A stretch of 64,000 nt of DNA from NCBI RefSeq assembly GCF_900107545.1, contig NZ_FNQZ01000001.1:62001-126000 (forward strand), written 5' to 3'. The first letter of the stretch is position 1, and every line of letters starts with the position of its first letter. Positions 1 through 64,000 of this stretch are shown here, piece by piece. The notes under the pieces are model-generated. The model did no database searches and was not told where the DNA came from. It saw only the letters and a program-made list of their open reading frames with translations. The position numbers and the translations under genes are program-made. Source of the DNA: Pseudobutyrivibrio sp. ACV-2 (lineage in GTDB: Bacteria; Bacillota; Clostridia; Lachnospirales; Lachnospiraceae).

Positions 1-366
1 ATTTCTGACAAACCTGTTGGGATAGATGTGGAGCGAATCCGTCCATACGATAAGGATTTGGTGAAGCGTTTTTTTACGCGATATGATTTGGAATATTTAG
101 AATCCGTAAAAAAGAACGAGGTAAACAAAAAGTTTACAGAAGTTTGGACTTTCAAAGAGGCCACCTGCAAAATGATGGATAGACCTTTGATGCAGGTCCT
201 TCAATGGGTGGATTTTAGTGAATACTGTGACTGCGAAAAGGGCAATACTGAATGGACAAAGCAGGGCTTCGAATTTAGAGATTTTTATATTACCCTTTGC
301 TATGAAGACAAGCGACAGCCTATACAGATGGGGCTTTATAACCCTTACGATGGAAAATATTATTGA
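1..366 (+). CDS. 4'-phosphopantetheinyl transferase (Sfp type), 3' end only
   Basis: This is the C-terminal 121 codons of a gene whose start lies before the window; the reading frame is open from base 1. It shows the family's two key motifs: VGIDVE near the start (the acidic metal-binding pair) and WTFKEATCKM (the W..KEA motif) about 45 residues later. Enzymes of this family move the phosphopantetheine arm of CoA onto a serine of acyl-, peptidyl- or aryl-carrier proteins in the cytoplasm. The Sfp-like spacing of the motifs suggests a broad-specificity enzyme rather than AcpS. The carrier-protein partner is not in view. A hairpin terminator follows directly. Confidence 0.85.
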   Translation: MSDKPVGIDVERIRPYDKDLVKRFFTRYDLEYLESVKKNEVNKKFTEVWTFKEATCKMMDRPLMQVLQWVDFSEYCDCEKGNTEWTKQGFEFRDFYITLCYEDKRQPIQMGLYNPYDGKYY

Positions 367-372
367 GAAAAG

Positions 373-418
373 CAACTGCCAATTATTTGTAATAATTTAT
401 TTGGCAGTTGTTCTTTAT
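373..418 (+). terminator. Rho-independent terminator after the phosphopantetheinyl transferase
   Basis: Perfect 10-bp inverted repeat CAACTGCCAA / TTGGCAGTTG (373-382 and 401-410) with an AT-rich 18-nt loop, followed by the T-rich run TTCTTTATTTT. It separates the first gene from ilvN. Confidence 0.75.
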
Positions 419-448
419 TTTACTTATTAAACTAAGATAAAATTTATA

Positions 449-476
449 TTGACATATAAATGTAGTGTGCTATTAT
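449..476 (+). promoter_or_regulatory. Sigma-A-type promoter of ilvN
   Basis: TTGACA at 449-454, a 16-bp spacer, then TATTAT at 471-476. A 7-bp inverted repeat ACTTCAC / GTGAAGT (492-509) lies between the promoter and the GGAG ribosome binding site and could be an operator or a small leader hairpin. No T-box motif is visible. Confidence 0.7.
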
Positions 477-525
477 TTTAAATAGTTTCATACTTCACAG
501 TAGTGAAGTGGAAAAGGAGTAATAT

Positions 526-1026
526 ATGGAATCTACAAAAGTTCTTTCAATATTAGTTGAAAACACACCAGGTCTTGCAAGTCGAATTTCAGGCTTATTC
601 TCACGTCGAGGTTACAATATTGACAGCTTTTCATCAGGCGTTACAGCTGATCCAAGATACACCAGAGTTACAATCGTTACCCATGGTGATGAGCAGGTAC
701 TTGAGCAGATTGAAAAACAGGTTTCAAAGCTTACAGATGTTGTTGATCTCAAGGTTTTGGAACACGGTATGTCTGTAAAAAGAGAACTTATGCTTGTAAA
801 GATTTCTGCTAGAAGCGTTGAAAGACAGGATGTACTTACAATCGTTGAGATTTTCCATGGCAAGGTTGTTGATGTCACACATGATTCAATGATACTTGAG
901 GTTACAGGAAATCAGGACAAGCTTGCAGCATTTTTAGATATGCTTGCAGATTATGATATTTTGGAGCTTGCCAGAACAGGAGTTACAGGCTTAACTCGTG
1001 GCAGCGACGATGTAGTTATTTTATAA
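526..1026 (+). CDS. ilvN: Acetolactate synthase, small (regulatory) subunit
   Basis: A 166-residue protein of typical length for the IlvN/IlvH regulatory subunit. The N-terminal ACT domain is plain (residues 4-75: LSILVENTPGLASRISGLFS, then RGYNIDS), followed by the C-terminal ALS small-subunit domain. It binds the catalytic subunit IlvB and, in the family, confers activation and valine feedback inhibition on the first committed step of branched-chain amino acid synthesis. The ATG follows AAAAGGAG. Unusually, no ilvB lies beside it: the gene has its own promoter and is followed 78 bp later by ilvC, so the catalytic subunit must be encoded elsewhere. Confidence 0.96.
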   Translation: MESTKVLSILVENTPGLASRISGLFSRRGYNIDSFSSGVTADPRYTRVTIVTHGDEQVLEQIEKQVSKLTDVVDLKVLEHGMSVKRELMLVKISARSVERQDVLTIVEIFHGKVVDVTHDSMILEVTGNQDKLAAFLDMLADYDILELARTGVTGLTRGSDDVVIL

Positions 1027-1048
1027 ATGGTTCATCAGGAATTACTTT

Positions 1049-1077
1049 TTGTAAACACTTTACAATAGTTTTTTATT
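1049..1077 (+). terminator. Weak hairpin with T-run between ilvN and ilvC
   Basis: TTGTAAA CAC TTTACAA is a perfect 7-bp hairpin (1049-1065), followed by TAGTTTTTTATT. It is AT-rich, so probably a leaky intercistronic terminator or attenuator rather than a full stop. No promoter is obvious between the two genes. Confidence 0.4.
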
Positions 1078-1092
1078 AATTTTAAAAAGTAG

Positions 1093-2133
<1,041 letters not shown>

Positions 2134-2153
2134 TTTTGTCGGCGAGATACTTC

Positions 2154-2187
2154 TTTCCGCGAGGTTAAGCCTCGCGGAAATTTTTAT
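2154..2187. terminator. Strong terminator of ilvC, shared with the convergent AP2 gene
   Basis: Perfect 11-bp GC-rich stem TTTCCGCGAGG / CCTCGCGGAAA (2154-2164, 2170-2180) with a 5-nt loop, followed by TTTTTATT. The stop codon of the minus-strand AP2 gene (2165-2167) falls in the loop, so this one hairpin closes both converging genes. Confidence 0.9.
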
Positions 2188-2974
2188 TATGGAAGAATTT
2201 ATACAGATGAGAAGAAATTTTTATTTCTGTATAAATATCTGCATATTCTCTAGGACTATATTCGGTAACAAAGTTTGTAGGAAACTTTTTCGTCATGCCA
2301 CGGGATTTGCACAAATCAACTGCCTTGTTATAGGCAATGGCAGCCTTGGCCTCGGTGGAATATCGTCCTACAATAAAGTCACCATTTAGGTGTATCTTGG
2401 CTACAAACTTAACCTTGCCTTTTTTTTCTTCTTTAGATACACCGTGATATTTATTCACAAGAATAATATTTGAATATCGTAAATCCGTTTCATCACCGTT
2501 TGCAAATTTATAATCTTTACCCTTTACACTATAAGGTTTTATTCCATATCTGTTTAAAATGTTGTATTGCATTCCATAATCACTGACAAACATATGGCCA
2601 CCACGATTTTGAATCTTGTGAGTGGAATAATAGAATAAATCATCCTTATCAAATTTCAAAACTAAAGAAGGGGCAAGATAATACAGGAAATAATTTTTTT
2701 GCAGGTAAATAGGATTTTTAATATACATTTTGTTATCCCTAAAATTTATCAGGGTAACACATTTTTCGAATGACAGGTATTTTATAGAATTTTGATATGA
2801 AAGAATGTTGATGGAATTATCCTTTAGGATGTTCCAGGCTTCTTTATAGGCGCTATTACAGCGAGCTTCAGAATCAAAGCTCCCAATGCTAATATGTTTA
2901 TTTAGATAAGTAATATTTCCACGGTAATAAATACTGCCGTCCTTTCGTGTCGCTTGGTAAACACCAGGTTTCAT
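2165..2974 (-). CDS. Protein with two AP2-like DNA-binding domains and a degenerate HNH-like centre
   Basis: A 269-residue protein. An AP2-like repeat at the N-terminus (GVYQATRKDGSIYYRG, then SIGSFDSEARCNSAYKEAW) matches a second, better one near the C-terminus (YHGVSKEEKKGKVKFVAKI, VGRYSTEAKAAIAYNKAVDL, then FPTNF). Just before the second repeat, the segment NGDETDLRYSNI resembles the 'DGDxxDNRxxNL' end of the HNH module in HNH-AP2 homing endonucleases, but the expected catalytic histidines are not seen. It probably binds DNA without cutting; a regulatory or vestigial mobile role is inference. The ATG follows GGAGG on the minus strand. It sits inverted between ilvC and azlC. Confidence 0.65.
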   Translation of the reverse strand: MKPGVYQATRKDGSIYYRGNITYLNKHISIGSFDSEARCNSAYKEAWNILKDNSINILSYQNSIKYLSFEKCVTLINFRDNKMYIKNPIYLQKNYFLYYLAPSLVLKFDKDDLFYYSTHKIQNRGGHMFVSDYGMQYNILNRYGIKPYSVKGKDYKFANGDETDLRYSNIILVNKYHGVSKEEKKGKVKFVAKIHLNGDFIVGRYSTEAKAAIAYNKAVDLCKSRGMTKKFPTNFVTEYSPREYADIYTEIKISSHLYKFFHNKNFREA

Positions 2975-3078
2975 AAGTATCTGCCTCCGTATGTATTTAC
3001 TTTAAGGTTATTTTACACTAGTGCGAAACAAAAAGTTTTAAATAACTGTGAAGATTGCGTTAAAAAAGGGTTTTGTAA

Positions 3079-3807
3079 ATGAGTAATATTTTTAAAATTT
3101 CAAGAAAACAAGCCGCATTAGAAGGCGTAAAAGATGGCGTGCCAATAGCCCTTGGATATTTTGCAGTATCCTTTTCTCTTGGTATTTTTGCAAAGAAGGT
3201 CGGGGTGGATGTGATACAGGGCATCATAAATTCTTTTCTCAATCATGCCAGCGCAGGAGAGTATGCTGTTTATTCAATGATTGGGGCAGGAGCTACTTAT
3301 GTTGAAATGGCGATTATGACCTTGGTTGTAAATGCCAGATACTTGCTTATGTCTACAGCTCTTAGCCAAAGGGTACATCCAGATACGCCTATGATTCACA
3401 GAATAGGAATAGGCTTTCATGTTACGGATGAACTGTTTGCCATTTCATTAAATAAACCTGGCTACGTAAATCCGTATTATTGTTATGGTGCATTTATGAT
3501 ATCGGTATTTGGCTGGTGTGCCGGAACCGCAATTGGAATAGTTGCCGGTGGAATCCTTCCACTTCGCATTGTAAGTGCATTTTCCGTTGCCTTATATGGA
3601 ATGTTTTTAGCCTGCATTATGCCGGCTGCAAGAAATAATCGAGTTGTTGCTATCACCATTATTTGCTGTTTTATTTTAAGCTACCTTGCTACGGTTTTGC
3701 CTGGCATTTCTCAGATTTCAGGTGGCACCAGAACCATTATTTTGACTATCGTAATATCTACTGTTGTAGCAATATTATTCCCTTATCCGGAGGAAAGCGA
3801 TGAGTAA
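3079..3807 (+). CDS. azlC: AzlC family branched-chain amino acid permease
   Basis: A 242-residue integral membrane protein with the AzlC opening (GVKDGVPIALGYFAVSFSLG) and several further hydrophobic segments. With the small subunit AzlD it forms an exporter of branched-chain amino acids, first known from 4-azaleucine resistance in Bacillus subtilis and as BrnFE in Corynebacterium. The gene overlaps azlD by 8 bp. Its placement one gene away from ilvNC fits export of surplus branched-chain amino acids. The ribosome binding site is weak (AAGGG, 10 bases before the ATG). Confidence 0.93.
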   Translation: MSNIFKISRKQAALEGVKDGVPIALGYFAVSFSLGIFAKKVGVDVIQGIINSFLNHASAGEYAVYSMIGAGATYVEMAIMTLVVNARYLLMSTALSQRVHPDTPMIHRIGIGFHVTDELFAISLNKPGYVNPYYCYGAFMISVFGWCAGTAIGIVAGGILPLRIVSAFSVALYGMFLACIMPAARNNRVVAITIICCFILSYLATVLPGISQISGGTRTIILTIVISTVVAILFPYPEESDE

Positions 3808-4102
3808 TTATTTTTATATATTAGTTGCAGCTCTAGTATCAACTGTGATTCGAGCACTTCCACTTACTGTGTTTAGAAAGCCTATAAAAAATCAATTCGT
3901 TAGATCCTTTTTATTTTATGTGCCATATGTGACTCTTGCAGTTATGACATTTCCAGCCATGGTAAATGCAACTCAAAGCAAAATTTCAGGCGTATTAGCT
4001 CTTGTGTGCGGAACAGTTGCAGCATGGTTTAATATGAGTTTATTTAAGGTTGCTTGTATTTGCTGCGCTGTTGTATTTATCAGTGAACTTATAATTCTTT
4101 GA
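3800..4102 (+). CDS. azlD: AzlD family small subunit of branched-chain amino acid exporter
   Basis: A 100-residue, very hydrophobic protein with about four membrane segments, beginning with the AzlD pattern of a helix followed by STVIRALPLTVFRKP. It overlaps the end of azlC by 8 bp, with its ribosome binding site (GGAGG) inside azlC, so the two are translationally coupled. Both subunits are needed for export in characterised relatives. Confidence 0.9.
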   Translation: MSNYFYILVAALVSTVIRALPLTVFRKPIKNQFVRSFLFYVPYVTLAVMTFPAMVNATQSKISGVLALVCGTVAAWFNMSLFKVACICCAVVFISELIIL

Positions 4103-4236
4103 TTTTTTTAAATATAGTTTGCTTGTATAATTATTCTTTGAAAATTGTGTGAAATGAGTATTATTCACCGAAAAGTCAAGTATTATAGATGTATGAGATA
4201 TAACTCTAATATTTGATACTGAAAGGAGAATAAACT

Positions 4237-4923
4237 ATGTGGACTATTAGTGAAGTAAAGGCTAAAGGGCGTGAAGCTTTTAAAGCAAATTATTGGAAGA
4301 GTGTTCTTGTAACATTTATTCTTTCAATGGTAACTGGGGTTGCTTATTCTGCATCTTCCGCAGGAAATACTTCGGGAACAGAGACTAGTACACTTGATCT
4401 TACTACCTCAGAACAGCTTGCAGTTTTAGGTATTTTAGGTGGAATCATTGGAATAGGACTTATCATTGGACTTCTTATTAGAATTTTTATTAAGAATCCA
4501 TTAGAGGTTGGATGCTACAATTTCTTCAAGAAAAATGTACTTAATCCACCAGCTGATTTAGGTGCTGTAAAAGAAGGTTTTTCTGATTTCGGTCACATCT
4601 TCTGTACATTATTTTTAAGAGATTTATTTAATCTTTTATGGACCTGCCTGTTTATTATTCCAGGTATCGTAAAAGCGTATTCATATCGCATGGTTCCATA
4701 TATTATCAAGGATAATCCAGAACTTTCAGCTACAGAAGTAATTACTCGTTCAAGAGAGATGATGAACGGAAATAAGTGGAAGGCATTCCTGCTTGATTTA
4801 TCATTTATTGGATGGATACTTCTTAGTATCATTACCCTTGGTATTGCAGCATTTTTCTGGGTAGGACCATATATGAATTCTACAGATGCAGCTCTTTACC
4901 TTGAACTTAAAGATAAGCAGTAA
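4237..4923 (+). CDS. DUF975 family integral membrane protein
   Basis: A 228-residue protein that starts with the DUF975 signature (WTISEVKAKGREAFKANYWKS) and carries about four to five hydrophobic segments: residues 20-36, 68-90, 130-150 and 185-215. The conserved central block LFIIPGIVKAYSYRMVPYI, then SREMMNGNKWKAF, is typical of this Firmicute family. The molecular function is unknown. It stands alone: preceded by about 130 bp with its own GGAG ribosome binding site and followed by a terminator. Confidence 0.85.
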   Translation: MWTISEVKAKGREAFKANYWKSVLVTFILSMVTGVAYSASSAGNTSGTETSTLDLTTSEQLAVLGILGGIIGIGLIIGLLIRIFIKNPLEVGCYNFFKKNVLNPPADLGAVKEGFSDFGHIFCTLFLRDLFNLLWTCLFIIPGIVKAYSYRMVPYIIKDNPELSATEVITRSREMMNGNKWKAFLLDLSFIGWILLSIITLGIAAFFWVGPYMNSTDAALYLELKDKQ

Positions 4924-4943
4924 AATTTAATTTTGAAATACGT

Positions 4944-4983
4944 AAATACGGTTGTCTTATGATTAGGCAGCCGTATTTTTTTA
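4944..4983 (+). terminator. Terminator after DUF975 gene
   Basis: Stem AAATACGG (4944-4951) with CCGTATTT (4971-4978), extended inward by further imperfect pairs, followed by TTTTTTT. The 209-bp gap before the sugar-binding protein also holds AT-rich sequence and a 5-bp GGCAA/TTGCC hairpin (5090-5104) of unknown value. Confidence 0.8.
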
Positions 4984-5131
4984 TGCAAAAAATCTGTGAA
5001 GAAACTGTGTAGAAATTCTAAGATTAAAAATAGAATTTTATATTCTTTTTGCATCTGTCAAAGTCTAGAATTTAATTAGTTTAAAGAACGGCAAATGAGT
5101 TGCCACAAATCATTTTTAGGAGGAGAAGGAA

Positions 5132-6277
5132 ATGAAAAAAAGAGTTCTAAGTTTAATGCTCACAGCAATCATGGCCATGGGGTTGGCTGTTGGTTGCGGA
5201 CCTGCAGACACAGGTGCACCTGCTGATACAGCGGCAGATACTTCAGCAGAAACATCTGATGATGGGGGAGCAGACAAGGCTGCTTCAACTGGCAAAAAGG
5301 TTGCAGTTGCAATGCCTACACAGTCTTCAGAAAGATGGATTAATGATGGTAGTAACATGAAGCAGAAGCTTGAAGCTTTAGGCTACGAGGTTGATCTTCA
5401 GTATGCAGAGGATGATGTACAGGCTCAGGTATCTCAGATTGAGAACATGATTGCAGCTGGCGCAGATTGCCTCGTTATCGCAGCTGTTGATTCATCAGCT
5501 CTTGTAAATGTAGAAGCACAGGCAAAGGAAGCTGGTATTCCAATCATTGCTTACGACCGTCTTCTTATGGATACAGATGCTGTAAGCTACTACGCAACAT
5601 TTGATAACAAGGGTGTTGGTACAGCAATCGGTAAATACATCGAAGAAAGCAAGGATCTTGCAAATACTTCTGAAACCTATACAATCGAGTTTTTCATGGG
5701 CTCTCCAGACGACAATAACGCTGTAATGCTTTACAACGGTCTTATGGAAGTACTTCAGCCATATCTTGATGATGGCACACTTGTATGTAAATCAGGCAGA
5801 ACATCCTTTGAAGATACATGTATCTTAAGATGGTCTCAGGAAACAGCACAGCAGAACTGTGAGAATTACCTTACAGGCTTCTATGCAAATGACAAGCTAG
5901 ACATCTGTGCAACAGCTTTTGATGGTTTTGCATATGGATGTAAAGCAGCTCTTGAAGGCGCTGGCTACAAGGTTGGCGAGGATTGGCCACTTATCACAGG
6001 TCAGGATGCTGAGCTTATGGCTACAAAGAACATCATCGCAGGTTCTCAGACAATGTCTATCTACAAGGATACACGTCTACTTGCAGACAAGTGCGTAACA
6101 ATGGTTCAGGCAGTTCTTGAGGGTTCAGAGCCTGAAATTAATGATAAGGAGCAGTATGACAACGGAAAACTTGTTGTTCCTTCATACCTTTGCACTCCAG
6201 TTGCAGTAGACAAGGATAACTACAAGAAGATTATTGTTGATGGTGGCTACTACACAGAGGAGCAGTTAGCTGAATAA
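5132..6277 (+). CDS. ChvE-like multiple-monosaccharide ABC transporter, substrate-binding lipoprotein
   Basis: A 381-residue secreted lipoprotein: a signal peptide with the lipobox GLAVGC (residues about 17-22), then a low-complexity Ala/Asp/Thr linker to residue 50, then a type 1 periplasmic-binding-protein fold ([17 protein letters not shown] opening, [28 protein letters not shown]). These match the ChvE/xylose-binding class that takes up several aldoses such as galactose, glucose, arabinose and xylose; which sugar is used here cannot be read from sequence. It is followed by its ATPase and permease. The ATG follows AGGAGGAG, and codon use indicates high expression. Confidence 0.92.
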
Positions 6278-6321
6278 GATTTTGTACACCTCATCCGTCG
6301 ACAAAATCGGAGGATGAGGTG
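6278..6321 (+). repeat. Intercistronic inverted repeats, reduced copy of the GGATGAGGTG repeat family
   Basis: CACCTCATCC (6287-6296) pairs perfectly with GGATGAGGTG (6312-6321). A second, interlocking pair GATTTTGT (6278-6285) / ACAAAATC (6301-6308) can form instead, so the two hairpins exclude each other. The element ends with the same GGATGAGGTG as the repeats at 9071, 13681 and 59638. It lies just upstream of the ATPase ribosome binding site. Confidence 0.7.
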
Positions 6322-6342
6322 TTTTATAAAGGAGAAGATAAT

Positions 6343-7905
6343 ATGTCAGATTACATCTTGGAAATGAAACATATCATAAAAGAGTTCTCAGGTGTCAGGG
6401 CACTCGATGATGTAAATCTGCAGGTAAAAAAGGGAGAAATCCATGCTCTTTGTGGAGAGAATGGAGCTGGTAAGTCTACACTGATGAATGTCCTTTCAGG
6501 AGTTTATCCATACGGAACCTATGAAGGAGATGTTGTATACCATGGGGAGGTATGCAAATTCCATAACCTTAGAGATTCCGAGGCCAAGGGCATAGTTATT
6601 ATTCATCAGGAGCTTGCATTAAGTCCCCTTCTTTCAATTGCAGAAAATGTATTTTTGGGAAATGAACAGCTTTCCATGAAGGGCGTTATTGACTGGACAA
6701 AGACCAGACAGCGTGCACAGGAAATGCTTTCCAGAGTTGGTCTTGAAAATGAAAATGTAAATGCTCCAGTAAACTCATTAGGTGTTGGAAAACAGCAGCT
6801 TATTGAAATTGCAAAGGCAATGGCAAAAAAGGTAGAATTACTTATTTTGGACGAGCCTACCGCCGCCTTAAATGATGAGGAGTCTAAAAAGCTTCTTGAT
6901 ATTATGCTGGAGCTCAAAAAGCAGGGAATTACCTGTATCATTATTTCTCATAAGTTAAATGAGATTAGCTACGTTGCAGATGCAGTTACTGTTATCCGTG
7001 ATGGTCAAACAATAGAGACTCTTGTAAAGGGAGTTGATGATTTCTCTGAGGATAGGGTTATTAAGGCTATGGTGGGGCGTGAGCTTACTAATCGATATCC
7101 TGTGAGAGAGGGTGTTACAATAGGCGACACTATTTTTGAAGTTAAAAATTGGAATGTATATCATCCAGATGATCCTGAACGTCAGGTTCTTAAAAATATT
7201 AACATCGAAGTTAAAGCAGGAGAGGTAGTTGGTCTGGCAGGACTTATGGGCGCTGGTCGTACAGAATTTGCCATGAGTGTGTTTGGACACAGCTACGGAC
7301 AGAAAATCTCTGGTACAGTAAAGATTAACGGAAAAGAGGTTAACCTTCACACAGTAAAGGATGCTATTAATAATAAGCTTGCTTATGTAACCGAGGATAG
7401 AAAGACAAATGGACTTATTTTAATTGGTGATATCAAAGAAAATATGGCTCTTGCAGCTCGTCCAAAGTTTTTCTCAAAGCGAGGTGTCATAAATGGCAAC
7501 GAGGAGATTTTAGCTGCTGAAGAATATAAAAAGAAAATTAACGTAAAAGCGAATTCCATCAATCAGGTGGTAGGCTCTCTTTCAGGCGGTAATCAGCAAA
7601 AGGTAGTGTTGGCAAAATGGATGCTTACTCAACCTGATGTTTTGATACTTGACGAGCCTACACGCGGCATTGATGTAGGTGCCAAATACGAAATATATTG
7701 CGTCATTAATGATTTGGCAAGAGCGGGGAAGGCGGTAATTGTAATTTCATCTGAAATGCCTGAAATTATTGGTACCTGCGACAGAATTTATGTCATTAAT
7801 GAGGGAGAGATTGCGGGTGAGCTTTCCAAAGAAGAGGTTTCTCAGGAAAGAATTATGCAGTGCGTAATGGCTCACAACAGAAAGGATGATGGAAATGGAA
7901 AATAA
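6343..7905 (+). CDS. Multiple-monosaccharide ABC transporter, double ATP-binding protein (GguA/MglA-like)
   Basis: A 520-residue ATPase with two ABC domains in one chain. Domain 1 has Walker [10 protein letters not shown] (residues 38-46) and Walker [12 protein letters not shown]. Domain 2 has the degenerate Walker [11 protein letters not shown] typical of sugar ABC ATPases, a normal signature [10 protein letters not shown], and Walker [15 protein letters not shown]. It energises import of the sugar delivered by the upstream lipoprotein. The ATG at 6343 follows AAAGGAG; an in-frame GTG at 6319 lies inside the hairpin stem and is unlikely to be the start. The 3' end overlaps the permease gene. 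Confidence 0.94.
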
Positions 7906-9061
7906 GAGAGCTAATTTAGACATGAAGCAATATGGCATGTTCATTGCCCTTATTGTTATATATTTGATTTTTGCCCTCCTTACCGGAGGAAAGAACCTTA
8001 CACCAATGAACATTAACAACCTGGTTATGCAAAATGGCTATGTTGTAATTCTCGCAATCGGTATGCTGCTTTGCGTACTTACAGGAAACGTTGACCTTGG
8101 TGTTGGATCTGTAGTTGCTCTTTGTGGTGCCACAGCCGGTATCATGATGATGGACTATAAAATGAATATGTGGGTTGCAATCCTTTGCGCGCTTGCGATT
8201 GGTCTATTAGTAGGTATGTTTGCGGGCTTCTTTATAGCTTACCTGAGCATCCCACCATTTGTTGTTACACTCGCTACAATGCTTATGGGCCGCGGTCTTA
8301 CCTATACACTGCTTCAGGCTCAGACCAAAGGCCCACTTCCTACTAATTACAACTTTATCGGTGCAGGCTTCCTTCCAACCTACAAGATTTTCTTTGGTGA
8401 TGGAATCCTCGATTTAGTATCAATAGCTATTGCCCTTATTGCATCAGTAGCACTTGTATGGACAGAGATTAAGGGCATTAATACAAAAAAGAAATATAAT
8501 TTTGTTTTAGCACCAACCTGGCAGACAGTAGTAAAGCTTGTAATTGAGCTTTTCATCATTTGGTTCTTCTTCTACAAGCTTGCTCGTTACAATGGTCTTC
8601 CTTTTGTACTTTTAATCATGGTAGTACTCATTGGAATATATGCTTTTGTTACTACAAAAACAGTAGCTGGTCGTCAGATATATGCACTTGGTGGCAACAG
8701 AAAAGCAGCCAACCTTTCAGGTATTGATACAAACAAAGTATTCTTCTGGGTATACACAAACATGGGTGTACTTGCAGCCATAGCAGGTATAGTTCTTTCA
8801 GCAAGAAACGGTTCTTCAACACCTAAGGCTGGTGATGGTTTCGAAATGGATGCCATTGCGTCTTGCTACATCGGTGGTGCAGCCGTAGCCGGTGGTTCAG
8901 GAACAATCCTTGGAGCAGTAGTAGGCGCCTTTGTAATGGGTGTCCTCAACAATGGTATGTCACTCTTTGGATGGTCTACAGATATCCAAAAAATAGTAAA
9001 AGGTGCTGTACTTCTTGGTGCTGTAACAGTAGATGTGCTCTCGAAACGCAAGAAGAATTGA
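7886..9061 (+). CDS. Multiple-monosaccharide ABC transporter, permease (GguB-like)
   Basis: A 391-residue BPD_transp_2 permease with about ten hydrophobic segments. The family motifs [15 protein letters not shown] (early) and [20 protein letters not shown] (after the middle helices) are clear, as is [20 protein letters not shown] near the end. It forms the membrane channel for the upstream binding protein and ATPase. The exact start is ambiguous among in-frame ATGs at 7886, 7889 and 7895; AAAGGA at 7881 best fits 7895. It overlaps the ATPase gene by up to 20 bp, indicating coupled translation. Confidence 0.93.
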
Positions 9062-9070
9062 GGTCCCATG

Positions 9071-9112
9071 CCTTCCCCTTGAGGGGAAGGTGCCCGAAGG
9101 GCGGATGAGGTG
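9071..9112 (+). repeat. Palindromic intergenic repeat (CCTTCCCC...GGATGAGGTG family), copy 2
   Basis: CCTTCCCCTTGAGGGGAAGG (9071-9090) is a 9-bp hairpin with a TT..G-type loop, followed by TGCCC-GAA-GGGC and GGATGAGGTG. Its core is identical to the copy at 13681. It lies 9 bp after the permease stop codon. Confidence 0.85.
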
Positions 9113-9150
9113 TGTATCTAAAGTATTTATATATACTTCGCATTATATTT

Positions 9151-9177
9151 AGGATGCCGAAAGGCATCCTTATTTGT
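9151..9177 (+). terminator. Terminator at the end of the sugar transporter operon
   Basis: AGGATGCC GAAA GGCATCCT: an 8-bp stem closed by a GAAA tetraloop, followed by TATTTGTTAT. With the repeat at 9071 it isolates the transporter from the regulatory genes. Confidence 0.7.
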
Positions 9178-9218
9178 TATAATAATCCTACGAGGGGTCG
9201 TATTAGGGAGAGGTTTAT

Positions 9219-10010
9219 ATGTATAATGTTATGTTAGTAGATGACGAGGAGGAAGTCCGCATCGCCATCGAAAAGAAAATCAATTGGTCGGAGCTTGATT
9301 TTAATGTAGTGGGGTCTGCAGGAAATGGCTTTGATGCTTTAGAGATGGCTTTGAAGAGCCATCCAGATGTGGTGCTTACAGACATCAATATGCCATTTAT
9401 GAATGGTCTGCAGTTCTCAAAGCAACTAAAAGCCGAGCTTCCAGACACAAAATTTGTTATTCTATCAGGCTATGACGAGTTCGAATATGCAAAAGAAGCA
9501 ATCGAACTGTCTGTGGAGGAGTACATCCTTAAGCCTGTCAATTCTGATGAGCTATATCAGCTTTTTTCACGTTTAAAAGTGCGCCTTGATGATGAATCAG
9601 AAAAGAGACGCAACCTTGAAAATTTACAACGCTATTATCAGGAGAGTATTAAGTTTTTTAATGATCAGACTTCTGATTCAAATGCCTATGACCTTGTTGA
9701 AAAGGCAAGGGATTATATTTTAGAGCATTTCAATGAGGGCGATTTGTCCGTGGATAGGATTTGTTCTATTTTAAATGTCACTCCCAATTATTTTTCTACC
9801 CTGTTCAGGAAAAAAACAGGAGATACCTTTATTGCTTATCTTACAAATCTTCGTATGGAAAAGGCAAAGTGGCTTCTTGAAAACACCGATGAAAAGGCCT
9901 ACATGATAGCAGGAATGGTAGGCTATGATGAGCCTAATTATTTTAGCTATGTTTTTAAAAAGGCCTACGGGATTTCTCCGTCTAAATATAGGCAACAGAG
10001 GGGTAATTGA
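9219..10010 (+). CDS. Response regulator with AraC-type DNA-binding domain (YesN-like)
   Basis: A 263-residue protein: a receiver domain (residues 1-120; acidic pair DDEEE at 7-11, phosphoacceptor D55 in VVLTDINMPFMNG, lysine in YILKPVN) and a C-terminal AraC/XylS double helix-turn-helix (about 165-262; LNVTPNYFSTLFRKKTG and YDEPNYFSYVFKKAYGISPSKYR). It pairs with the sensor kinase immediately downstream, with TGATG stop/start overlap. Systems of this kind usually control carbohydrate uptake genes, so the adjacent sugar ABC operon is the natural target (inference). Confidence 0.93.
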   Translation: MYNVMLVDDEEEVRIAIEKKINWSELDFNVVGSAGNGFDALEMALKSHPDVVLTDINMPFMNGLQFSKQLKAELPDTKFVILSGYDEFEYAKEAIELSVEEYILKPVNSDELYQLFSRLKVRLDDESEKRRNLENLQRYYQESIKFFNDQTSDSNAYDLVEKARDYILEHFNEGDLSVDRICSILNVTPNYFSTLFRKKTGDTFIAYLTNLRMEKAKWLLENTDEKAYMIAGMVGYDEPNYFSYVFKKAYGISPSKYRQQRGN

Positions 10011-11827
10011 TGATAACTTTTGATTTAAAAAATCAATTTAAAAAAGTTCGTCATGCCTCTAAAAGAAGAAGTATTCAGCTGATTATTTCTCTGTCCTTTA
10101 CCATTGTTGCTGTCATAAGTATGGTTTTTGTTACTCTTGCGATTTATACCAGCTATATTAACACTGCCAGACAAACTACAATCGAAAACAATAAGCAGGT
10201 TATAGACCAAATGAGCTGGACCGTCAATTCGTATTTACGTAATATGATGGGCATCTCAAACAGTATGTATTACAGTGTCATCAAAAATCTTGATTTGACA
10301 AGTGACACCATGAACAAGGAGATGGACCTTTTATACGAGGCCAATAAAGACGACTTAATAAGCATCGCCTGTATTTCACAGGACGGGGCTCTTATTTCTG
10401 CAGCTCCTATTGCCACGAGAAAAACAGGAGTGGATTTTACAGAACAGGACTGGTTTTTAAGTACAGAGGAAAAAATCGAAAATTTTCATTTCTCAAAACC
10501 ACATGTTCAAAACATGTTTGAAAGCAGTAATTACAGATACTATTGGGTTGTTTCTTTGACCAGAAGTGTTGACCTTAATTACATGGGCTACACAAGGCGA
10601 GGAATTCTTTTGGTAGATATGAATTATTCAGCAATCGAGCAAATGTTTTCCCGCGTCAATGAAAGAGGAGCAGGCTATGTGTATCTTATAGATTCCGATG
10701 GAGATATTATTTACCACCCAAAGCAAAAGGCTATTTCAGGAGGCTTGCTTCAGGAAAATAACATGGAGGCTGTTTCCTATGATGATGGAAGTCATATGGA
10801 AAAATTCCTGGGAGAAAAGAGAGCTGTTGTTGTAAAAACTATCGGTTATACTGGTTGGAAAATAGTATCTGTTATGCCTGTGTCAGAGCTTTCAGCACCA
10901 TTTAATCAGTTTAGAGCTTTTATGATTATTATTGTTACAGTCAGTATTTTCCTTATTGTATTTGGAAATATAATTATCTCTAAGATTGTTACTGAACCAA
11001 TTAGACGTCTTGAAAATTCTCTGAAAAGCATCGAGGATGGAAGCCTTGAAGCAGATGAGGTGTACATTGGTGGCTCCCATGAAATCAGACACTTGGGCCG
11101 TACCATCAGATCATTAGTACTTCAGATGCGTGATTTGATGGATGAGAGAGTTAGAGAGCAAAAGGAAAAACGTAAATCCGAATTGAATGCTCTGCAGGCG
11201 CAGATCAATCCTCATTTTTTGTACAATACCTTGGATTCTGTAATATGGATGATAGAAGCTGAAAAATATCAGGATGCCATTTCCATGATAACAAGCCTCG
11301 CTTCACTTTTTAGAATCAGTCTTAGCAAGGGAAATAATATAATCACAATAAAGGATGAGATTACTCATGCCAGAAATTATCTTGCCATACAGAAGGTCAG
11401 GTACAAAAACAAATTCGAGGCAAATATAGATATTGACCCTGCAATCGAGGATTGTGTCACTATCAAGCTGATTATTCAGCCTCTTATAGAAAATGCTATC
11501 TATCATGCTGTTGGTGATTTGGATGATGAGGGAATCATCGATATAAAAGGCTACGAGAAAGATGAAGATATCTATATAGAGGTTAGAGATAACGGCATGG
11601 GAATTCCTCCAGAGACTCTTGCAAATCTTCTTGTGGAAAAGACTAAATCAGGGGGCAAGGGAAGCGGCATTGGACTTTGGAATATCAATCAGCGCATAAA
11701 TCTATATTTCAAAAATGACTACGGCCTGACCCTTGAAAGTGAGCTTGATGAAGGCACAGTGGCTACCATTCATTTGCCTAAAATGACCATGGACGAATAC
11801 ATGGGAGGTGATGGCAATGAAAAATAA
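10010..11827 (+). CDS. Sensor histidine kinase (YesM/LytS-type, His_kinase + HATPase)
   Basis: A 605-residue membrane kinase. Membrane helices at about 20-45 and 300-325 enclose an extracytoplasmic domain of about 250 residues with a Cache-like look. They are followed by a HAMP segment, the His_kinase motif QINPHFLYNTLDS (histidine near residue 402), the N box QPLIENAIYHA near 490, and the G boxes DNGMGIP and GKGSGIGLWN. The start at 10010 overlaps the regulator's stop as TGATG, with GAGGGG upstream. The next gene, a binding-protein homologue, overlaps its end, suggesting the kinase is driven by sugar-bound partner proteins. Confidence 0.94.
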   Translation: MITFDLKNQFKKVRHASKRRSIQLIISLSFTIVAVISMVFVTLAIYTSYINTARQTTIENNKQVIDQMSWTVNSYLRNMMGISNSMYYSVIKNLDLTSDTMNKEMDLLYEANKDDLISIACISQDGALISAAPIATRKTGVDFTEQDWFLSTEEKIENFHFSKPHVQNMFESSNYRYYWVVSLTRSVDLNYMGYTRRGILLVDMNYSAIEQMFSRVNERGAGYVYLIDSDGDIIYHPKQKAISGGLLQENNMEAVSYDDGSHMEKFLGEKRAVVVKTIGYTGWKIVSVMPVSELSAPFNQFRAFMIIIVTVSIFLIVFGNIIISKIVTEPIRRLENSLKSIEDGSLEADEVYIGGSHEIRHLGRTIRSLVLQMRDLMDERVREQKEKRKSELNALQAQINPHFLYNTLDSVIWMIEAEKYQDAISMITSLASLFRISLSKGNNIITIKDEITHARNYLAIQKVRYKNKFEANIDIDPAIEDCVTIKLIIQPLIENAIYHAVGDLDDEGIIDIKGYEKDEDIYIEVRDNGMGIPPETLANLLVEKTKSGGKGSGIGLWNINQRINLYFKNDYGLTLESELDEGTVATIHLPKMTMDEYMGGDGNEK

Positions 11828-12656
11828 AAAATTAATTAGACTTTTTGTAATATCAGTATTGTTGCTACTTCTTTTTGATTCAATCATCAATTTTAGATAT
11901 GGCGTCAAAAGAAAAGACCTGGTAAAAATAGTTTTTCTTGTAGATGGGGACAATCCCAATGACTACGAGAATATGAAAGCGGGAGCAATAAGCGCAGGAG
12001 AGGATAAGAACTGCCTTATTGATTTTGTAAATATTTCAAAAGAGGAAGCGACAGAGGCTGATGTTTATTTTGTGGTAGCCAATCATAATTTAAGATATTA
12101 CGATGGGACCGATATGGTTGATGATTTTTCATTGGCTGAGGATTTTAGTAATTATGTATTGGCAAATAGTGATTGTGACAGTATTTTGCTGGTTTCATCA
12201 GGAGATAATAAGGAATACGTAAATGCGATAGAAGGCTTTAAAACATCAATCATAGAATCAGGAAGAAAAGTTGAATATCGTCCTCTTTCAAAGGATGTAA
12301 AAAAGCTAAAGCAAAGTATGTACAATTTAGAGCAGTCCGGTCTTTTTGATACCGTAATAGCTCTTGACCGTCCTTCGCTTTCTGCGGCAGTTGAGGCAAA
12401 TACCAGAATCAACCCATTTGTTAAAATATACGGAGTAGACAATAGCAGCGAAGCTGTATACTACCTGGATAATGGTTCTGTGGAGGCTTTAGCCTATAAA
12501 GATGAATACTCTATGGGATACACTGCTGTAAGACATGCCCTTAAAGATTACAGCTTAGATAAAATAGCAAAGGAAAAATCATTTTATTATATTGCTGACA
12601 GAGATGTGTTGTATTCTGATGATATGGAAATGGTTCTTTTTCCATTTGTAAAATAG
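11817..12656 (+). CDS. Membrane-anchored periplasmic-binding-protein-like protein, putative co-sensor
   Basis: A 279-residue protein with an N-terminal hydrophobic anchor (residues 5-22) and no lipobox cysteine, then a sugar-binding type 1 PBP fold (VKIVFLVDGDNPNDYENMK; late PFVKIYGVDNSSEAVYYLDNG). It is shorter than transport-type binding proteins. The gene overlaps the kinase by 11 bp, so it is made together with it. By analogy to XylFII with LytS in clostridia, it may bind a sugar and signal to the kinase rather than feed a transporter. GGGAGG precedes ATG 11817; ATG 11811 is an alternative. The ligand is unknown. Confidence 0.72.
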   Translation: MKNKKLIRLFVISVLLLLLFDSIINFRYGVKRKDLVKIVFLVDGDNPNDYENMKAGAISAGEDKNCLIDFVNISKEEATEADVYFVVANHNLRYYDGTDMVDDFSLAEDFSNYVLANSDCDSILLVSSGDNKEYVNAIEGFKTSIIESGRKVEYRPLSKDVKKLKQSMYNLEQSGLFDTVIALDRPSLSAAVEANTRINPFVKIYGVDNSSEAVYYLDNGSVEALAYKDEYSMGYTAVRHALKDYSLDKIAKEKSFYYIADRDVLYSDDMEMVLFPFVK

Positions 12657-12663
12657 GAGAAGT

Positions 12664-13674
12664 ATGAAAAGGTGTATAATTTTGGCCTGCATAGTTTTTA
12701 TAGCATTGAGCGTGCTAGCTGGATGCAGTGTTCAAAAAGGTGATGAGGAACAAAAAAAGACAGTTCGCATAGGCGTTACTATGTACAGTGAGTTTGATCC
12801 TTTCACAGAGGACATAAGGAAAAACATAGAAGAATATTTGCAGGCTTATGGAAAAGTTTTAAGCTGTGATGTGGATTGCACAGTGGTTTATTCCAATTCA
12901 AATCAGCTGGTACAAAACGACCAGGTGGAGGATTTTATAGATAAAGATTATGACGTGGTATGTGTGAATCTTGTGGATAGGACGGACCCATCCGTAATCA
13001 TAGAAAAAGCAAAATCTGCAGATGTTCCAATTATATTTTTCAACAGAGAGCTGGTAGAGGATGATTTAAAACGCTTTGGTAAGCTTTATTATGTAGGAGC
13101 TAAACCAGAGGAAAGCGGTAGGCTTCAGGGAGAAATCGTGCTTGATGCTTTAAATGAAAGATTTGAGGAAATAGATGTAAGCGGTGATGGTGTCATTCAA
13201 TATGTTTTGTTGGAAGGTGAGGCTGGTCATCAGGATGCCATACTAAGGAGTCGAGTTTCCGTAGATACAATTCAGGCTGGAGATATTCGCCTGGAGAGAC
13301 TTGGAGATGAAATTGCAAACTGGGACAGAAGACAGGCTCAAACAAAAATCACTTCCCTTTTGCAGGGGTACCCCCGTCAAATTGAACTTGTATTAGCAAA
13401 TGATGACAATATGGCACTTGGTGCCCTAGACGCTCTTATTGATTTTGGCGTGCAAAAGCTGCCCCTTATAGTAGGAGTCAATGGTCAGGAAGAAGTAATA
13501 GAGGATATTTCAGAAGGTCTCATAGAAGGCACAGTACTTAATAATTCAAAAGAAAAAGGAAAAATAATAGCTCACATGGCTGTAAGTCTTGCCTTAGAAG
13601 ACAAAATCCCCGACAATATCCAGTTAGAAGAAGGAAAATACTACTACGTCCCATATAAAAAAATAGAAAAGTAA
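12664..13674 (+). CDS. Sugar-binding lipoprotein (MglB-like), putative sensor partner
   Basis: A 336-residue lipoprotein (lipobox LAGC at residues 18-21) with a complete type 1 periplasmic-binding fold resembling the galactose/glucose-binding class: VRIGVTMYSEFDPF opening, DYDVVCVNLVDRTDP, VPIIFFNRE, and the late VLANDDNMALGALDAL, then GVNGQEE. It lies 7 bp after the previous gene, with AGGAG, in the same operon as the YesN/YesM pair and away from the transporter operon. It could deliver ligand to the transporter at 6.3-9.1 kb, or present it to the kinase; sequence alone does not decide. Confidence 0.82.
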   Translation: MKRCIILACIVFIALSVLAGCSVQKGDEEQKKTVRIGVTMYSEFDPFTEDIRKNIEEYLQAYGKVLSCDVDCTVVYSNSNQLVQNDQVEDFIDKDYDVVCVNLVDRTDPSVIIEKAKSADVPIIFFNRELVEDDLKRFGKLYYVGAKPEESGRLQGEIVLDALNERFEEIDVSGDGVIQYVLLEGEAGHQDAILRSRVSVDTIQAGDIRLERLGDEIANWDRRQAQTKITSLLQGYPRQIELVLANDDNMALGALDALIDFGVQKLPLIVGVNGQEEVIEDISEGLIEGTVLNNSKEKGKIIAHMAVSLALEDKIPDNIQLEEGKYYYVPYKKIEK

Positions 13675-13680
13675 ACTAAG

Positions 13681-13722
13681 CCTTCCCCTTGAGGGGAAGG
13701 TGGCCGCAGGCCGGATGAGGTG
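13681..13722 (+). repeat. Palindromic intergenic repeat (CCTTCCCC...GGATGAGGTG family), copy 3
   Basis: The first 22 bases are identical to the copy at 9071, followed by a GGCC-GCA-GGCC mini-hairpin and then GGATGAGGTG. The middle hairpin differs from copy 2 (GCCC/GGGC) but pairs equally well: compensatory change that keeps the stem. It starts 7 bp after the lipoprotein stop codon. Confidence 0.85.
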
Positions 13723-13850
13723 TCGTAGGTAGTGGTACTCCAACAACCTTAATCCTACAATATCATTTTAATATTGCCACCACCGCCCCCAAAGGTTTAT
13801 AATCTTTAAAGTCTATTATTCTGTCTAGATTTATTTTGGAGGATAACACA

Positions 13851-14723
13851 TTGCTAGATAAAATGGAAAAAAAGTTTGGCAAACATGCCATTAGCAATCT
13901 AATAGTTTATCTGTTAGCTGGCTACGTTTTAGGCTATTTGCTTCAATTTGGAGAAAGATACACAGGTGTACCTTATCTTAGTTATTTGACCCTTGAGCCT
14001 TTTCATATTTTACATGGTCAAATCTGGAGACTTGTTACATGGGTGATTATTCCACCACAAACCAGTTTTTTCTGGGCTTTGATAATGTTCTTTTTATATT
14101 ATCAGCTTGGTTCATCACTGGAAAATACCTGGGGTACCTTCAGATTTAACGTATACATATTTGGAGGTCTGTTATTTACAATTATAGGTGCATTTATTAC
14201 CTATGGTCTTTACTTTTTAATTAATAAAACGGCGCCAATAGGAATAGGAAGCTTTATTAGTACCTACTACATAAATCTGTCTATTTTCCTTGCGTTTTCT
14301 ACCTGTTTCCCTGATATGCAGGTGCTTTTATATTTCATTATCCCTATCAAGATGAAATGGATGTCCATTTTCTATCTTGTCATCATTGGTTTTGAAATCA
14401 TTCAGCACTTTATTTCAGGACAATGGTATATTGCTGTGCCTATCATGGCGTCCTTGCTCAATTTTTTGATTTTCTTTTTGATGACTAGAAACCTAAACCG
14501 TTACAATCCAAAGGAAATCCACAGAAGAAATGAGTTCAGACGACAGGCTGCGCCACCACGTACACAGTATCGTGATGGTACACCTATCGCCAGACATAAA
14601 TGTGCAGTCTGCGGACGCACCGAGATTTCTAATCCAGAATTAGAATTCAGATTCTGTAGTAAATGTAATGGCAACTACGAATACTGTAGCGAGCATTTAT
14701 TTACACATACACATGTACATTAA
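13851..14723 (+). CDS. Rhomboid-like membrane protein with C-terminal zinc-ribbon, apparently without catalytic residues
   Basis: A 290-residue protein, TTG start 8 bases after GGAGG. About six membrane segments (residues 15-205) follow the rhomboid layout, with HGQIWRLVTWVI and FFLYYQLGSSLENTWG matching the 'WRl.T..f' and 'G..lE..wG' signatures. The serine-protease motif GxSG is not found (the region reads GIGSFIS) and no histidine lies in the last helix, so it is probably a pseudoprotease. The C-terminal tail carries two CxxC pairs (CAVCGRT, CSKCNGN) plus a final Cys/His cluster, a likely zinc ribbon. Function unknown. Confidence 0.75.
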   Translation: MLDKMEKKFGKHAISNLIVYLLAGYVLGYLLQFGERYTGVPYLSYLTLEPFHILHGQIWRLVTWVIIPPQTSFFWALIMFFLYYQLGSSLENTWGTFRFNVYIFGGLLFTIIGAFITYGLYFLINKTAPIGIGSFISTYYINLSIFLAFSTCFPDMQVLLYFIIPIKMKWMSIFYLVIIGFEIIQHFISGQWYIAVPIMASLLNFLIFFLMTRNLNRYNPKEIHRRNEFRRQAAPPRTQYRDGTPIARHKCAVCGRTEISNPELEFRFCSKCNGNYEYCSEHLFTHTHVH

Positions 14724-14736
14724 CCTATACTTGTAA

Positions 14737-14775
14737 GGTTAGCTTTGTCTCTACAGTGGCTGTCACAAGCTAACC
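14737..14775 (+). other. Long hairpin in the leader of glnS
   Basis: GGTTAGCTT (14737-14745) pairs perfectly with AAGCTAACC (14767-14775) around a 21-nt loop that can itself fold (ACAG/CTGT). There is no T-run, so it is not a standard terminator, and no T-box consensus is seen. It lies 47 bp upstream of the glnS start. Confidence 0.5.
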
Positions 14776-14822
14776 TAAGAGGATAATGGTTTTATATAAA
14801 ATTGAGAGGAAATAAGTTTTAA

Positions 14823-16496
14823 ATGAGTGAAGAAGTAGTAAGCAAAAATTTTATCGAATTAGAAATCGATAAGGACTTAAAGGAAGGCGTTTATGACCAT
14901 GTTTGTACACGTTTTCCACCTGAGCCTAACGGATATTTACATATTGGACATGCTAAGTCAATCATCCTTAATTATGGCCTCGCTAAAAAATACAATGGTG
15001 AGTTCCATATGAGATTTGATGATACAAATCCTACAAAGGAAAGAGTAGAATTTGTTGACTCAATCAAGGCTGACATTCAATGGCTTGGTGCTGACTGGGG
15101 CGAGCATCTTTATTTTGCATCAAACTATTTTGATAAAATGTACGATGTAGCTGTTGACCTTATCAAAAAGGGCTTGGCGTATGTATCAGACCTTTCAGCA
15201 GAGGAAATGAGAGAGTATCGAGGCGATTTTGAGCATCCAGGAAAGGATGATCCAAACAGAAACAGAAGCGTTGAAGAAAACCTTCAGATGTTCGAGGACA
15301 TGAAGAATGGCAAATACGAGGATGGTTCACACACACTTCGTGCTAAAATCGATATGGCTTCACCTAACATCAACATGCGTGATCCAATCCTTTATCGTGT
15401 AGCACACATGACTCACCACAACACAGGAGATAAGTGGTGCATTTATCCAATGTACGATTTTGCTCATCCGCTTGAGGATGCATTTGAGAATGTAACACAT
15501 TCTATCTGTACACTTGAGTTTGAAGATCACAGACCTCTTTATGACTGGGTAGTTAAGTCGGCAGGGTTTGCTAACCCACCTCGTCAGATTGAGTTCGCTA
15601 AGATGTATCTTACAAATGTTGTTACAGGTAAGAGATATATTAAAAAGCTTGTTGAAGATGGAATAGTAGACGGATGGGATGATCCACGTCTTGTGTCTAT
15701 TGCAGCTCTTCGTCGTCGTGGTTTTACACCAGAGTCTTTATGGAAGTTTGTTGAGCTTTCTGGTATTTCAAAGGCTAATTCCTCATCGGATTATGCTATG
15801 CTTGAGTATTGCATACGTGAGGATTTAAAGACAAAGCGTAGCCGTGTAATGGCTGTCCTTGATCCAGTAAAGCTTGTTATCGACAATTACGAAGGTGATG
15901 ATGTAGAATGGCTTGATGCTCCAAATAACCTTGAGAATCCTGAGCTTGGAAGCCGTCAGGTACCATTTGGTAAGGAGCTTTATATCGATAGAGAGGATTT
16001 CATGATTGAGCCTCCTAAGAAATACTTCAGATTATATCCAGGAAATGAAGTGCGCTTAATGAATGCATACTTTGTAACATGTACTTCATATGAAACAGAT
16101 GAAAATGGAAATGTTACCTGTATCCACTGTACATATGACCCTGCTACAAAGGGTGGTGATGCTCCAGATGGACGTAAAGTAAAGGGTACAATCCATTGGG
16201 TTGCTGCAAAGACTGCTCTTCCTGCAGAGGTACGTCTCTATGAAAATATTGTAGACGAAGAAAAAGGAGTGTATAATGAAGATGGTAGTTTGAATGTAAA
16301 TCCAAACTCGCTGACTGTTCTTAAAAATTGTCTCGTGGAGCCATCTTTAAAAGAGGCCAAGGCCTATGATAGCTTCCAGTTTGTGAGACAGGGATTTTTC
16401 TGTGTTGATGCTAAGGATTCTAGGGAGGATGCTTTAGTATTTAATAGAATTGTATCTTTAAAGAGTTCGTTTAAGTTACCTAGCACTACTAACTAG
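14823..16496 (+). CDS. glnS: Glutamine--tRNA ligase
   Basis: A 557-residue class I aminoacyl-tRNA synthetase that charges tRNA-Gln. The HIGH motif appears as [16 protein letters not shown] (about residues 32-47) and the C-terminal beta-barrel anticodon-binding domains are complete. The '[19 protein letters not shown]' and 'KGTIHWV' blocks are typical of GlnRS and separate it from GluRS. Its presence means direct glutaminylation, rather than only the GatCAB route, as in many Lachnospiraceae. The length matches the family. The ATG follows GAGAGGA. Confidence 0.97.
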
Positions 16497-16514
16497 CACA
16501 AAAAAGGATGGGTT

Positions 16515-17378
16515 ATGAATTTACTTTCTGGAATGGAGAAATTTGGTTTCTCAATGGATGGGGAACTGAATATTTTGGCTGAAGAAAAGCCAAAGAAAAA
16601 TGAGGAAGCTGATAAAAAGACTGTAGCGCCTGTAGTGAAGCAAGAAAAGGATTTCGTTTTAGATAAAAAGGTTCGTTGTCCTATTTGCGACAAGGATTTT
16701 CCTATCAAAGCGGTTCTTGCTACAAAACTTAAAAGACTTGAACCTGATTTTGATTTAAGACCGAATTATGAGCATGTAGACAAAATTAAATATGATTTTA
16801 ATTCTTGTCCTAGATGTGGCTACTCTGCGCTTGATACTACATTTTCAAAGATAGATACAGCTCGTGCGAAACTTATTCGTACAGAGTTTTGTCCTAGCTT
16901 TAAGCCGCAGCCTAATGAGGTCCTTCCAGAGACTTATTCATATGAGTATTCTATAGAAAAATTTAAGTTGGCCCTCATTTGTACCATGAAAAAGAGAGCA
17001 AAGATGTCAGAAAAGGCGTATGTTTGCTTAAAAATAGCCTGGCTACGTCGTGCTCAGCTCAAAGAGCTTGAGGGGAATAAAGATGCTGATCCTCAAGTTA
17101 TTGATATGGTAAAAAAGGAAGCCGAAGGTTTTTATGCACAGGCCTATGAAGGTTTTATGAAAGCTATATCTCAGGAGACACCACCTTATTGTGGCATGGC
17201 CTCAGAGGCAGTAGAGTATATGCTGGCTAATATGTCTGTGTATTTCAAGAAATACGATGCAGCCATGAAGCTTATAGCACGCTTGATTCAATCTCCAAGT
17301 ACATCTAGAAAGCTTAAAGATAAATGTGTCGACCTAAAGGATGATATAATTGCAAAGGCTGCCGCAGAAAAACAGTAA
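16515..17378 (+). CDS. DUF2225 family protein
   Basis: A 287-residue soluble protein. Residues about 53-100 carry the DUF2225 zinc-binding pattern: CPICDKDFPIKAV, then RPNYEHVDKIKYDFNSCPRCGYSALDTTF (two CxxC pairs). The remainder is helical and TPR-like (repeated AYEGF/EAVEYML helices). The family is common in Firmicutes and of unknown function. It is 18 bp downstream of glnS with its own AAAAGGA ribosome binding site and ends at a strong terminator. Confidence 0.85.
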   Translation: MNLLSGMEKFGFSMDGELNILAEEKPKKNEEADKKTVAPVVKQEKDFVLDKKVRCPICDKDFPIKAVLATKLKRLEPDFDLRPNYEHVDKIKYDFNSCPRCGYSALDTTFSKIDTARAKLIRTEFCPSFKPQPNEVLPETYSYEYSIEKFKLALICTMKKRAKMSEKAYVCLKIAWLRRAQLKELEGNKDADPQVIDMVKKEAEGFYAQAYEGFMKAISQETPPYCGMASEAVEYMLANMSVYFKKYDAAMKLIARLIQSPSTSRKLKDKCVDLKDDIIAKAAAEKQ

Positions 17379-17392
17379 TAACAAAAATAAAC

Positions 17393-17427
17393 CACATATC
17401 AAGGGAAACCTTGATATGTGATTTTTC
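17393..17427 (+). terminator. Terminator after DUF2225 gene
   Basis: A 12-bp perfect stem CACATATCAAGG / CCTTGATATGTG closed by GAAA (17393-17420), followed by ATTTTTC. An in-frame GTG at 17418 upstream of prmA lies inside this stem and is therefore rejected as the prmA start. Confidence 0.88.
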
Positions 17428-17441
17428 ATGTGAGGAAACAT

Positions 17442-18401
17442 ATGAATTGGATAAAATACACTATCAATACTAATACACTTTCAGAAGACATAGTTAGTGC
17501 AACTCTTATGGAACTTGGTATTGATTCAATTGAAATAGAAAACAATGTTCCTGTATCAGGAGACAAACAGGGCGGTGAATTCGAGGAGCTTCAGCCGGAT
17601 CTTCCGGAAGATACAGGCGCATCAAAGGTCTCTTTTTATTTATCAGAGGACGATGACCACGAAACTCTTTTGATGCAGGTAAAGGATGCCTTAAATGAAC
17701 TAAAGGACTTCTCAGACATAGGTGAAGGGACCATCGATACCTCTGTAACAGAGCAGGAGGATTGGATTAACAATTGGAAGCAGTTCTTTAAATCCTTCTA
17801 TATAGATGACATCCTTATTAAACCTACATGGGAAGAAATATCACCAGAGGATAAGGGCAACATTTTTGTTGAAATCGACCCAGGTGTATCCTTTGGAACA
17901 GGCAAACACGAGACTACACAGCTATGCATTCGACAGCTTAAAAAATATCTTAAGGCTGATGATGAAATCCTTGATGTAGGATGTGGATCTGGTATTTTAT
18001 CTATCATCGCCCACAAGCTTTTAGATGGAAAATGCCATCTTGTTGGCACAGATATTGATGAAGATTGTATTGCTTCTACTTATGAAAATTTTGAAGTAAA
18101 TCACATTGATAAATCAGCAGGAGATTTTTACGTAGGAAATCTTATAGATGATAAAACTCTTCAAGATAAGGTCGGTTACGAGCGCTATGATGTGGTTGTG
18201 GCAAATATCCTAGCTGACATTATAATAGCGATGATGCCAGCTATTCCACCAACCATGAAACCAGGAGCCTATTTTATTTCTTCAGGAATCATTGATTTCA
18301 AGGAACAGGAAGTAAAACAGGCTATTGAGTCAGCAGGACTTGAGGTAATAGAAATCAATCACCAGGGCGAGTGGGTAAATATTACTGCCAGAAAGAATTA
18401 A
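17442..18401 (+). CDS. prmA: Ribosomal protein L11 methyltransferase
   Basis: A 319-residue enzyme: an N-terminal substrate-recognition domain (residues 1-110; MNWIKYTINTNTLSEDIVSA) and a SAM-binding domain with DVGCGSGILSIIAHKL (about 179-194) and the downstream VVANILADIII (NxxA/I signature of PrmA). It trimethylates ribosomal protein L11. The start at 17442 follows GTGAGGA, inside the terminator's downstream flank. It is followed 1 bp later by rsmE, the usual prmA-rsmE pairing in Firmicutes. Confidence 0.95.
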   Translation: MNWIKYTINTNTLSEDIVSATLMELGIDSIEIENNVPVSGDKQGGEFEELQPDLPEDTGASKVSFYLSEDDDHETLLMQVKDALNELKDFSDIGEGTIDTSVTEQEDWINNWKQFFKSFYIDDILIKPTWEEISPEDKGNIFVEIDPGVSFGTGKHETTQLCIRQLKKYLKADDEILDVGCGSGILSIIAHKLLDGKCHLVGTDIDEDCIASTYENFEVNHIDKSAGDFYVGNLIDDKTLQDKVGYERYDVVVANILADIIIAMMPAIPPTMKPGAYFISSGIIDFKEQEVKQAIESAGLEVIEINHQGEWVNITARKN

Positions 18402-18402
18402 G

Positions 18403-19134
18403 ATGCAGCAAGTATTTGTAAATGAAGCACCTATAAATTCACAATTTCATATAACAGGCCAGGATGCACATCATCTGTCAAAGGTAGTTAGACTAAAGGT
18501 AGGAGAGAAAATAAGAGTTTCTGTTTCAGATGGAACAAACTACATCTGCGAAGTAAGTGATTTTCAAGACAAAGACTTGATTGCATCTGTAGTTGAACAG
18601 GTGCCATCCACCGAACTACCTAACAAAATCTATTTGTTTCAAGCTATCCCAAAGGGCGATAGAATGGAAACTATTATAGAAAAATGTGTGGAGCTTGGAG
18701 CCTTTGAAATCATTCCGGTTGAAATGAAAAACTGTATCGTAAAACTGGATGAAAAGAAAAAGAAATCTAAAGTAGAGCGTTATCAGGCCATTGCAAAATC
18801 TGCAGCCGAACAATCAAAGCGTTCTATTATCCCACAGATTCATTCTGTTATGACCTTTAAGGAAGCCTTTGAATATGCAAAGTCCTTAGACGTTTTGCTT
18901 CTTCCTTATGAGAGTAAAAATGGAATGCAGGATACCTTTGATGCTTTAGCTGGGCTTAAGTCAGGACAAAGCATAGGCGTATTTATCGGGCCAGAGGGAG
19001 GCTTTGCCCCTTCAGAAATAGAGATGACAGAGAATGTTATGAAATTCATATCTCTAGGTCACAGAATACTCAGAACTGATACGGCAGCAATATGCTCTCT
19101 TAGCATGTTAATGCTTAAATGCGAGGAATTTTAA
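18403..19134 (+). CDS. rsmE: 16S rRNA m3U1498 methyltransferase
   Basis: A 243-residue SPOUT-family enzyme with an N-terminal PUA-like part (ITGQDAHHLSKVVRLKVGE) and the C-terminal knot with IGVFIGPEGGFAPSEIE and LGHRILRTDTAAICSL, which bind S-adenosylmethionine. It methylates U1498 in the decoding region of 16S rRNA. It starts 1 bp after prmA ends and 1 bp separates it from the next gene, so translation is coupled along the operon. Confidence 0.96.
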   Translation: MQQVFVNEAPINSQFHITGQDAHHLSKVVRLKVGEKIRVSVSDGTNYICEVSDFQDKDLIASVVEQVPSTELPNKIYLFQAIPKGDRMETIIEKCVELGAFEIIPVEMKNCIVKLDEKKKKSKVERYQAIAKSAAEQSKRSIIPQIHSVMTFKEAFEYAKSLDVLLLPYESKNGMQDTFDALAGLKSGQSIGVFIGPEGGFAPSEIEMTENVMKFISLGHRILRTDTAAICSLSMLMLKCEEF

Positions 19135-19135
19135 A

Positions 19136-20290
19136 ATGATATATTTTGACAACTCGGCTACAACTCGTTGTGCCGATGAAGCAGTTGACATAATGAAAAA
19201 ATGCCTTCAGGAGGATTTTGGTAATCCATCCTCCTTACATAGCATGGGGGCTAAAGGAAAGGATTACCTTAAGGAAAGTAGAGAAACTATTGCAGGGATT
19301 TTAAAAGTACAACCTAAAGAAATCTATTTCACATCAGGTGGTACAGAAGGAAACAACCTTGCAATTAAAGGTGGCGCTGCTGCAAAAAAACGCAGAGGTA
19401 ATCACATAATTACTACTAAAATCGAGCACGCCTCTGTTTTAAATCCGGTAAAAGCACTTGAAAAAGAAGGCTTTGAAGTTACATATCTAGGAACAGATGA
19501 ATATGGAGTTATAAGTCTTGATGAACTAAAAGCAGCCCTCAGAGAAGATACTATTCTTGTATCCATCATGATGGTAAACAACGAAATAGGTGCCATTCAG
19601 CCTATCGAGGAAGCTTCGAAAATTATCAAAGGATTCAATAAAGATATTCTTTTTCATGTTGATTCCATCCAGTCATTTGGAAAAATGAAAATTCTCCCAA
19701 AGAAAATGGGAATTGATATGCTTACAGTAAGCGGACACAAAATCCATGGTCCAAAGGGTTCTGGATTTATATATATAAACGAATCCATTTATAATATTAT
19801 GGTTCCACAGATACTTGGTGGTGGTCATGAGCGTGGTATGCGTTCGGGGACAGAAAATGTTCCTGCAATTGCAGCACTTGGCGTAGCTAGCAAAAAAGCC
19901 TACGATACACTTGACGAAAATCGAAACCATATGTATGCTATGAGACATCGTTTAATTGAAGGTGTATCTGCAATCGATGGAGTCAGTGTAAATGGACACT
20001 TGGATGAGCAGAATGCACCTCACATAGTCAGTGTTTCCATAAAGGGCAATCGTACTAGAGCACAGGTTATCCTTAATGCTCTTCAGGACAATTATGATAT
20101 TTTTGTTTCAGCAGGCTCAGCTTGCTCTTCAAATAAGCCTGCCATCAGTGAAACACTTAAATCAATTGGTCTCGAAAAAGATTTACTGGAGCGCACCATC
20201 AGATTTAGCTTTTGCCCGGAGAATACTCTCGAGGAAGTAGATACAGCTGTGAAAGCTCTTCAGGAATTAGTTCCTATGATGACACTATAA
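19136..20290 (+). CDS. Cysteine desulfurase (NifS/IscS family)
   Basis: A 384-residue PLP enzyme that removes sulfur from cysteine as a protein persulfide. It has the opening YFDNSATTRC, the PLP lysine in SGHKIHGPKGSGF (about residue 203) and the mobile-loop cysteine in SAGSACSSNKPA. The gene immediately downstream is thiI, the arrangement of B. subtilis nifZ-thiI, where this desulfurase supplies sulfur for 4-thiouridine. A dedicated tRNA-thiolation role is therefore likely, although general Fe-S work cannot be excluded. Confidence 0.93.
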   Translation: MIYFDNSATTRCADEAVDIMKKCLQEDFGNPSSLHSMGAKGKDYLKESRETIAGILKVQPKEIYFTSGGTEGNNLAIKGGAAAKKRRGNHIITTKIEHASVLNPVKALEKEGFEVTYLGTDEYGVISLDELKAALREDTILVSIMMVNNEIGAIQPIEEASKIIKGFNKDILFHVDSIQSFGKMKILPKKMGIDMLTVSGHKIHGPKGSGFIYINESIYNIMVPQILGGGHERGMRSGTENVPAIAALGVASKKAYDTLDENRNHMYAMRHRLIEGVSAIDGVSVNGHLDEQNAPHIVSVSIKGNRTRAQVILNALQDNYDIFVSAGSACSSNKPAISETLKSIGLEKDLLERTIRFSFCPENTLEEVDTAVKALQELVPMMTL

Positions 20291-20304
20291 GGAAAGTAGG
20301 TATT

Positions 20305-21486
20305 ATGACATATCAAGCATTTTTAATTAAGTATTCAGAGATTGGTGTAAAGGGAAAAAACAGATTTATGTTCGAAGACGCCCTTGTGCGCCAGATTAAA
20401 AGAGCACTTTATTCTGTAGATGGCAATTTTATTGTGAAGAAGCAGAGTGGTCGTGTTTTTATTTCTGTAGAAGGTGACTACGACTATGATGAGGCGGTTG
20501 ATGCATTACAGCATGTATTTGGTATTAGTGCCATCTGTCCTACAGTAGTAGTTCCAGATGAAGGCTTCGATGCCATGGCTGAAGCTGTCATTAAATATGT
20601 GGACGAGGAATTCGCAGATAAAAACTTTAGCTTTAAGGTGATGGGACGACGCGCAAATAAGCAGTATCCAATGACTTCAATGGAAGTAGCTGCAGAAATA
20701 GGCGCAAGACTTCTCGATGCATTCCCTGAACTTCATGTAGATATTCACAATCCAGACCGTATCATCACTGTTGAGGTTCGTGAGAATATTGCTATATATT
20801 CTACAGAAATCCCAGGCCCACATGGTATGCCTGTAGGCACTGCAGGTAAGGCTATGCTTTTACTTTCAGGTGGTATCGATTCACCAGTTGCTGGTTACAT
20901 GATTTCAAAGCGTGGCGTAAATCTTTCAGCAACATATTTCCATGCACCACCTTACACTTCAGAGCAGGCAAAGCAAAAGGTTGTAGATTTAGCAAAGCTT
21001 GTTGCTAAATATTCTGGTCCTATTGATTTACATATTGTCAATTTTACAGATATTCAGTTATATATTTATCAGCAGTGCGCTCATGAGGAGCTTACTATTA
21101 TCATGCGTCGTTACATGATGAGAATAGCAGAACACTTTGCAAAGGAAAATGATTGTCTTGCGTTAGTTACTGGAGAGTCTATCGGACAGGTTGCATCACA
21201 GACTATGCAGTCCCTTAACTGCACTAATGCTGTTTGTTCACTTCCTGTATATCGTCCGCTTATCGCTTTTGACAAGCAGGATATTGTAGATATCTCTGAG
21301 AAAATCGACACTTATGAGACTTCGATTCTTCCTTACGAGGATTGCTGTACCATTTTTGTGGCTAAGCATCCTGTTACAAAGCCAAAGCTTGAAGCCATCG
21401 AAAAGCACGAGCATCTGTTAGATGAAAAGATTGATGAGCTTATGAAACAGGCTATTGAGTCAGTAGAGGTTATTAAAGTTAAATAA
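20305..21486 (+). CDS. thiI: tRNA 4-thiouridine synthetase (tRNA sulfurtransferase)
   Basis: A 393-residue enzyme: N-terminal ferredoxin-like and THUMP domains (residues 1-165), then a PP-loop ATPase with LLLSGGIDSPVAGYM (about 183-197). It makes 4-thiouridine at position 8 of tRNA. It lacks the C-terminal rhodanese domain of the E. coli enzyme, as in Bacillus, consistent with a different sulfur relay from the adjacent desulfurase. The start at 20305 follows GGAAAG; an in-frame ATG at 20212 lies deep inside the upstream gene and is rejected. Confidence 0.95.
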   Translation: MTYQAFLIKYSEIGVKGKNRFMFEDALVRQIKRALYSVDGNFIVKKQSGRVFISVEGDYDYDEAVDALQHVFGISAICPTVVVPDEGFDAMAEAVIKYVDEEFADKNFSFKVMGRRANKQYPMTSMEVAAEIGARLLDAFPELHVDIHNPDRIITVEVRENIAIYSTEIPGPHGMPVGTAGKAMLLLSGGIDSPVAGYMISKRGVNLSATYFHAPPYTSEQAKQKVVDLAKLVAKYSGPIDLHIVNFTDIQLYIYQQCAHEELTIIMRRYMMRIAEHFAKENDCLALVTGESIGQVASQTMQSLNCTNAVCSLPVYRPLIAFDKQDIVDISEKIDTYETSILPYEDCCTIFVAKHPVTKPKLEAIEKHEHLLDEKIDELMKQAIESVEVIKVK

Positions 21487-21497
21487 GTAAAATAAAA

Positions 21498-21523
21498 GAG
21501 CTTTGCTATTATTAGCAAAGCTC
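21498..21523. terminator. Bidirectional terminator between thiI and the HPr-like gene
   Basis: Perfect 10-bp stem GAGCTTTGCT / AGCAAAGCTC with a 6-nt loop. Read on the minus strand it is followed by TTTTATTTTACTT, a good T-run, so it mainly serves the HPr-like gene; on the plus strand the T-run is weaker. Confidence 0.82.
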
Positions 21524-21549
21524 CTAATATTTACTACTTAAAGAAAGGA

Positions 21550-21780
21550 TTAAACGATGTAATCCTTTAATGTAGACATCACGTCGTCTGCATCGCCTTC
21601 AGCATGTACAGTAAGATCGATAGGCTTAGATAAATCAAGAGAGAAAATACCCATGATAGACTTAGCATCGATTACATAACGTCCACTTACAAGATCAAAA
21701 TCATAGTCAAACTGGCTAATAGTGTTAACGAAAGATTTAACCTTGTCAATTGAGTTAAGAGAAATTTGAACTGTTTTCAT
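21550..21780 (-). CDS. HPr-like protein lacking the phosphoacceptor histidine
   Basis: A 76-residue protein with the HPr fold pattern: the region around KSIMGIFSLDL (about residues 41-51) matches the HPr segment that contains regulatory Ser46, and the C-terminal helix is present. The position normally occupied by GIHARPA reads SIDKVKSF, so there is no active-site histidine. It therefore cannot take part in sugar phosphotransfer but could be a Crh-like regulatory protein if the serine is phosphorylated by HPr kinase (inference). A strong GAGGAGG site precedes the ATG. It is monocistronic and divergent from mtaB. Confidence 0.78.
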   Translation of the reverse strand: MKTVQISLNSIDKVKSFVNTISQFDYDFDLVSGRYVIDAKSIMGIFSLDLSKPIDLTVHAEGDADDVMSTLKDYIV

Positions 21781-21900
21781 CCTATGTGCCCCTCCTCGTG
21801 AATTTATATATATTAAATATATAGAATTATACTAAAACAACGACCCCTAAAAGTCAAACAAAATACCACAGTTTTTAAGAAAAAGAAAGGTTTTATATAT

Positions 21901-23226
21901 ATGAAAAAAGCGGCATTACACAACCTTGGTTGTAAGGTAAATGCATACGAAACAGAAGCAATGGAAGAGCTCCTTAAGAAGGATGGTTACACCATTGTTT
22001 CCTTTGATGATATTGCAGATGTTTATGTAATAAACACCTGCTCGGTTACGAATATTGCTGACAGAAAATCACGTCAGATGATACATAAATGTAGAAAACT
22101 AAATCCTGATGCATGCGTTGTAGCTGCCGGCTGCTATGTACAGAATTTCGGTAAAGATGAGGCAGATGAATTAGGCGCTGATATTATTTTAGGTAATAAC
22201 AAAAAGAATGAGCTTGTCACCAAAGTTAGGGAGTATTTTGCAAGCCTTGACAAGACGGACGGACCTATTCTTGATTACATAGATATAAACGATGGAAATG
22301 TCGCATATGAGAATATGCATATTGAAAAGGATTCAGAGCACACTAGAGCGTTTGTAAAGGTTCAGGATGGCTGTAACCAATTCTGCAGCTACTGCATTAT
22401 TCCATTTGCAAGAGGTAGAATCAGAAGCCGCGATATAAATGATGTAGTTTCAGAGGTAACAGGTCTCGCAAAAAATGGCTACAAAGAAATGGTTATCACG
22501 GGTATTCATTTGAGCTCTTATGGAAGTGGAACAGATTACACATTGGCAGATTTGCTTGAGGCTGTACAAAAAATAGATGGGGTTGAACGAATCAGACTTG
22601 GATCCTTAGAACCACAGATTATTACAGAAGATTTTGCGAAAAGAGTTTCTGTACTTGATAAGATGTGTCCACATTTTCATCTTTCCTTACAGTCAGGTTG
22701 CGATACTGTATTAAAACGCATGAACAGAAAATACACAATTGAAGAGTATACTAGAGGAGTGGAAATTCTTAGAAAGTATTTTGACAATCCAGCAATCACC
22801 ACTGACATTATTGTGGGCTTCCCAGGAGAAACAGAAGAGGAATATAAAATCACAGAAGGCTATGTTAGAGAAATAGCCTTCTATGAGCTTCATGTTTTTG
22901 CATATTCAAAACGTGCAGGGACCAAGGCGGCAACAATGCCAGGACAAATCACAAATGCAGTTAAAAAGGTGAGAAGTGCAAGCCTTATTGCAACAGGAAA
23001 TGAAAGTACTATTGCCTACAGAAAAGACCATATCGGCAAAAGTTTAGATGTTCTTTTTGAGGAAAAAGCGCAGATAGATGGCAATGATTACTTCATTGGT
23101 TTTTCAAAAGAATATATAAAATGCGCAATTCAATTTAATGATAATCAGGATTTGACAAATTGTATTTGCGAGGTAAAAGCTACAGGTTTAACTGCTGATG
23201 GACAGTACTTGATTGTTGAAATTTAG
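21901..23226 (+). CDS. mtaB: tRNA (N6-L-threonylcarbamoyladenosine37-C2)-methylthiotransferase
   Basis: A 441-residue radical-SAM methylthiotransferase: the N-terminal UPF0004 domain (ALHNLGCKVNAYETEAMEELL, with cysteines in NTCSVT and AAGCYVQ), the radical-SAM CxxxCxxC in DGCNQFCSYCIIPFARG (about 159-175) and a C-terminal TRAM-like domain. The LGCKVNxYE motif is characteristic of the MtaB (e-type) branch, which makes ms2t6A37 in tRNAs reading ANN codons. It has a modest AAAGG ribosome binding site. Confidence 0.94.
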   Translation: MKKAALHNLGCKVNAYETEAMEELLKKDGYTIVSFDDIADVYVINTCSVTNIADRKSRQMIHKCRKLNPDACVVAAGCYVQNFGKDEADELGADIILGNNKKNELVTKVREYFASLDKTDGPILDYIDINDGNVAYENMHIEKDSEHTRAFVKVQDGCNQFCSYCIIPFARGRIRSRDINDVVSEVTGLAKNGYKEMVITGIHLSSYGSGTDYTLADLLEAVQKIDGVERIRLGSLEPQIITEDFAKRVSVLDKMCPHFHLSLQSGCDTVLKRMNRKYTIEEYTRGVEILRKYFDNPAITTDIIVGFPGETEEEYKITEGYVREIAFYELHVFAYSKRAGTKAATMPGQITNAVKKVRSASLIATGNESTIAYRKDHIGKSLDVLFEEKAQIDGNDYFIGFSKEYIKCAIQFNDNQDLTNCICEVKATGLTADGQYLIVEI

Positions 23227-23314
23227 GCATTTGTATATTACAATGTAACTATTCAAAGGCTGTATTATTACAGGTGTTATTGTGATTAGCAATTATTAGA
23301 GACGAGAGGTTATT

Positions 23315-23581
23315 ATGGCAGATTTAAGTAATACACAATATTTTAAGGTTCAAAAGGATAATCCTGTAGGTGTAAAGGAAGTCATCGAGCAGGTCTATAG
23401 CGCTCTTTCAGAAAAAGGCTATAATCCAGTGAATCAGATTGTGGGATACATTATGTCTGGCGATCCTACTTACATTACCAGTCATCGTAATGCCCGCAGC
23501 CTTATTATGAAAGTAGAACGTGATGAGCTCGTAGAGGAGCTTCTTAAGGAGTATATAGCTACTGAGAGCTGGAGTAAATAA
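23315..23581 (+). CDS. ireB: IreB family regulatory phosphoprotein (UPF0297)
   Basis: An 88-residue protein with the conserved IreB/YrzL sequence (QYFKVQ, then EVYSALSEKGYNPVNQIVGY-like text and YITSHRNARSLI). In Enterococcus the N-terminal threonines of IreB are phosphorylated by the PASTA kinase IreK and the protein modulates cell-envelope stress tolerance; here one N-terminal threonine (T7) is present. It overlaps ruvX by one base and heads the conserved ireB-ruvX-DUF1292 cluster. Confidence 0.93.
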   Translation: MADLSNTQYFKVQKDNPVGVKEVIEQVYSALSEKGYNPVNQIVGYIMSGDPTYITSHRNARSLIMKVERDELVEELLKEYIATESWSK

Positions 23582-24003
23582 TGAGCAGGATTCTTGGTCT
23601 TGATTATGGTACAAAAACAGTTGGGGTCGCGATAAGTGACCCCTTACTTTTGACTGCACAAGAACTTGAAACTATAGTTCGTAAGCGCCCCAATGCCCTT
23701 CGCCACACACTTGTCCGGATTCAAGAAATATGTGACGAATACAAAGTTGAAAAAATAATTCTTGGTTACCCCCGCAACATGGATGACAGCGAGGGCTTTC
23801 GTTGTGAGGAAACCTTGGAATTCAAAAAGCTTTTAGAAAAGCGTGTAGATATACCTATAGAGCTATTAGACGAACGTCTTACCACGGTTTATGCTGACGA
23901 GATTCTAGAGGAATCTGGCGTAGCAAAAAAGGACCGCAAAAAAGTCATTGACCAGATTGCGGCAGCTATTATTTTACAGGATTATTTAGATAACAGGAGT
24001 TAA
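23581..24003 (+). CDS. ruvX: Putative pre-16S rRNA nuclease / Holliday junction resolvase-like (YqgF)
   Basis: A 140-residue RNase H-fold protein with the first catalytic strand ILGLDYGTKTVGVAISDP and the later LDERLTTVYADEIL and DQIAAAIILQDYLD motifs that carry the other acidic residues. The family matures the 5' end of 16S rRNA, and a Holliday-junction resolvase activity has also been proposed. It is translationally coupled to ireB (TAATG overlap). Confidence 0.94.
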   Translation: MSRILGLDYGTKTVGVAISDPLLLTAQELETIVRKRPNALRHTLVRIQEICDEYKVEKIILGYPRNMDDSEGFRCEETLEFKKLLEKRVDIPIELLDERLTTVYADEILEESGVAKKDRKKVIDQIAAAIILQDYLDNRS

Positions 24004-24004
24004 T

Positions 24005-24265
24005 ATGGATAAGATTATTTTTACTGGCGACGACGGTGAAAACATCGAGTTTTTTGTTATTGAAGAGACAGTAGTTTCAGGTAACAAATATCTACTTGTA
24101 TGTGATAACGAGGATGAGGAAGAGGCTGAGGCTACCATCCTTAAAGAAATTAATGCAGATGGAGAAGAAGCGGTGTACGAGTTCGTTGAGGACGACGTGG
24201 AATTTGCTGCTGTAGCAAAATTATTTGACGAATTAGTTGGTGAAGATGCCGACATTGATTATTAA
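24005..24265 (+). CDS. DUF1292 family protein (YrzB-like)
   Basis: An 86-residue acidic protein (many Asp/Glu, very few basic residues) matching DUF1292: FTGDDGENIEFFVIEET, then YLLVCDN, then a C-terminal EFVEDDVEFAAVAKLFDEL. It is almost always found after ireB and ruvX in Firmicutes, which is how it is recognised here; its biochemical role is unknown. It begins one base after the ruvX stop. Confidence 0.9.
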   Translation: MDKIIFTGDDGENIEFFVIEETVVSGNKYLLVCDNEDEEEAEATILKEINADGEEAVYEFVEDDVEFAAVAKLFDELVGEDADIDY

Positions 24266-24297
24266 ATATGATTTATATATAAATAGGAGGTTTATTT

Positions 24298-25974
24298 TTG
24301 AAAAAGAAAACTGAAAATAAGGCTGAAAGGCTGAAGATTATTCCACTTGGAGGTCTTGAGCAAATCGGCATGAATATTACTGCCTTTGAATATGGAGACA
24401 GTATTATTGTTGTGGATTGCGGACTTTCATTTCCTGAGGACGATATGTTGGGCGTGGATCTGGTAATTCCAGATATATCATATCTGAAGGACAATCAGGA
24501 TAAGCTGAAAGGCTTTTTCATCACCCATGGTCACGAGGACCATATCGGTGCCATTCCTTATGTGTTTAAGGAGCTTAATGTTTGCCCTATTTACTCGACA
24601 AAGCTTACAAATGGCCTTATCGAGCATAAGCTTGAGGAACACAAGATGCTTACCAAGGTAAAGCGTAAGGTTGTTAAATATGGCACACACATTAATGCAG
24701 GTGAATTCAGAGTGGAGTTTATTCGCACCAATCACAGTATTCAGGATGCGGCTGCTCTTGCTATTTATTCTCCGGCAGGTATCGTTGTTCACACAGGTGA
24801 CTTTAAGGTTGATTACACACCGGTTTATGGTGATCCAATCGATCTTCAGCGTCTTGGTGAAATCGGAAAGAAGGGCGTACTTGCTCTTATGTGCGACAGT
24901 ACCAATGCAGAAAGACCGGGCTTTACCGCTTCCGAAAAAACAGTTGGTAAAACCATTGATTCAATTTTTGCAGATAATACAACAAGCCGTATTATCATTG
25001 CTACTTTCGCATCAAATGTTGACCGTGTTCAACAGATTATTAATTCTGCAGACAAATACGGACGCAAGGTATGCGTAGAGGGCCGTTCAATGGTAAATAC
25101 CATCGATACAGCTCAAAAGCTTGGATACTTACACATCCCTGACAATACACTCATTGATATTGAGACGATGAAATCATACCCTGATGAAAAGATTGTACTT
25201 GTTACAACAGGTTCGCAGGGTGAGTCAATGGCAGCTCTTTCTAGAATGGCTAGCGGAACTCATAAAAAGGTTCAGATTAAGCCAGGTGATATGATTGTAT
25301 TTTCATCTCATCCAATTCCAGGAAATGAGAAGGCTGTGTCAAATGTTATCAATGATTTAACAATGCGTGGAGCTCAGATTGTTATGCAGGATGTGCATGT
25401 TTCAGGACATGCCTGCGCAGAGGAAATCAAGCTTATCTATTCACTTGTTCGTCCTCAGTTTGCAATACCAGTTCACGGTGAATTCAAGCATCTTACAGCT
25501 CAGGCTAAAATCGCTGAATCACTTGGTTGGGATCATGACCACATCAAAATTATTCGTTCAGGTGATGTTTTAGAGCTTGGAGACAATTTCTCCAGAATAG
25601 CAGGTCATGTTCACACTGGCGCTATCATGGTTGATGGTATCGGTGTAGGTGATGTTGGTAACATCGTTCTTAGAGATAGACAGAAGCTTGCGGAGGATGG
25701 AATCATTATCGTAGTTTTAACACTTGATAGTGCCTCAGGAACAGTTCTTGCAGGACCAGATATTGTATCACGAGGCTTCGTTTACGTTAGAGATTCTGAG
25801 GATCTTATGGAAAGTGCAAGAACAGTCCTTAACGATACAATGGATGTTCTTCAGGAAAAGAATATTACTGATTGGAACAAAATCAAGGGCGATATCAGAG
25901 ATAACCTTTCTGATTTTGTATGGCATGAAACACAGCGCCGACCAATGATTATTCCAATCATCATGGAAGTGTAA
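24298..25974 (+). CDS. rnj: Ribonuclease J
   Basis: A 558-residue metallo-beta-lactamase/beta-CASP ribonuclease with endonuclease and 5'-to-3' exonuclease activity, central to mRNA decay and rRNA maturation in Firmicutes. The metal site is FITHGHEDHIGAIPYV (about residues 72-87), with further motifs HTGDFKVD, CDSTNAERPG, FSSHPIPGNE and VSGHACAEE, and the C-terminal domain follows. The start is TTG at 24298, directly after AGGAGG with good spacing. There is one copy in this window; whether a paralogue exists elsewhere cannot be seen. Confidence 0.96.
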   Translation: MKKKTENKAERLKIIPLGGLEQIGMNITAFEYGDSIIVVDCGLSFPEDDMLGVDLVIPDISYLKDNQDKLKGFFITHGHEDHIGAIPYVFKELNVCPIYSTKLTNGLIEHKLEEHKMLTKVKRKVVKYGTHINAGEFRVEFIRTNHSIQDAAALAIYSPAGIVVHTGDFKVDYTPVYGDPIDLQRLGEIGKKGVLALMCDSTNAERPGFTASEKTVGKTIDSIFADNTTSRIIIATFASNVDRVQQIINSADKYGRKVCVEGRSMVNTIDTAQKLGYLHIPDNTLIDIETMKSYPDEKIVLVTTGSQGESMAALSRMASGTHKKVQIKPGDMIVFSSHPIPGNEKAVSNVINDLTMRGAQIVMQDVHVSGHACAEEIKLIYSLVRPQFAIPVHGEFKHLTAQAKIAESLGWDHDHIKIIRSGDVLELGDNFSRIAGHVHTGAIMVDGIGVGDVGNIVLRDRQKLAEDGIIIVVLTLDSASGTVLAGPDIVSRGFVYVRDSEDLMESARTVLNDTMDVLQEKNITDWNKIKGDIRDNLSDFVWHETQRRPMIIPIIMEV

Positions 25975-25975
25975 A

Positions 25976-26623
25976 ATGATAGTTGATGAGAGATATACCA
26001 CTTATTTGAATAGTCTTTATCCAGAGCTTAGTCCAGTGCTAAAGGAGATTCAAAAGGAGGCCATAGAGACCTATGTGCCAATAATTCGACCAGAGACCAT
26101 CAATCTTTTACAGCTTCTTATAAAGATGAACCAGCCTAAAAATATACTTGAGGTTGGCGCTGCTGTTGGATTTTCTGCCAATCTTATGGCGGAGGCAGCG
26201 GGTGACGAGGTGAAAATTACTACCATAGAAAATTATCTACCTCGTATTCCTATCGCAAATGCGAATTTTAAAAGAACCGGCAGGGATGGGCAGATTACCC
26301 TTTTAGAGGGGGATGCCATGGAAATATTACCTACACTTGAAGGTCCTTTTGATTTTATTTTTATGGATGCAGCCAAAGGCCAATACATTAATTTTTGGCC
26401 TGAGGTCAAACGCCTGATAAAGGATGGCGGTGTTATAGTAACTGATAATGTGTTACAGGACGGGGATATTATAGAGTCTAGATTTGCTATAACAAGACGT
26501 AATCGAACCATTCACAAAAGAATGCGTGATTACCTATACGAATTGACTCACGATGAAGGTTTTTCTACTACGATTCTTCCATTGGGAGATGGAGTTAGTA
26601 TCAGCGTGAAAGGAAAGAAATGA
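25976..26623 (+). CDS. trmR: tRNA 5-hydroxyuridine methyltransferase (O-methyltransferase family 3)
   Basis: A 215-residue SAM-dependent methyltransferase with ILEVGAAVGFSANLMAEAAG (about residues 58-77), FDFIFMDAAKGQYINFWPEV and VTDNVLQDG, the metal-dependent O-methyltransferase pattern. The B. subtilis equivalent YrrM (TrmR) methylates 5-hydroxyuridine at tRNA wobble position 34 to 5-methoxyuridine. The U32 gene just downstream supplies the hydroxylation step, and ATGA overlap couples the two, which supports this reading over a general catechol-type methyltransferase. Confidence 0.88.
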   Translation: MIVDERYTTYLNSLYPELSPVLKEIQKEAIETYVPIIRPETINLLQLLIKMNQPKNILEVGAAVGFSANLMAEAAGDEVKITTIENYLPRIPIANANFKRTGRDGQITLLEGDAMEILPTLEGPFDFIFMDAAKGQYINFWPEVKRLIKDGGVIVTDNVLQDGDIIESRFAITRRNRTIHKRMRDYLYELTHDEGFSTTILPLGDGVSISVKGKK

Positions 26624-27846
26624 GAGAAACAGAATTATTAGTTCCTGCAAGCAGTCTTGAGGTTCTTAAGGTTGCTGTTATCTATGGAGCAGACGCAGTT
26701 TATATTGGAGGAGAGGTTTACGGACTTCGTGCGAAGGCAAAGAACTTCTCCAAGGAAGATATGATAGAGGGCATTAAGTTCGCTCACGATCATGGTGTTA
26801 AGGTTTATGTTACAGCAAATATTCTTGCCCACAATGGTGATTTAGAGGGCGTCAAAGAATATTTTAAGGAACTTAAGGAAATCAAGCCAGATGCTCTTAT
26901 TATTGCAGACCCTGCAGTATTTATGCTTGCAAAAGAGATTTGTCCTGAGATAGAGCGTCATGTCAGCACTCAGGCCAACAATACCAACTATGGTACTTAC
27001 AAGTTCTGGTATGACCTTGGTGCTACCAGAGTTGTTTCAGCAAGAGAACTTTCCCTTGCAGAAATAAAAGAAATCAGAGCGAATATTCCTGATGATTTGG
27101 AGATAGAGACTTTCATCCATGGTGCTATGTGTATTTCCTATTCAGGAAGATGCCTGCTTTCAAACTACTTTACAGGCAGAGATGCAAACCATGGCGAATG
27201 CACACATCCTTGTCGTTGGAAGTACGCTGTAGTCGAAGAACAGCGTCCAGGCGAATATCTTCCTGTAGAGGAAAACGAGAGAGGAACCTATATCTTCAAT
27301 TCTAAGGACCTTTGCATGATAGAGCATGTTCCTGATTTACTTGCATCAGGTATCGACAGTTTCAAAATAGAAGGCCGTATGAAGACAGCTTTGTATGTAG
27401 CTACTGTAGCACGTACATATCGCAAGGCTATTGATGATTGCATGGAATCAGAGGAAAAGTACCTTGCAAATCTTGACTGGTACAAGGAACAGATTGCGGC
27501 ATGTACATATCGTCAGTTCACAACAGGCTTCTTCTATGGAAAGCCATCTGAGGAATCTCAGATTTATGATAACAATACCTACAATATCGGATATACGTAT
27601 TTGGGAATTTGCGGAGCCCCAGATGCAGAAGGCTTTGTAGAAATTGAGCAGAGAAATAAATTTTCAGTAGGGGAAACTATTGAAATTATGAAGCCAAACG
27701 GAGATAATGTAGAGGTAGAAGTCTTAGGAATCAAGGATGAAGATGGAAACTCTATGGAGAGCTGTCCACATCCAAAGCAAAAGTTATTTATCAAGCTTGC
27801 AGTTACACCAGACGAGTTTGATCTCTTAAGACGTAAAGAGGCATAG
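26620..27846 (+). CDS. trhP: Peptidase U32 family tRNA hydroxylation protein (TrhP/YrrO-like)
   Basis: A 408-residue U32-family protein with the family signature running from FIHGAMCISYSGRCLLS through CTHPCRWKY (about residues 166-205), including several cysteines. Family members act in prephenate-dependent hydroxylation of U34 in tRNA (TrhP, with an Fe-S cluster), not as true collagenases. Bacillus has two such genes (yrrN, yrrO); only one is found here. It overlaps trmR by ATGA, and together they would make 5-methoxyuridine. Confidence 0.88.
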   Translation: MRETELLVPASSLEVLKVAVIYGADAVYIGGEVYGLRAKAKNFSKEDMIEGIKFAHDHGVKVYVTANILAHNGDLEGVKEYFKELKEIKPDALIIADPAVFMLAKEICPEIERHVSTQANNTNYGTYKFWYDLGATRVVSARELSLAEIKEIRANIPDDLEIETFIHGAMCISYSGRCLLSNYFTGRDANHGECTHPCRWKYAVVEEQRPGEYLPVEENERGTYIFNSKDLCMIEHVPDLLASGIDSFKIEGRMKTALYVATVARTYRKAIDDCMESEEKYLANLDWYKEQIAACTYRQFTTGFFYGKPSEESQIYDNNTYNIGYTYLGICGAPDAEGFVEIEQRNKFSVGETIEIMKPNGDNVEVEVLGIKDEDGNSMESCPHPKQKLFIKLAVTPDEFDLLRRKEA

Positions 27847-27867
27847 GTTTTATACAAGGAGAATACA

Positions 27868-28920
27868 ATGGCAGAAAAATATGTTGCTTATGTTGGTACC
27901 TACACACATGAAACTAGCGTGGGTATTTATGTTTATGATGTTAATCCTGATACAGGAGTTCTTACAGAGCAGAGCGTTGCTCCAATCAACAATCCATCAG
28001 ATATTATCAATTCAAAGGACAACAGATTCCTTTATTCAATTGCTGATGAAGGTGTTGCATCCTTCAAGATTCTTGAAAATGGTGACCTTGAAAAGATGAA
28101 TCAGGAATGGATAGGTGGCATGCGTGGTTGCAATCTCTGTGTTGATTCAAAGAATAGATATTTATTTGTTGCTGGCTATCATGATGGAAGAGTTTCAATG
28201 ATGAGACTCAACGAAGATGGAACTATTGGCGGTATTGCTGATGGTATTTTCCATCAGGGTATTGGTAAGTCTGTTGCAGATAGACCTTTATACCCACACT
28301 GTACATGTGTTGAACTTACTCCAGATGAGCGTTATCTTTGCGCTGTTGAGAATGGTCTTCACCAGATAAAGATTTATGAGATAGATTATTCGGCAGGTAA
28401 GCTTCGCCTTGCTGATATCATCAGATGTCCTATGGGCTCAGCTCCACTTAAGATGAAGTTCTCTCCAGACGGAAAATATGCATACGTTATCACAGAAATG
28501 TCTAACGAAATCCTTGTATATGATTATCATATTATTGGTGACCGTCCTGATTTTGAAAACATTCAGTCTGTATCACTTCTTGTAGGTGTTGATGAGGAAA
28601 TCTCTACAGGAACAAATGTTAAATTTGGCGAGGACATGGAATTCCTGTATGCCAGCGTAGATGGACTTAATGCTGTCTGCATGTACAAGAGAAATGTAAA
28701 GACAGGTAAAATCGAGTATTTTTCACACAGCTTTATTAGTGGAGATTATCCAAAGAGCTTTGCTATTTTACCAAAGGATAAATATTTTGTATCTCTTAAT
28801 CACGACACAAACGAGATCAGAAGCTTTACAATTGATAAAACTGCTGGACACTCACTCATGCAGAATAAACCAATCAAGATTGCAAAGCCAAACAGCATTG
28901 TGGTAGTAAAGGTTAAATAG
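27868..28920 (+). CDS. Lactonase family (6-phosphogluconolactonase-like) beta-propeller protein
   Basis: A 350-residue protein with the lactonase_7 pattern: KYVAYVGTYTHETSVGIYVY opening, repeated blade strands such as LYPHCTCVELTPDERYLCAVENG and MKFSPDGKYAYVITE, typical of seven-bladed propellers. Characterised members hydrolyse 6-phosphogluconolactone, but the family is wide and the substrate is uncertain here. No signal peptide, so cytoplasmic. It follows trhP by 21 bp with AAGGAG and ends in a terminator-like hairpin. Confidence 0.85.
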   Translation: MAEKYVAYVGTYTHETSVGIYVYDVNPDTGVLTEQSVAPINNPSDIINSKDNRFLYSIADEGVASFKILENGDLEKMNQEWIGGMRGCNLCVDSKNRYLFVAGYHDGRVSMMRLNEDGTIGGIADGIFHQGIGKSVADRPLYPHCTCVELTPDERYLCAVENGLHQIKIYEIDYSAGKLRLADIIRCPMGSAPLKMKFSPDGKYAYVITEMSNEILVYDYHIIGDRPDFENIQSVSLLVGVDEEISTGTNVKFGEDMEFLYASVDGLNAVCMYKRNVKTGKIEYFSHSFISGDYPKSFAILPKDKYFVSLNHDTNEIRSFTIDKTAGHSLMQNKPIKIAKPNSIVVVKVK

Positions 28921-28925
28921 ATTTT

Positions 28926-28960
28926 TAAGGGGGCTGTTTAACACAGTCCCTTTCGTTTTA
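28926..28960 (+). terminator. Terminator after the lactonase gene
   Basis: The stem GGGGCTGT / ACAGTCCC (one G-T pair, TTAAC loop), flanked by AAGG/CCTT, is followed by TTCGTTTTATT. It ends the trmR-trhP-lactonase unit before aroC. Confidence 0.65.
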
Positions 28961-28996
28961 TTAAGGCTAAATGTTTTGTGCTAGAAGGAGGATAAG

Positions 28997-30094
28997 ATGG
29001 CAGGTTCAACTTTTGGAAATCATATTTCTGTTACTACATGGGGAGAATCCCATGGTGAGGCTTTAGGTGTTGTGATTGATGGATTCCCGGCAGGGCTTAA
29101 GCTTTGCGCTGAGGATATTCAGCTTTATCTTAATAGACGAAAACCAGGACAATCAAAATTTACCACAGCAAGAGCAGAGGGTGATGAAGTTGAAATTCTG
29201 TCAGGCGTGTTTGAAGGTCATACTACGGGCACTCCTATTTCTCTTATGGTAAGAAACAAGGACCAGCACTCCAAGGATTATGGAAGTATTGCTACGGCAT
29301 TTAGACCAGGTCATGCTGACTATGGTTTCTACGAAAAATATGGTCGCAGAGATTATAGAGGCGGTGGTCGTTCTTCTGGACGCGAGACTATAGGAAGGGT
29401 CGCTGCCGGTGCAATCTGTGCAAAGCTTTTAAAAGAGCTGGGTATCGAAGTATTCGCATATACGAAGTCAATTGGGGATGTAAAAATATCTGAATTTGAA
29501 CTTGGTGAAAGAGATTTAAATCCTCTAGCTATGCCTGATGCTGATGCTGCAGGAAAGGCCGCAGAGTATCTTGAAGCTTGTATGCAAAGCAATGACAGTG
29601 CAGGTGGTATCATAGAATGCGTTATTACAGGAGTCCCTGCTGGTGTTGGAGATCCAGTATTTGAAAAGCTTGATGCAAAGCTGGCACAGGCTCTTGTTTC
29701 TATAGGCTCAGTCAAGGGTGTTGAGATTGGTGATGGTTTTGCTGTTTCAAAAACCTGTGGAAGCATCAATAATGATTCTTTTGAACTTGATGATGAAGGA
29801 AATGTTGTTAAGGCTACAAATCATAGCGGCGGTATTTTAGGCGGCATTTCTGATGGTGATGACATTATTGTAAGAGCTGCTATCAAGCCTACACCATCTA
29901 TTTCAAGACTTCAGCATACCGTTAATGAGGCTGGAGAAGAGCTCGATATTGAAATCCATGGTCGTCATGACCCGGTTATTGTCCCAAGAGCTGTTGTGGT
30001 AGTTGAATGCATGTGTGCTATTGCTGTTTGCGATGCGATGCTTGGCCACATGACAGATCAAGTTGATTATATTAAGGAGTTTTATAAAAATTGA
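28997..30094 (+). CDS. aroC: Chorismate synthase
   Basis: A 365-residue enzyme that converts EPSP to chorismate with reduced FMN, the last step of the shikimate pathway. The family signatures are present: GSTFGNHISVTTWGESHG at the start, GRRDYRGGGRSSGRETIGRVAAGA (about 115-138), and the C-terminal RHDPVIVPRAVVVVECM. The length fits the family. The ATG follows GGAGGAT. It is coupled to tgt, whose TTG start overlaps the aroC stop. Confidence 0.97.
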   Translation: MAGSTFGNHISVTTWGESHGEALGVVIDGFPAGLKLCAEDIQLYLNRRKPGQSKFTTARAEGDEVEILSGVFEGHTTGTPISLMVRNKDQHSKDYGSIATAFRPGHADYGFYEKYGRRDYRGGGRSSGRETIGRVAAGAICAKLLKELGIEVFAYTKSIGDVKISEFELGERDLNPLAMPDADAAGKAAEYLEACMQSNDSAGGIIECVITGVPAGVGDPVFEKLDAKLAQALVSIGSVKGVEIGDGFAVSKTCGSINNDSFELDDEGNVVKATNHSGGILGGISDGDDIIVRAAIKPTPSISRLQHTVNEAGEELDIEIHGRHDPVIVPRAVVVVECMCAIAVCDAMLGHMTDQVDYIKEFYKN

Positions 30095-31224
30095 AGTACG
30101 AGTTATTAAAAACTGAGGGAAAGGCTAAAAGAGGAAGATTTCACACTGTTCATGGCACCATTGAAACACCGGTTTTCATGAATGTTGGTACAGTTGCAGC
30201 TATTAAGGGTGCAGTTTCCACTGATGATTTACGTGAAATCAAATGTCAGGTGGAGCTTTCCAATACATATCATCTTCATGTTAGAACAGGAGACAAGCTT
30301 ATTAAAGAGCTGGGAGGCTTACATAAGTTTATGGCTTGGGATAGACCAATCCTTACTGATTCTGGCGGATTCCAGGTTTTCTCCCTTGCGGGTATTCGCA
30401 AAATTAAAGAAGAAGGTGTAACCTTCAATTCTCATATTGATGGACGAAAGATTTTTATGGGACCAGAGGAATCAATGCAGATTCAGTCAAATCTGGGCTC
30501 TACTATTGCAATGGCTTTTGATGAGTGCCCACCAGCCCTTGCAGAACGTAAATACGTAGAGGATTCTGTTGCTAGAACCACTCGCTGGCTCTATCGTTGC
30601 AAGGAAGAGATGGATAGACTTAATAGCCTTCCAGATACAATCAACAAGGAGCAGCTTTTATTTGGTATCAATCAGGGGGCGGTTTACAACGATATTCGTA
30701 TAGAACATGCTAAAAGAATTTCGGAGCTTGACTTACCTGGCTATGCCGTAGGTGGCCTTGCTGTAGGTGAAAGTCATGAGCAGATGTATGATGTTCTTGA
30801 CCATGTAGTTCCATACCTTCCACAGAACAAACCAACATACCTTATGGGCGTTGGTACACCAGCCAATATTTTAGAGGCTGTTGAACGAGGAGTAGATTTC
30901 TTTGACTGCGTATATCCTAGCCGTAATGGCCGTCACGGTCATGTTTACACTAATCATGGCAAGCTTAATCTTTTCAATCAAAAGTTTGAAAAGGATATGA
31001 GACCTATAGAGGAGGGATGTGGTTGTCCAACCTGCCGTACCTATTCAAGAGCCTATGTGAGACATTTATTAAAGGCAAAGGAAATGCTTGGTATGCGTCT
31101 TTGCGTATTACATAATCTATATTTCTACAATACAATGATGGAAGAAATCAGAAATTCATTAGATGCAGGTGAATTTGCTTCATATAAGGCCAGAAAGCTT
31201 GCTACAATGGAAGCAGGAGAGTAA
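30091..31224 (+). CDS. tgt: tRNA-guanine transglycosylase (queuine tRNA-ribosyltransferase)
   Basis: A 377-residue TIM-barrel enzyme that swaps G34 for preQ1 in GUN-anticodon tRNAs. It has the catalytic DSGGFQVFSL (about residues 90-99), the nucleophile region FDCVYPSRNGRHG, and the zinc site GCGCPTCRTYSRAYVRHL with a later histidine (LHNLYF). The start is an unusual TTG at 30091 that overlaps the aroC stop (TTGA), with AAGGAG 11 bases before. No queuosine precursor genes are nearby. yajC follows after a 110-bp gap. Confidence 0.95.
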   Translation: MKYELLKTEGKAKRGRFHTVHGTIETPVFMNVGTVAAIKGAVSTDDLREIKCQVELSNTYHLHVRTGDKLIKELGGLHKFMAWDRPILTDSGGFQVFSLAGIRKIKEEGVTFNSHIDGRKIFMGPEESMQIQSNLGSTIAMAFDECPPALAERKYVEDSVARTTRWLYRCKEEMDRLNSLPDTINKEQLLFGINQGAVYNDIRIEHAKRISELDLPGYAVGGLAVGESHEQMYDVLDHVVPYLPQNKPTYLMGVGTPANILEAVERGVDFFDCVYPSRNGRHGHVYTNHGKLNLFNQKFEKDMRPIEEGCGCPTCRTYSRAYVRHLLKAKEMLGMRLCVLHNLYFYNTMMEEIRNSLDAGEFASYKARKLATMEAGE

Positions 31225-31334
31225 TAGTCTTAAAATTTTATTAAATAGTGGTTTTTTCTTGCCTAATATTAATTCTTTAGGTAGAATAAAACACAGTGAG
31301 TAGGCGGTAGCCTAAATTTAGGAGGAATAAGTTA

Positions 31335-31637
31335 ATGAACAGTTCAATCAGCTTAATTATTTGGGTAGTAGTACTTTTTGTAATGATGTACTTCCTTATG
31401 ATTCGCCCACAGCAGAAGGAGCAGCGTGAAAAGACAGCTATGATGTCTTCTCTTGCAATTGGTGATACAGTTCTTACTACTAGCGGTTTTTACGGTGTTA
31501 TTATTGCTATCCAGGAGGATACAGTTATTGTTGAGTTCGGAAGCAACAAGAACTGCCGTATCCCAATGACAAAAAACGCAATCGCACAGGTAGAAAAGCC
31601 TGAAGATGCTGTAAAGACAGAAGAAAAAGCAAAGTAA
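31335..31637 (+). CDS. yajC: Preprotein translocase accessory subunit YajC
   Basis: A 100-residue protein with one N-terminal membrane helix (residues 5-24), then RPQQKEQREKTAMMSSLAIGDTVLTTSGFYGVI, the YajC hallmark. It associates with SecDF-YidC near the Sec channel. A GGAGGAA site precedes the ATG. tgt-yajC is the usual order, but secDF does not follow here: the next gene is on the opposite strand. Confidence 0.95.
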   Translation: MNSSISLIIWVVVLFVMMYFLMIRPQQKEQREKTAMMSSLAIGDTVLTTSGFYGVIIAIQEDTVIVEFGSNKNCRIPMTKNAIAQVEKPEDAVKTEEKAK

Positions 31638-31646
31638 ATTATATGT

Positions 31647-31678
31647 AAAAAGCTCTCCATGATGTGGAGAGCTTTTTT
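31647..31678 (+). terminator. Terminator after yajC
   Basis: Stem AAAGCTCTCCA / TGGAGAGCTTT with a 5-nt loop, followed by a TTTT run. A long and GC-fair stem, so a confident intrinsic terminator. Confidence 0.88.
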
Positions 31679-31724
31679 CTAGTGGCTTTAAAAATTTATC
31701 ATGTTGTGAATGCCAAATTATTCT

Positions 31725-32579
31725 TTAATCTTTATGTTTCTTTCTTAAAATAGAAGAGCCCTTATCTAACAAGGCCTTAGTAGAAGCCACTGGATGAGTA
31801 AATTTGGCGATATGTCTAAACTGTCCTCGCTGAGTTTCAGTGGCATTTAATATCCATTGTTTGACAGCTTCTGTAGATAGCTGTTCTTTCATTTCCGAAA
31901 TCTTTTCTGCTGTTAATTCTTTTTTTACAAAGGCTGCTTCCTTGCGACCGTTTACCCTTTCGATTCTAGCAACCTTTGCATCTACTCTGTTGGCTTGCCA
32001 GATTTCCACTCGCTCAGCCATTTGCTTGTTAATCTGATCATTGATTCGTTCAAATTCCTTGGCAAAGCTGGTGAGAGCTGAGACTGTAAGGGCAATATCC
32101 ATTCCCAGTAAAAACATGAAAATCAATGCAAATAATTCGATTAGAACACCTGGGATATAGGAAATCCCTTCAATTACTGGTGGGACGATTATCTGAGTAA
32201 CAATAATCCCAGCAAACCCAAAACATACGGTAAATACCAGACAAACTCTGCCGTTAATATTTAGTGGGAAATCTGAATAATCCCACCATCTGGCATGGAA
32301 TTTTTTCTCTAGAGCATATGAAGTGCCATATTCAAGGAAAAATGAACCGATTGAGCAACCTAAGAATATAGTAAGATAGGAGTCACCCCATCCGAAGGGC
32401 AAATCAACAAAGAGGATTTGGGCCAATGTGGCACCAACACCATAGAGGGGAATGCATGGACCATATAGAAAGCCTCTGTTTTCCCATGCTTTTTCGTGAA
32501 TTGTGCAATAGCAAGTCTCATATATCCAGCCTAAGAAGCTATAGATTATGAAATAGACAAAATACCTACATAAAATCAT
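31725..32579 (-). CDS. Putative ABC-transporter-permease-type membrane protein (PF06541 family)
   Basis: A 284-residue protein with about five membrane segments in its first 175 residues (opening FVYFIIYSFLGWIYETCYC, then RGFLYGPCIPLYGVGA), the signature of the 'putative ABC transporter permease' family abundant in Lachnospiraceae. The C-terminal 110 residues are charged, helical and probably cytoplasmic (NQQ/KR-rich, RVNGRKEAAFVKKEL). No ATPase partner is adjacent and transport has not been shown for the family. GGGAGG precedes its ATG on the minus strand. Confidence 0.8.
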   Translation of the reverse strand: MILCRYFVYFIIYSFLGWIYETCYCTIHEKAWENRGFLYGPCIPLYGVGATLAQILFVDLPFGWGDSYLTIFLGCSIGSFFLEYGTSYALEKKFHARWWDYSDFPLNINGRVCLVFTVCFGFAGIIVTQIIVPPVIEGISYIPGVLIELFALIFMFLLGMDIALTVSALTSFAKEFERINDQINKQMAERVEIWQANRVDAKVARIERVNGRKEAAFVKKELTAEKISEMKEQLSTEAVKQWILNATETQRGQFRHIAKFTHPVASTKALLDKGSSILRKKHKD

Positions 32580-32829
32580 ACATCATATCCTCCCACAATT
32601 AACCTCTAGTATAAAAGAACTGAGTCGAAATTTAAAGGCTTATTAGTTCATAGTTTTTTACGATTATTGTTGTACTATAAGCATATTTACAGGCGGGTTT
32701 TTATAGGTGGTGGTTTTTTATGTTCCATTTGATTAAATGATAATGCAAATCAAAAATAGAAAAAATGTGGATGGAACAATGCTTGCCGGAATGAATTTTG
32801 ACGCTGGAGTATAAAGTGGTGTTAAAGGC
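32580..32829. other. Intergenic region between the divergent PF06541 gene and secG
   Basis: No gene is seen. It holds nested inverted repeats: TGTTCCAT (32721-32728) with ATGGAACA (32771-32778), and inside them TTTGATT with AATCAAA (32728-32754). They lie upstream of the secG promoter and could form an RNA or protein-binding site; no known motif is recognised. Confidence 0.4.
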
Positions 32830-32858
32830 TTGAAAACAAGCGTTTCCTATGCTATACT
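32830..32858 (+). promoter_or_regulatory. Sigma-A-type promoter of secG
   Basis: TTGAAA (32830-32835), a 17-bp spacer, TATACT (32853-32858) with TATGC just before it. It resembles the promoter upstream of the operon at 42 kb (TTGAAA...TGCTATACT). Confidence 0.7.
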
Positions 32859-32901
32859 TCGATTGTTGCGAAAAAACGTGACTTACTTTTAGGAGGAAAA
32901 T

Positions 32902-33144
32902 ATGCAAGCATTAAAATATGTTCTAATAGTATTATTAATTGTCATTTGTGTGGCACTTACAGTTATCATTCTTTTCCAGGAGGGCAAGCAGAACGGACTC
33001 GGTTCTCTTTCAGGACAGCAGTTCGATTCATATTGGAGCCGTAATAAGGGTCGCTCACGTGAGGGCTTATTGGTTAAGCTTACTAGCGTATGCGTTATCC
33101 TTTTCTTCATACTTTCAGCTGTTCTCAACATTGGAAGCTTCTAA
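32902..33144 (+). CDS. secG: Preprotein translocase subunit SecG
   Basis: An 80-residue protein with two hydrophobic segments (residues 4-22 and about 57-78) joined by the conserved cytoplasmic loop QEGKQNGLGSLSGQQFDSYW. It is a component of the SecYEG export channel. ATG after AGGAGGAAAAT. secG-rnr-smpB is a widely conserved Firmicute order. Confidence 0.94.
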   Translation: MQALKYVLIVLLIVICVALTVIILFQEGKQNGLGSLSGQQFDSYWSRNKGRSREGLLVKLTSVCVILFFILSAVLNIGSF

Positions 33145-33159
33145 GATAGCTTTTTAGAC

Positions 33160-33184
33160 GCCACCCTTTATGGGTGGCTTTTCG
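33160..33184 (+). terminator. Terminator between secG and rnr
   Basis: GCCACCC / GGGTGGC hairpin (33160-33166, 33172-33178) with a short loop, followed by TTTTCGT. It is 29 bp before the rnr start, so probably partial: secG would be made in excess over rnr. Confidence 0.7.
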
Positions 33185-33212
33185 TATTTATTGGATTAAC
33201 TTTAGGAGGACT

Positions 33213-35471
33213 ATGAAAGATTTCGATAAACAAAGACATTTCTTAATGGATGTTTTTAAAAGTCCAGCTTACATCCCTATGAAGAAAAAGGAATTAGAAA
33301 TTCTTCTGGATGTAGAAAAGGATAAAAGAACAGAATTCGGCGAGGTTTTACAGGAGCTTGTTGAAGAGGGACAGATAGAAATAACCAAACGAGGCAAATA
33401 TCAGATAGCTGAGGACAGATCTAAATTCATCAAAACTAAAGACCATCGCTCGAAAAAGCCAACTAAGGCTGAAACGGCTGCTAAAAAGCAATCATTAAAT
33501 GAAGTAGCCAAAAGGGCTAATAAGCCCGCTAAAAGGGAAGAGGAGCCTGATATTATAGGCAGGTTTATCTCCCACAAGGACGGCTTTGGATTCATAGAAG
33601 TAGAAGGCCAGGAAGAGGATTATTTCGTTAGCAGGGATAACACCGGCTTTGCTATGCAGGATGATATAGTTGGGGCAGTTCTCACTTTTGGCGCCCCTGG
33701 CAAACGCCAGGAGGCCAGAGTTGTACGCATTATTACCCATGGCTTTTCTGATGTGGTAGGCACCTTTGAAAGTAGTGGTACCTTTGGTTTTGTCGTTGCA
33801 GACAGTCAAAAGATGCTACGTGATGTGTTTGTTCCAGCAGGCAAGGATATGGGGGCTGTCACAGGTCACAAGGTTGTATGTCATATAGATGATTACGGTG
33901 ATGACAGTCATAAACCAGAAGGCCATATCACTGAAATATTAGGTCATAAAAATGACCCGGGTGTAGATATACTATCTATTGTCAGAGCCTTTGGTATACC
34001 TACAGAGTTCCCAGATAAAGTGATTAAGCAGGCCTCTACTGTGGCTAAGCCAGTGTCTGAGGCAGACATGGCTGGCAGACAGGATTTAAGAGATTTATGT
34101 GTGGTTACAATAGACGGAGAAGACACCAAGGATATCGACGATGGTGTATCTCTTGTCATAGATGGGGACAACTATGTACTTGGAGTTCACATAGCAGATG
34201 TTACCAATTACGTTCAGGAATCATCAGCCCTTGATGTAGAGGCTTTAAAGCGTGGCACAAGTGTATATCTTGCAGATAGAGTAATTCCAATGCTACCACA
34301 CACATTGTCTAATGGAATGTGCTCTTTAAACGAAGGCGAGGATAGACTTGCTCTTTCATGTATCATGACATTTAATAAAAAGGGTGAGCTTATTGATCAT
34401 GATATATGTGAATCTGTTATTCACTCAAATCACCGTATGACCTACACCAGCGTTTACGCCATTGTGACAGGCGATGAGGAAGAACGAAATAAATATTCTG
34501 ATGTAGCTTTTATGATAGATAAAATGTATGAACTCTCGAAAATCCTTCGTGCCAGAAGAAAAAGAAGAGGTTCTATAGATTTTGATTTTCCTGAAACGCA
34601 TATCATCATTAATGAAGAAGATGGAAAAGTTGTAGGACTTGCACCTTATGAGCGCAATGATGCACATAAAATAATAGAGGATTTCATGCTGGCAGCTAAT
34701 GAGACAGTAGCAGAGCATTTCTGTTTGATGGAGTCTCCATTTGTATATCGTGTACATGGTGCTCCAGACCCTGAAAAAATGCAGGGGCTTGCCAGATTCC
34801 TTGGGGCATGTGGCTATTCCTTCAAGGGCAAGACAGATTCAGTAAAGCCCAAAGAAATCCAAAAGATGTTAGATGCACTATCAGGTCATGAGGATGAAGC
34901 GGTTATCACTAAGATGACACTACGTAGTATGCAACAGGCCAAATATGACACAGATTGCAAGGGACATTTTGGTCTTGCGGCCCAGTATTATTGTCATTTT
35001 ACATCACCTATCCGTCGCTACCCTGATTTACAGATTCATAGAATTATAAAGGATCATATACGCGGCCGAATGAATGAACGAAAATATTCTCACTATGAGT
35101 CTATTCTTCCACAGGTTGCACTGGAAACCAGCAAATTAGAGCGTAGGGCAGAAGACTGCGAACGTGAAGTGGATAAGCTTAAGATGGTTCAGTTCATGAA
35201 GGAATATATAGGCCAGCAGTTTGAAGGACGCATTTCATCGATCACTGGCTGGGGTATGTACGTCGAGCTTGAAAACACTGTAGAAGGCTTAGTGCATGTA
35301 TCCACCCTCTACGATGACCACTATGATTTTGTAGAAGAAAATCTTACACTGGTAGGAGAACGCACAGGCCGTACATTCAAACTAGGTCAACCCGTCACCG
35401 TAATCCTAGATTCCGTAGACGAACAAGCCCGCACCATAGACTTCATCCTAGAAGAATTCCAGCGTTTTTAA
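33213..35471 (+). CDS. rnr: Ribonuclease R
   Basis: A 752-residue 3'-to-5' exoribonuclease of the RNB family. An N-terminal helix-turn-helix region (1-80) leads into cold-shock domains (from about residue 110, GRFISHKDGFGFIEV), the RNB catalytic block with DTKDIDDGVSLV and HIADVTNYV (about 310-335), and a C-terminal S1 domain (FEGRISSITGWGMYVELEN). It degrades structured RNA and, with tmRNA-SmpB encoded just downstream, clears non-stop mRNAs. The ATG at 33213 follows AGGAGG; an earlier in-frame codon at 33174 lies in the terminator. Confidence 0.97.
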   Translation: MKDFDKQRHFLMDVFKSPAYIPMKKKELEILLDVEKDKRTEFGEVLQELVEEGQIEITKRGKYQIAEDRSKFIKTKDHRSKKPTKAETAAKKQSLNEVAKRANKPAKREEEPDIIGRFISHKDGFGFIEVEGQEEDYFVSRDNTGFAMQDDIVGAVLTFGAPGKRQEARVVRIITHGFSDVVGTFESSGTFGFVVADSQKMLRDVFVPAGKDMGAVTGHKVVCHIDDYGDDSHKPEGHITEILGHKNDPGVDILSIVRAFGIPTEFPDKVIKQASTVAKPVSEADMAGRQDLRDLCVVTIDGEDTKDIDDGVSLVIDGDNYVLGVHIADVTNYVQESSALDVEALKRGTSVYLADRVIPMLPHTLSNGMCSLNEGEDRLALSCIMTFNKKGELIDHDICESVIHSNHRMTYTSVYAIVTGDEEERNKYSDVAFMIDKMYELSKILRARRKRRGSIDFDFPETHIIINEEDGKVVGLAPYERNDAHKIIEDFMLAANETVAEHFCLMESPFVYRVHGAPDPEKMQGLARFLGACGYSFKGKTDSVKPKEIQKMLDALSGHEDEAVITKMTLRSMQQAKYDTDCKGHFGLAAQYYCHFTSPIRRYPDLQIHRIIKDHIRGRMNERKYSHYESILPQVALETSKLERRAEDCEREVDKLKMVQFMKEYIGQQFEGRISSITGWGMYVELENTVEGLVHVSTLYDDHYDFVEENLTLVGERTGRTFKLGQPVTVILDSVDEQARTIDFILEEFQRF

Positions 35472-35543
35472 ACGAAAGCGTGGGTATGCATTAGGGCTAC
35501 ATTGATACAGCTTATTAAATATATTCAACTAGGAATTTAGATG

Positions 35544-35630
35544 AGCTTGTAGGTAACAAGGCTTGGGTTTCATAAGCGAAGCATTCTAAGCTGAGCGTTG
35601 AGACCCAAGACTTGTTGCCGTAACAAGCGG
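35544..35630 (+). repeat. GCTTGTAG...GCGTAACAAGC palindromic repeat, copy A
   Basis: Nested inverted repeats: GCTTGT (35545-35550)/ACAAGC (35623-35628), AACAAG/CTTGTT, CTTGGGT/ACCCAAG, around a variable centre. The same outer sequences recur at 60754 and 61822 on the same strand. This copy lies between rnr and smpB, 35 bp before the smpB start; no promoter is seen between it and smpB. Confidence 0.75.
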
Positions 35631-35665
35631 ACTATGTTAAGAAATATATACTTGGAGAAGACATA

Positions 35666-36133
35666 ATGAATAAAGAAGGCAGAAAGTTAATTGCAAATAA
35701 TAAAAAGGCATACCACGAATATTTCATGGAGGAAGAATACGAAGCAGGCATCGAATTACATGGCACTGAAGTAAAGTCCATGCGCTTAGGCCAATGCTCC
35801 ATAAAGGAAGCGTTTGTAAGAATTGACAATGGCGAAATGTTTATTTATCAAATGCATGTAAATCCATATGAAAAAGGAAACATTTTCAATAGAGATCCAC
35901 TTCGTCCAAGAAAGCTTTTGCTTCACAAATCGGAGATAAATCGTCTGCTAAGCAAGATAAAGGAAAGTGGTTATACTATGGTGCCGCTGGAGGTTTATCT
36001 TAATAATGGGCTAGTGAAAGTAAAAATCGCCTTGGCGAAAGGTAAAAAACTCTATGATAAGCGTGCTGATATTCAAAAGAAGGATATGAAGCGTGAGGCA
36101 CAGAGAGATTTCAAGATAAGGAATTTAGGATAA
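35666..36133 (+). CDS. smpB: SsrA-binding protein
   Basis: A 155-residue protein with the SmpB core IANNKKAYHEYFMEEEYEAGIELHGTEVKS, then NGEMFIYQMHVNPYEKGN, and a basic tail (YDKRADIQKKDMKREAQRDF) that mimics the tRNA anticodon stem in the ribosome. With tmRNA (encoded at 36692) it rescues stalled ribosomes. It overlaps maf by one base (TAATG). Confidence 0.97.
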   Translation: MNKEGRKLIANNKKAYHEYFMEEEYEAGIELHGTEVKSMRLGQCSIKEAFVRIDNGEMFIYQMHVNPYEKGNIFNRDPLRPRKLLLHKSEINRLLSKIKESGYTMVPLEVYLNNGLVKVKIALAKGKKLYDKRADIQKKDMKREAQRDFKIRNLG

Positions 36134-36684
36134 TGAATATAGTACTTGCATCAGGTTCACCTAGAAGACGTGAACTTTTGACACAGGCTGGAATAGAATA
36201 TACAGTTGATCCAGCGGACATTGAGGAAGTAACAACAGAAACACTTCCAGCAAAGGTAGTAGAAGATTTAAGTAGACAAAAAGCACTTGCGGTATGGAAA
36301 AAGCATCAGGGAAAGAAGGTTTTAGCCGCTGATACAGTTGTTGCATTTGATGATAAAATACTAGGTAAACCAGCAGATGAAGAGGATGCTTTTAGGATGC
36401 TCACAGAGTTATCAGGTAGAATCCATCAGGTATATACAGGCGTAACTATAGTAGATGAAGCTGGAAATATTAATACATTTTCAGAATGCACAGAGGTTAC
36501 AATGTATGATAACTCTGAAGAATCTATAAGAGCCTACATTGCATCAAAAGAGCCAATGGATAAAGCTGGAGCTTATGGCATTCAGGGCTTGGGAGCAGTA
36601 TTGGTTGAAAAAATCAATGGAGACTACAATAATGTAGTGGGATTGCCTCTTGCCAGAGTTTATCGAGTGCTTTATAATGAATAA
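36133..36684 (+). CDS. maf: Maf-family nucleoside triphosphate pyrophosphatase
   Basis: A 183-residue protein with the Maf signature ASGSPRRRELLTQAG at residues 5-19, then AADTVVAFDDKILGKPADEEDA and the C-terminal KAGAYGIQGLGAVLVEKINGDYNNVVGLPLARV. Members hydrolyse dTTP, UTP or modified nucleotides and affect septum formation. Its stop lies only 7 bp before the mature 5' end of tmRNA, so the two are either co-transcribed or ssrA is read from a promoter inside maf. Confidence 0.95.
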   Translation: MNIVLASGSPRRRELLTQAGIEYTVDPADIEEVTTETLPAKVVEDLSRQKALAVWKKHQGKKVLAADTVVAFDDKILGKPADEEDAFRMLTELSGRIHQVYTGVTIVDEAGNINTFSECTEVTMYDNSEESIRAYIASKEPMDKAGAYGIQGLGAVLVEKINGDYNNVVGLPLARVYRVLYNE

Positions 36685-36691
36685 GTCTCTT

Positions 36692-37030
36692 GGGCTAGTC
36701 ATGGTTTCGACAGGGGTCATGCAGCGGAAGAAGCGAGTCCCACGGCGATGGGTTAAATGGCCAAACTTAAAATTAAACGCTAACGATAATTTAGCATACG
36801 CTGCCTAGTTGCGGCAGTCTGACCTAGGGCACCTACACCTTAGGACCCAGACTTCGACTTTGTAGGAAACGACGCTATCAAAGCTTTGAGATAGTGGGCG
36901 TATCATGAAGCTACTAAAGCATGCAGCCTGTTTGTGGGCGTCATGTGGAGGGAATGTAAAACTACAAACTACACTCGTAGAAGGGCCGGGAATTGGCTTT
37001 TGGACACGGGTTCGACTCCCGTCTAGTCCA
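36692..37030 (+). ncRNA. ssrA: Transfer-messenger RNA (tmRNA)
   Basis: About 339 nt. The acceptor stem GGGCTAG (36692-36698) pairs with CTAGTCC (37023-37029) and contains the G3-U70 pair that marks alanine acceptors. The D-loop-like TCATGGTTTCGACAGGGG follows, and the T arm is ACGGG-TTCGACT-CCCGT. The tag reading frame starts at GCT 36779 and encodes ANDNLAYAA, ending at TAG 36806-36808. The 3' CCA is not encoded. It rescues ribosomes with SmpB and tags the nascent peptide for proteolysis. Confidence 0.96.
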
Positions 37031-37036
37031 CTTTCT

Positions 37037-37074
37037 AAAAATCTTAAGTAAAAATTTACTTGAGATTTTTTTTT
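37037..37074 (+). terminator. Terminator after tmRNA
   Basis: The stem AAATCTTAAGTAAA / TTTACTTGAGATTT (one G-T pair) is followed by nine T residues. It closes the secG-rnr-smpB-maf-ssrA stretch. Confidence 0.9.
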
Positions 37075-37196
37075 GCAATAAATTATGATAATTTAAGGCT
37101 TTTTAGGATTATAATACACAGTTGAATGCCTGTTCGGATTGAATGAGTATAGGCTGAATGTTACAATTTATAACATCTATTTGTGGAGAGGATGCT

Positions 37197-38345
37197 ATGG
37201 AAAAAAATTCAAAGAAATTTATGACAAGTGAGGAACGTATAGCTTACAGACGTCATAAAAGACGTATGAGAAGAATTCAGGTCTATTGTGAATTGGCATT
37301 AATAGCCCTGGTGGTTATTGTAAGTATTACCCTTGCTGTTACACATATCGGTGGCAATAAAAAAAAGGTAAAGGTAGAGGCTGAAGAAAAGCAGGAGCTT
37401 TCAGTAGGTGCAGAAAAGGAATCCGAAAAAGAGAAACAATCTGGCTTAAAGGTTTCTAATGATTCTGTTGATAAAAAAGTTGAAGCTACCGAAAACACTG
37501 AAATTGAAGAAGAACCAGTGGCCACTGGAGGGATATATTCTGCTAAGGATACTGATAAGACAGTTGAAATCGGTGGAGATATTGTTAGTCAGTATGGCAT
37601 TTTAATTAACAATAAAACAAAAGAAATTGTTGCTAGGAGAAATGCCACAGAAAAAATAGTACCAGCATCGATGACAAAGGTTATGACGGTACTCGTAGCT
37701 GCAAACAATATTAAGCCTGAACAGCTCGATGAAAAAATCACCATGAGTCATGAGGCTATTGATTATTCTTATGCTGGCGGTGGTTCTACCTCTGGTTTTG
37801 TTGAAGATGAAGAGGTTACAGTACGAGATTTATTCTATGGAACTATTTTGCCATCTGGTGGTGATGCGGCAGCGCAACTTGCCATGTATGTGGCTGGTGA
37901 CATCGATAGCTTTGTGAAGCTTATGAATGACCAGGCTGCATCTCTTGGTATCAGCGGCACCACTCACTTTACAAATCCGGTAGGATTCCATAGCAGTGAG
38001 CATTACAGCACACCATATGATATAGCGATTATCATGATGGCAGCTTTAGACAATGAAATTTGCAAAGAGGTCGTAACCACGAAGGTATATAATTCTACTG
38101 CAACTAATGTAAATCCAGAGGGAATTACTATTTCAAACTGGTTTTTACGTCGAATAGAAGACAAGGAATTTGGCGGCAATATTGAAGGTGCCAAGACAGG
38201 ATACGTAGATGAATCTGGAAGCTGCGCAGTCAGCTCCATGGTAACAGAAAGCGGCACAGAATATATTTGCTGTACCGCTAAATCATCTTCATCATGGCGT
38301 TGTATATACGACCATGTAGATATTTATAAAAATTACGCTAAATAA
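37197..38345 (+). CDS. D-alanyl-D-alanine carboxypeptidase (peptidase S11)
   Basis: A 382-residue membrane-anchored enzyme: a short basic cytoplasmic head, one membrane helix (about residues 32-53), a Glu/Lys-rich linker to 125, then the S11 domain. The catalytic motifs are SMTK (S158, K161) and KTG (K333); the SxN position reads SGGDAAAQLA, with glycine where asparagine is usual. It trims the terminal D-alanine of peptidoglycan stem peptides outside the membrane. The start at 37197 follows GGAGAGG. The gene converges on and overlaps the HAD phosphatase by 8 bp. Confidence 0.9.
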   Translation: MEKNSKKFMTSEERIAYRRHKRRMRRIQVYCELALIALVVIVSITLAVTHIGGNKKKVKVEAEEKQELSVGAEKESEKEKQSGLKVSNDSVDKKVEATENTEIEEEPVATGGIYSAKDTDKTVEIGGDIVSQYGILINNKTKEIVARRNATEKIVPASMTKVMTVLVAANNIKPEQLDEKITMSHEAIDYSYAGGGSTSGFVEDEEVTVRDLFYGTILPSGGDAAAQLAMYVAGDIDSFVKLMNDQAASLGISGTTHFTNPVGFHSSEHYSTPYDIAIIMMAALDNEICKEVVTTKVYNSTATNVNPEGITISNWFLRRIEDKEFGGNIEGAKTGYVDESGSCAVSSMVTESGTEYICCTAKSSSSWRCIYDHVDIYKNYAK

Positions 38346-38985
38346 AATTCAATATTTTCTCAAAGGAGTCTATGTAAGCTATAGGGGAAAAGCTCTTAAG
38401 GTCTTCCATATCTCTAAAACCATAGGTGCATAGCACATAATCCAGACCTGCGTTTTCGCCAGTGGCAGCATCCACATCTGAATCGCCTACATAGAGGACT
38501 TTGGATTTATCCGTGACTCCAAGCTTTTTTAGAGCAATTTCAATAGGTTCTGGATCAGGCTTGCGCTTATGTTTCCCATCATCACCTACAACGATTGTGA
38601 TATGGGGAGCAAAAAAATCGTTAATCAAAGAATCACTGGCCGTCTGCCCTTTATTGGTTACGATGGCCATTTTTACGCCCTTTTCAGCAAGTTCTTCTGT
38701 TGTTTCGATTACGCCATCATATGGCTTTGTCTTAATCAAATTATGGCAGTTGTAATATTCTATAAATTCTTTTAAAAACTCTTCAAAATGTTCATAAGCA
38801 GCGTCCTCAGGAAGCGCACGCTCAACCAATTTTCTAAGACCATTTCCTACAAATCGGCGAACATCATCTATTGTATGTGGTTCAAATCCGTATTTGATAA
38901 GCATGTAGTTGATGCTATCGGCCAAGTCTTCAAGGGTATAAAGTAATGTACCATCTAAATCAAAAAGTATTGTATTGTATTTCAT
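38338..38985 (-). CDS. HAD-superfamily hydrolase, phosphoglycolate phosphatase-like
   Basis: A 215-residue HAD phosphatase with motif I FDLDGTLL (residues about 7-14), motif II VTNKG, the lysine in KRKPDPEP, and motif IV YVGDSDVDAATGENAG. The helical cap of type C1 matches Gph/PpaX-like enzymes that dephosphorylate 2-phosphoglycolate or similar small phosphates; the exact substrate is not decided by sequence. The start at 38985 follows GAAAGGA on the minus strand. An upstream in-frame ATG at 39042 is less likely because it lies under the divergent GNAT leader. Confidence 0.9.
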   Translation of the reverse strand: MKYNTILFDLDGTLLYTLEDLADSINYMLIKYGFEPHTIDDVRRFVGNGLRKLVERALPEDAAYEHFEEFLKEFIEYYNCHNLIKTKPYDGVIETTEELAEKGVKMAIVTNKGQTASDSLINDFFAPHITIVVGDDGKHKRKPDPEPIEIALKKLGVTDKSKVLYVGDSDVDAATGENAGLDYVLCTYGFRDMEDLKSFSPIAYIDSFEKILNFI

Positions 38986-39067
38986 TTTTTCTGTCCTTTC
39001 AAAATCGGTTCCAATTATACTCGGTTTTGGGTATAATGTCATTATTAGTTTTAAAAGAGGAAGAATA

Positions 39068-39595
39068 ATGAATTATTATATTAGAGAAGCAGAAATTACT
39101 GACGCAAAAGCTATACATGATATTTATGGCTATTATGCGTCTAATACATATATTACTTTTACAGAAATCAATCCTTCAGTAGAAGAATATCAGGAAAATA
39201 TCGTAAATACGAAGAAGCATTATCCATACATTGTTTTATGTGATGAAAATGATACTGTCCTTGGGATGGCCTATGCGGACCAGATTAGACATCATGATGC
39301 ATATCGATTTTCAGTTGAGAGTACTATTTATCTTTCCCATGATGCACCAAAGCAGGCAGGGCTTGGCACAATGCTTTATAAAGCCTTAGAGGAAAGATTA
39401 TCTGCAATAGGATACAAATTCATGTATGGTGTTATCACAGATGATAATGAGGCTAGCATCAGGCTTCATCAATCCCTTGGCTTTAGTGAGGTTGGCCATT
39501 TTACAGATATAGGGTACAAATTTAACAATTGGAAAGGAATAGTGTGGTATCGCAAGAAGATAGGTAGTCTTGATGATATGACACTTAATATATAA
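39068..39595 (+). CDS. GNAT family N-acetyltransferase (phosphinothricin acetyltransferase-like)
   Basis: A 175-residue GNAT protein. The acetyl-CoA-binding motif appears as KQAGLGTMLYKALEERL (about residues 98-114), followed by the late motif ASIRLHQSLGFSEVGHFTDIGYKFNNW typical of the Pat/YncA subfamily. These enzymes acetylate amines or methionine derivatives; the natural substrate is unknown here. The ATG at 39068 follows AGAGGAAGA. It lies 2 bp upstream of the GH25 gene, so the two are likely co-transcribed. Confidence 0.88.
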   Translation: MNYYIREAEITDAKAIHDIYGYYASNTYITFTEINPSVEEYQENIVNTKKHYPYIVLCDENDTVLGMAYADQIRHHDAYRFSVESTIYLSHDAPKQAGLGTMLYKALEERLSAIGYKFMYGVITDDNEASIRLHQSLGFSEVGHFTDIGYKFNNWKGIVWYRKKIGSLDDMTLNI

Positions 39596-39597
39596 TT

Positions 39598-40605
39598 ATG
39601 AAAAAGTTTATTAGATATTTTTTGATATCTATAGTTTCTGTCGTTCTCACACTTATAGTAGTGGCGGGAATCTATGTAGTAGTAGACACTAAAAATAAAA
39701 TAGAAGAAGTTCAGGTTGAAGACGGTCAGACATATTCCAGCGAGGAAGTGGAGAAGCTCGTAGATGAGGCTAAAGAAGAAGGTCGTGTATCGGTTCTTCA
39801 ATCTATTAGGGAATCACTTGAAAACGGAAATACGATAATTTCTGTTCTGAAATCATTTTATCCTGATTATATAGTGGTTGCTGCAAATGCCAAATACAAC
39901 TTTGTTCCAATAAACGAATCATTATCAAAAAATGATTTTAACATCGATAATTTAATAGTAGACTCCGAAAATGGAAGATACAGTTATGTGGAAGATGGTT
40001 CCACTGTGTCTAAATTCGGAATAGACGTATCTTCGCACCAGGGGGATATAGATTGGGAAGCTGTAAAGGCTGATGGCGTTGAATTTGCTTTTATAAGAGC
40101 TGTATATCGAGGCTATGGCACTGGAAAGCTTGTAGTAGATGAAAAATGCATTGAAAATATAGAGGGCGCTCAGGCTGCTGGAATAGATGTGGGCGTATAT
40201 GTATTCTCTCAGGCTATCAATCAGGCCGAGGTACTTGAAGAGGCAGGCACTGTTCTTGATATGCTTGATGGATATGAGCTGCAGTTGCCTATCGTTTTTG
40301 ATGTGGAAAAAGTCTCAGACAGCGAAGCAAGAACTCATGCGTTGACTGTAGAAGAACGTACAAATCTTACCATTGCATTTTTAAATGCAGTTGAAAGTGC
40401 CGGCTTCGAACCGATGGTGTACCACAATACAGAAATGGGAGCAATGCTCCTGGATCTTACAAAACTTACTGAGTACAAAAAATGGTTCGCGGGCTACAAC
40501 AAAGAATTCTACTGGCCATACGAATATAACATTTGGCAATATTCCGAATCCGGACGCGTTAATGGAATTAAGGGCAATGTAGACCTTGATCTGTGGTTAC
40601 AGTAA
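39598..40605 (+). CDS. Membrane-anchored GH25 muramidase (lysozyme-like)
   Basis: A 335-residue protein: one N-terminal membrane helix (about residues 9-28), a linker region (30-135), then a glycoside hydrolase family 25 domain. The catalytic region FGIDVSSHQGDIDW has D143, and the second acidic motif FDVEKVSDS has D235 and E237; the domain ends with NIWQYSESGRVNGIKGNVDLDLW. It would cut the glycan strand of peptidoglycan outside the cell while tethered to the membrane. A cell-wall-remodelling role fits the nearby carboxypeptidase. Confidence 0.92.
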   Translation: MKKFIRYFLISIVSVVLTLIVVAGIYVVVDTKNKIEEVQVEDGQTYSSEEVEKLVDEAKEEGRVSVLQSIRESLENGNTIISVLKSFYPDYIVVAANAKYNFVPINESLSKNDFNIDNLIVDSENGRYSYVEDGSTVSKFGIDVSSHQGDIDWEAVKADGVEFAFIRAVYRGYGTGKLVVDEKCIENIEGAQAAGIDVGVYVFSQAINQAEVLEEAGTVLDMLDGYELQLPIVFDVEKVSDSEARTHALTVEERTNLTIAFLNAVESAGFEPMVYHNTEMGAMLLDLTKLTEYKKWFAGYNKEFYWPYEYNIWQYSESGRVNGIKGNVDLDLWLQ

Positions 40606-40643
40606 AAATATTAAAATGGAATAAAGCATAATAAACCTAAATA

Positions 40644-40728
40644 AAAACACTTGCGTAGATCTTAGCTTTTTCAATGAGTATAGGCTTGACCGATATTGAA
40701 AAAGGTTAGATATACGCAAGTGTTTTTT
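40644..40728. terminator. Large bidirectional terminator hairpin between convergent genes
   Basis: AACACTTGCGTA pairs with TACGCAAGTGTT, with an inner stem CTTTTTCAAT/ATTGAAAAAG. T-runs flank it on both sides (TTTTTT on plus; TTTTTATTT read on minus), so it ends both the GH25 gene and the aminotransferase gene. The long interrupted stem is more elaborate than a minimal terminator. Confidence 0.85.
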
Positions 40729-40783
40729 CATAGCCTTGGTTGCTTTATTCCAAAAGTCTGTGTTGCTTTATTCTGCCATGGTT

Positions 40784-41872
40784 CTAATCGAGTAACGTTT
40801 CAACGAGACGATTGTTGTCCTCTGGATTCATGAAACAAAAGCGAATGTAGTTTTCTCCTAAATATGGGAAGGTAGAGCAGTCGCGAATCATGAGTCCTTT
40901 TTTTATGCATCGATCAAAGAGCATCTGGCTTGTGATACCATCTTCAAGGATTTGGAGTAGCATGAAGTTACCCTGTGGTCTATAAGGCTTGAAACGGGAT
41001 GATTCTTCAAAAATCTTGAAAAGTCGATCACGCTCAGACTTAATTAAATCCTTAGTTTTTTGAATGTACTCGGTATCCTTAAACATGAGATTGCCCGCTA
41101 CAACTGCGATGGAATTAATGGTCCAAGGGTCTTTTCTTTGATTTACCTTTTGCATTAAATCGCTGTTTGAACAGATGGCATATCCAAGGCGAAGTCCAGG
41201 GGCTGCGAAAAATTTTGATGTACCACGTAAAATCGCTATATTTCCATAGGTTCTTGTAAGATTAACTGATGAAATCTTATCGATGCTTTCTGCAAATTCA
41301 ACGTAGGTCTCATCCACCATTACGAAAATGTCACATTCTTTGCAGGCGTCTAAAATAAGGCGCATGTCTTTATTTTCGATGGCTGTTCCGGTAGGATTAT
41401 TTGGATTACAGATTACAAGCATATCTATATCTTCTGATAATTTACTGATAAAATGCTTTGGATCAAGGACAAATTCATTTTCTTCCTTGAGAGGATAATA
41501 GATAGTTTTGCCACCGCCTAAAGCGATTTCTCGCTCGTATTCAGAATATGTAGGTCCCAAAATCATAGCTTTTTTAGGCTGCAATATCTGGATGAATAGA
41601 GAAATAAGTTCAGTTGAGCCATTTCCGACTATAATATTTTCAAGCTCGGTATTACAGTACTTAGCAATGCTATTTCTGAGCTCTACGTAATCTCTGTCAG
41701 GATAAGTTGTGATACAATCTATGTGTTTTGCAATTCCATCCCTGAGAAGAGGAGAGATGCCAAGCGGATTAACATTGGCAGAAAAGCTTGTGATGTCTTC
41801 CTTTTTGATGCCGTATATTTTCTCTATTTTTTCAAGGTCACTGCCGTGAAAATGGTCTTTATGTTTAATCAT
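40784..41872 (-). CDS. Class I/II aminotransferase, histidinol-phosphate aminotransferase / CobD-like
   Basis: A 362-residue PLP enzyme. It opens with DHFHGSDLEKIEKIYG and FSANVNPLG, and carries CNPNNPTGTAI, DETYVEFAES and the PLP-lysine region LRGTSKFFAAPGLRLGY. The 'FSANVNPLG' start resembles threonine-phosphate decarboxylase (CobD), while the rest is compatible with HisC; no cobalamin or other histidine gene is adjacent, so the substrate is open. The start at 41872 follows AAGGAG on the minus strand. Confidence 0.82.
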   Translation of the reverse strand: MIKHKDHFHGSDLEKIEKIYGIKKEDITSFSANVNPLGISPLLRDGIAKHIDCITTYPDRDYVELRNSIAKYCNTELENIIVGNGSTELISLFIQILQPKKAMILGPTYSEYEREIALGGGKTIYYPLKEENEFVLDPKHFISKLSEDIDMLVICNPNNPTGTAIENKDMRLILDACKECDIFVMVDETYVEFAESIDKISSVNLTRTYGNIAILRGTSKFFAAPGLRLGYAICSNSDLMQKVNQRKDPWTINSIAVVAGNLMFKDTEYIQKTKDLIKSERDRLFKIFEESSRFKPYRPQGNFMLLQILEDGITSQMLFDRCIKKGLMIRDCSTFPYLGENYIRFCFMNPEDNNRLVETLLD

Positions 41873-41960
41873 TTCAGGTCTCCTTAGATATATTCTTTTT
41901 TGCTTTAACATATCATAGCACTAGGGCCTTCATATTTCCATATTTTCATTACCAATAAGT

Positions 41961-41988
41961 TTGAAAACACTATATGTTGTGCTATACT
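41961..41988 (+). promoter_or_regulatory. Promoter of the four-gene operon at 42-49 kb
   Basis: TTGAAA (41961-41966), 16-bp spacer, TATACT (41983-41988), with TGC immediately before the -10 box. Transcription would start near 41995, leaving an 85-nt leader. Confidence 0.65.
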
Positions 41989-42083
41989 ATAATCAAATAT
42001 GCTTGGGATAGTATAGGTTTTGGAACGCATAACAGGAAAATGTATTCTATAACATTTTGGCCAAGCGAATGAGGAGAATTGTT

Positions 42084-45000
42084 TTGAGAAAAAGAATCTA
42101 TCGCATTTCCGAAGATAAATTCGACGACTTAAAACCAAATATTGAGTTTGAAGCAGAGCAGATTGAAGAAACCTGCTTTATTAATAATACATTTTCTGGA
42201 AGTATTTTTTTTAAAAGTACAAACGGCGTTAAAATTCGTGGTGTAGTTTATTGTGACAATCCTTATGTCAAAATAGCTGATCCTTTGTTTGATAGTATAA
42301 ATGTCCGTATAGATTATTTCGTTGATGACTACAACTTTAAGCCATCTGAGTCTCTAAAAGGGCATTTTATTATCGTTGCAGTGGGTATTGAAAAATACAT
42401 TCCATTTTCTATTACATATCAAAAGCCTCCACTTACATGTTCTGCAGGAGAAATTCATTCGCTTCAGGAATATGCAGATTTTGCTCAAAGCAGATTTTCA
42501 GAGGCAGTTTCTTTATTTTACACAGACAGATTCGCAGATTTTATTTCAGAGCAGGATAGACGTACAAGGCTTCTCTACAGAGGCTTTAAGGCAGCGCCTA
42601 TAGCTGCGGTAAATGTTGATGAATTTCTTGTTGCCTGTGGTCTGAAAACTAAAATGACTTTTGATTTGCATGAACGTGAAGACAGGTATTTTGAGGTGGC
42701 CGAAAACGTTCGTGGAGAAATCGAAATTTGCCGTTCGACCTGGGGATTTATAGATATTTCAGTTTCCTGTGATGCAGATTTCATTACTGTGGAAAAGGAG
42801 CATATTACGGGTGATTTTTTCCTTGGCTCCATTTTCAATATGAATTATTACATCCATAAGGATAAGATGCATGCAGGAATCAATCTTGCACGTATTTCAT
42901 TTGATTATCGTGATATCCATAAGGAAATTACAATCATAGCCAGTGCTGACAAGGAAGGCGTATCTATTGATTCAGATGAATTTTTCCAAAATAGGAAAAT
43001 TCTAGCAGCCTTCAGATTATATGAGGATTTTAGACTTCGAAGAGTTAGTACAGGCCAATGGTGCACCCAGACGTTGGAAATAATTGATTCGCTTGAAGAA
43101 AATCAAAAAAATGAAAATTTCATTCTTTTGTTAAAGGCATTTCTATATGTCACAAACAACCAAAAGCAGGAAGCTCTTTGGATTATTCAGGATTTAAAGC
43201 GTACTATAGAGGATAAGCGCAGCAGAGAGTGGGCTTTTCTTTTGTATGTATGCACTCTTATTGAGCGTGAAGAAGACTATGTTGATAGATTAACAGAAAA
43301 TATCGAGGGGATTTTCAGAGAACACAGAAACGATCCTAATATTTTCTGGTTCCTGCTGTTTTTACGCAAGGAATATATCAAAAATCCTACAGCGAAACTT
43401 AGAGATATAGCTCAGTGGGTAGATGAGGGGTTTGATTCTCCACTTTTATACATTGAGGCTTACTATATTTTTCTTCAGGATCCATATCTTATTGCAGGCT
43501 TTGATGAAATCACTTTAAAGGTCTTAAATTGGGCAAAGAAAAAGGATGCCATTACAAAGGATTTCGCAATTCAGATGATTCATGTCCTTGAGACTGAAAA
43601 AGGCTTTAATCCAAAAGCATTGCCTATACTTGATAAATGCTATGAGATATATCCTGATGAACAGTTTTTGCTTGCGATTGTATCGTATTTGTTGAAGGCT
43701 CCTTACGTAGATGAAAGCTTTCTTAAATGGTACAAAATGGCTATCGAGGCAAATCTACATGTTCCTGGGATTTTTGAAGCCTATATGGAGGCTATGCCAT
43801 CATATTCAGTTGATAAGCTTCCTCAGCTTCTTACCATGTTTTTCAAGTACAACAGCAATCTTTCATATGACAAAAAAGCCTTACTTTATGCAAATATTAT
43901 TCTGCACAAAGATGAAGATTATGATACCTACGAGCATTATGAGAGTGCAATAGAAACATTTGCTCTTGAGCAGCTTAGACTCGGACGTTTAGATGACAAC
44001 CTTGCTGTTTGCTATCAGAGGTTAATGAAACTTGGTATCTTTGATAAGGAAGTTGCTAGATTAATATCGGAGCTTTCCTTTAAACGCAAATTCGCTGTAA
44101 TCAATTCTGATATAAGAAGGATATTCATTTACCAGGATGAGTTTAAAGTTCCAACCATAGCCAACATTTCAGATCATAAAGCATATGTTAACTATGTAGG
44201 TTCTGAGGGTGTGGTCTTTCTTGAAGACAACAATGGTTACCTGTTTGTAGATGATGAAGCATATCTTACAGAAGAAATCATTCATGCAGATGAATATGCT
44301 GAAAAACTTAAAGAATTAGCTCCGTTGAATCTTACCTATGCACTGATGGATTTTTCTACAGATAAGACTGTAGATGAATATACATCAAAGGATGCAGATG
44401 CTGCGGAAATGTTACTTGGATCCAAGTTGATTTCTTCTGATTTTTTGGGAAATCTGTATCCTAAAATTATTGAGATTTTACGAATCCAAAATCGTGAGTA
44501 TGTAATCGAAAAGTATTTCATGAATGAGGCTGACCTAAAATCGCTTAATGCAGATGTTATTGCTACAATTATTGAGGTCTTTATTGCCAGAAGCAAATAC
44601 GAAGAAGCCTATTATATGCTTAGGCACACAAATGCTACATTATTAAAACCAGCCGTAGCTACAAAGCTTTGTCAATTTTTGATAAATCAAAATCCAGAAA
44701 AGCCAGATGATTTCCTGATAATTTTTACAGCTGAGCTTATAAAGCTTGGAATAAGTCATAATGACATGATTCGATATCTTATCAGGTTCTATATCGGTCC
44801 TACAGAATTGATGCTAGCTATTTATAATCTGGCATTTGAAAAAGGGGAGGATCTTGTAGAGTATTCAGAAAGAATCATAACTCAGGCCTTATACAGAGAT
44901 ATTATGTTGCCTCAGATTGTTGATATTTTTGATACATATATTACTCGCCGAAATAATAAAATGATAGTAGAGGCTTTTCTTACTTATGAAGCCCATGATT

Positions 45001-45617
45001 ACCTGGCTAATCAAACTAAAATTCCTGAAAATATCTTTGCATACATATACAATCGATTTAAAAAGGGGCAAAATGTAAATGAGAGCATGCGCATTGCACT
45101 TTTAAAATATCTATGTACGCAACCAGATTTGGATGAAGACGATATGAGCATGCTGGACATGCTTCTCGCAGATGCTATTCTTAGAAATCAATATTTTGGA
45201 TTTTTTGCACTCTGCAATGAACGTTTAAAGATAAAGTATCATCTTTACGACAAAAAGTTTATCGAATTTAATACAGATAAACGTAAATCGGTGGTTATCG
45301 TTTACTCTATTAATGGTGCAGAACCAGTGGAAGAGGATATGATAGAAATGTACGATGGACTTTATGTTAAGCAGTTCATTTTATTCTTTGGTGATGAGCT
45401 CAGATATGAGATATATTGTGATGAGCTGTCAGAAGAACCACTAAAGGCAGATACTTTTGTGTTGAGCGATGAGCTTGAGGAAAAACAAGGTCGTTACGCA
45501 TTAATGAACAGTATTTCCCGTCACAAAATGTATGGAGAAGTTTACGAACTAGCCGATGAAGTAAAACGTTATCAAGGTCTTGCCAGTGTAACAAACGATT
45601 TATTTTCTATCGTATAG
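42084..45617 (+). CDS. Large DUF5717-type helical-repeat protein
   Basis: A 1177-residue protein, apparently cytoplasmic (no signal peptide or membrane helix seen). An N-terminal region of about 125 residues looks like beta-strands (SGSIFFKSTNGVKIRGVVYC; GIEKYIPFSITYQKPPL), then a long run of paired helices rich in Tyr, Leu and Glu, as in TPR-like solenoids (ARSKYEEAYYMLRHTNATLL and similar), and a beta-rich end (VVIVYSINGAEPVEEDMIEMY). It resembles the DUF5717 proteins of Lachnospiraceae, of unknown function. The start is TTG 42084 after GAGGAG. It leads the operon with the next three genes. Confidence 0.72.
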   Translation: MRKRIYRISEDKFDDLKPNIEFEAEQIEETCFINNTFSGSIFFKSTNGVKIRGVVYCDNPYVKIADPLFDSINVRIDYFVDDYNFKPSESLKGHFIIVAVGIEKYIPFSITYQKPPLTCSAGEIHSLQEYADFAQSRFSEAVSLFYTDRFADFISEQDRRTRLLYRGFKAAPIAAVNVDEFLVACGLKTKMTFDLHEREDRYFEVAENVRGEIEICRSTWGFIDISVSCDADFITVEKEHITGDFFLGSIFNMNYYIHKDKMHAGINLARISFDYRDIHKEITIIASADKEGVSIDSDEFFQNRKILAAFRLYEDFRLRRVSTGQWCTQTLEIIDSLEENQKNENFILLLKAFLYVTNNQKQEALWIIQDLKRTIEDKRSREWAFLLYVCTLIEREEDYVDRLTENIEGIFREHRNDPNIFWFLLFLRKEYIKNPTAKLRDIAQWVDEGFDSPLLYIEAYYIFLQDPYLIAGFDEITLKVLNWAKKKDAITKDFAIQMIHVLETEKGFNPKALPILDKCYEIYPDEQFLLAIVSYLLKAPYVDESFLKWYKMAIEANLHVPGIFEAYMEAMPSYSVDKLPQLLTMFFKYNSNLSYDKKALLYANIILHKDEDYDTYEHYESAIETFALEQLRLGRLDDNLAVCYQRLMKLGIFDKEVARLISELSFKRKFAVINSDIRRIFIYQDEFKVPTIANISDHKAYVNYVGSEGVVFLEDNNGYLFVDDEAYLTEEIIHADEYAEKLKELAPLNLTYALMDFSTDKTVDEYTSKDADAAEMLLGSKLISSDFLGNLYPKIIEILRIQNREYVIEKYFMNEADLKSLNADVIATIIEVFIARSKYEEAYYMLRHTNATLLKPAVATKLCQFLINQNPEKPDDFLIIFTAELIKLGISHNDMIRYLIRFYIGPTELMLAIYNLAFEKGEDLVEYSERIITQALYRDIMLPQIVDIFDTYITRRNNKMIVEAFLTYEAHDYLANQTKIPENIFAYIYNRFKKGQNVNESMRIALLKYLCTQPDLDEDDMSMLDMLLADAILRNQYFGFFALCNERLKIKYHLYDKKFIEFNTDKRKSVVIVYSINGAEPVEEDMIEMYDGLYVKQFILFFGDELRYEIYCDELSEEPLKADTFVLSDELEEKQGRYALMNSISRHKMYGEVYELADEVKRYQGLASVTNDLFSIV

Positions 45618-45664
45618 TCAGGGCCAGTCAGACTTGAAATTTGAGATATTAGGATAAAATAGAA

Positions 45665-46894
45665 ATGAATGAAGGCATATACCTGGGTATAGATATCAGT
45701 TCAAGATATACTGTACTAAGCATTTACAATTTAAATATGGCAGAGCCTACTACTATAAGCACAGTAGTAGGGGAAGAAAACTATTCGATTCCTACAGTGC
45801 TCGCTAAGCGACTTGGCATGACACAATGGTTCTTTGGAGATGAAGCACTTAGAATGGGGCGTCTGAAAGAAGCAATCATAGTGGATGAGCTTTTTAACCT
45901 GGCTCTTAGAGATGGTAATGTTGTAATCGATTCTGAAAATTTTGTTGCTCGTGACTTGCTTGTAATTTATTTCAAAAAGCTGTTTTCATTATCGGGAACT
46001 CTTTCGGTAATAGATAATATCGAAAAGCTTATACTTTGCGTTCCACAGGTCACCCTGGAAGTTATGGAGACTAGCAATTACATTGCTTCAAAGCTTGGAA
46101 TCGATCAGAACAAAGTGATGCTGATAGATAGAAATGAGTGCTTTTACTACTATGCATTATCACAAAAGCCAGAGTTGTTTCTTTATAATGTGGCACTTTT
46201 TGATTACAGTGGGTCAAACATGGTGTCATGCACGCTAAACCGAAATCAAACAACACGTCCACAGCTTGTGACTTTAGATGTGATAAACCATGGTGAAATT
46301 ACAGAAAATAAAGATGAAGAGTTTGATCAGGTTATCACTACAGCAATGGGCAACAATCTTTTTTCATCAGTATATTTGGTTGGTGATGGTTTTGATGGAG
46401 AATGGATGAAGGTTAGTCTTTCTCATCTTTGTAAGGGGCGAAAGGTTTTCCTTGGCAAAAATCTCTATTCAAAGGGAGCCTGCTATGCAGGTGTTATAAA
46501 AGAAGGAAAAAAGGATTGGCCTTTTATCTATATTGGTGACAACGATTTAAAGCTAAACCTTTCTATAAAAATATTAGAAAACAATACTATGAAGTTTTTC
46601 ACCCTAATCGATGCCGGACAGAGCTGGTACGATGTAAAGGGAGAGTGTGAAGTAATACTTGATGGTGAACCCGAAATTGAATTCTATATTCAAAGACCAG
46701 AATCCAGAGAAGCTCACACTGAATTACTAGAATTAACTGATTTACCAAAGAGGGAAAACCGCACGACCAGACTTCGCATTGAAGCACGACCGGTTTCCGA
46801 TGTGGCAGTTTCCATTACCATTTTTGATTTAGGCTTTGGGGAAATTTCTCCTTCCTCGGGTAAGAGCTGGGAACACATAATTTCAACAAAATAA
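45665..46894 (+). CDS. DUF5716-type protein with an Hsp70/actin-like ATPase fold
   Basis: A 409-residue protein. Three blocks match the Hsp70/actin nucleotide site: YLGIDISSRYTVLSIYNL at residues 5-22 (phosphate 1), VALFDYSGSNMVSCTL near 175-190 (phosphate 2), and SVYLVGDGFDGEW followed by KGACYAGVI at 235-280 (adenosine motif). After residue 300 a beta-rich domain follows (FYIQRPESREAHTE; TTRLRIEARPVSDVAVSITIFDLGFGEI), placed like a substrate-binding domain. It probably binds ATP and clients, perhaps the neighbouring proteins (inference). It lies 47 bp after the DUF5717-type gene. Confidence 0.68.
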   Translation: MNEGIYLGIDISSRYTVLSIYNLNMAEPTTISTVVGEENYSIPTVLAKRLGMTQWFFGDEALRMGRLKEAIIVDELFNLALRDGNVVIDSENFVARDLLVIYFKKLFSLSGTLSVIDNIEKLILCVPQVTLEVMETSNYIASKLGIDQNKVMLIDRNECFYYYALSQKPELFLYNVALFDYSGSNMVSCTLNRNQTTRPQLVTLDVINHGEITENKDEEFDQVITTAMGNNLFSSVYLVGDGFDGEWMKVSLSHLCKGRKVFLGKNLYSKGACYAGVIKEGKKDWPFIYIGDNDLKLNLSIKILENNTMKFFTLIDAGQSWYDVKGECEVILDGEPEIEFYIQRPESREAHTELLELTDLPKRENRTTRLRIEARPVSDVAVSITIFDLGFGEISPSSGKSWEHIISTK

Positions 46895-46908
46895 TAAAGC
46901 AGGTTTCT

Positions 46909-47742
46909 ATGAGTACTTTAATTTATTGTCAAAATGCGTTATCCGCTACGCCATATTACATAGAAGAAGCAGCGCTAAATGTTTATTCGTTGGAGGAACT
47001 TAGTTACTACATACTCAACAACGTCTATTTGCTTTCCACAAAGCTTATGAGTTCAGAACTTTGCAATTGGATTGGAAGAGAGCTAAAACAGCAAAAGCTT
47101 GCAAATGAACTTTTGGGTCTGGTTCAAAACAATGCACCTCTGCATATATTTGTTGGTCATATTTTAAGCGCCAATGGTTATGCCAGTGCAAAGGAGATTA
47201 AAGATACTCTAGCTATTATTTCAACCTTTGAAAATAAATCAGAAGCAGAGCGAAAAAAACTTCGTGCTGATAGGCTTATGGCAAATGATAAGCTTGTTGA
47301 TGCTATTTATGAGTATGAAACAATTCTTTCTGATAACGTAGCGAAAACTATGCCTAAGGCGGTAGAAGGTGATGTTTATCATAATTTAGGCTGTGCTTTT
47401 GCTAAATTATTTTTCTTTAATGAAGCGATGCTATGTTTTGATGAAGCGTATAAAAAAAATCAAAAGAAACAGAGTTTGTATTGTCTGTTGTACGCAGCCA
47501 GATGTGATAGAAATAAAGCAAAGTTTGAAGAATATATTAATAAATATCTTATTTCAAAAGAGGATGTGGACGAGGTATTAAAGGCTGTTACCATCGTTAC
47601 AACGAAAGATTCAATTACAGAATTTGATAATGCGGTTAATGAGCTTATAAGTGACGATGAAAAAAGGCAGGGGGCTATCGCGACGCTTGATAATGTTATT
47701 AGCGAGTGGAAAGACGAATATATCAGGCTATGTAAGATTTAG
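46909..47742 (+). CDS. TPR-containing protein of the DUF5716/5717 operon
   Basis: A 277-residue soluble, mostly helical protein. Residues 115-185 look like TPR units (KLVDAIYEYETIL; VYHNLGCAFAKLFFFNEAMLCFDEAYKKN), preceded by a conserved-looking helical N-terminus (YYIEEAALNVYSLEELSYYILNNVYLL). No family name is recognised. It follows the Hsp70-like gene by 14 bp and so belongs to the operon; TPR proteins often act as partners of Hsp70-type ATPases, which is the only functional hint. Confidence 0.65.
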   Translation: MSTLIYCQNALSATPYYIEEAALNVYSLEELSYYILNNVYLLSTKLMSSELCNWIGRELKQQKLANELLGLVQNNAPLHIFVGHILSANGYASAKEIKDTLAIISTFENKSEAERKKLRADRLMANDKLVDAIYEYETILSDNVAKTMPKAVEGDVYHNLGCAFAKLFFFNEAMLCFDEAYKKNQKKQSLYCLLYAARCDRNKAKFEEYINKYLISKEDVDEVLKAVTIVTTKDSITEFDNAVNELISDDEKRQGAIATLDNVISEWKDEYIRLCKI

Positions 47743-47791
47743 AATAAGTGCATTATAGGTTTAACAAACAATTGGGGTGGGAGATTTTACT

Positions 47792-49012
47792 ATGGCATTT
47801 TTTTCTAGAAGAAAAAATAAAAGAGAGCAAAGAGCGGCCAAAATAGACGATGCTTTTAATCGCGTTTACTCTCAAATCGAAAATATTGACAGTTGGGAGG
47901 ATCCAAAAAAGCTAGAACATTATATTCTTGATTCATGTGAGCAGATTATTGCCTCTACCAAGGCTATGGAACGCCAAAAGACAGAATACCGAATAGTTAC
48001 TCAATATCTTAATGATATTAAAGCTTTAGAAAATCTGCCAAAAGAGACTTCTAGAGATTTGAGAAGTGCTGCAACTCATATATGTGAATTGCAACAGAGT
48101 ATGGATGAAGTCAGAAATACTCAGAGAAACATATCTGACGTGCAGTACCAAATTATTTCAGACGAAGAAAATGATATGCCTGAGATAATTAATCGTTTTG
48201 CGGCAGATGAAATATATCAGGCAAAGCTCAAGAAAAATCTTGCATATATTGAAGGTGAAAAGAGTAGATGGGAAATAGAGCGTGAAGAACTTATGGGGCA
48301 AACCAAGCTATTTAAACATATGGCTATGGCTGTGTTGGTTTGTTTTATGACGCTTATTATTCTTCTTTATGTTATGTATGCTGCTACTCAAGCAGATATA
48401 ACAATTTGGCTTCTTATGGTTTTGTTTATATGTGCCACTAGTGGGTTTATTATTTTTATCAGGCAAAATAGTATTTCGCGAGAAGGCCGAAATGCATTGA
48501 TTCGATTGAATCAGGCTATAAGCGTGCTGAATGTGGAACGCATGAAATATGTAAATGTAACAAATAGTATCGAATTCTTAAAAGACAAATACTTCGTTAA
48601 CTCGGCTGCTGAACTACAATATGTTTGGGAGCAATATCAGGACAAGCTTCGTGATAGAAAACGATATATTCAAAATAACGATGATTTGGAATTTTATAAC
48701 GATAAACTTGAAAGAGTATTGGGGGAGATAGGTCTTTCAGATGATAAGATTTGGCTGAATCAGGTTAATGCTTTGGTTAATAAGCAGGATATGGCTGATT
48801 GCAGGCACAGGCTGGTAATGCGTCGACAAAAGATTAGAGACAGATTAGATGACCATAGAAGGATAGTTCAGGAAGAACGAGATGAAATAGATAGACTGAT
48901 GTCAAGGCATGAACATTATCTTCCTGAGATTCAAGAAATTATAAAATCTGTTGATAGACTTTGCGGAACCCATTCAAGCGTAAATGAAAAAGATAAAAAT
49001 GTAGGCTCCTAA
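47792..49012 (+). CDS. Coiled-coil membrane protein, last gene of the DUF5716/5717 operon
   Basis: A 406-residue protein. Long charged coiled coils (residues 5-175 and 240-395) flank two adjacent membrane helices: one at about 180-200 (MAVLVCFMTLIILLYVMYAA) and one at about 205-225 (IWLLMVLFICATSGFIIFI), so both coiled-coil arms should face the cytoplasm. No catalytic motif is seen. It could anchor the cytoplasmic partners to the membrane (inference). The ATG at 47792 follows GGGTGGGAG; an in-frame GTG at 47777 is less likely. Confidence 0.65.
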   Translation: MAFFSRRKNKREQRAAKIDDAFNRVYSQIENIDSWEDPKKLEHYILDSCEQIIASTKAMERQKTEYRIVTQYLNDIKALENLPKETSRDLRSAATHICELQQSMDEVRNTQRNISDVQYQIISDEENDMPEIINRFAADEIYQAKLKKNLAYIEGEKSRWEIEREELMGQTKLFKHMAMAVLVCFMTLIILLYVMYAATQADITIWLLMVLFICATSGFIIFIRQNSISREGRNALIRLNQAISVLNVERMKYVNVTNSIEFLKDKYFVNSAAELQYVWEQYQDKLRDRKRYIQNNDDLEFYNDKLERVLGEIGLSDDKIWLNQVNALVNKQDMADCRHRLVMRRQKIRDRLDDHRRIVQEERDEIDRLMSRHEHYLPEIQEIIKSVDRLCGTHSSVNEKDKNVGS

Positions 49013-49024
49013 AAATAGGAGCCC
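49003..49024. terminator. Hairpin at the convergent end of the 42-49 kb operon
   Basis: GGCTCCT AAAAAT AGGAGCC (49004-49023). Read on the minus strand the stem is followed by TACATTTTTATC, so it serves the EEP gene best; it also includes the stop codon of the plus-strand gene. Confidence 0.7.
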
Positions 49025-49030
49025 TTGAAA

Positions 49031-50113
49031 TTATTTTAGTATGAAATCCATATAAACAGGATTGTGATCTGAATATTTAAATCCTGAATCAATTACTGAC
49101 GCTTCTTCGACCTCTACATTGGATGATACGATAAAACCATCGATTGTGATTACAAATGAATCTTTAGTATAAGGTGAGTCTGCATTTCGGGCGCTTGGAA
49201 CAGGATTGTTGTTATCAATTGGTCCAACGAGCGTGAAACCATCATCTAGATAGTCTGTGTTGAATGGTTTAGCCCAGCCAGCTTCGCTTTTGCTACCAAA
49301 ATATATAGATGAATCACCCAGCATATCCTTATTCATGTCACCGCAGGCTATTATATAATTACCTTCTGCCAGTTCCTCTGACATGTCTGCATTTAACACT
49401 TTTATCTGGTTGTCGGCGGTGTCAGGATTTGTTGAATAAGCTGAAAGGTGCACATTGTATAGCACAAGCTTCTTTCCGTTTTCTACTTCCATTACATTTT
49501 TGGAATAGCAGCGATCCAAATCAATAAGTTTTGATAAGTTTTCATCTATTGGAAGAGAGCGTCGCACACTATTTATGATTTGAATTGGGCTGATAGTAAG
49601 TATTCCTGCTTGGGATTTGCCGTGTGGTTGTGTAAATGGATACATCAAAAAAGGACTATCATAGTTAATTGCAAATGTTGAGCTGGTATTGGTGTAATTG
49701 TTTTTGTCAAGAATATTAAGGATTAAATCCTGCTCGTTTGTGTGATAGCTTCGAGTTGAATTAATATCTACTTCCTGGCAGGCAATTATGTCTGGGTTAA
49801 CACTTAAAATAGTATTTATGGAGCCTGTGATATTTTTATTTACAGCTTCCTTTGAATAGGCCCAGGATTCAGTGCCACCGTCCATAAAGAAAGAATAATC
49901 ATCAGAATATGCGCCAAAACCAAGATTTGCGGACACTAAACGATAGGATTTGTTTACCTCTGCTACATCCTCGGCTGCGTCGCCTTCAATCGCGAGTGAG
50001 AGGTTGTCTTCGATTCTGTTATAAGATAATAAAACATACGCGGTATATGTTGCTGCTAAGATTACAAAAACTGATAAAATTATTAATAATGGTTTTATTA
50101 TTTTTTTAGTCAT
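49031..50113 (-). CDS. Secreted endonuclease/exonuclease/phosphatase family protein
   Basis: A 360-residue protein with one N-terminal membrane helix (about residues 8-30), placing the enzyme domain outside the membrane. The EEP fold is intact: SANLGFG start, the metal-binding glutamate in IIACQEVDI, the DxN pair in IIACGDMNKD, and the SDH motif KYSDHNPVYMDF at the end. Members are phosphodiesterases or phosphomonoesterases acting on nucleic acids, phosphoinositides or sphingomyelin; extracellular nuclease or lipid phosphatase are both possible. Single gene, AGAAAGGG ribosome binding site. Confidence 0.82.
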   Translation of the reverse strand: MTKKIIKPLLIILSVFVILAATYTAYVLLSYNRIEDNLSLAIEGDAAEDVAEVNKSYRLVSANLGFGAYSDDYSFFMDGGTESWAYSKEAVNKNITGSINTILSVNPDIIACQEVDINSTRSYHTNEQDLILNILDKNNYTNTSSTFAINYDSPFLMYPFTQPHGKSQAGILTISPIQIINSVRRSLPIDENLSKLIDLDRCYSKNVMEVENGKKLVLYNVHLSAYSTNPDTADNQIKVLNADMSEELAEGNYIIACGDMNKDMLGDSSIYFGSKSEAGWAKPFNTDYLDDGFTLVGPIDNNNPVPSARNADSPYTKDSFVITIDGFIVSSNVEVEEASVIDSGFKYSDHNPVYMDFILK

Positions 50114-50239
50114 TTATGAAGAACCCTTTCTATTGTAAAGTAACATTAGAATATTAATAGAAAAAGCCAAGGATATGCTTCATATATTAAAAAGAATCCA
50201 TATATTATTTTTGGTAATTTTTCACTAAAGGAGAGCAAT

Positions 50240-51472
50240 ATGTTAGAACAATTTAAGACATCTTTGAATTACCGGGTAAATTTACTCTATATTGGACTAC
50301 AGGGAATGTATTGGATGATGGTATGTTGCTGCGTCAGTCTGGGAAGCGCATATCTTTCTAATCGTGGGTATTCGACATTTTCCATTGGGGTGTTGTTCGC
50401 AATGGCATACCTGCTTGCGACTTTAGTTCAACAGATTGTGTCAGTGGTTACAGACAGTTCTGCGGAGTTTGATGTTTTGGATGTGTTGGCTGTGTTTGGA
50501 GTGGTACTGGTTATTACTTTATTCATCTCGCTATTTACTCATGGCAATAGTTTTCTTACAGGCTTCACGTTTTTAATGGCAGCTCTTGTAGTGACGGTTA
50601 TTCAACCATTTTTAAATGCGCTTAATTTCTATATTGAACGTATGGGAATTGAAATGAACTATGGTGTTGCAAGAGCAAGTGGTTCATTTTGTTTCTTTAT
50701 TATGAGTTTGGTGGCTGGTTTTTTTATGAAAATTATTTCAGAGAAGACAGCACCATTTTTAGGATTTTTTACTGCAATAGGATTTACCCTTTTTATCGTA
50801 TGGATTTTTAGAGAGTTAAAGGAAGCCGGACTTAGAAATAATAGCTATGATCCATTCGAACGGGACTCTTCAGATAGTTTTCAATCCCTCTATTTTGGAA
50901 ATTTTATAGAAGAGCATAAAATGTTTTTTCTTTATCTTATAGGCTTGGTTTGTTTTTATTTTGGACATGTTATAGTAAATAATTTCATGTATCAAATAAG
51001 CGTCAATGTTGGGGGCGATGAGGGAACTAATGGTGGTTTGCTTGCATTACAGGCTATAGTAGAGCTCCCAGCCATGATTTTCTTTAATAGACTTAAAGAA
51101 CGATTTAACACTAAATTATTGCTTGGAGTATCTAGTGTATTTTATTTTGTTAAGATCTATTTTACAGCTATAGCTACCAGCGTTGCCATGTTGTATTTTA
51201 GTATGATTTTCCAGGCTTTTGCATTTGCAATATTTATTCCAGCCTCAGTACATCTTGTGGATGAGATTATGTCAAAACAAGATGCTGTAAAAGGGCAGGC
51301 TTTTGTTACCATGGCCATGACTCTATCTAGTCTGATAGCAAGCATTTTCGGAGGATTAATTATTAATATTTTTGGTGTTACTGCTACCTTGTGGTTATCT
51401 ACTTTTATAACTGTTGTAGGAGTTGCAATATCTATTTATGCACTATTCAGAATAAATACACAAAAAGTTTGA
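50240..51472 (+). CDS. Major facilitator superfamily transporter
   Basis: A 410-residue protein with about twelve hydrophobic segments across its length and an uncharged opening helix (LLYIGLQGMYWMMVCCCVSLGSAYL). The two halves are joined by a charged loop (residues 190-225; REL KEAGLRNNSYDPFERDSSD). It resembles the MFS_1-like branch that includes LacY/nucleoside-proton symporter relatives, but no substrate-specific motif is recognised. Stands alone, ATG after AGGAGAG. Confidence 0.82.
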   Translation: MLEQFKTSLNYRVNLLYIGLQGMYWMMVCCCVSLGSAYLSNRGYSTFSIGVLFAMAYLLATLVQQIVSVVTDSSAEFDVLDVLAVFGVVLVITLFISLFTHGNSFLTGFTFLMAALVVTVIQPFLNALNFYIERMGIEMNYGVARASGSFCFFIMSLVAGFFMKIISEKTAPFLGFFTAIGFTLFIVWIFRELKEAGLRNNSYDPFERDSSDSFQSLYFGNFIEEHKMFFLYLIGLVCFYFGHVIVNNFMYQISVNVGGDEGTNGGLLALQAIVELPAMIFFNRLKERFNTKLLLGVSSVFYFVKIYFTAIATSVAMLYFSMIFQAFAFAIFIPASVHLVDEIMSKQDAVKGQAFVTMAMTLSSLIASIFGGLIINIFGVTATLWLSTFITVVGVAISIYALFRINTQKV

Positions 51473-51536
51473 TAAAAGATAGATTTTTTGATTAACAATT
51501 GCTAAAATAACTATATAGTAAATGTGAGAGAACGAT

Positions 51537-52202
51537 ATGGCTAAATATAATATTGGTGGATATATCTTTAACGATGAAACAAGTGCCAAACAGGCCGCCA
51601 AGGAACTTAAGCTTGTCGAGTATATTTTAGGACAGATTAAGACCGCAGACGAAGAAGGTGTCCTTAAGGTCTATAAGAAGTTACTCAGTCAAAGACTCTT
51701 TTCCACAGATGTTGGTATGAGTTTTTTAAAACAGCTCAGACAAAATCTTGTGGCATCAGAGGCCTTTAATGAATCAGATATTCCTCCGATATATTCTCTA
51801 GATGAATTTAAGCCAGATACTTCTGAAATATCTCCACAGGTTGAAAAGAGCGAAAGAAGCGAAAAGCCTGTCACTAAGGAGAATAAGGGTTCACAAAAAA
51901 AACAAACCAAGCTGAAAAAACAAAAAGCTGAAAAGTCTAAGCCTGAGTCGAAAGATTCAGACAGCGTAGAAGTGAAGCGACTGCGTTTAATCAATAAGTT
52001 TTTATTGCTTGCAGTTGTTACTTTGCTATTGATAGTGGGTGGGATGTTTTATATCAGTACCACTATAAATAGTCCTACGATTCTAAATTACAAAGAAACT
52101 ATTACTGACGAATACGCTTCGTGGAAGGAACAGTTAGATACCAGGGAGAAGGAACTGGATAAGAGGGAGGCTGAGCTTTTAAAAAGAGAAGCTGGTCAGT
52201 GA
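51537..52202 (+). CDS. Single-pass membrane protein with basic linker and coiled-coil tail
   Basis: A 221-residue protein of no recognised family. Residues 1-95 are a soluble helical domain (FNDETSAKQAAKELKLVEYIL), 100-148 a Lys/Ser/Glu-rich linker, about 153-173 a membrane helix (LLLAVVTLLLIVGGMFYIST), and the end a short heptad-like coiled coil (LDTREKELDKREAELLKREA). The N-terminus probably faces the cytoplasm. It is followed 40 bp later by a two-component system; co-transcription is plausible. Confidence 0.6.
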   Translation: MAKYNIGGYIFNDETSAKQAAKELKLVEYILGQIKTADEEGVLKVYKKLLSQRLFSTDVGMSFLKQLRQNLVASEAFNESDIPPIYSLDEFKPDTSEISPQVEKSERSEKPVTKENKGSQKKQTKLKKQKAEKSKPESKDSDSVEVKRLRLINKFLLLAVVTLLLIVGGMFYISTTINSPTILNYKETITDEYASWKEQLDTREKELDKREAELLKREAGQ

Positions 52203-52242
52203 TACATAGTAACTAATAATTTTCAAGGATGGGGTTGGTGTT

Positions 52243-52932
52243 ATGTCGAAAAACAAAATTCTTGTGGCTGATGATGAAGGCCGAATGAGAAAGCTTATCA
52301 GAGACTATTTGATAAGGGAAGACTATGAAGTTGTAGAAGCTGAGAATGGTGAGCAGGCTTTGGATATGTTCTACATGGATAGTGAAATTTCACTTATCAT
52401 TTTAGACGTAATGATGCCTAAGGTTGACGGATTTGCTGTATTAAAAGAGATTCGAGAGACATCATCCATTCCAGTATTAATGCTTACAGCAAAAGGTGAA
52501 GAAAATGATGTTCTTAACGGATTCGAGCTTGGTGCAGACGAATACATTAACAAACCGTTTTCTCCAAAGATTCTTATGGCAAGAGTAAATGCGGTTCTTC
52601 GTAGAAGTACTGATGATTCTCTTGGCAAAAAGGTGGTTGAGGCTGGTGGTATCCAACTCGATGTGGATGCTCATGTCGCCACCAACGACGGAAATCCAGT
52701 TGAACTTTCAGTAAAAGAGTTCGAACTTCTCTATTATTTCATCAACAATGAAGGAATTGCACTTTCTCGTGAGAAGATTCTTAATCATGTGTGGGATTAT
52801 GATTATTTTGGAGATGCAAGAACTATTGATACCCATGTTAAGAAGCTTCGCAGCAAGTTAGATGATAAGGGCAATTACATCAAGACTATTTGGGGCATGG
52901 GGTATAAATTTGAAGTCGACACAAAAATCTAA
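52243..52932 (+). CDS. OmpR/PhoB-family response regulator
   Basis: A 229-residue regulator: receiver domain (1-118; DDEG at the start, phosphoacceptor D55 in LIILDVMMPKVDG, lysine in YINKPFSPK) and a winged-helix DNA-binding domain (about 130-227; VELSVKEFELLYYFINNEG, then VWDYDYFGDARTIDTHVKKLRSKL). It is coupled by overlap with the downstream histidine kinase. Its targets cannot be read from the sequence. Confidence 0.94.
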   Translation: MSKNKILVADDEGRMRKLIRDYLIREDYEVVEAENGEQALDMFYMDSEISLIILDVMMPKVDGFAVLKEIRETSSIPVLMLTAKGEENDVLNGFELGADEYINKPFSPKILMARVNAVLRRSTDDSLGKKVVEAGGIQLDVDAHVATNDGNPVELSVKEFELLYYFINNEGIALSREKILNHVWDYDYFGDARTIDTHVKKLRSKLDDKGNYIKTIWGMGYKFEVDTKI

Positions 52933-54421
52933 TAAAATTAATCGCCAAATAGTAGGAGTGTTAGGATTTATAGTACTATCTTCATTGATAGTGGTATGCA
53001 TCCTAACCTCTATCTTTTTAGGGGATTATTACAATTACGAAAAAAGAAAAGATTTAGAAGAAGTATTCAAAATTATCTCTGAACGATGTGAAGAGGGCAC
53101 CTTGTACGGTGAAGAATATGGTGTCGATAATTTAGCTCTATTCGATCGGCATGCTGTTTCAGTAATGGTTACAGAAGCAGATGGCGATCCTCTTGTTGCG
53201 TCTAATGTTAATACAAACATTCTAAATGAGCAGCTTAATCATACATTGCTTTCTGATGATGGTACCACAAAATTGCTCAAATCCACCCATAATTATAGAA
53301 TTGTATCTCAGGTGATTCCATCAGTAGATGACTCGTTTCTTTTATTGATAGGTGTTTTACCTGATTCAAATATTGTATTTATTCAAGCAACTACTTCAGC
53401 TATGGAAGAAAGTATTCACATAACGAATAGATTCTTTTTGTTTATGGTAGTTTTGGACTCGGTGATTGCTATATTTGTAGGCAAATTTTTAATATCTATT
53501 TTTACCAGACCGTTGTTTGATTTGATTAGTATTACAAAGCGTATTTCAAATTTCGATTTTGATGCTACATATCATCCACAACTGATATACAACGAGATGG
53601 ATGATTTGGGCGAGCATGTAAATGAGATGTCTATCACCCTTAAACGTGCTATAGACCAGCTTCAGGCTGCAAACGAAAGCCTGAAACATGATTTGGAACT
53701 TAAAGATGAAACAGAGAAAATGCGCAAGGAATTTGTTTCTAATGTTTCACACGAATTGAAAACTCCAATAGCTTTAATACAAGGCTATGCTGAGGGCTTA
53801 CAGGAAGGCATCATGGAGGATGAAGTGAGCCGTCAGATATATCTTGATATCATCATAGACGAAGCAAATAAGATGAACAGACTTGTTCGTGAAATGCTGA
53901 TTTTAAATCAATTGGAAGCAGGCCAAATGGATTTAGATCTTGTAGACTTTAACCTTACTGAGATGATTGATAGTGTGGTTGATAGTAACAGGATTAATTT
54001 TGAAGCTCAAAACATAACATATAGTTTTATTAATAAAGCGGAGTGTTATGTTAAAGCAGATGAATTCCTGGTTGAACAGGTTTTTACTAATTTCATTAGT
54101 AATGCTATTCATTACGTTATGAATGAAAATATTATTACAGTACGCTATGATTTCATGAAAAGAGGAAAGGTTAGAATTAGTGTATTTAATTCGGGAAATA
54201 ATATAGCAAAAAAAGATATTAAACATATATGGGAGAAATTTTACAAGGCGGATAAGGCTAGAAGCAGAGAATATGGCGGAAGCGGAATAGGACTTTCAGT
54301 TGTTAAAGCTACAATGGATTTATTACATGAGAAATTTGGTGTTGAAAATCTTCCAAATGGAGTTGAATTTTGGTTTGAATTATCTTTGTCAAAAGACACA
54401 AAAATCAAAGAAAATTCATAG
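52910..54421 (+). CDS. Sensor histidine kinase (HAMP-HisKA-HATPase)
   Basis: A 503-residue kinase with TTG start at 52910 overlapping the regulator by 23 bp. Membrane helices at about 12-35 and 170-195 enclose an extracytoplasmic sensor domain; a HAMP segment (TRPLFDLISITKRISNFDFD) leads into the H box SNVSHELKTPIALIQGYAEG (H281), the N box NFISNAIHYV, and the G box YGGSGIGLSVVKATMDL. It is the partner of the OmpR-type regulator upstream. The sensed signal is unknown. Confidence 0.93.
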   Translation: MKSTQKSNKINRQIVGVLGFIVLSSLIVVCILTSIFLGDYYNYEKRKDLEEVFKIISERCEEGTLYGEEYGVDNLALFDRHAVSVMVTEADGDPLVASNVNTNILNEQLNHTLLSDDGTTKLLKSTHNYRIVSQVIPSVDDSFLLLIGVLPDSNIVFIQATTSAMEESIHITNRFFLFMVVLDSVIAIFVGKFLISIFTRPLFDLISITKRISNFDFDATYHPQLIYNEMDDLGEHVNEMSITLKRAIDQLQAANESLKHDLELKDETEKMRKEFVSNVSHELKTPIALIQGYAEGLQEGIMEDEVSRQIYLDIIIDEANKMNRLVREMLILNQLEAGQMDLDLVDFNLTEMIDSVVDSNRINFEAQNITYSFINKAECYVKADEFLVEQVFTNFISNAIHYVMNENIITVRYDFMKRGKVRISVFNSGNNIAKKDIKHIWEKFYKADKARSREYGGSGIGLSVVKATMDLLHEKFGVENLPNGVEFWFELSLSKDTKIKENS

Positions 54422-54505
54422 AATTTTCTGATTTTTCACATTGAATGGTACACATTTTAATGCTAATATACCATTAATGATTAGTTTATTTTTTTAGGAG
54501 AAGGC

Positions 54506-55276
54506 ATGAAAATTAACAGAATTTTACTTGTGACATCTGTGTTGTGTTTTTCTCTATTAGGTACTGGTTGTGGTGATTCTTTATACCAAATGTCCAGTGA
54601 AGAAGAAGCTATCATTGCTCTTTATTCTGCTAAGGCAGTAGCCAAATTCAATAAAAATCAGATTACAGGTATTGCAAATGCCCGTGTCAGAAAAGGTGAG
54701 TTGGATGAAGAATACAAGCCAAGCGAAGAGGAAGAAGTAGCGGAAGCTATAGAGGGAGAAGATAACTCAGAGGAAACTGAGACTCAAATTGATCCTGAAA
54801 CTGGAGAGCCGATTATAGCAGATGACGCTGATGAGGGTGCGCAAGCAGGTCAAGATGGAAATTCAAATGGATTGTCATTTACAGATGCAGTTGGTGTTGA
54901 TGGTGTGGACTTTGTGTGCTCAGAATTTGATGTGAGTATCGAGTACAAGCCAACGGACAGCTTTATTTTGAGTAGGGTAAACGGAAAACAGTACGTAATA
55001 CTGAGCATTGAAGCCAGTAATACAACTGAAGCTGATGTTGATTTCTCGGGGATTTCCAAACGAACTTATAGTCTTTCATTAAATGGTGGTGAAAAGACAA
55101 ATGCTGTGTTTACTCCACTAGCTAATGATTTGGCGAACTTTAAAGGAAAGCTTGGAGCGGGAGAATCAAAAAAATTTATACTGGTATTTTTATTTAGTAA
55201 TTCAGCGGTTGAAAATATCTCATCACTGGAGTTATTTGTAACAAGTGATGATTCTACAAGGGGTACAGCTATTTAA
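54506..55276 (+). CDS. Lipoprotein with acidic linker and DUF5067-like C-terminal domain
   Basis: A 256-residue lipoprotein: signal peptide with lipobox LGTGC (about 18-22), a helical stretch, then a long acidic linker (residues 65-120, mostly Glu/Asp), and a beta-rich domain (about 140-250; YVILSIEASNTTEADVDFSGI, then LGAGESKKFILVFLFS) resembling the DUF4352/DUF5067 immunoglobulin-like fold of Firmicute lipoproteins. Function unknown. It follows the histidine kinase by 85 bp, with its own AGGAG. Confidence 0.65.
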   Translation: MKINRILLVTSVLCFSLLGTGCGDSLYQMSSEEEAIIALYSAKAVAKFNKNQITGIANARVRKGELDEEYKPSEEEEVAEAIEGEDNSEETETQIDPETGEPIIADDADEGAQAGQDGNSNGLSFTDAVGVDGVDFVCSEFDVSIEYKPTDSFILSRVNGKQYVILSIEASNTTEADVDFSGISKRTYSLSLNGGEKTNAVFTPLANDLANFKGKLGAGESKKFILVFLFSNSAVENISSLELFVTSDDSTRGTAI

Positions 55277-55340
55277 TAGTGATTAAAATCATTATATTAG
55301 CAAGATGATTTTATATATATGTTAGTGAGAGGAGATTTGC

Positions 55341-56264
55341 ATGGATACTAATATTTTATTGGAATCAGGTACTAACGAACTGGAGGTCCTTGAGTTCAAG
55401 GTAGGCAGCAATTTCTATGGAATCAATGTTGCTAAGATTAGGGAAATTTTGTTATATCAGCAGGTTACTCCATTGCCTAATGCACATCCCTGCATCGAAG
55501 GTATTTTCATGCCAAGAGATATTATGATTTCTGTTATTTCTCTTCGCAAATGTTTGAATATCACTGAAGAGCCCGCAAATGATGGACTTTTCATTATCAC
55601 CAACTTTAACAGTTTAAATACGGCATTTCATGTAGATGAAGTTCTTGGAATTCATCGTGTATCATGGGAAGATATTATAAAGCCGGATGCTACTATAAGT
55701 TCAGATGAATCAGGTGTTTCAACTGGTGTTATAAAACTAGAAGATAGACTTGTAGTTATTCTTGATTTTGAGAAAATCGTTACTGACATTAATCCAGAGA
55801 CTGGTCTTAAAGTATCAGAGATGGATGATTACGAGTCACATGATAGAAGCAAATCTCCTATTCTTTTATGTGAAGATTCACCACTTCTTTCAAAACTTAT
55901 TGTGGAGTGCTTGAAGAAAGCTGGTTACACAAACTTAATTGTAAATATGAACGGTCAGGAGGGCTGGGACAAGCTGGTTGAACTTCTTAAGAAAGGCACA
56001 GTTCTCAACGATGTTCACCTTATCATAACAGATATTGAGATGCCTCTTATGGATGGTCACAGACTTACAAAGCTTGTTAAGGAAAATGATACTTTAAAGA
56101 ATATTCCAGTTATCATTTTCTCATCCCTTATCAATGATGAGATTAGACGAAAAGGTGAAAGCTTAGGTGCAGATGCACAGCTTACAAAGCCTGAAATTGG
56201 TAAGCTTATTAATGTGGTTGATGAGCTTGTAGCGAAGTATGAGGATGCACGAAAAGGCATTTAA
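55341..56264 (+). CDS. cheV: Chemotaxis coupling protein CheV (CheW domain fused to receiver)
   Basis: A 307-residue protein: a CheW-like coupling domain (residues 10-160; EVLEFKVGSNFYGINVAKIREIL, GIFMPRDIMISVISLR) followed by a receiver domain (about 170-300) with the acidic start ILLCEDSPLL, the phosphoacceptor in LIITDIEMPLMDG, and lysine in AQLTKPEIG. CheV links receptors to the CheA kinase and adapts signalling when phosphorylated. No other che gene is in view, so it acts at a distance from the main chemotaxis operon. Ends at a strong terminator. Confidence 0.93.
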   Translation: MDTNILLESGTNELEVLEFKVGSNFYGINVAKIREILLYQQVTPLPNAHPCIEGIFMPRDIMISVISLRKCLNITEEPANDGLFIITNFNSLNTAFHVDEVLGIHRVSWEDIIKPDATISSDESGVSTGVIKLEDRLVVILDFEKIVTDINPETGLKVSEMDDYESHDRSKSPILLCEDSPLLSKLIVECLKKAGYTNLIVNMNGQEGWDKLVELLKKGTVLNDVHLIITDIEMPLMDGHRLTKLVKENDTLKNIPVIIFSSLINDEIRRKGESLGADAQLTKPEIGKLINVVDELVAKYEDARKGI

Positions 56265-56280
56265 CATTATTAAAAATTCA

Positions 56281-56310
56281 GGGGTATGCCTTGCATACCC
56301 CTTATTTTTA
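56281..56310 (+). terminator. Terminator after cheV
   Basis: Perfect 9-bp stem GGGGTATGC / GCATACCCC with a CTT loop (56281-56301), followed by TTATTTTTA. Confidence 0.85.
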
Positions 56311-56323
56311 AAGGGGGATAGAC

Positions 56324-58264
56324 ATGTCTCGGTCAGAAGACTATTTGGACGGGCTTCTTAATTCTATAAATAGAGCTAAGACTGACGCTGAGTATGTGCA
56401 AGAAAATGTTGAGAGAAAACAACAGAAATTTGTAGAATCTCGAAAGGCAGTGAACCCAGACGAAGATTTTTTCGCTGCTACTGGCATTGATGTTCGGCAG
56501 ACAAGACCAAAGAGCTCACATCCTTACCTCAGGAAGGTGTTTTCTGAGGAAGATTTTTTGCGCAAATTTGAAGAAGAACTTGAAAATGAAGACGATGCAG
56601 ATTCATTTTTAGCAGAATTTGAGGAGGAATTAAACAAAGACGAACAACTCTTCATGGAAACAGGAAAGGCTCCAGATGATGAAGGAGTTGTAGATAAGCT
56701 TCTGAACAATATAGATAATGCAGTTGCGAATGCGACCAAACAGCTTGATGAAAATCCAGAAGTTATGGAAGCTGTAGCTAGCGATGATATAAATATGTCG
56801 GTAGAACCTGAGCCTATAGAATCCGAGCCTTCAGAACCTGAACTTATAGACTCTGATCTCATAGAAGAAATAGTTGAAGATGAACCACAGGAAGTTATGG
56901 AGTCCCCTCTTGAAAGCAGTGGAGGCATAGGGGATGAAGAATTAAAACTTCCGGATGATGATGATATTGATTTGTCTCAATTTATAGAAGAGTCTGATAC
57001 AGACGAAATGCCATCAGAATCAAATGACTCACCAGATGATTTTGGGTTATCTCTCGATGACATGGCTGATATTGAAGAAGAACCTTTGGATGATTCGTTA
57101 AAGGAATTCCTTCCAGATGATATGGATGCATTAGATGCTGCAGAATTTGGGGAGGGAGAAGAGCCTGATTTATCTGGTGAAGGAGATTTAGATGTAGAAA
57201 GCATTCTAGAAGGGGATGAGGATCTTTTGGATATAAATTCTATTTTAAGTGGTGATGACGAAGGCTCATCAGGCTCTGCGGATATAGATACATCTGCAGA
57301 GGAATCTGACGATAGTTCATCGGATGACGGTGGTAAAAAAGGTAAAAAGAAAAAAGAGAAAAAAGAAAAGAAAGAAAAGAAAAAGAAGGAGAAAGGCGAA
57401 AAAAAGCCTAATCCGTTTTTACAAAAGCTTGCGTTGATTATATTTGGTGCTCCAGATGAAGACGAAATAGCTGAAATGGAGGCTGAGAAGGCAAAGAAAA
57501 ATGGAACTGTGGAGATTACCTATGATGAAGATGGCAATCCAATAGTTCCAGAAGGTGGTATTCCAGAGGATCCTAAGGAAAAGAAAAAGAGGGAAAAAGC
57601 GGAAAAGAAGGCCGCAAAAGAGGCTGCGAAAAAGGAAAAAGAAGAAGCTAAAAAAGAGAAGGAAGCAGCTAAAAAAGAAAAGCCAAAGAAACCACCAAAG
57701 CCTAAAAAACCAAAGAAACAAAAAGAACCTGATAATTCTCCGAAAATTCCTCTTTCCATTATTGCTACTTTTTTGGTATTATCTATATCAATAATTGGTG
57801 TAGTAATTGTCGGAATGCAATTCACGGGCCTTAAACGACATATGTCCCAGGCTAATGATTTGTTCACCGAGGGGAATTACATTGCAGCTTATGAAAAGCT
57901 GAACGGTTTTGACTTCAGGTCAGATGAGAAAGTTGAACTGTTAAGAAATCAAGCCAGAACTCTTGCTGATTTGCAGCAATGTCAGGATGAATACGTAGCC
58001 TTTATGAATTATGATATGTACAATTATGCTCTTGATTCATTATTAAAAGGCTATGGACGTTACATGAAATACAAAGACGACGCTGTAAAATATGGTATTG
58101 AGACTGAGTATGATGCATTTGGCACCACTATCATACAGGAGCTAAATGACAGCTTTGGACTTTCAGAAGAGGAGGCCATGGCAATTTATAAGCAAAAGAA
58201 CCGCCATTACTATACAATAGAACTTAGAAAGGTGCTTAGAGGCTTAGGATTACCAGACACATGA
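56324..58264 (+). CDS. Large acidic and Lys/Glu-rich single-pass membrane protein
   Basis: A 646-residue protein of no recognised family. Residues 1-335 are very acidic (long Asp/Glu/Ser tracts), 335-365 and 415-470 are Lys/Glu/Pro-rich, one membrane helix lies at about 475-497 (IIATFLVLSISIIGVVIVG), and the last 150 residues form a compact helical domain outside the membrane (NDLFTEGNYIAAYEKLNGFD, TPR-like). Its stop overlaps the hisH start as ATGA, so it is co-translated with hisH-hisF despite no obvious link. The start follows AAGGGGG. Confidence 0.6.
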   Translation: MSRSEDYLDGLLNSINRAKTDAEYVQENVERKQQKFVESRKAVNPDEDFFAATGIDVRQTRPKSSHPYLRKVFSEEDFLRKFEEELENEDDADSFLAEFEEELNKDEQLFMETGKAPDDEGVVDKLLNNIDNAVANATKQLDENPEVMEAVASDDINMSVEPEPIESEPSEPELIDSDLIEEIVEDEPQEVMESPLESSGGIGDEELKLPDDDDIDLSQFIEESDTDEMPSESNDSPDDFGLSLDDMADIEEEPLDDSLKEFLPDDMDALDAAEFGEGEEPDLSGEGDLDVESILEGDEDLLDINSILSGDDEGSSGSADIDTSAEESDDSSSDDGGKKGKKKKEKKEKKEKKKKEKGEKKPNPFLQKLALIIFGAPDEDEIAEMEAEKAKKNGTVEITYDEDGNPIVPEGGIPEDPKEKKKREKAEKKAAKEAAKKEKEEAKKEKEAAKKEKPKKPPKPKKPKKQKEPDNSPKIPLSIIATFLVLSISIIGVVIVGMQFTGLKRHMSQANDLFTEGNYIAAYEKLNGFDFRSDEKVELLRNQARTLADLQQCQDEYVAFMNYDMYNYALDSLLKGYGRYMKYKDDAVKYGIETEYDAFGTTIIQELNDSFGLSEEEAMAIYKQKNRHYYTIELRKVLRGLGLPDT

Positions 58265-58866
58265 TAGCGATACTTGATTACGATGCAGGAAATATTAAAA
58301 GTGTAGAAAAAGCATTCAAAATCCTTGGTAAGGAAACTGTCCTTACCAGGGATTTTAGTGTGATAGAAAAAGCCGACCACGTGGTTTTACCAGGAGTCGG
58401 CTCTTTTGCTGACGCAATGAACCATCTTAAAAAATATGAGCTGGACAAGGCGATAAAGGATTATGTACAAAGTGAAAGACCATTCCTTGGTATTTGCCTG
58501 GGACTTCAGCTTTTGTTTGAATCCAGTGAGGAATCTGTGGGCGTTGAAGGTCTGCATCTATTAGATGGTGTAGTAAAAAGAATACCAGATGCTCCTGGAC
58601 TAAAGGTTCCACACATAGGCTGGAATTCTTTAGATTATCCAAATGAAGGAAAGCTATTTAAGGATATTGACGAAGGCTCTTTTGTTTATTTTGTACATTC
58701 GTATTATTTGGAGGCTGCTAATCCTTTAATAGTTAAAGCAACTACAGAATATGGATGCCACATTCATGCTTCAGTTGAAAAAGACAACATTTTTGCCTGC
58801 CAGTTTCATCCTGAAAAATCTTCAACAGTAGGCTTAAAGATACTAGAGAATTTCGCAAACATATAG
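58261..58866 (+). CDS. hisH: Imidazole glycerol phosphate synthase, glutamine amidotransferase subunit
   Basis: A 201-residue class I glutaminase: [18 protein letters not shown] start, the nucleophile cysteine in [18 protein letters not shown], and the catalytic histidine/glutamate in [12 protein letters not shown]. It feeds ammonia to HisF. It is coupled to the upstream membrane-protein gene by ATGA overlap and followed 10 bp later by hisF. Confidence 0.96.
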
Positions 58867-58876
58867 GAGGCTTACC

Positions 58877-59635
58877 GTGCATACTAAAAGAATTATCCCA
58901 TGCCTGGATGTTAAAGATGGCAGAGTAGTAAAAGGTGTAAATTTTGTTGATCTTCGTGATGCAGGTGATCCTGTAGAAATAGCGGCAGCATATGATAAAG
59001 CGGGAGCGGATGAAGTAGTATTTCTTGATATCACAGCTTCCTCAGACCATCGTAATACAGTCGTAGACATGGTTCGTCGCGTGGCGGAACAGGTATTTAT
59101 TCCATTTACGGTAGGTGGTGGTATACGTACTGTAGATGATTTTAAAGCACTCCTTAGAGAGGGAGCTGATAAAATATCTGTTAACTCTGCTGCAATAGAC
59201 AACCCAACTCTTATTTCAGAGGCAGCAGATAAATTTGGTTCTCAATGTGTAGTTCTTGCCATTGATGCAAAAAGGCGGCCTGATGGAGGCTTTAATATTT
59301 ATAAACATGGTGGTCGTTTAGATTGTGGTATTGACGCCGTTGAATGGGCTATAAAGGGTGAGAAGCTTGGTGCAGGAGAAATCCTTCTTACATCAATGGA
59401 TCAGGATGGCACCAAAGCTGGCTTTGATATAGAGCTTACAAAAGCCATTTCCTCAGCCGTAAATATTCCAGTTATCGCCTCAGGTGGAGCCGGTACAATG
59501 GAACATTTCAAAGATGCTCTCACCACAGGCGGCGCCGATGCAGCATTGGCCGCATCATTATTCCACTTCAAGGAACTGGAAATTATCGAATTAAAAAAAT
59601 ACTTGTCTAAAAACAACATCCCTATGAGATTATAA
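58877..59635 (+). CDS. hisF: Imidazole glycerol phosphate synthase, cyclase subunit
   Basis: A 252-residue TIM barrel with GTG start after GGAGG. The opening [20 protein letters not shown] (with catalytic aspartate) and the half-barrel phosphate motifs GGGIRTVDD and [11 protein letters not shown] are clear. With HisH it makes IGP and AICAR from PRFAR in histidine synthesis. AICAR is also the substrate of the purine gene about 2.3 kb downstream. A palindromic repeat begins two bases after the stop. Confidence 0.97.
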
Positions 59636-59637
59636 AA

Positions 59638-59726
59638 GGCTTCCCCTTGGGGGAAGAGATAATGCTTTAGCGTTATCTGCCACCCCGGCGAGGGGGAAGC
59701 TGTCAGCTTTGCTGACTGATGAGGTG
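59638..59726 (+). repeat. Palindromic intergenic repeat (CTTCCCC...TGATGAGGTG family), long copy 4
   Basis: A longer relative of the copies at 9071 and 13681: CTTCCCCTTGGGGGAAG, an added hairpin AGATAA...TTATCT, a CCCCGGCGAGGGGG stem, GTCAGC-TTT-GCTGAC, then TGATGAGGTG. It starts 2 bp after hisF stops and probably also acts as its 3' end. Confidence 0.8.
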
Positions 59727-59896
59727 TTCCTTCCGCCTTAAACCAATTAAATTCAAATTCAAAATTCATATCCAACTCTTTCCCCTTAACAATTCCATCA
59801 CATTTCCATAGTACAATCATAATAAGCAAAGCTGTAACCAAAAGACAAAACTATAGAACAAGGATGTTCAGGTTTTATATCAAAGGAGTGATGTTT

Positions 59897-60679
59897 ATGT
59901 CTTTAACTATTAATTCTTTCAACAATAACGCTATATCATCATTGTTTTCATCTAGCAATATAGGTGCCAATTCTATATTTGGCGGTCTTGAAGGCTCACT
60001 TACAAATCTTACACAAATTAAAAGTGGTAATTACGGAAAACTTGTAAAGGCCTATTATGCAAAATACGATTTTGATGGCAACCTAAAGAGTGAAAGCAAG
60101 GACGGTTCCAAAAAGCTAAAGGCCGACACATCAAAAATTAGCCAGATTCGAAATGATTCTGCAGATTTGAGTAAGGCTACAGATAAGCTCCTTGCCAGAG
60201 GTTCTAATTCTATTTGGAAGCAGGTTGAGACAAAGGGAGAGGATGGAAAGGTAACAAAGGATTACGACAAGGATGCAATATACAGCGCTATATCTAAGTT
60301 TGCTGATGCTTATAATAATTTGGTAGACAGTGGTCAAAAATCAGATTCAACGTCTGTGCTAGGCCAGGTGGCATCCATGGTATCCTTGACAGCAAAGACT
60401 TCTAGTACTTTAGCAAAAGCCGGTATCACCATAGGAAGTAATAACCATCTATCTGTGGACGAGGATTTCCTAAAAAATAAAGCCAACATGACTTACGTAA
60501 AGGACTTGTTTAGTGGGACGGGTAGCTATGCATATCAGGTAGCCACAAAATCGTCCATGGCAAATTCCTACACCAGCACTGATCTAACCCGCCTAACCGG
60601 CTCCAAAGCCTACACTAACAACGGCGCCTATAACATTACAGCTGATGATTTTCTTTCAGCTTTCAGTAAAGAAACCTAA
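59897..60679 (+). CDS. Short FliD-like (flagellar cap-like) protein
   Basis: A 260-residue protein without signal peptide or membrane helix. Its last 150 residues resemble the C-terminal part of the flagellar hook-cap protein FliD: AISKFADAYNNLVDSGQ, then the internal AGITIGSNNHLSVDEDFL and VKDLFSGTGSYAY, patterns typical of FliD's end. It is far shorter than real FliD (400 or more residues) and no flagellar gene is near. It could be an accessory cap or a surface filament protein (inference). The start at 59897 follows AAAGGAG; ATG 59891 is possible. Confidence 0.62.
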   Translation: MSLTINSFNNNAISSLFSSSNIGANSIFGGLEGSLTNLTQIKSGNYGKLVKAYYAKYDFDGNLKSESKDGSKKLKADTSKISQIRNDSADLSKATDKLLARGSNSIWKQVETKGEDGKVTKDYDKDAIYSAISKFADAYNNLVDSGQKSDSTSVLGQVASMVSLTAKTSSTLAKAGITIGSNNHLSVDEDFLKNKANMTYVKDLFSGTGSYAYQVATKSSMANSYTSTDLTRLTGSKAYTNNGAYNITADDFLSAFSKET

Positions 60680-60753
60680 CGTAAACGTACCATGGGTGAT
60701 TCCGTACGTACCCACCCGTACATAAATTATCCAACACATTATCGACTCTAAAT

Positions 60754-60849
60754 GAGCCTGTAGTAGACAAGCATATGTGCCGCTTTGAGGTGAGTATAGC
60801 GAAAGCGATACCTCAAAGTGGTACATATGCTTGTCTGCGTAACAGGCGG
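60754..60849 (+). repeat. GCTTGTAG...GCGTAACAAGC palindromic repeat, copy B
   Basis: GAGCCTGTAG at the start pairs with GTAACAGGC at the end. Inside, GACAAGCATATGT pairs with ACATATGCTTGTC, and CTTTGAGGT with ACCTCAAAG, around a GCGAAAGC centre: almost a perfect 90-nt palindrome. Same layout as copies at 35544 and 61822, with covarying stem ends (GCCTG/CAGGC here, GCTTG/CAAGC there). Confidence 0.82.
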
Positions 60850-60965
60850 ACATGGTAGCGAAGCGATACCAAAATGTTGCATATTGGCTTGTTTGCGTAA
60901 CAGGCGGCCTTGGAAGAGAAGCGATACCTCAAAGTGGTACATATGCTTGTCTGCGTAACAGGCAG
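60850..60965 (+). repeat. Two tandem extra copies of the 3' half of repeat B
   Basis: About 58-bp units: 60850-60907 and 60908-60965. Each runs from a TGG.AG..GAAGCGATACC block to CTTGT.TGCGTAACAGGC. The second extra copy is nearly identical to the 3' half of copy B over its last 45 bases; the first is more diverged. These half-units cannot form the whole palindrome alone but could pair with the 5' half in alternative folds. Confidence 0.78.
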
Positions 60966-60980
60966 CCTTGGAATTTTATG

Positions 60981-61009
60981 TAGACTTCTTCCATGTGTTC
61001 AGTTATAAT
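60981..61009 (+). promoter_or_regulatory. Promoter of the IMP cyclohydrolase gene
   Basis: TAGACT (60981-60986), 17-bp spacer, TATAAT (61004-61009). It lies downstream of the repeat array, so the array is not part of this transcript. Confidence 0.6.
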
Positions 61010-61042
61010 TTGTAGCGGAAAATGTAACTAAAGGAGGAACCC

Positions 61043-61759
61043 ATGGTAGTAAAATCTTTAGCAAAAGAATTATCAGCAACCACCTATCCAGGCAGAGGCA
61101 TTGTCATTGGTCGTTCAGCAGACGGAACCAAGGCTGTCACTGCCTATTTTATTATGGGACGTTCTGAGAATTCTCGTAACCGCGTATTCGTAGAGGAAGG
61201 TGAAGGCATTCGTACAGAAGCTTTTGATCCATCAAAGCTTACAGATCCAAGCCTTATAATCTATGCACCAGTTCGAGTGCTCGGAAATGATACAATCGTC
61301 ACAAACGGTGACCAGACAGACACCATTTATGAGTATATGCAGGCAGGAGAGTCATTTGAGCAGACACTTCGCCGTCGTGAGTTTGAGCCTGATGGCCCTA
61401 ATTACACACCTCGTATTTCTGGTTTAATGCATCTTTCAGATGGACAGTTCAGTTACACAATGTCTATTCTCAAATCTAACATGGGCGACCCTGATTCATG
61501 TAATAGATACACATTTGATTATTCTAATCCTAAGGCCGGTTCAGGTCGTTTTATTCACACTTATATGGGCGATGGAAATCCACTTCCTTCTTATGAAGGC
61601 GAGCCTACTCCAATTGAAATAACAGGAAACATTGACGAATTCACAGATCTGGTTTGGTCAAACCTTGATCCAGACAACAAAGTCTCACTTTTCGTTCGTT
61701 TCATCGACATCGCTACAGGTGCAAAAGAAACTCGTATTATTAACAAAAACATACGTTAA
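61043..61759 (+). CDS. purO: IMP cyclohydrolase, PurO type (PF07826)
   Basis: A 238-residue protein of the IMP_cyclohyd family first known from archaea: YPGRGIVIGRSADGTKAVTAYFIMGRSENSRNRVFV at residues about 14-50 and a late GNIDEFTDLVWSNL. It closes the ring of FAICAR to give IMP, the last step of purine synthesis. The next gene encodes only the transformylase half of PurH, so the two together replace the usual bifunctional PurH. The ATG follows AAAGGAGG. Confidence 0.88.
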   Translation: MVVKSLAKELSATTYPGRGIVIGRSADGTKAVTAYFIMGRSENSRNRVFVEEGEGIRTEAFDPSKLTDPSLIIYAPVRVLGNDTIVTNGDQTDTIYEYMQAGESFEQTLRRREFEPDGPNYTPRISGLMHLSDGQFSYTMSILKSNMGDPDSCNRYTFDYSNPKAGSGRFIHTYMGDGNPLPSYEGEPTPIEITGNIDEFTDLVWSNLDPDNKVSLFVRFIDIATGAKETRIINKNIR

Positions 61760-61800
61760 ACTTATATAATTATAATTTATAGTTAAATATTAGTTTGTTA

Positions 61801-61928
61801 TGTCAGTGCACATCCTATAAATAGCTTGTAGCTATCAAAGCAACACATTGCTCAAGGAACCAATCTCGTGACGGAGCGATGTGTTGATTTGTTAGCGTAA
61901 CAAGCGAGAGAAAGTCTTGGCACTGACA
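61801..61928 (+). repeat. GCTTGTAG...GCGTAACAAGC palindromic repeat, copy C, in the purH leader
   Basis: Core 61822-61906 with AGCTTGTAG...GTAACAAGC and the inner stem CAACACAT/ATGTGTTG. In addition an outer 9-bp perfect stem TGTCAGTGC (61801-61809) / GCACTGACA (61920-61928) encloses the whole element. It ends 19 bp before the start codon of the next gene, so it must be in that gene's mRNA leader. Confidence 0.8.
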
Positions 61929-61947
61929 GACTAAGGAGAAGAATAAA

Positions 61948-63126
61948 ATGAAAGAATTAGAATTAAAGTATGGTTGTAATCCAAATCAAAAGCCTTCTAG
62001 AATTTATATGGAAGAAGGCGAGCTTCCGATCGAAGTATTAAGCGGTAAGCCAGGCTACATCAATTTTTTAGATGCTTTTAACGGCTGGCAACTTGTTTCA
62101 GAATTAAAGAAGGCTACAGGCCTTGCTGCAGCTACTTCATTTAAGCATGTAAGCCCAGCAGGTGCTGCAGTTGGACTTCCTCTTTCAGACGTAGAGAGAA
62201 AGATTTATTGGTGTGATGATTTGGATATGGAATTCACTCCTCTTGCAAATGCTTACGCTAGAGCTCGTGGTGCAGACAGAATGTCTTCATTTGGCGATTT
62301 TATATCTCTTTCAGATGTGTGCGATGTAGCTACAGCAAAGCTTATCAAGCGCGAGGTTTCAGACGGTGTTATTGCACCAGGCTATGAGCCAGAAGCACTT
62401 GAGATTTTAAAGGCTAAAAAGAACGGCAACTACGCTGTGATCAAAATTGATCCTGCTTATGTTCCAAAGCAGCTTGAACGCAAGGAAGTGTTTGGTATCA
62501 CTTTTGAGCAGGGTAGAAATGAACTTGTAATCAACGATGATTTCTTTGCAAATATCGTTACTGACAATAAAGAGCTTACAGAGCAGGCAAAGATTGACCT
62601 TGCTATTGCAATGATTACTCTAAAGTACACACAGTCAAATTCTGTATGCTATGTAAAGGATGGTCAGGCAATTGGTATCGGAGCAGGACAGCAGTCACGT
62701 ATCCACTGTACACGTCTTGCTGGTCAGAAGGCTGATAACTGGTGGCTTCGTCAGTCTCCAAAGGTACTTGGACTTGATTTTGTAGATGGTATCAAGCGTG
62801 CTGACAGAGACAACGCAATCGACCTTTACATTGGAGAAGAGTTCGAGGATGTCATCGGTGATGATGTATGGCAGAAGACCTTCAAGACAAGACCTAGCGA
62901 GTTTACAAAGGCAGAAAAGAGAGCTTGGTTAGATAAGCTTACAGATGTATCTGTTGGTTCTGATGCATTCTTCCCATTTGGTGATAACATCGAAAGAGCA
63001 CATAAGTCAGGTGTTAAGTATGTAGCTCAGCCAGGTGGTTCAGTAAGAGATGATAATGTTATCGAGACCTGTAACAAATATGGAATGGTAATGTCATTCA
63101 CAGGACTTAGACTTTTCCATCACTAA
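61948..63126 (+). CDS. Stand-alone AICAR transformylase (PurH-like formyltransferase domain)
   Basis: A 392-residue protein equivalent to the C-terminal transformylase part of PurH, without the N-terminal IMP-cyclohydrolase domain. [15 protein letters not shown] opens it, the catalytic Lys-His pair is in [13 protein letters not shown] (about residues 69-81), and [28 protein letters not shown] and the end [11 protein letters not shown] are diagnostic. It formylates AICAR with 10-formyl-THF to FAICAR, which the PurO-type protein upstream then cyclises. The ATG follows AAGGAG. Confidence 0.92.
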
Positions 63127-63175
63127 AATTTTTAATCAAATTAACAACACAATTATTAAGAATTTGCCTAAAAAC

Positions 63176-63203
63176 TTGCAATTATTTGACTTTCTGATAT
63201 AAT
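63176..63203 (+). promoter_or_regulatory. Promoter of the rimP-nusA operon
   Basis: TTGCAA (63176-63181), 16-bp spacer, TATAAT (63198-63203). Transcription would start near 63210. Confidence 0.65.
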
Positions 63204-63230
63204 TATTTATGTTATTGAAGAGAGCGACCG

Positions 63231-63264
63231 AAAGAGAGAGCACTTAGCTCTCTCTTTTATTTAT
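63231..63264 (+). terminator. Terminator-like hairpin early in the rimP-nusA leader
   Basis: Perfect 11-bp stem AAAGAGAGAGC / GCTCTCTCTTT (63231-63241, 63247-63257) followed by TATTTATG. It sits between the promoter at 63176 and the rimP start, so it is either an attenuator or an intrinsic terminator at which the operon's own product NusA could act. Confidence 0.6.
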
Positions 63265-63305
63265 GTTTGCTCGTTAACGCTTACAACTGAATAAGGAGGA
63301 CATTT

Positions 63306-63776
63306 ATGTCAAAACACACCGATTACGAAAAACGTACGGAAGAATTGATTACTCCTATTCTTGATGAATTAGGCTTCGAGCTTTACGACGTGGAATACGT
63401 CAAGGAAGGAGCAGATTACTATCTGAGAGCCTATATCGACAAGGAAGGTGGAATCACAATTGATGATTGCGTTGATGTTAGCCGTCGCATGAACGAGCTA
63501 CTCGATGCAGAGCCACAGATTGGTGGAGATGAAGGTTATATCTTCGAGGTTAGTTCACCAGGTCTGGGCAGAGTTTTAAAGAAGGATAAGCACTTTGAGA
63601 AGGCTATCGGCCAGGATGTAGACATCAAGACCTACAAGCCAGTCAACGGCTCAAAGGAATTTACTGGCACTCTCAAAGCTTTTGATAAAGATACACTCAC
63701 CATCGAATTCGAAGATGGTACAGAAGTTTTTGCCAGAGCAGACGTTGCTCAGGTTAAATTAACAATAGATTTTTAA
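63306..63776 (+). CDS. rimP: Ribosome maturation factor RimP
   Basis: A 156-residue protein with the RimP core: LGFELYDVEYVKEGADYYLRAYID, then GGITIDDCVDVSRRMNELLDAE, and YIFEVSSPGLGRVLKKDKHFEKAIGQDV, followed by an SH3-like C-terminal domain. It assists 30S subunit assembly. The gene heads the conserved rimP-nusA-infB operon; the ATG follows AAGGAGG. Confidence 0.97.
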   Translation: MSKHTDYEKRTEELITPILDELGFELYDVEYVKEGADYYLRAYIDKEGGITIDDCVDVSRRMNELLDAEPQIGGDEGYIFEVSSPGLGRVLKKDKHFEKAIGQDVDIKTYKPVNGSKEFTGTLKAFDKDTLTIEFEDGTEVFARADVAQVKLTIDF

Positions 63777-63791
63777 CATTAGGAGGAAATA

Positions 63792-64000
63792 ATGGCAGCT
63801 AATACAAATGATTTTTGGGATGCTCTTACTGACCTTGCAAAAGAGAAAAATATAAGCATGGATGTTTTGATTGAAACAATCGAAAATTCCCTTCTTATTG
63901 CATGTAAGAACAATTACGGAAAGGCTGATAATGCATCAGTTGAAATCGACAAGACTACTGGTGAGTATCATGTTTACCTTTCAAAGACTGTTGTTGATGA
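63792..64000 (+). CDS. nusA: Transcription termination/antitermination protein NusA, 5' end only
   Basis: The first 69 codons of nusA, cut by the window end. The start follows AGGAGGAAATA, 15 bp after rimP. The N-terminal domain is recognisable: DFWDALTDLAKEKNISMDVL, then ETIENSLLIACKNNYG and ASVEIDKTTGEYHVYLSKTVVD. NusA binds RNA polymerase and modulates pausing and termination. Confidence 0.95.
   Translation, partial: MAANTNDFWDALTDLAKEKNISMDVLIETIENSLLIACKNNYGKADNASVEIDKTTGEYHVYLSKTVVD

Follow-up and report, generated by a model that had tools for sequence, protein, structure and literature searches.

The window, i.e. the whole stretch of 64,000 nucleotides that was analysed, comes from a rumen bacterium and contains four consecutive plus-strand genes (g1 to g4) in the order DUF5717, DUF5716, TPR protein and coiled-coil protein with two transmembrane segments. 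Its open reading frames confirm this arrangement and the gaps of 47 (g1-g2), 14 (g2-g3) and 49 bp (g3-g4) that the initial annotation had given. The features of the operon are as follows:

41961 to 41988, plus strand: candidate promoter TTGAAA-16-TATACT, with TG before the second hexamer (consensus scan; Pseudobutyrivibrio footprint)
42071 to 42076, plus strand: ribosome-binding site GAGGAG of g1, 7 nt 5' of the TTG at 42084 (sequence)
42084 to 45617, plus strand: g1, DUF5717 scaffold of 1177 aa with a TTG start (Pfam, AlphaFold2, weak Foldseek matches)
45665 to 46894, plus strand: g2, DUF5716, degenerate Hsp70 of 409 aa (AlphaFold2, Foldseek, hhalign, motif and spacing counts)
46909 to 47742, plus strand: g3, TPR protein of 277 aa (profile match, hhalign)
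47792 to 49012, plus strand: g4, coiled coil, two TM helices, coiled coil, 406 aa (hydropathy, larger-operon homologs)
49003 to 49024, unstranded: 9-bp hairpin spanning the g4 end, common to g4 and the convergent gene (hairpin scan, tail sequence)

The start taken for g4 is an ATG internal to a GTG-initiated ORF beginning at 47777. Two regulatory signals proposed earlier were upheld in part. Given that the promoter is one of 20 consensus matches in the window and that shuffled sequence yields a mean of 31.8, the scan alone proves nothing; what speaks for the promoter is the upstream block TTGAAAACAC..ATGTTGTG(C/T)TATA, which is kept amid divergent surroundings in 13/13 aligned Pseudobutyrivibrio regions (the window and 12 Pseudobutyrivibrio loci). 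The terminal hairpin is likewise present and overlaps the g4 stop codon; the plus-strand tail after it reads TTGAAATTATTTT, and a T-rich tail follows only on the minus strand, so that it suits the convergent minus-strand gene better than it would serve as a plus-strand terminator. All four genes are apparently under constraint (pN 0.11-0.18 and pS 0.74-0.86 against four relatives, with dS saturated).

Distribution of the operon and architecture of g1, g3 and g4

The four genes occur all together in 70 of 79 loci, most of the other nine being on short contigs, and the co-occurrence that the initial annotation had predicted for related genomes was thus recovered. A histidinol-phosphate-type aminotransferase is the most frequent neighbour, at 47/79 loci (26 of these outside the Pseudobutyrivibrio set); from the variability of the other neighbours we conclude that the conserved unit comprises just these four genes. 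All 22 sampled genomes of the window's family carry the system. DUF5717 was recovered in 16/391 genomes of the class and DUF5717_N in 4/348 of the phylum, in both cases exclusively in this family, the other families of the order being sparsely represented in these samples. A dedicated role in motility was rejected, as 3/22 family genomes carry the system without flagellin, and one in sporulation similarly, as 13/22 carry it without SpoVA. In a mobile-element check g1 had no plasmid match; among the matches of g2 are five faecal 'Bacteriophage sp.' records that carry no annotation. The literature searched contains no description of DUF5716, DUF5717 or the operon; its one hit for DUF5716 is PMC8115291.

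Pfam assigns g1 to DUF5717_N (E 6e-212) and DUF5717 (E 2.2e-71), and g2 to DUF5716_C (E 8e-101), in agreement with the family names given in the initial annotation. The AlphaFold2 model of g1 (pLDDT 86.6, pTM 0.60) begins with two Ig-like beta-sandwiches (aa 20-124 and 199-287), continues as an alpha-solenoid (298-664), a beta insert (667-731) and a further solenoid (735-1051), and ends in a beta domain (1057-1126) and a helical tail; its matches in Foldseek are weak and involve chains of the Ig/ASH and Ctr9/Ski3 types. The solenoid segments accord with its earlier description as a helical-repeat protein, and the TPR-like and membrane characters ascribed to g3 and g4 also held. In Pfam g3 matches only TPR_2, below threshold, but a profile comparison links it to TPR proteins, its N-terminal segment YSLEELxYY is conserved, and hhalign matches it to the TPR protein of a larger operon described below (99.1%, 183 columns). 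No Pfam family exceeds the cut-off in g4; its hydropathy reveals a pair of hydrophobic segments, at about aa 176-195 and aa 204-223, and three of the larger operons contain a homolog of it (E 3e-23, 1e-14 and 2e-9). Since g4 is not beside the operon in three of the six reduced loci fetched (L040, L043, L044), the membrane link is not universal.

Fold and nucleotide site of the DUF5716 protein

The AlphaFold2 model of g2 (pLDDT 90.4) consists of a nucleotide-binding domain (NBD) without subdomain IIB followed by SBDbeta, the substrate-binding beta domain, without the lid. Its closest PDB fold match by Foldseek is DnaK (E 6e-19), and 48 of the best 50 of 1425 matches are named Hsp70/Hsp110/Ssz1-type entries, the remaining two being ciliary-entry chains without a molecule name. 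The TM-scores against DnaK are modest (0.44-0.62) because the domain orientation differs. By sequence profile alone the link to solved DnaK is barely visible (E 0.12); hhalign against DnaK and two larger-operon paralogs, HspC and HspA, gives 99.2% over 392 columns, spanning the full length including SBDbeta, with which the well-conserved C-terminal domain of g2 aligns. AlphaFold2, Foldseek and hhalign thus concur on the NBD plus SBDbeta fold that marks the family, and the status of g2 as an Hsp70 by fold and ancestry is well supported. This bears out the relationship proposed earlier, the predicted fold being that of Hsp70 and not one devoid of an actin/Hsp70 cleft.

Among the Hsp70 blocks read in g2 by the initial annotation, phosphate-1 (G8 57/57, D10 56/57) and the adenosine motif (G240 57/57, G242 56/57, F243 57/57) are conserved across 57 relatives; the Gly-rich phosphate-2 turn (positions 182-184) is not, and its 'FDYSGSNM' is local sequence. 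Inspection of the ATP site revealed that none of the 18 g2 proteins compared has the catalytic Lys, the Thr-Thr pair of phosphate-1 or the GGGT turn. Lys70 together with GGGT is found in 13/13 HspA, 13/13 HspC and 11/11 HspD, and in 0/13 HspB and 0/18 g2. The spacing from phosphate-2 to the adenosine motif has a median of 68 aa in g2 (60-77, n=18), compared with 140 in HspB (115-152, n=13), 146 in HspC, 153 in HspD, 180 in HspA and 143 in DnaK. Thus, g2 is short by about 70-75 residues at the expected place of NBD subdomain IIB, the GrpE-binding part of Hsp70, for which its model has neither strands nor helices. The SBDalpha lid is missing as well, the model terminating after SBDbeta without C-terminal helices.

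From its sequence, then, g2 is apparently inactive as an ATPase, and the earlier view of it as an ATPase acting on its partners finds no support, the Lys, Thr-Thr pair, GGGT turn and subdomain IIB being missing. S19 is nevertheless conserved in the cleft, E158 is present in 55/57 relatives and an acidic residue occupies the phosphate-2 Asp position in 53/57; as these are kept along with G8 and D10, g2 may still bind nucleotide and even hydrolyse some. Glu is found at the Glu171 column in 0/18 g2 proteins, an alignment-dependent count, with the near-invariant E158 lying 1-3 positions off (three columns in the motif alignment, one in hhalign).

A larger operon with four Hsp70 paralogs

Other families of the same order possess a larger operon, in which a DUF5717 homolog is joined by four Hsp70 paralogs, by a GrpE-domain protein and a TPR protein, and sometimes by a membrane protein. 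The paralogs HspA, HspC and HspD have intact catalytic motifs, HspB is degenerate, and HspD is fused to a VWA domain. Across 14 such loci fetched from genomes of the order there are four Hsp70 ORFs in 12, a GrpE-like gene in all 14, a g3 homolog in 11 and a g4 homolog in three; the two loci scanned in full have Pfam HSP70, GrpE, VWA and TPR matches. In trees (quick searches without bootstrap, with long branches) g2 is nested inside HspB with SH-aLRT 97-100. Called at E<=1e-30, the GrpE-like gene occurs in 68 of the 71 genomes with DUF5717 that lie outside the window's family, and in 0/22 of those within it. In one genome outside the family (G167) the reduced form is present, possibly as contamination. 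A class-wide search with the GrpE-like protein (A3) recovered matches in 41/291 genomes; in every match listed, the 12 best included, the alignment lies mostly over the C-terminal GrpE region, and the ORF has the usual size of a GrpE.

These observations render a relationship between the reduced operon and the four-Hsp70/GrpE operon well supported by ancestry and architecture. It is the main point of this work and lay beyond the reach of an annotation drawn from one sequence. We also considered whether the catalytic Hsp70s had been relocated within the window's family and rejected this: at least nine extra Hsp70 ORFs exist there, and none falls within HspA, HspC or HspD in a tree of nine from five genomes (G073, G028, G052, G118 and G180; the fragment L156 of G102 was left out).

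A proposed reduced Hsp70 machine and its known counterparts

With the energy-using parts lost, and an apparently inactive Hsp70 kept beside scaffold, repeat and membrane partners, the operon suggests a chaperone retained for what it binds and not for ATP consumption. We put at about one half the chance that it represents a reduced form of an Hsp70 machine, which would today serve at the membrane as a client-binding or scaffold platform independent of ATP hydrolysis. By comparison with the larger operon, the window's family is missing the GrpE-like gene and the three intact-motif Hsp70s, and retains paralog B as DUF5716 together with scaffold g1, the TPR protein (g3) and, at most loci, membrane protein g4. 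In the mechanism we infer, g2 probably no longer runs an ATP cycle and could loosely bind peptide segments in extended form, or a built-in ligand, through its lid-less SBDbeta, while its nucleotide domain would give g1 and g3 a body to dock onto. Anchored by g4 at the inner membrane face, the complex might hold or pass on clients, e.g. nascent membrane or envelope proteins, with no ATP of its own spent. The more specific proposal that a four-Hsp70/GrpE/VWA machine became an obligatory membrane-tethered complex, its pseudo-Hsp70 dispensing with ATP turnover and a nucleotide exchange factor, is tentative. The membrane-attached chaperone machine envisaged by the initial annotation accordingly survives in its Hsp70 kinship, its repeat and membrane proteins and its conserved unit, though not in g2 as ATPase.

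An unlikely alternative is that a non-hydrolysing g2 would bind clients first and hand them to housekeeping DnaK, as Ssz1 does for Ssb in RAC. The lid-less SBDbeta and degenerate NBD recall Ssz1 (PMC7083937), Ssz1/RAC chains are among the best 50 of 1425 Foldseek matches of g2, and the window's genome has a single full-length canonical Hsp70 (DnaK) as recipient; against this, Pfam detects no J domain in g1-g4 or the two larger operons scanned. Rather improbable is an actin-like scaffold in which g2 recruits a membrane complex in the manner of FtsA/PilM without binding clients: the membrane partner g4, the G-x-D motif and the adenosine turn would fit, but the C-terminal domain is a well-conserved SBDbeta and the best 50 of 1425 fold matches are Hsp70-type, with FtsA and PilM absent. 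A working ATPase chaperone, as proposed earlier, is very improbable despite the Hsp70 fold and the conserved G8, D10, E158, G240 and G242, given the motifs missing in 18/18 g2 proteins and the loss of IIB and the GrpE-like gene. Least probable of all is a part in biological conflict (defence), to which GAP1-N2 loci with HSP70, GrpE, a second HSP70 and FNIII-TPR (Kaur et al. 2020, PMC7159879) and PADLOC matches in the larger operon (3/6 proteins of L036 to candidate or TPR-type models; HspC and HspD to PDC-M61B, 8.7e-11 and 4.5e-7) might point, but none of g1-g4 matches a PADLOC model at E<=0.01 (0/4), GAP1-N2 occurs in 1/26 genomes, unlinked on a different contig and without g1, g3, g4 or a long GrpE-like match, and presence in 22/22 family genomes is unlike patchy defence genes.

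The window's family dominates many gut and rumen communities, and the analysis reveals an undescribed multi-Hsp70 operon in its order. It also amounts to a natural experiment: the GrpE-docking subdomain has gone together with the exchange factor and the catalytic Hsp70s, while the substrate-binding domain has stayed. If the mechanism of the reduced machine holds, 22/22 sampled family genomes would carry a bacterial counterpart of the eukaryotic pseudo-Hsp70s.

With DnaK/Hsp70 (PF00012), which works with GrpE, g2 shares the NBD and SBDbeta fold, the G-x-D phosphate-1 motif, the adenosine turn, the linker region and, through HspB/HspC, a common ancestry; unlike it, g2 is devoid of Lys70, the Thr-Thr pair, the GGGT turn, IIB and the lid, and its operon has neither GrpE nor a J-protein. 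Ssz1 is also a lid-less Hsp70 with an impaired NBD, binding ATP without being able to hydrolyse it and needing no classical exchange factor (PMC7083937). It resides in a stable complex and has the J-protein Zuo1 as its partner at the ribosome, whereas g2, which unlike the ATP-binding Ssz1 has also lost IIB, has a solenoid protein, a TPR protein and a membrane protein as operon partners. The GTPase-centric GAP1-N2 systems resemble the larger operon in Hsp70 paralogs, GrpE, Ig/FNIII-type and TPR proteins and a membrane theme (PMC7159879), but there is no GAP1, GTPase or tubulin here, and three components, the DUF5717 scaffold, the VWA-fused Hsp70 and DUF5716, are peculiar to the order examined. 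Finally, g2 and g1 belong to the Pfam families DUF5716_C and DUF5717, hitherto without function, which are now tied to a multi-Hsp70 operon and thereby gain an ancestry and a testable role.

The four-gene operon and its conservation

The window carries, as the initial annotation had it, four genes on one strand:

42084-45617, + strand: g1, DUF5717 protein
45665-46894, + strand: g2, degenerate Hsp70 (DUF5716)
46909-47742, + strand: g3, TPR protein
47792-49012, + strand: g4, coiled-coil membrane protein with two transmembrane segments

Pfam recovers DUF5717_N and DUF5717 in g1 and DUF5716_C in g2; for g3 it yields just a TPR match below threshold, and in profile matching this protein resembles TPR proteins; no Pfam family was found for g4, and an NCBIfam scan of g1-g4 gave nothing above a cut-off. 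The promoter proposed before g1 is kept in 13/13 aligned Pseudobutyrivibrio upstream regions. The hairpin read as closing the operon exists, overlapping the g4 stop, but as a terminator it better suits the convergent gene. The nearest named relatives of the window are Pseudobutyrivibrio and Butyrivibrio fibrisolvens 16/4, and a codon comparison with four relatives places g1-g4 all under constraint (pN 0.11-0.18 vs pS 0.74-0.86). Elsewhere in the window, a 646-aa ORF (56324-58264) lacks a Pfam match at E<=1e-5.

Phylogenetic profiling bore out the proposed unit: 70 of the 79 named loci found via g2, retained as the best of 526 confirmed, have all four genes; in 69 of these they share a strand and follow the order g1-g2-g3-g4, with median intergenic gaps of 17, 12 and 19 bp. 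Seven of the nine incomplete loci run to a contig end (L059, L084, L099, L103, L106, L115, L120), and in L086 and L131 g2 is missing from the ORF table. Across 196 genomes of the Lachnospirales, DUF5717 and DUF5716_C are both present in 88 and both absent from 102, with DUF5717 alone in five and DUF5716_C alone in one; DUF5716_C also weakly matches HspC, another Hsp70, so that outside the Lachnospiraceae the joint count is not purely one of orthologs. All 22 sampled Lachnospiraceae genomes have both. Five unannotated faecal 'Bacteriophage sp.' records (MT835719.1, MT835486.1, MT835988.1, MT837634.1, MT837190.1) carry g2 relatives of 26-45% identity and are perhaps bacterial contigs filed as phages.

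Descent of g2 from a larger Hsp70 operon

Elsewhere in the order, other families have a larger homologous locus that encodes four Hsp70 paralogs, HspA-HspD.

Components of the larger operon
DUF5717 homolog: often split, about 400 + 900 aa
HspA: about 558 aa
GrpE-domain protein: about 560-645 aa, GrpE domain C-terminal
HspB: about 415-540 aa
HspC: about 545 aa
HspD: about 691 aa, VWA domain at the C-terminus of the two proteins that were scanned
TPR protein: homolog of g3
g4 homolog: in L033, L038, L050

Four Hsp70 ORFs lie within the fetched stretch in 12/14 larger loci, counting HspD as split in L033 and with L048 and L051 incomplete in that stretch. The GrpE domain is recovered by Pfam at E 2e-9 (L038) and 3e-13 (L036), and in the short 278-aa protein of L033 at 3e-12; no J domain was found among the proteins of the two larger loci scanned. 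In L033 (G003), HspD is spread over two overlapping frames (6343-8384), which together with the short GrpE protein may mark a locus partway through reduction, or else an error in sequencing.

In two rapid maximum-likelihood trees (58 and 55 rows, without bootstrap), HspA, HspC and HspD each form a single group (support 98-100) and g2 falls within HspB, beside L033_B (support 97-100), with long branches flagged for L050_B, L038_B, L040_g2, L041_g2 and others. A profile alignment of g2 with HspC/HspA/DnaK spans 392 columns (99.2%, E 1e-19) and includes the substrate-binding SBDbeta, the g2 end DLGFGE lying opposite D(I/L)G(F/T)G; against full-length homology, the g2 profile matched solved DnaK weakly (E 0.12 and 0.44). 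The structure model of g2 (57 sequences; mean pLDDT 90.4, pTM 0.79) upholds the Hsp70-like fold anticipated earlier, with 362 Foldseek PDB matches at E<=0.001 (best 6e-19). Among the 50 listed of these (query TM 0.44-0.62, identity 10-15%), all are Hsp70, Hsp110 or Ssz1/RAC entries except two ciliary chains that carry no molecule name.

The earlier reading of g2 as an ATPase fares less well. Every HspA (13/13), HspC (13/13) and HspD (11/11) compared has Lys70 and GGGT, vs 0/13 HspB and 0/18 g2, and the Thr-Thr pair is in no g2 or HspB compared; the degeneration is therefore older than the reduction, and on these motifs g2 is unlikely to hydrolyse ATP in the usual Hsp70 manner. Conserved among 57 g2 relatives are G8 (57), D10 (56), S19 (57), E158 (55), D or E at 180 (53), G240 (57) and G242 (56); g2 may still bind nucleotide.

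Loss of the exchange factor and catalytic paralogs

In the g2 model the phosphate-2 hairpin passes straight into the adenosine strand, the intervening stretch being 68 aa (60-77, n=18) vs 140 in HspB and 143 in DnaK; subdomain IIB is thus gone. GrpE acts on this subdomain of DnaK. A search with a 13-row GrpE-like alignment (E<=1e-30) matched 69/196 genomes of the order, nine with weaker matches only (2.7e-7 to 7.6e-4) being excluded; it matched 68/71 DUF5717 genomes outside the Lachnospiraceae (exceptions G016, G167, G186) and 0/22 within it. This distribution and the shortened g2 indicate that the losses of the GrpE-like protein and IIB coincide, and the loss of HspA, HspC and HspD from the locus coincides with both.

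The window's genome encodes a single full-length canonical Hsp70. Relocation of HspA, HspC or HspD within the family was rejected, as the extra Hsp70s of its other genomes among the matches listed group elsewhere in the tree. A genome of the window's genus has an Hsp70 (579 aa from the start codon) inside a 1095-codon open frame (G118:C19:113509-115155), and L102 a 625-aa Hsp70 ORF, probably dnaK, that lies upstream of its reduced operon and in the same orientation. The sole sampled genome outside the family with the reduced form, G167 (family f8), carries it on a 15-kb contig (L044) and is listed with 5% contamination; its g2 clusters with L043_g2 of the Lachnospiraceae, and L044 may be a foreign contig or stem from a transfer.

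A predicted platform and its nearest described counterparts

The g1 model (41 sequences; pLDDT 86.6, pTM 0.60) combines a pair of Ig-like domains with a long alpha-solenoid that bears beta insertions. Its resemblance to PDB entries is weak and covers only parts of the chain (best E 5e-7), the Ig-like part resembling ciliary central-apparatus and CEP192-type Ig domains and the solenoid Ctr9 and Ski3. From the ancestry, fold, lost and kept parts and conserved operon that the comparison shows, we infer an Hsp70-derived complex that has lost its engines and works at the membrane, independently of ATP hydrolysis, as a platform for client binding or scaffolding: the SBDbeta of g2 would bind, g1 and g3 would serve as scaffold and adaptor, and g4 may act as anchor.

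The operon is real, conserved and of greater interest than at first reading; no description of it was found in the papers searched, of which PMC11019930, in the portion consulted, concerns DnaK duplication. PADLOC models gave zero matches to the g1-g4 proteins of the window; in L036, candidate model PDC-M61B matches HspC and HspD, and the TPR protein weakly matches three models. Among described gene neighbourhoods the nearest, in the consulted part of PMC7159879, is that of the GAP1-N2 class, in which HSP70, GrpE and FNIII-TPR occur; we tested the operon for membership and rejected it. One GAP1-N2 locus (L163, G172:C342) carries GrpE and Hsp70 together with a double-GTPase and a HerA-type ATPase; the 7.7 Mb genome it belongs to has the DUF5717 operon too, on a different contig. 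The nearest described logic to the proposed platform is that of Ssz1, which the consulted part of PMC7083937 presents as a lid-less Hsp70 and low-affinity chaperone that binds ATP without hydrolysing it and does not require a classical nucleotide exchange factor.
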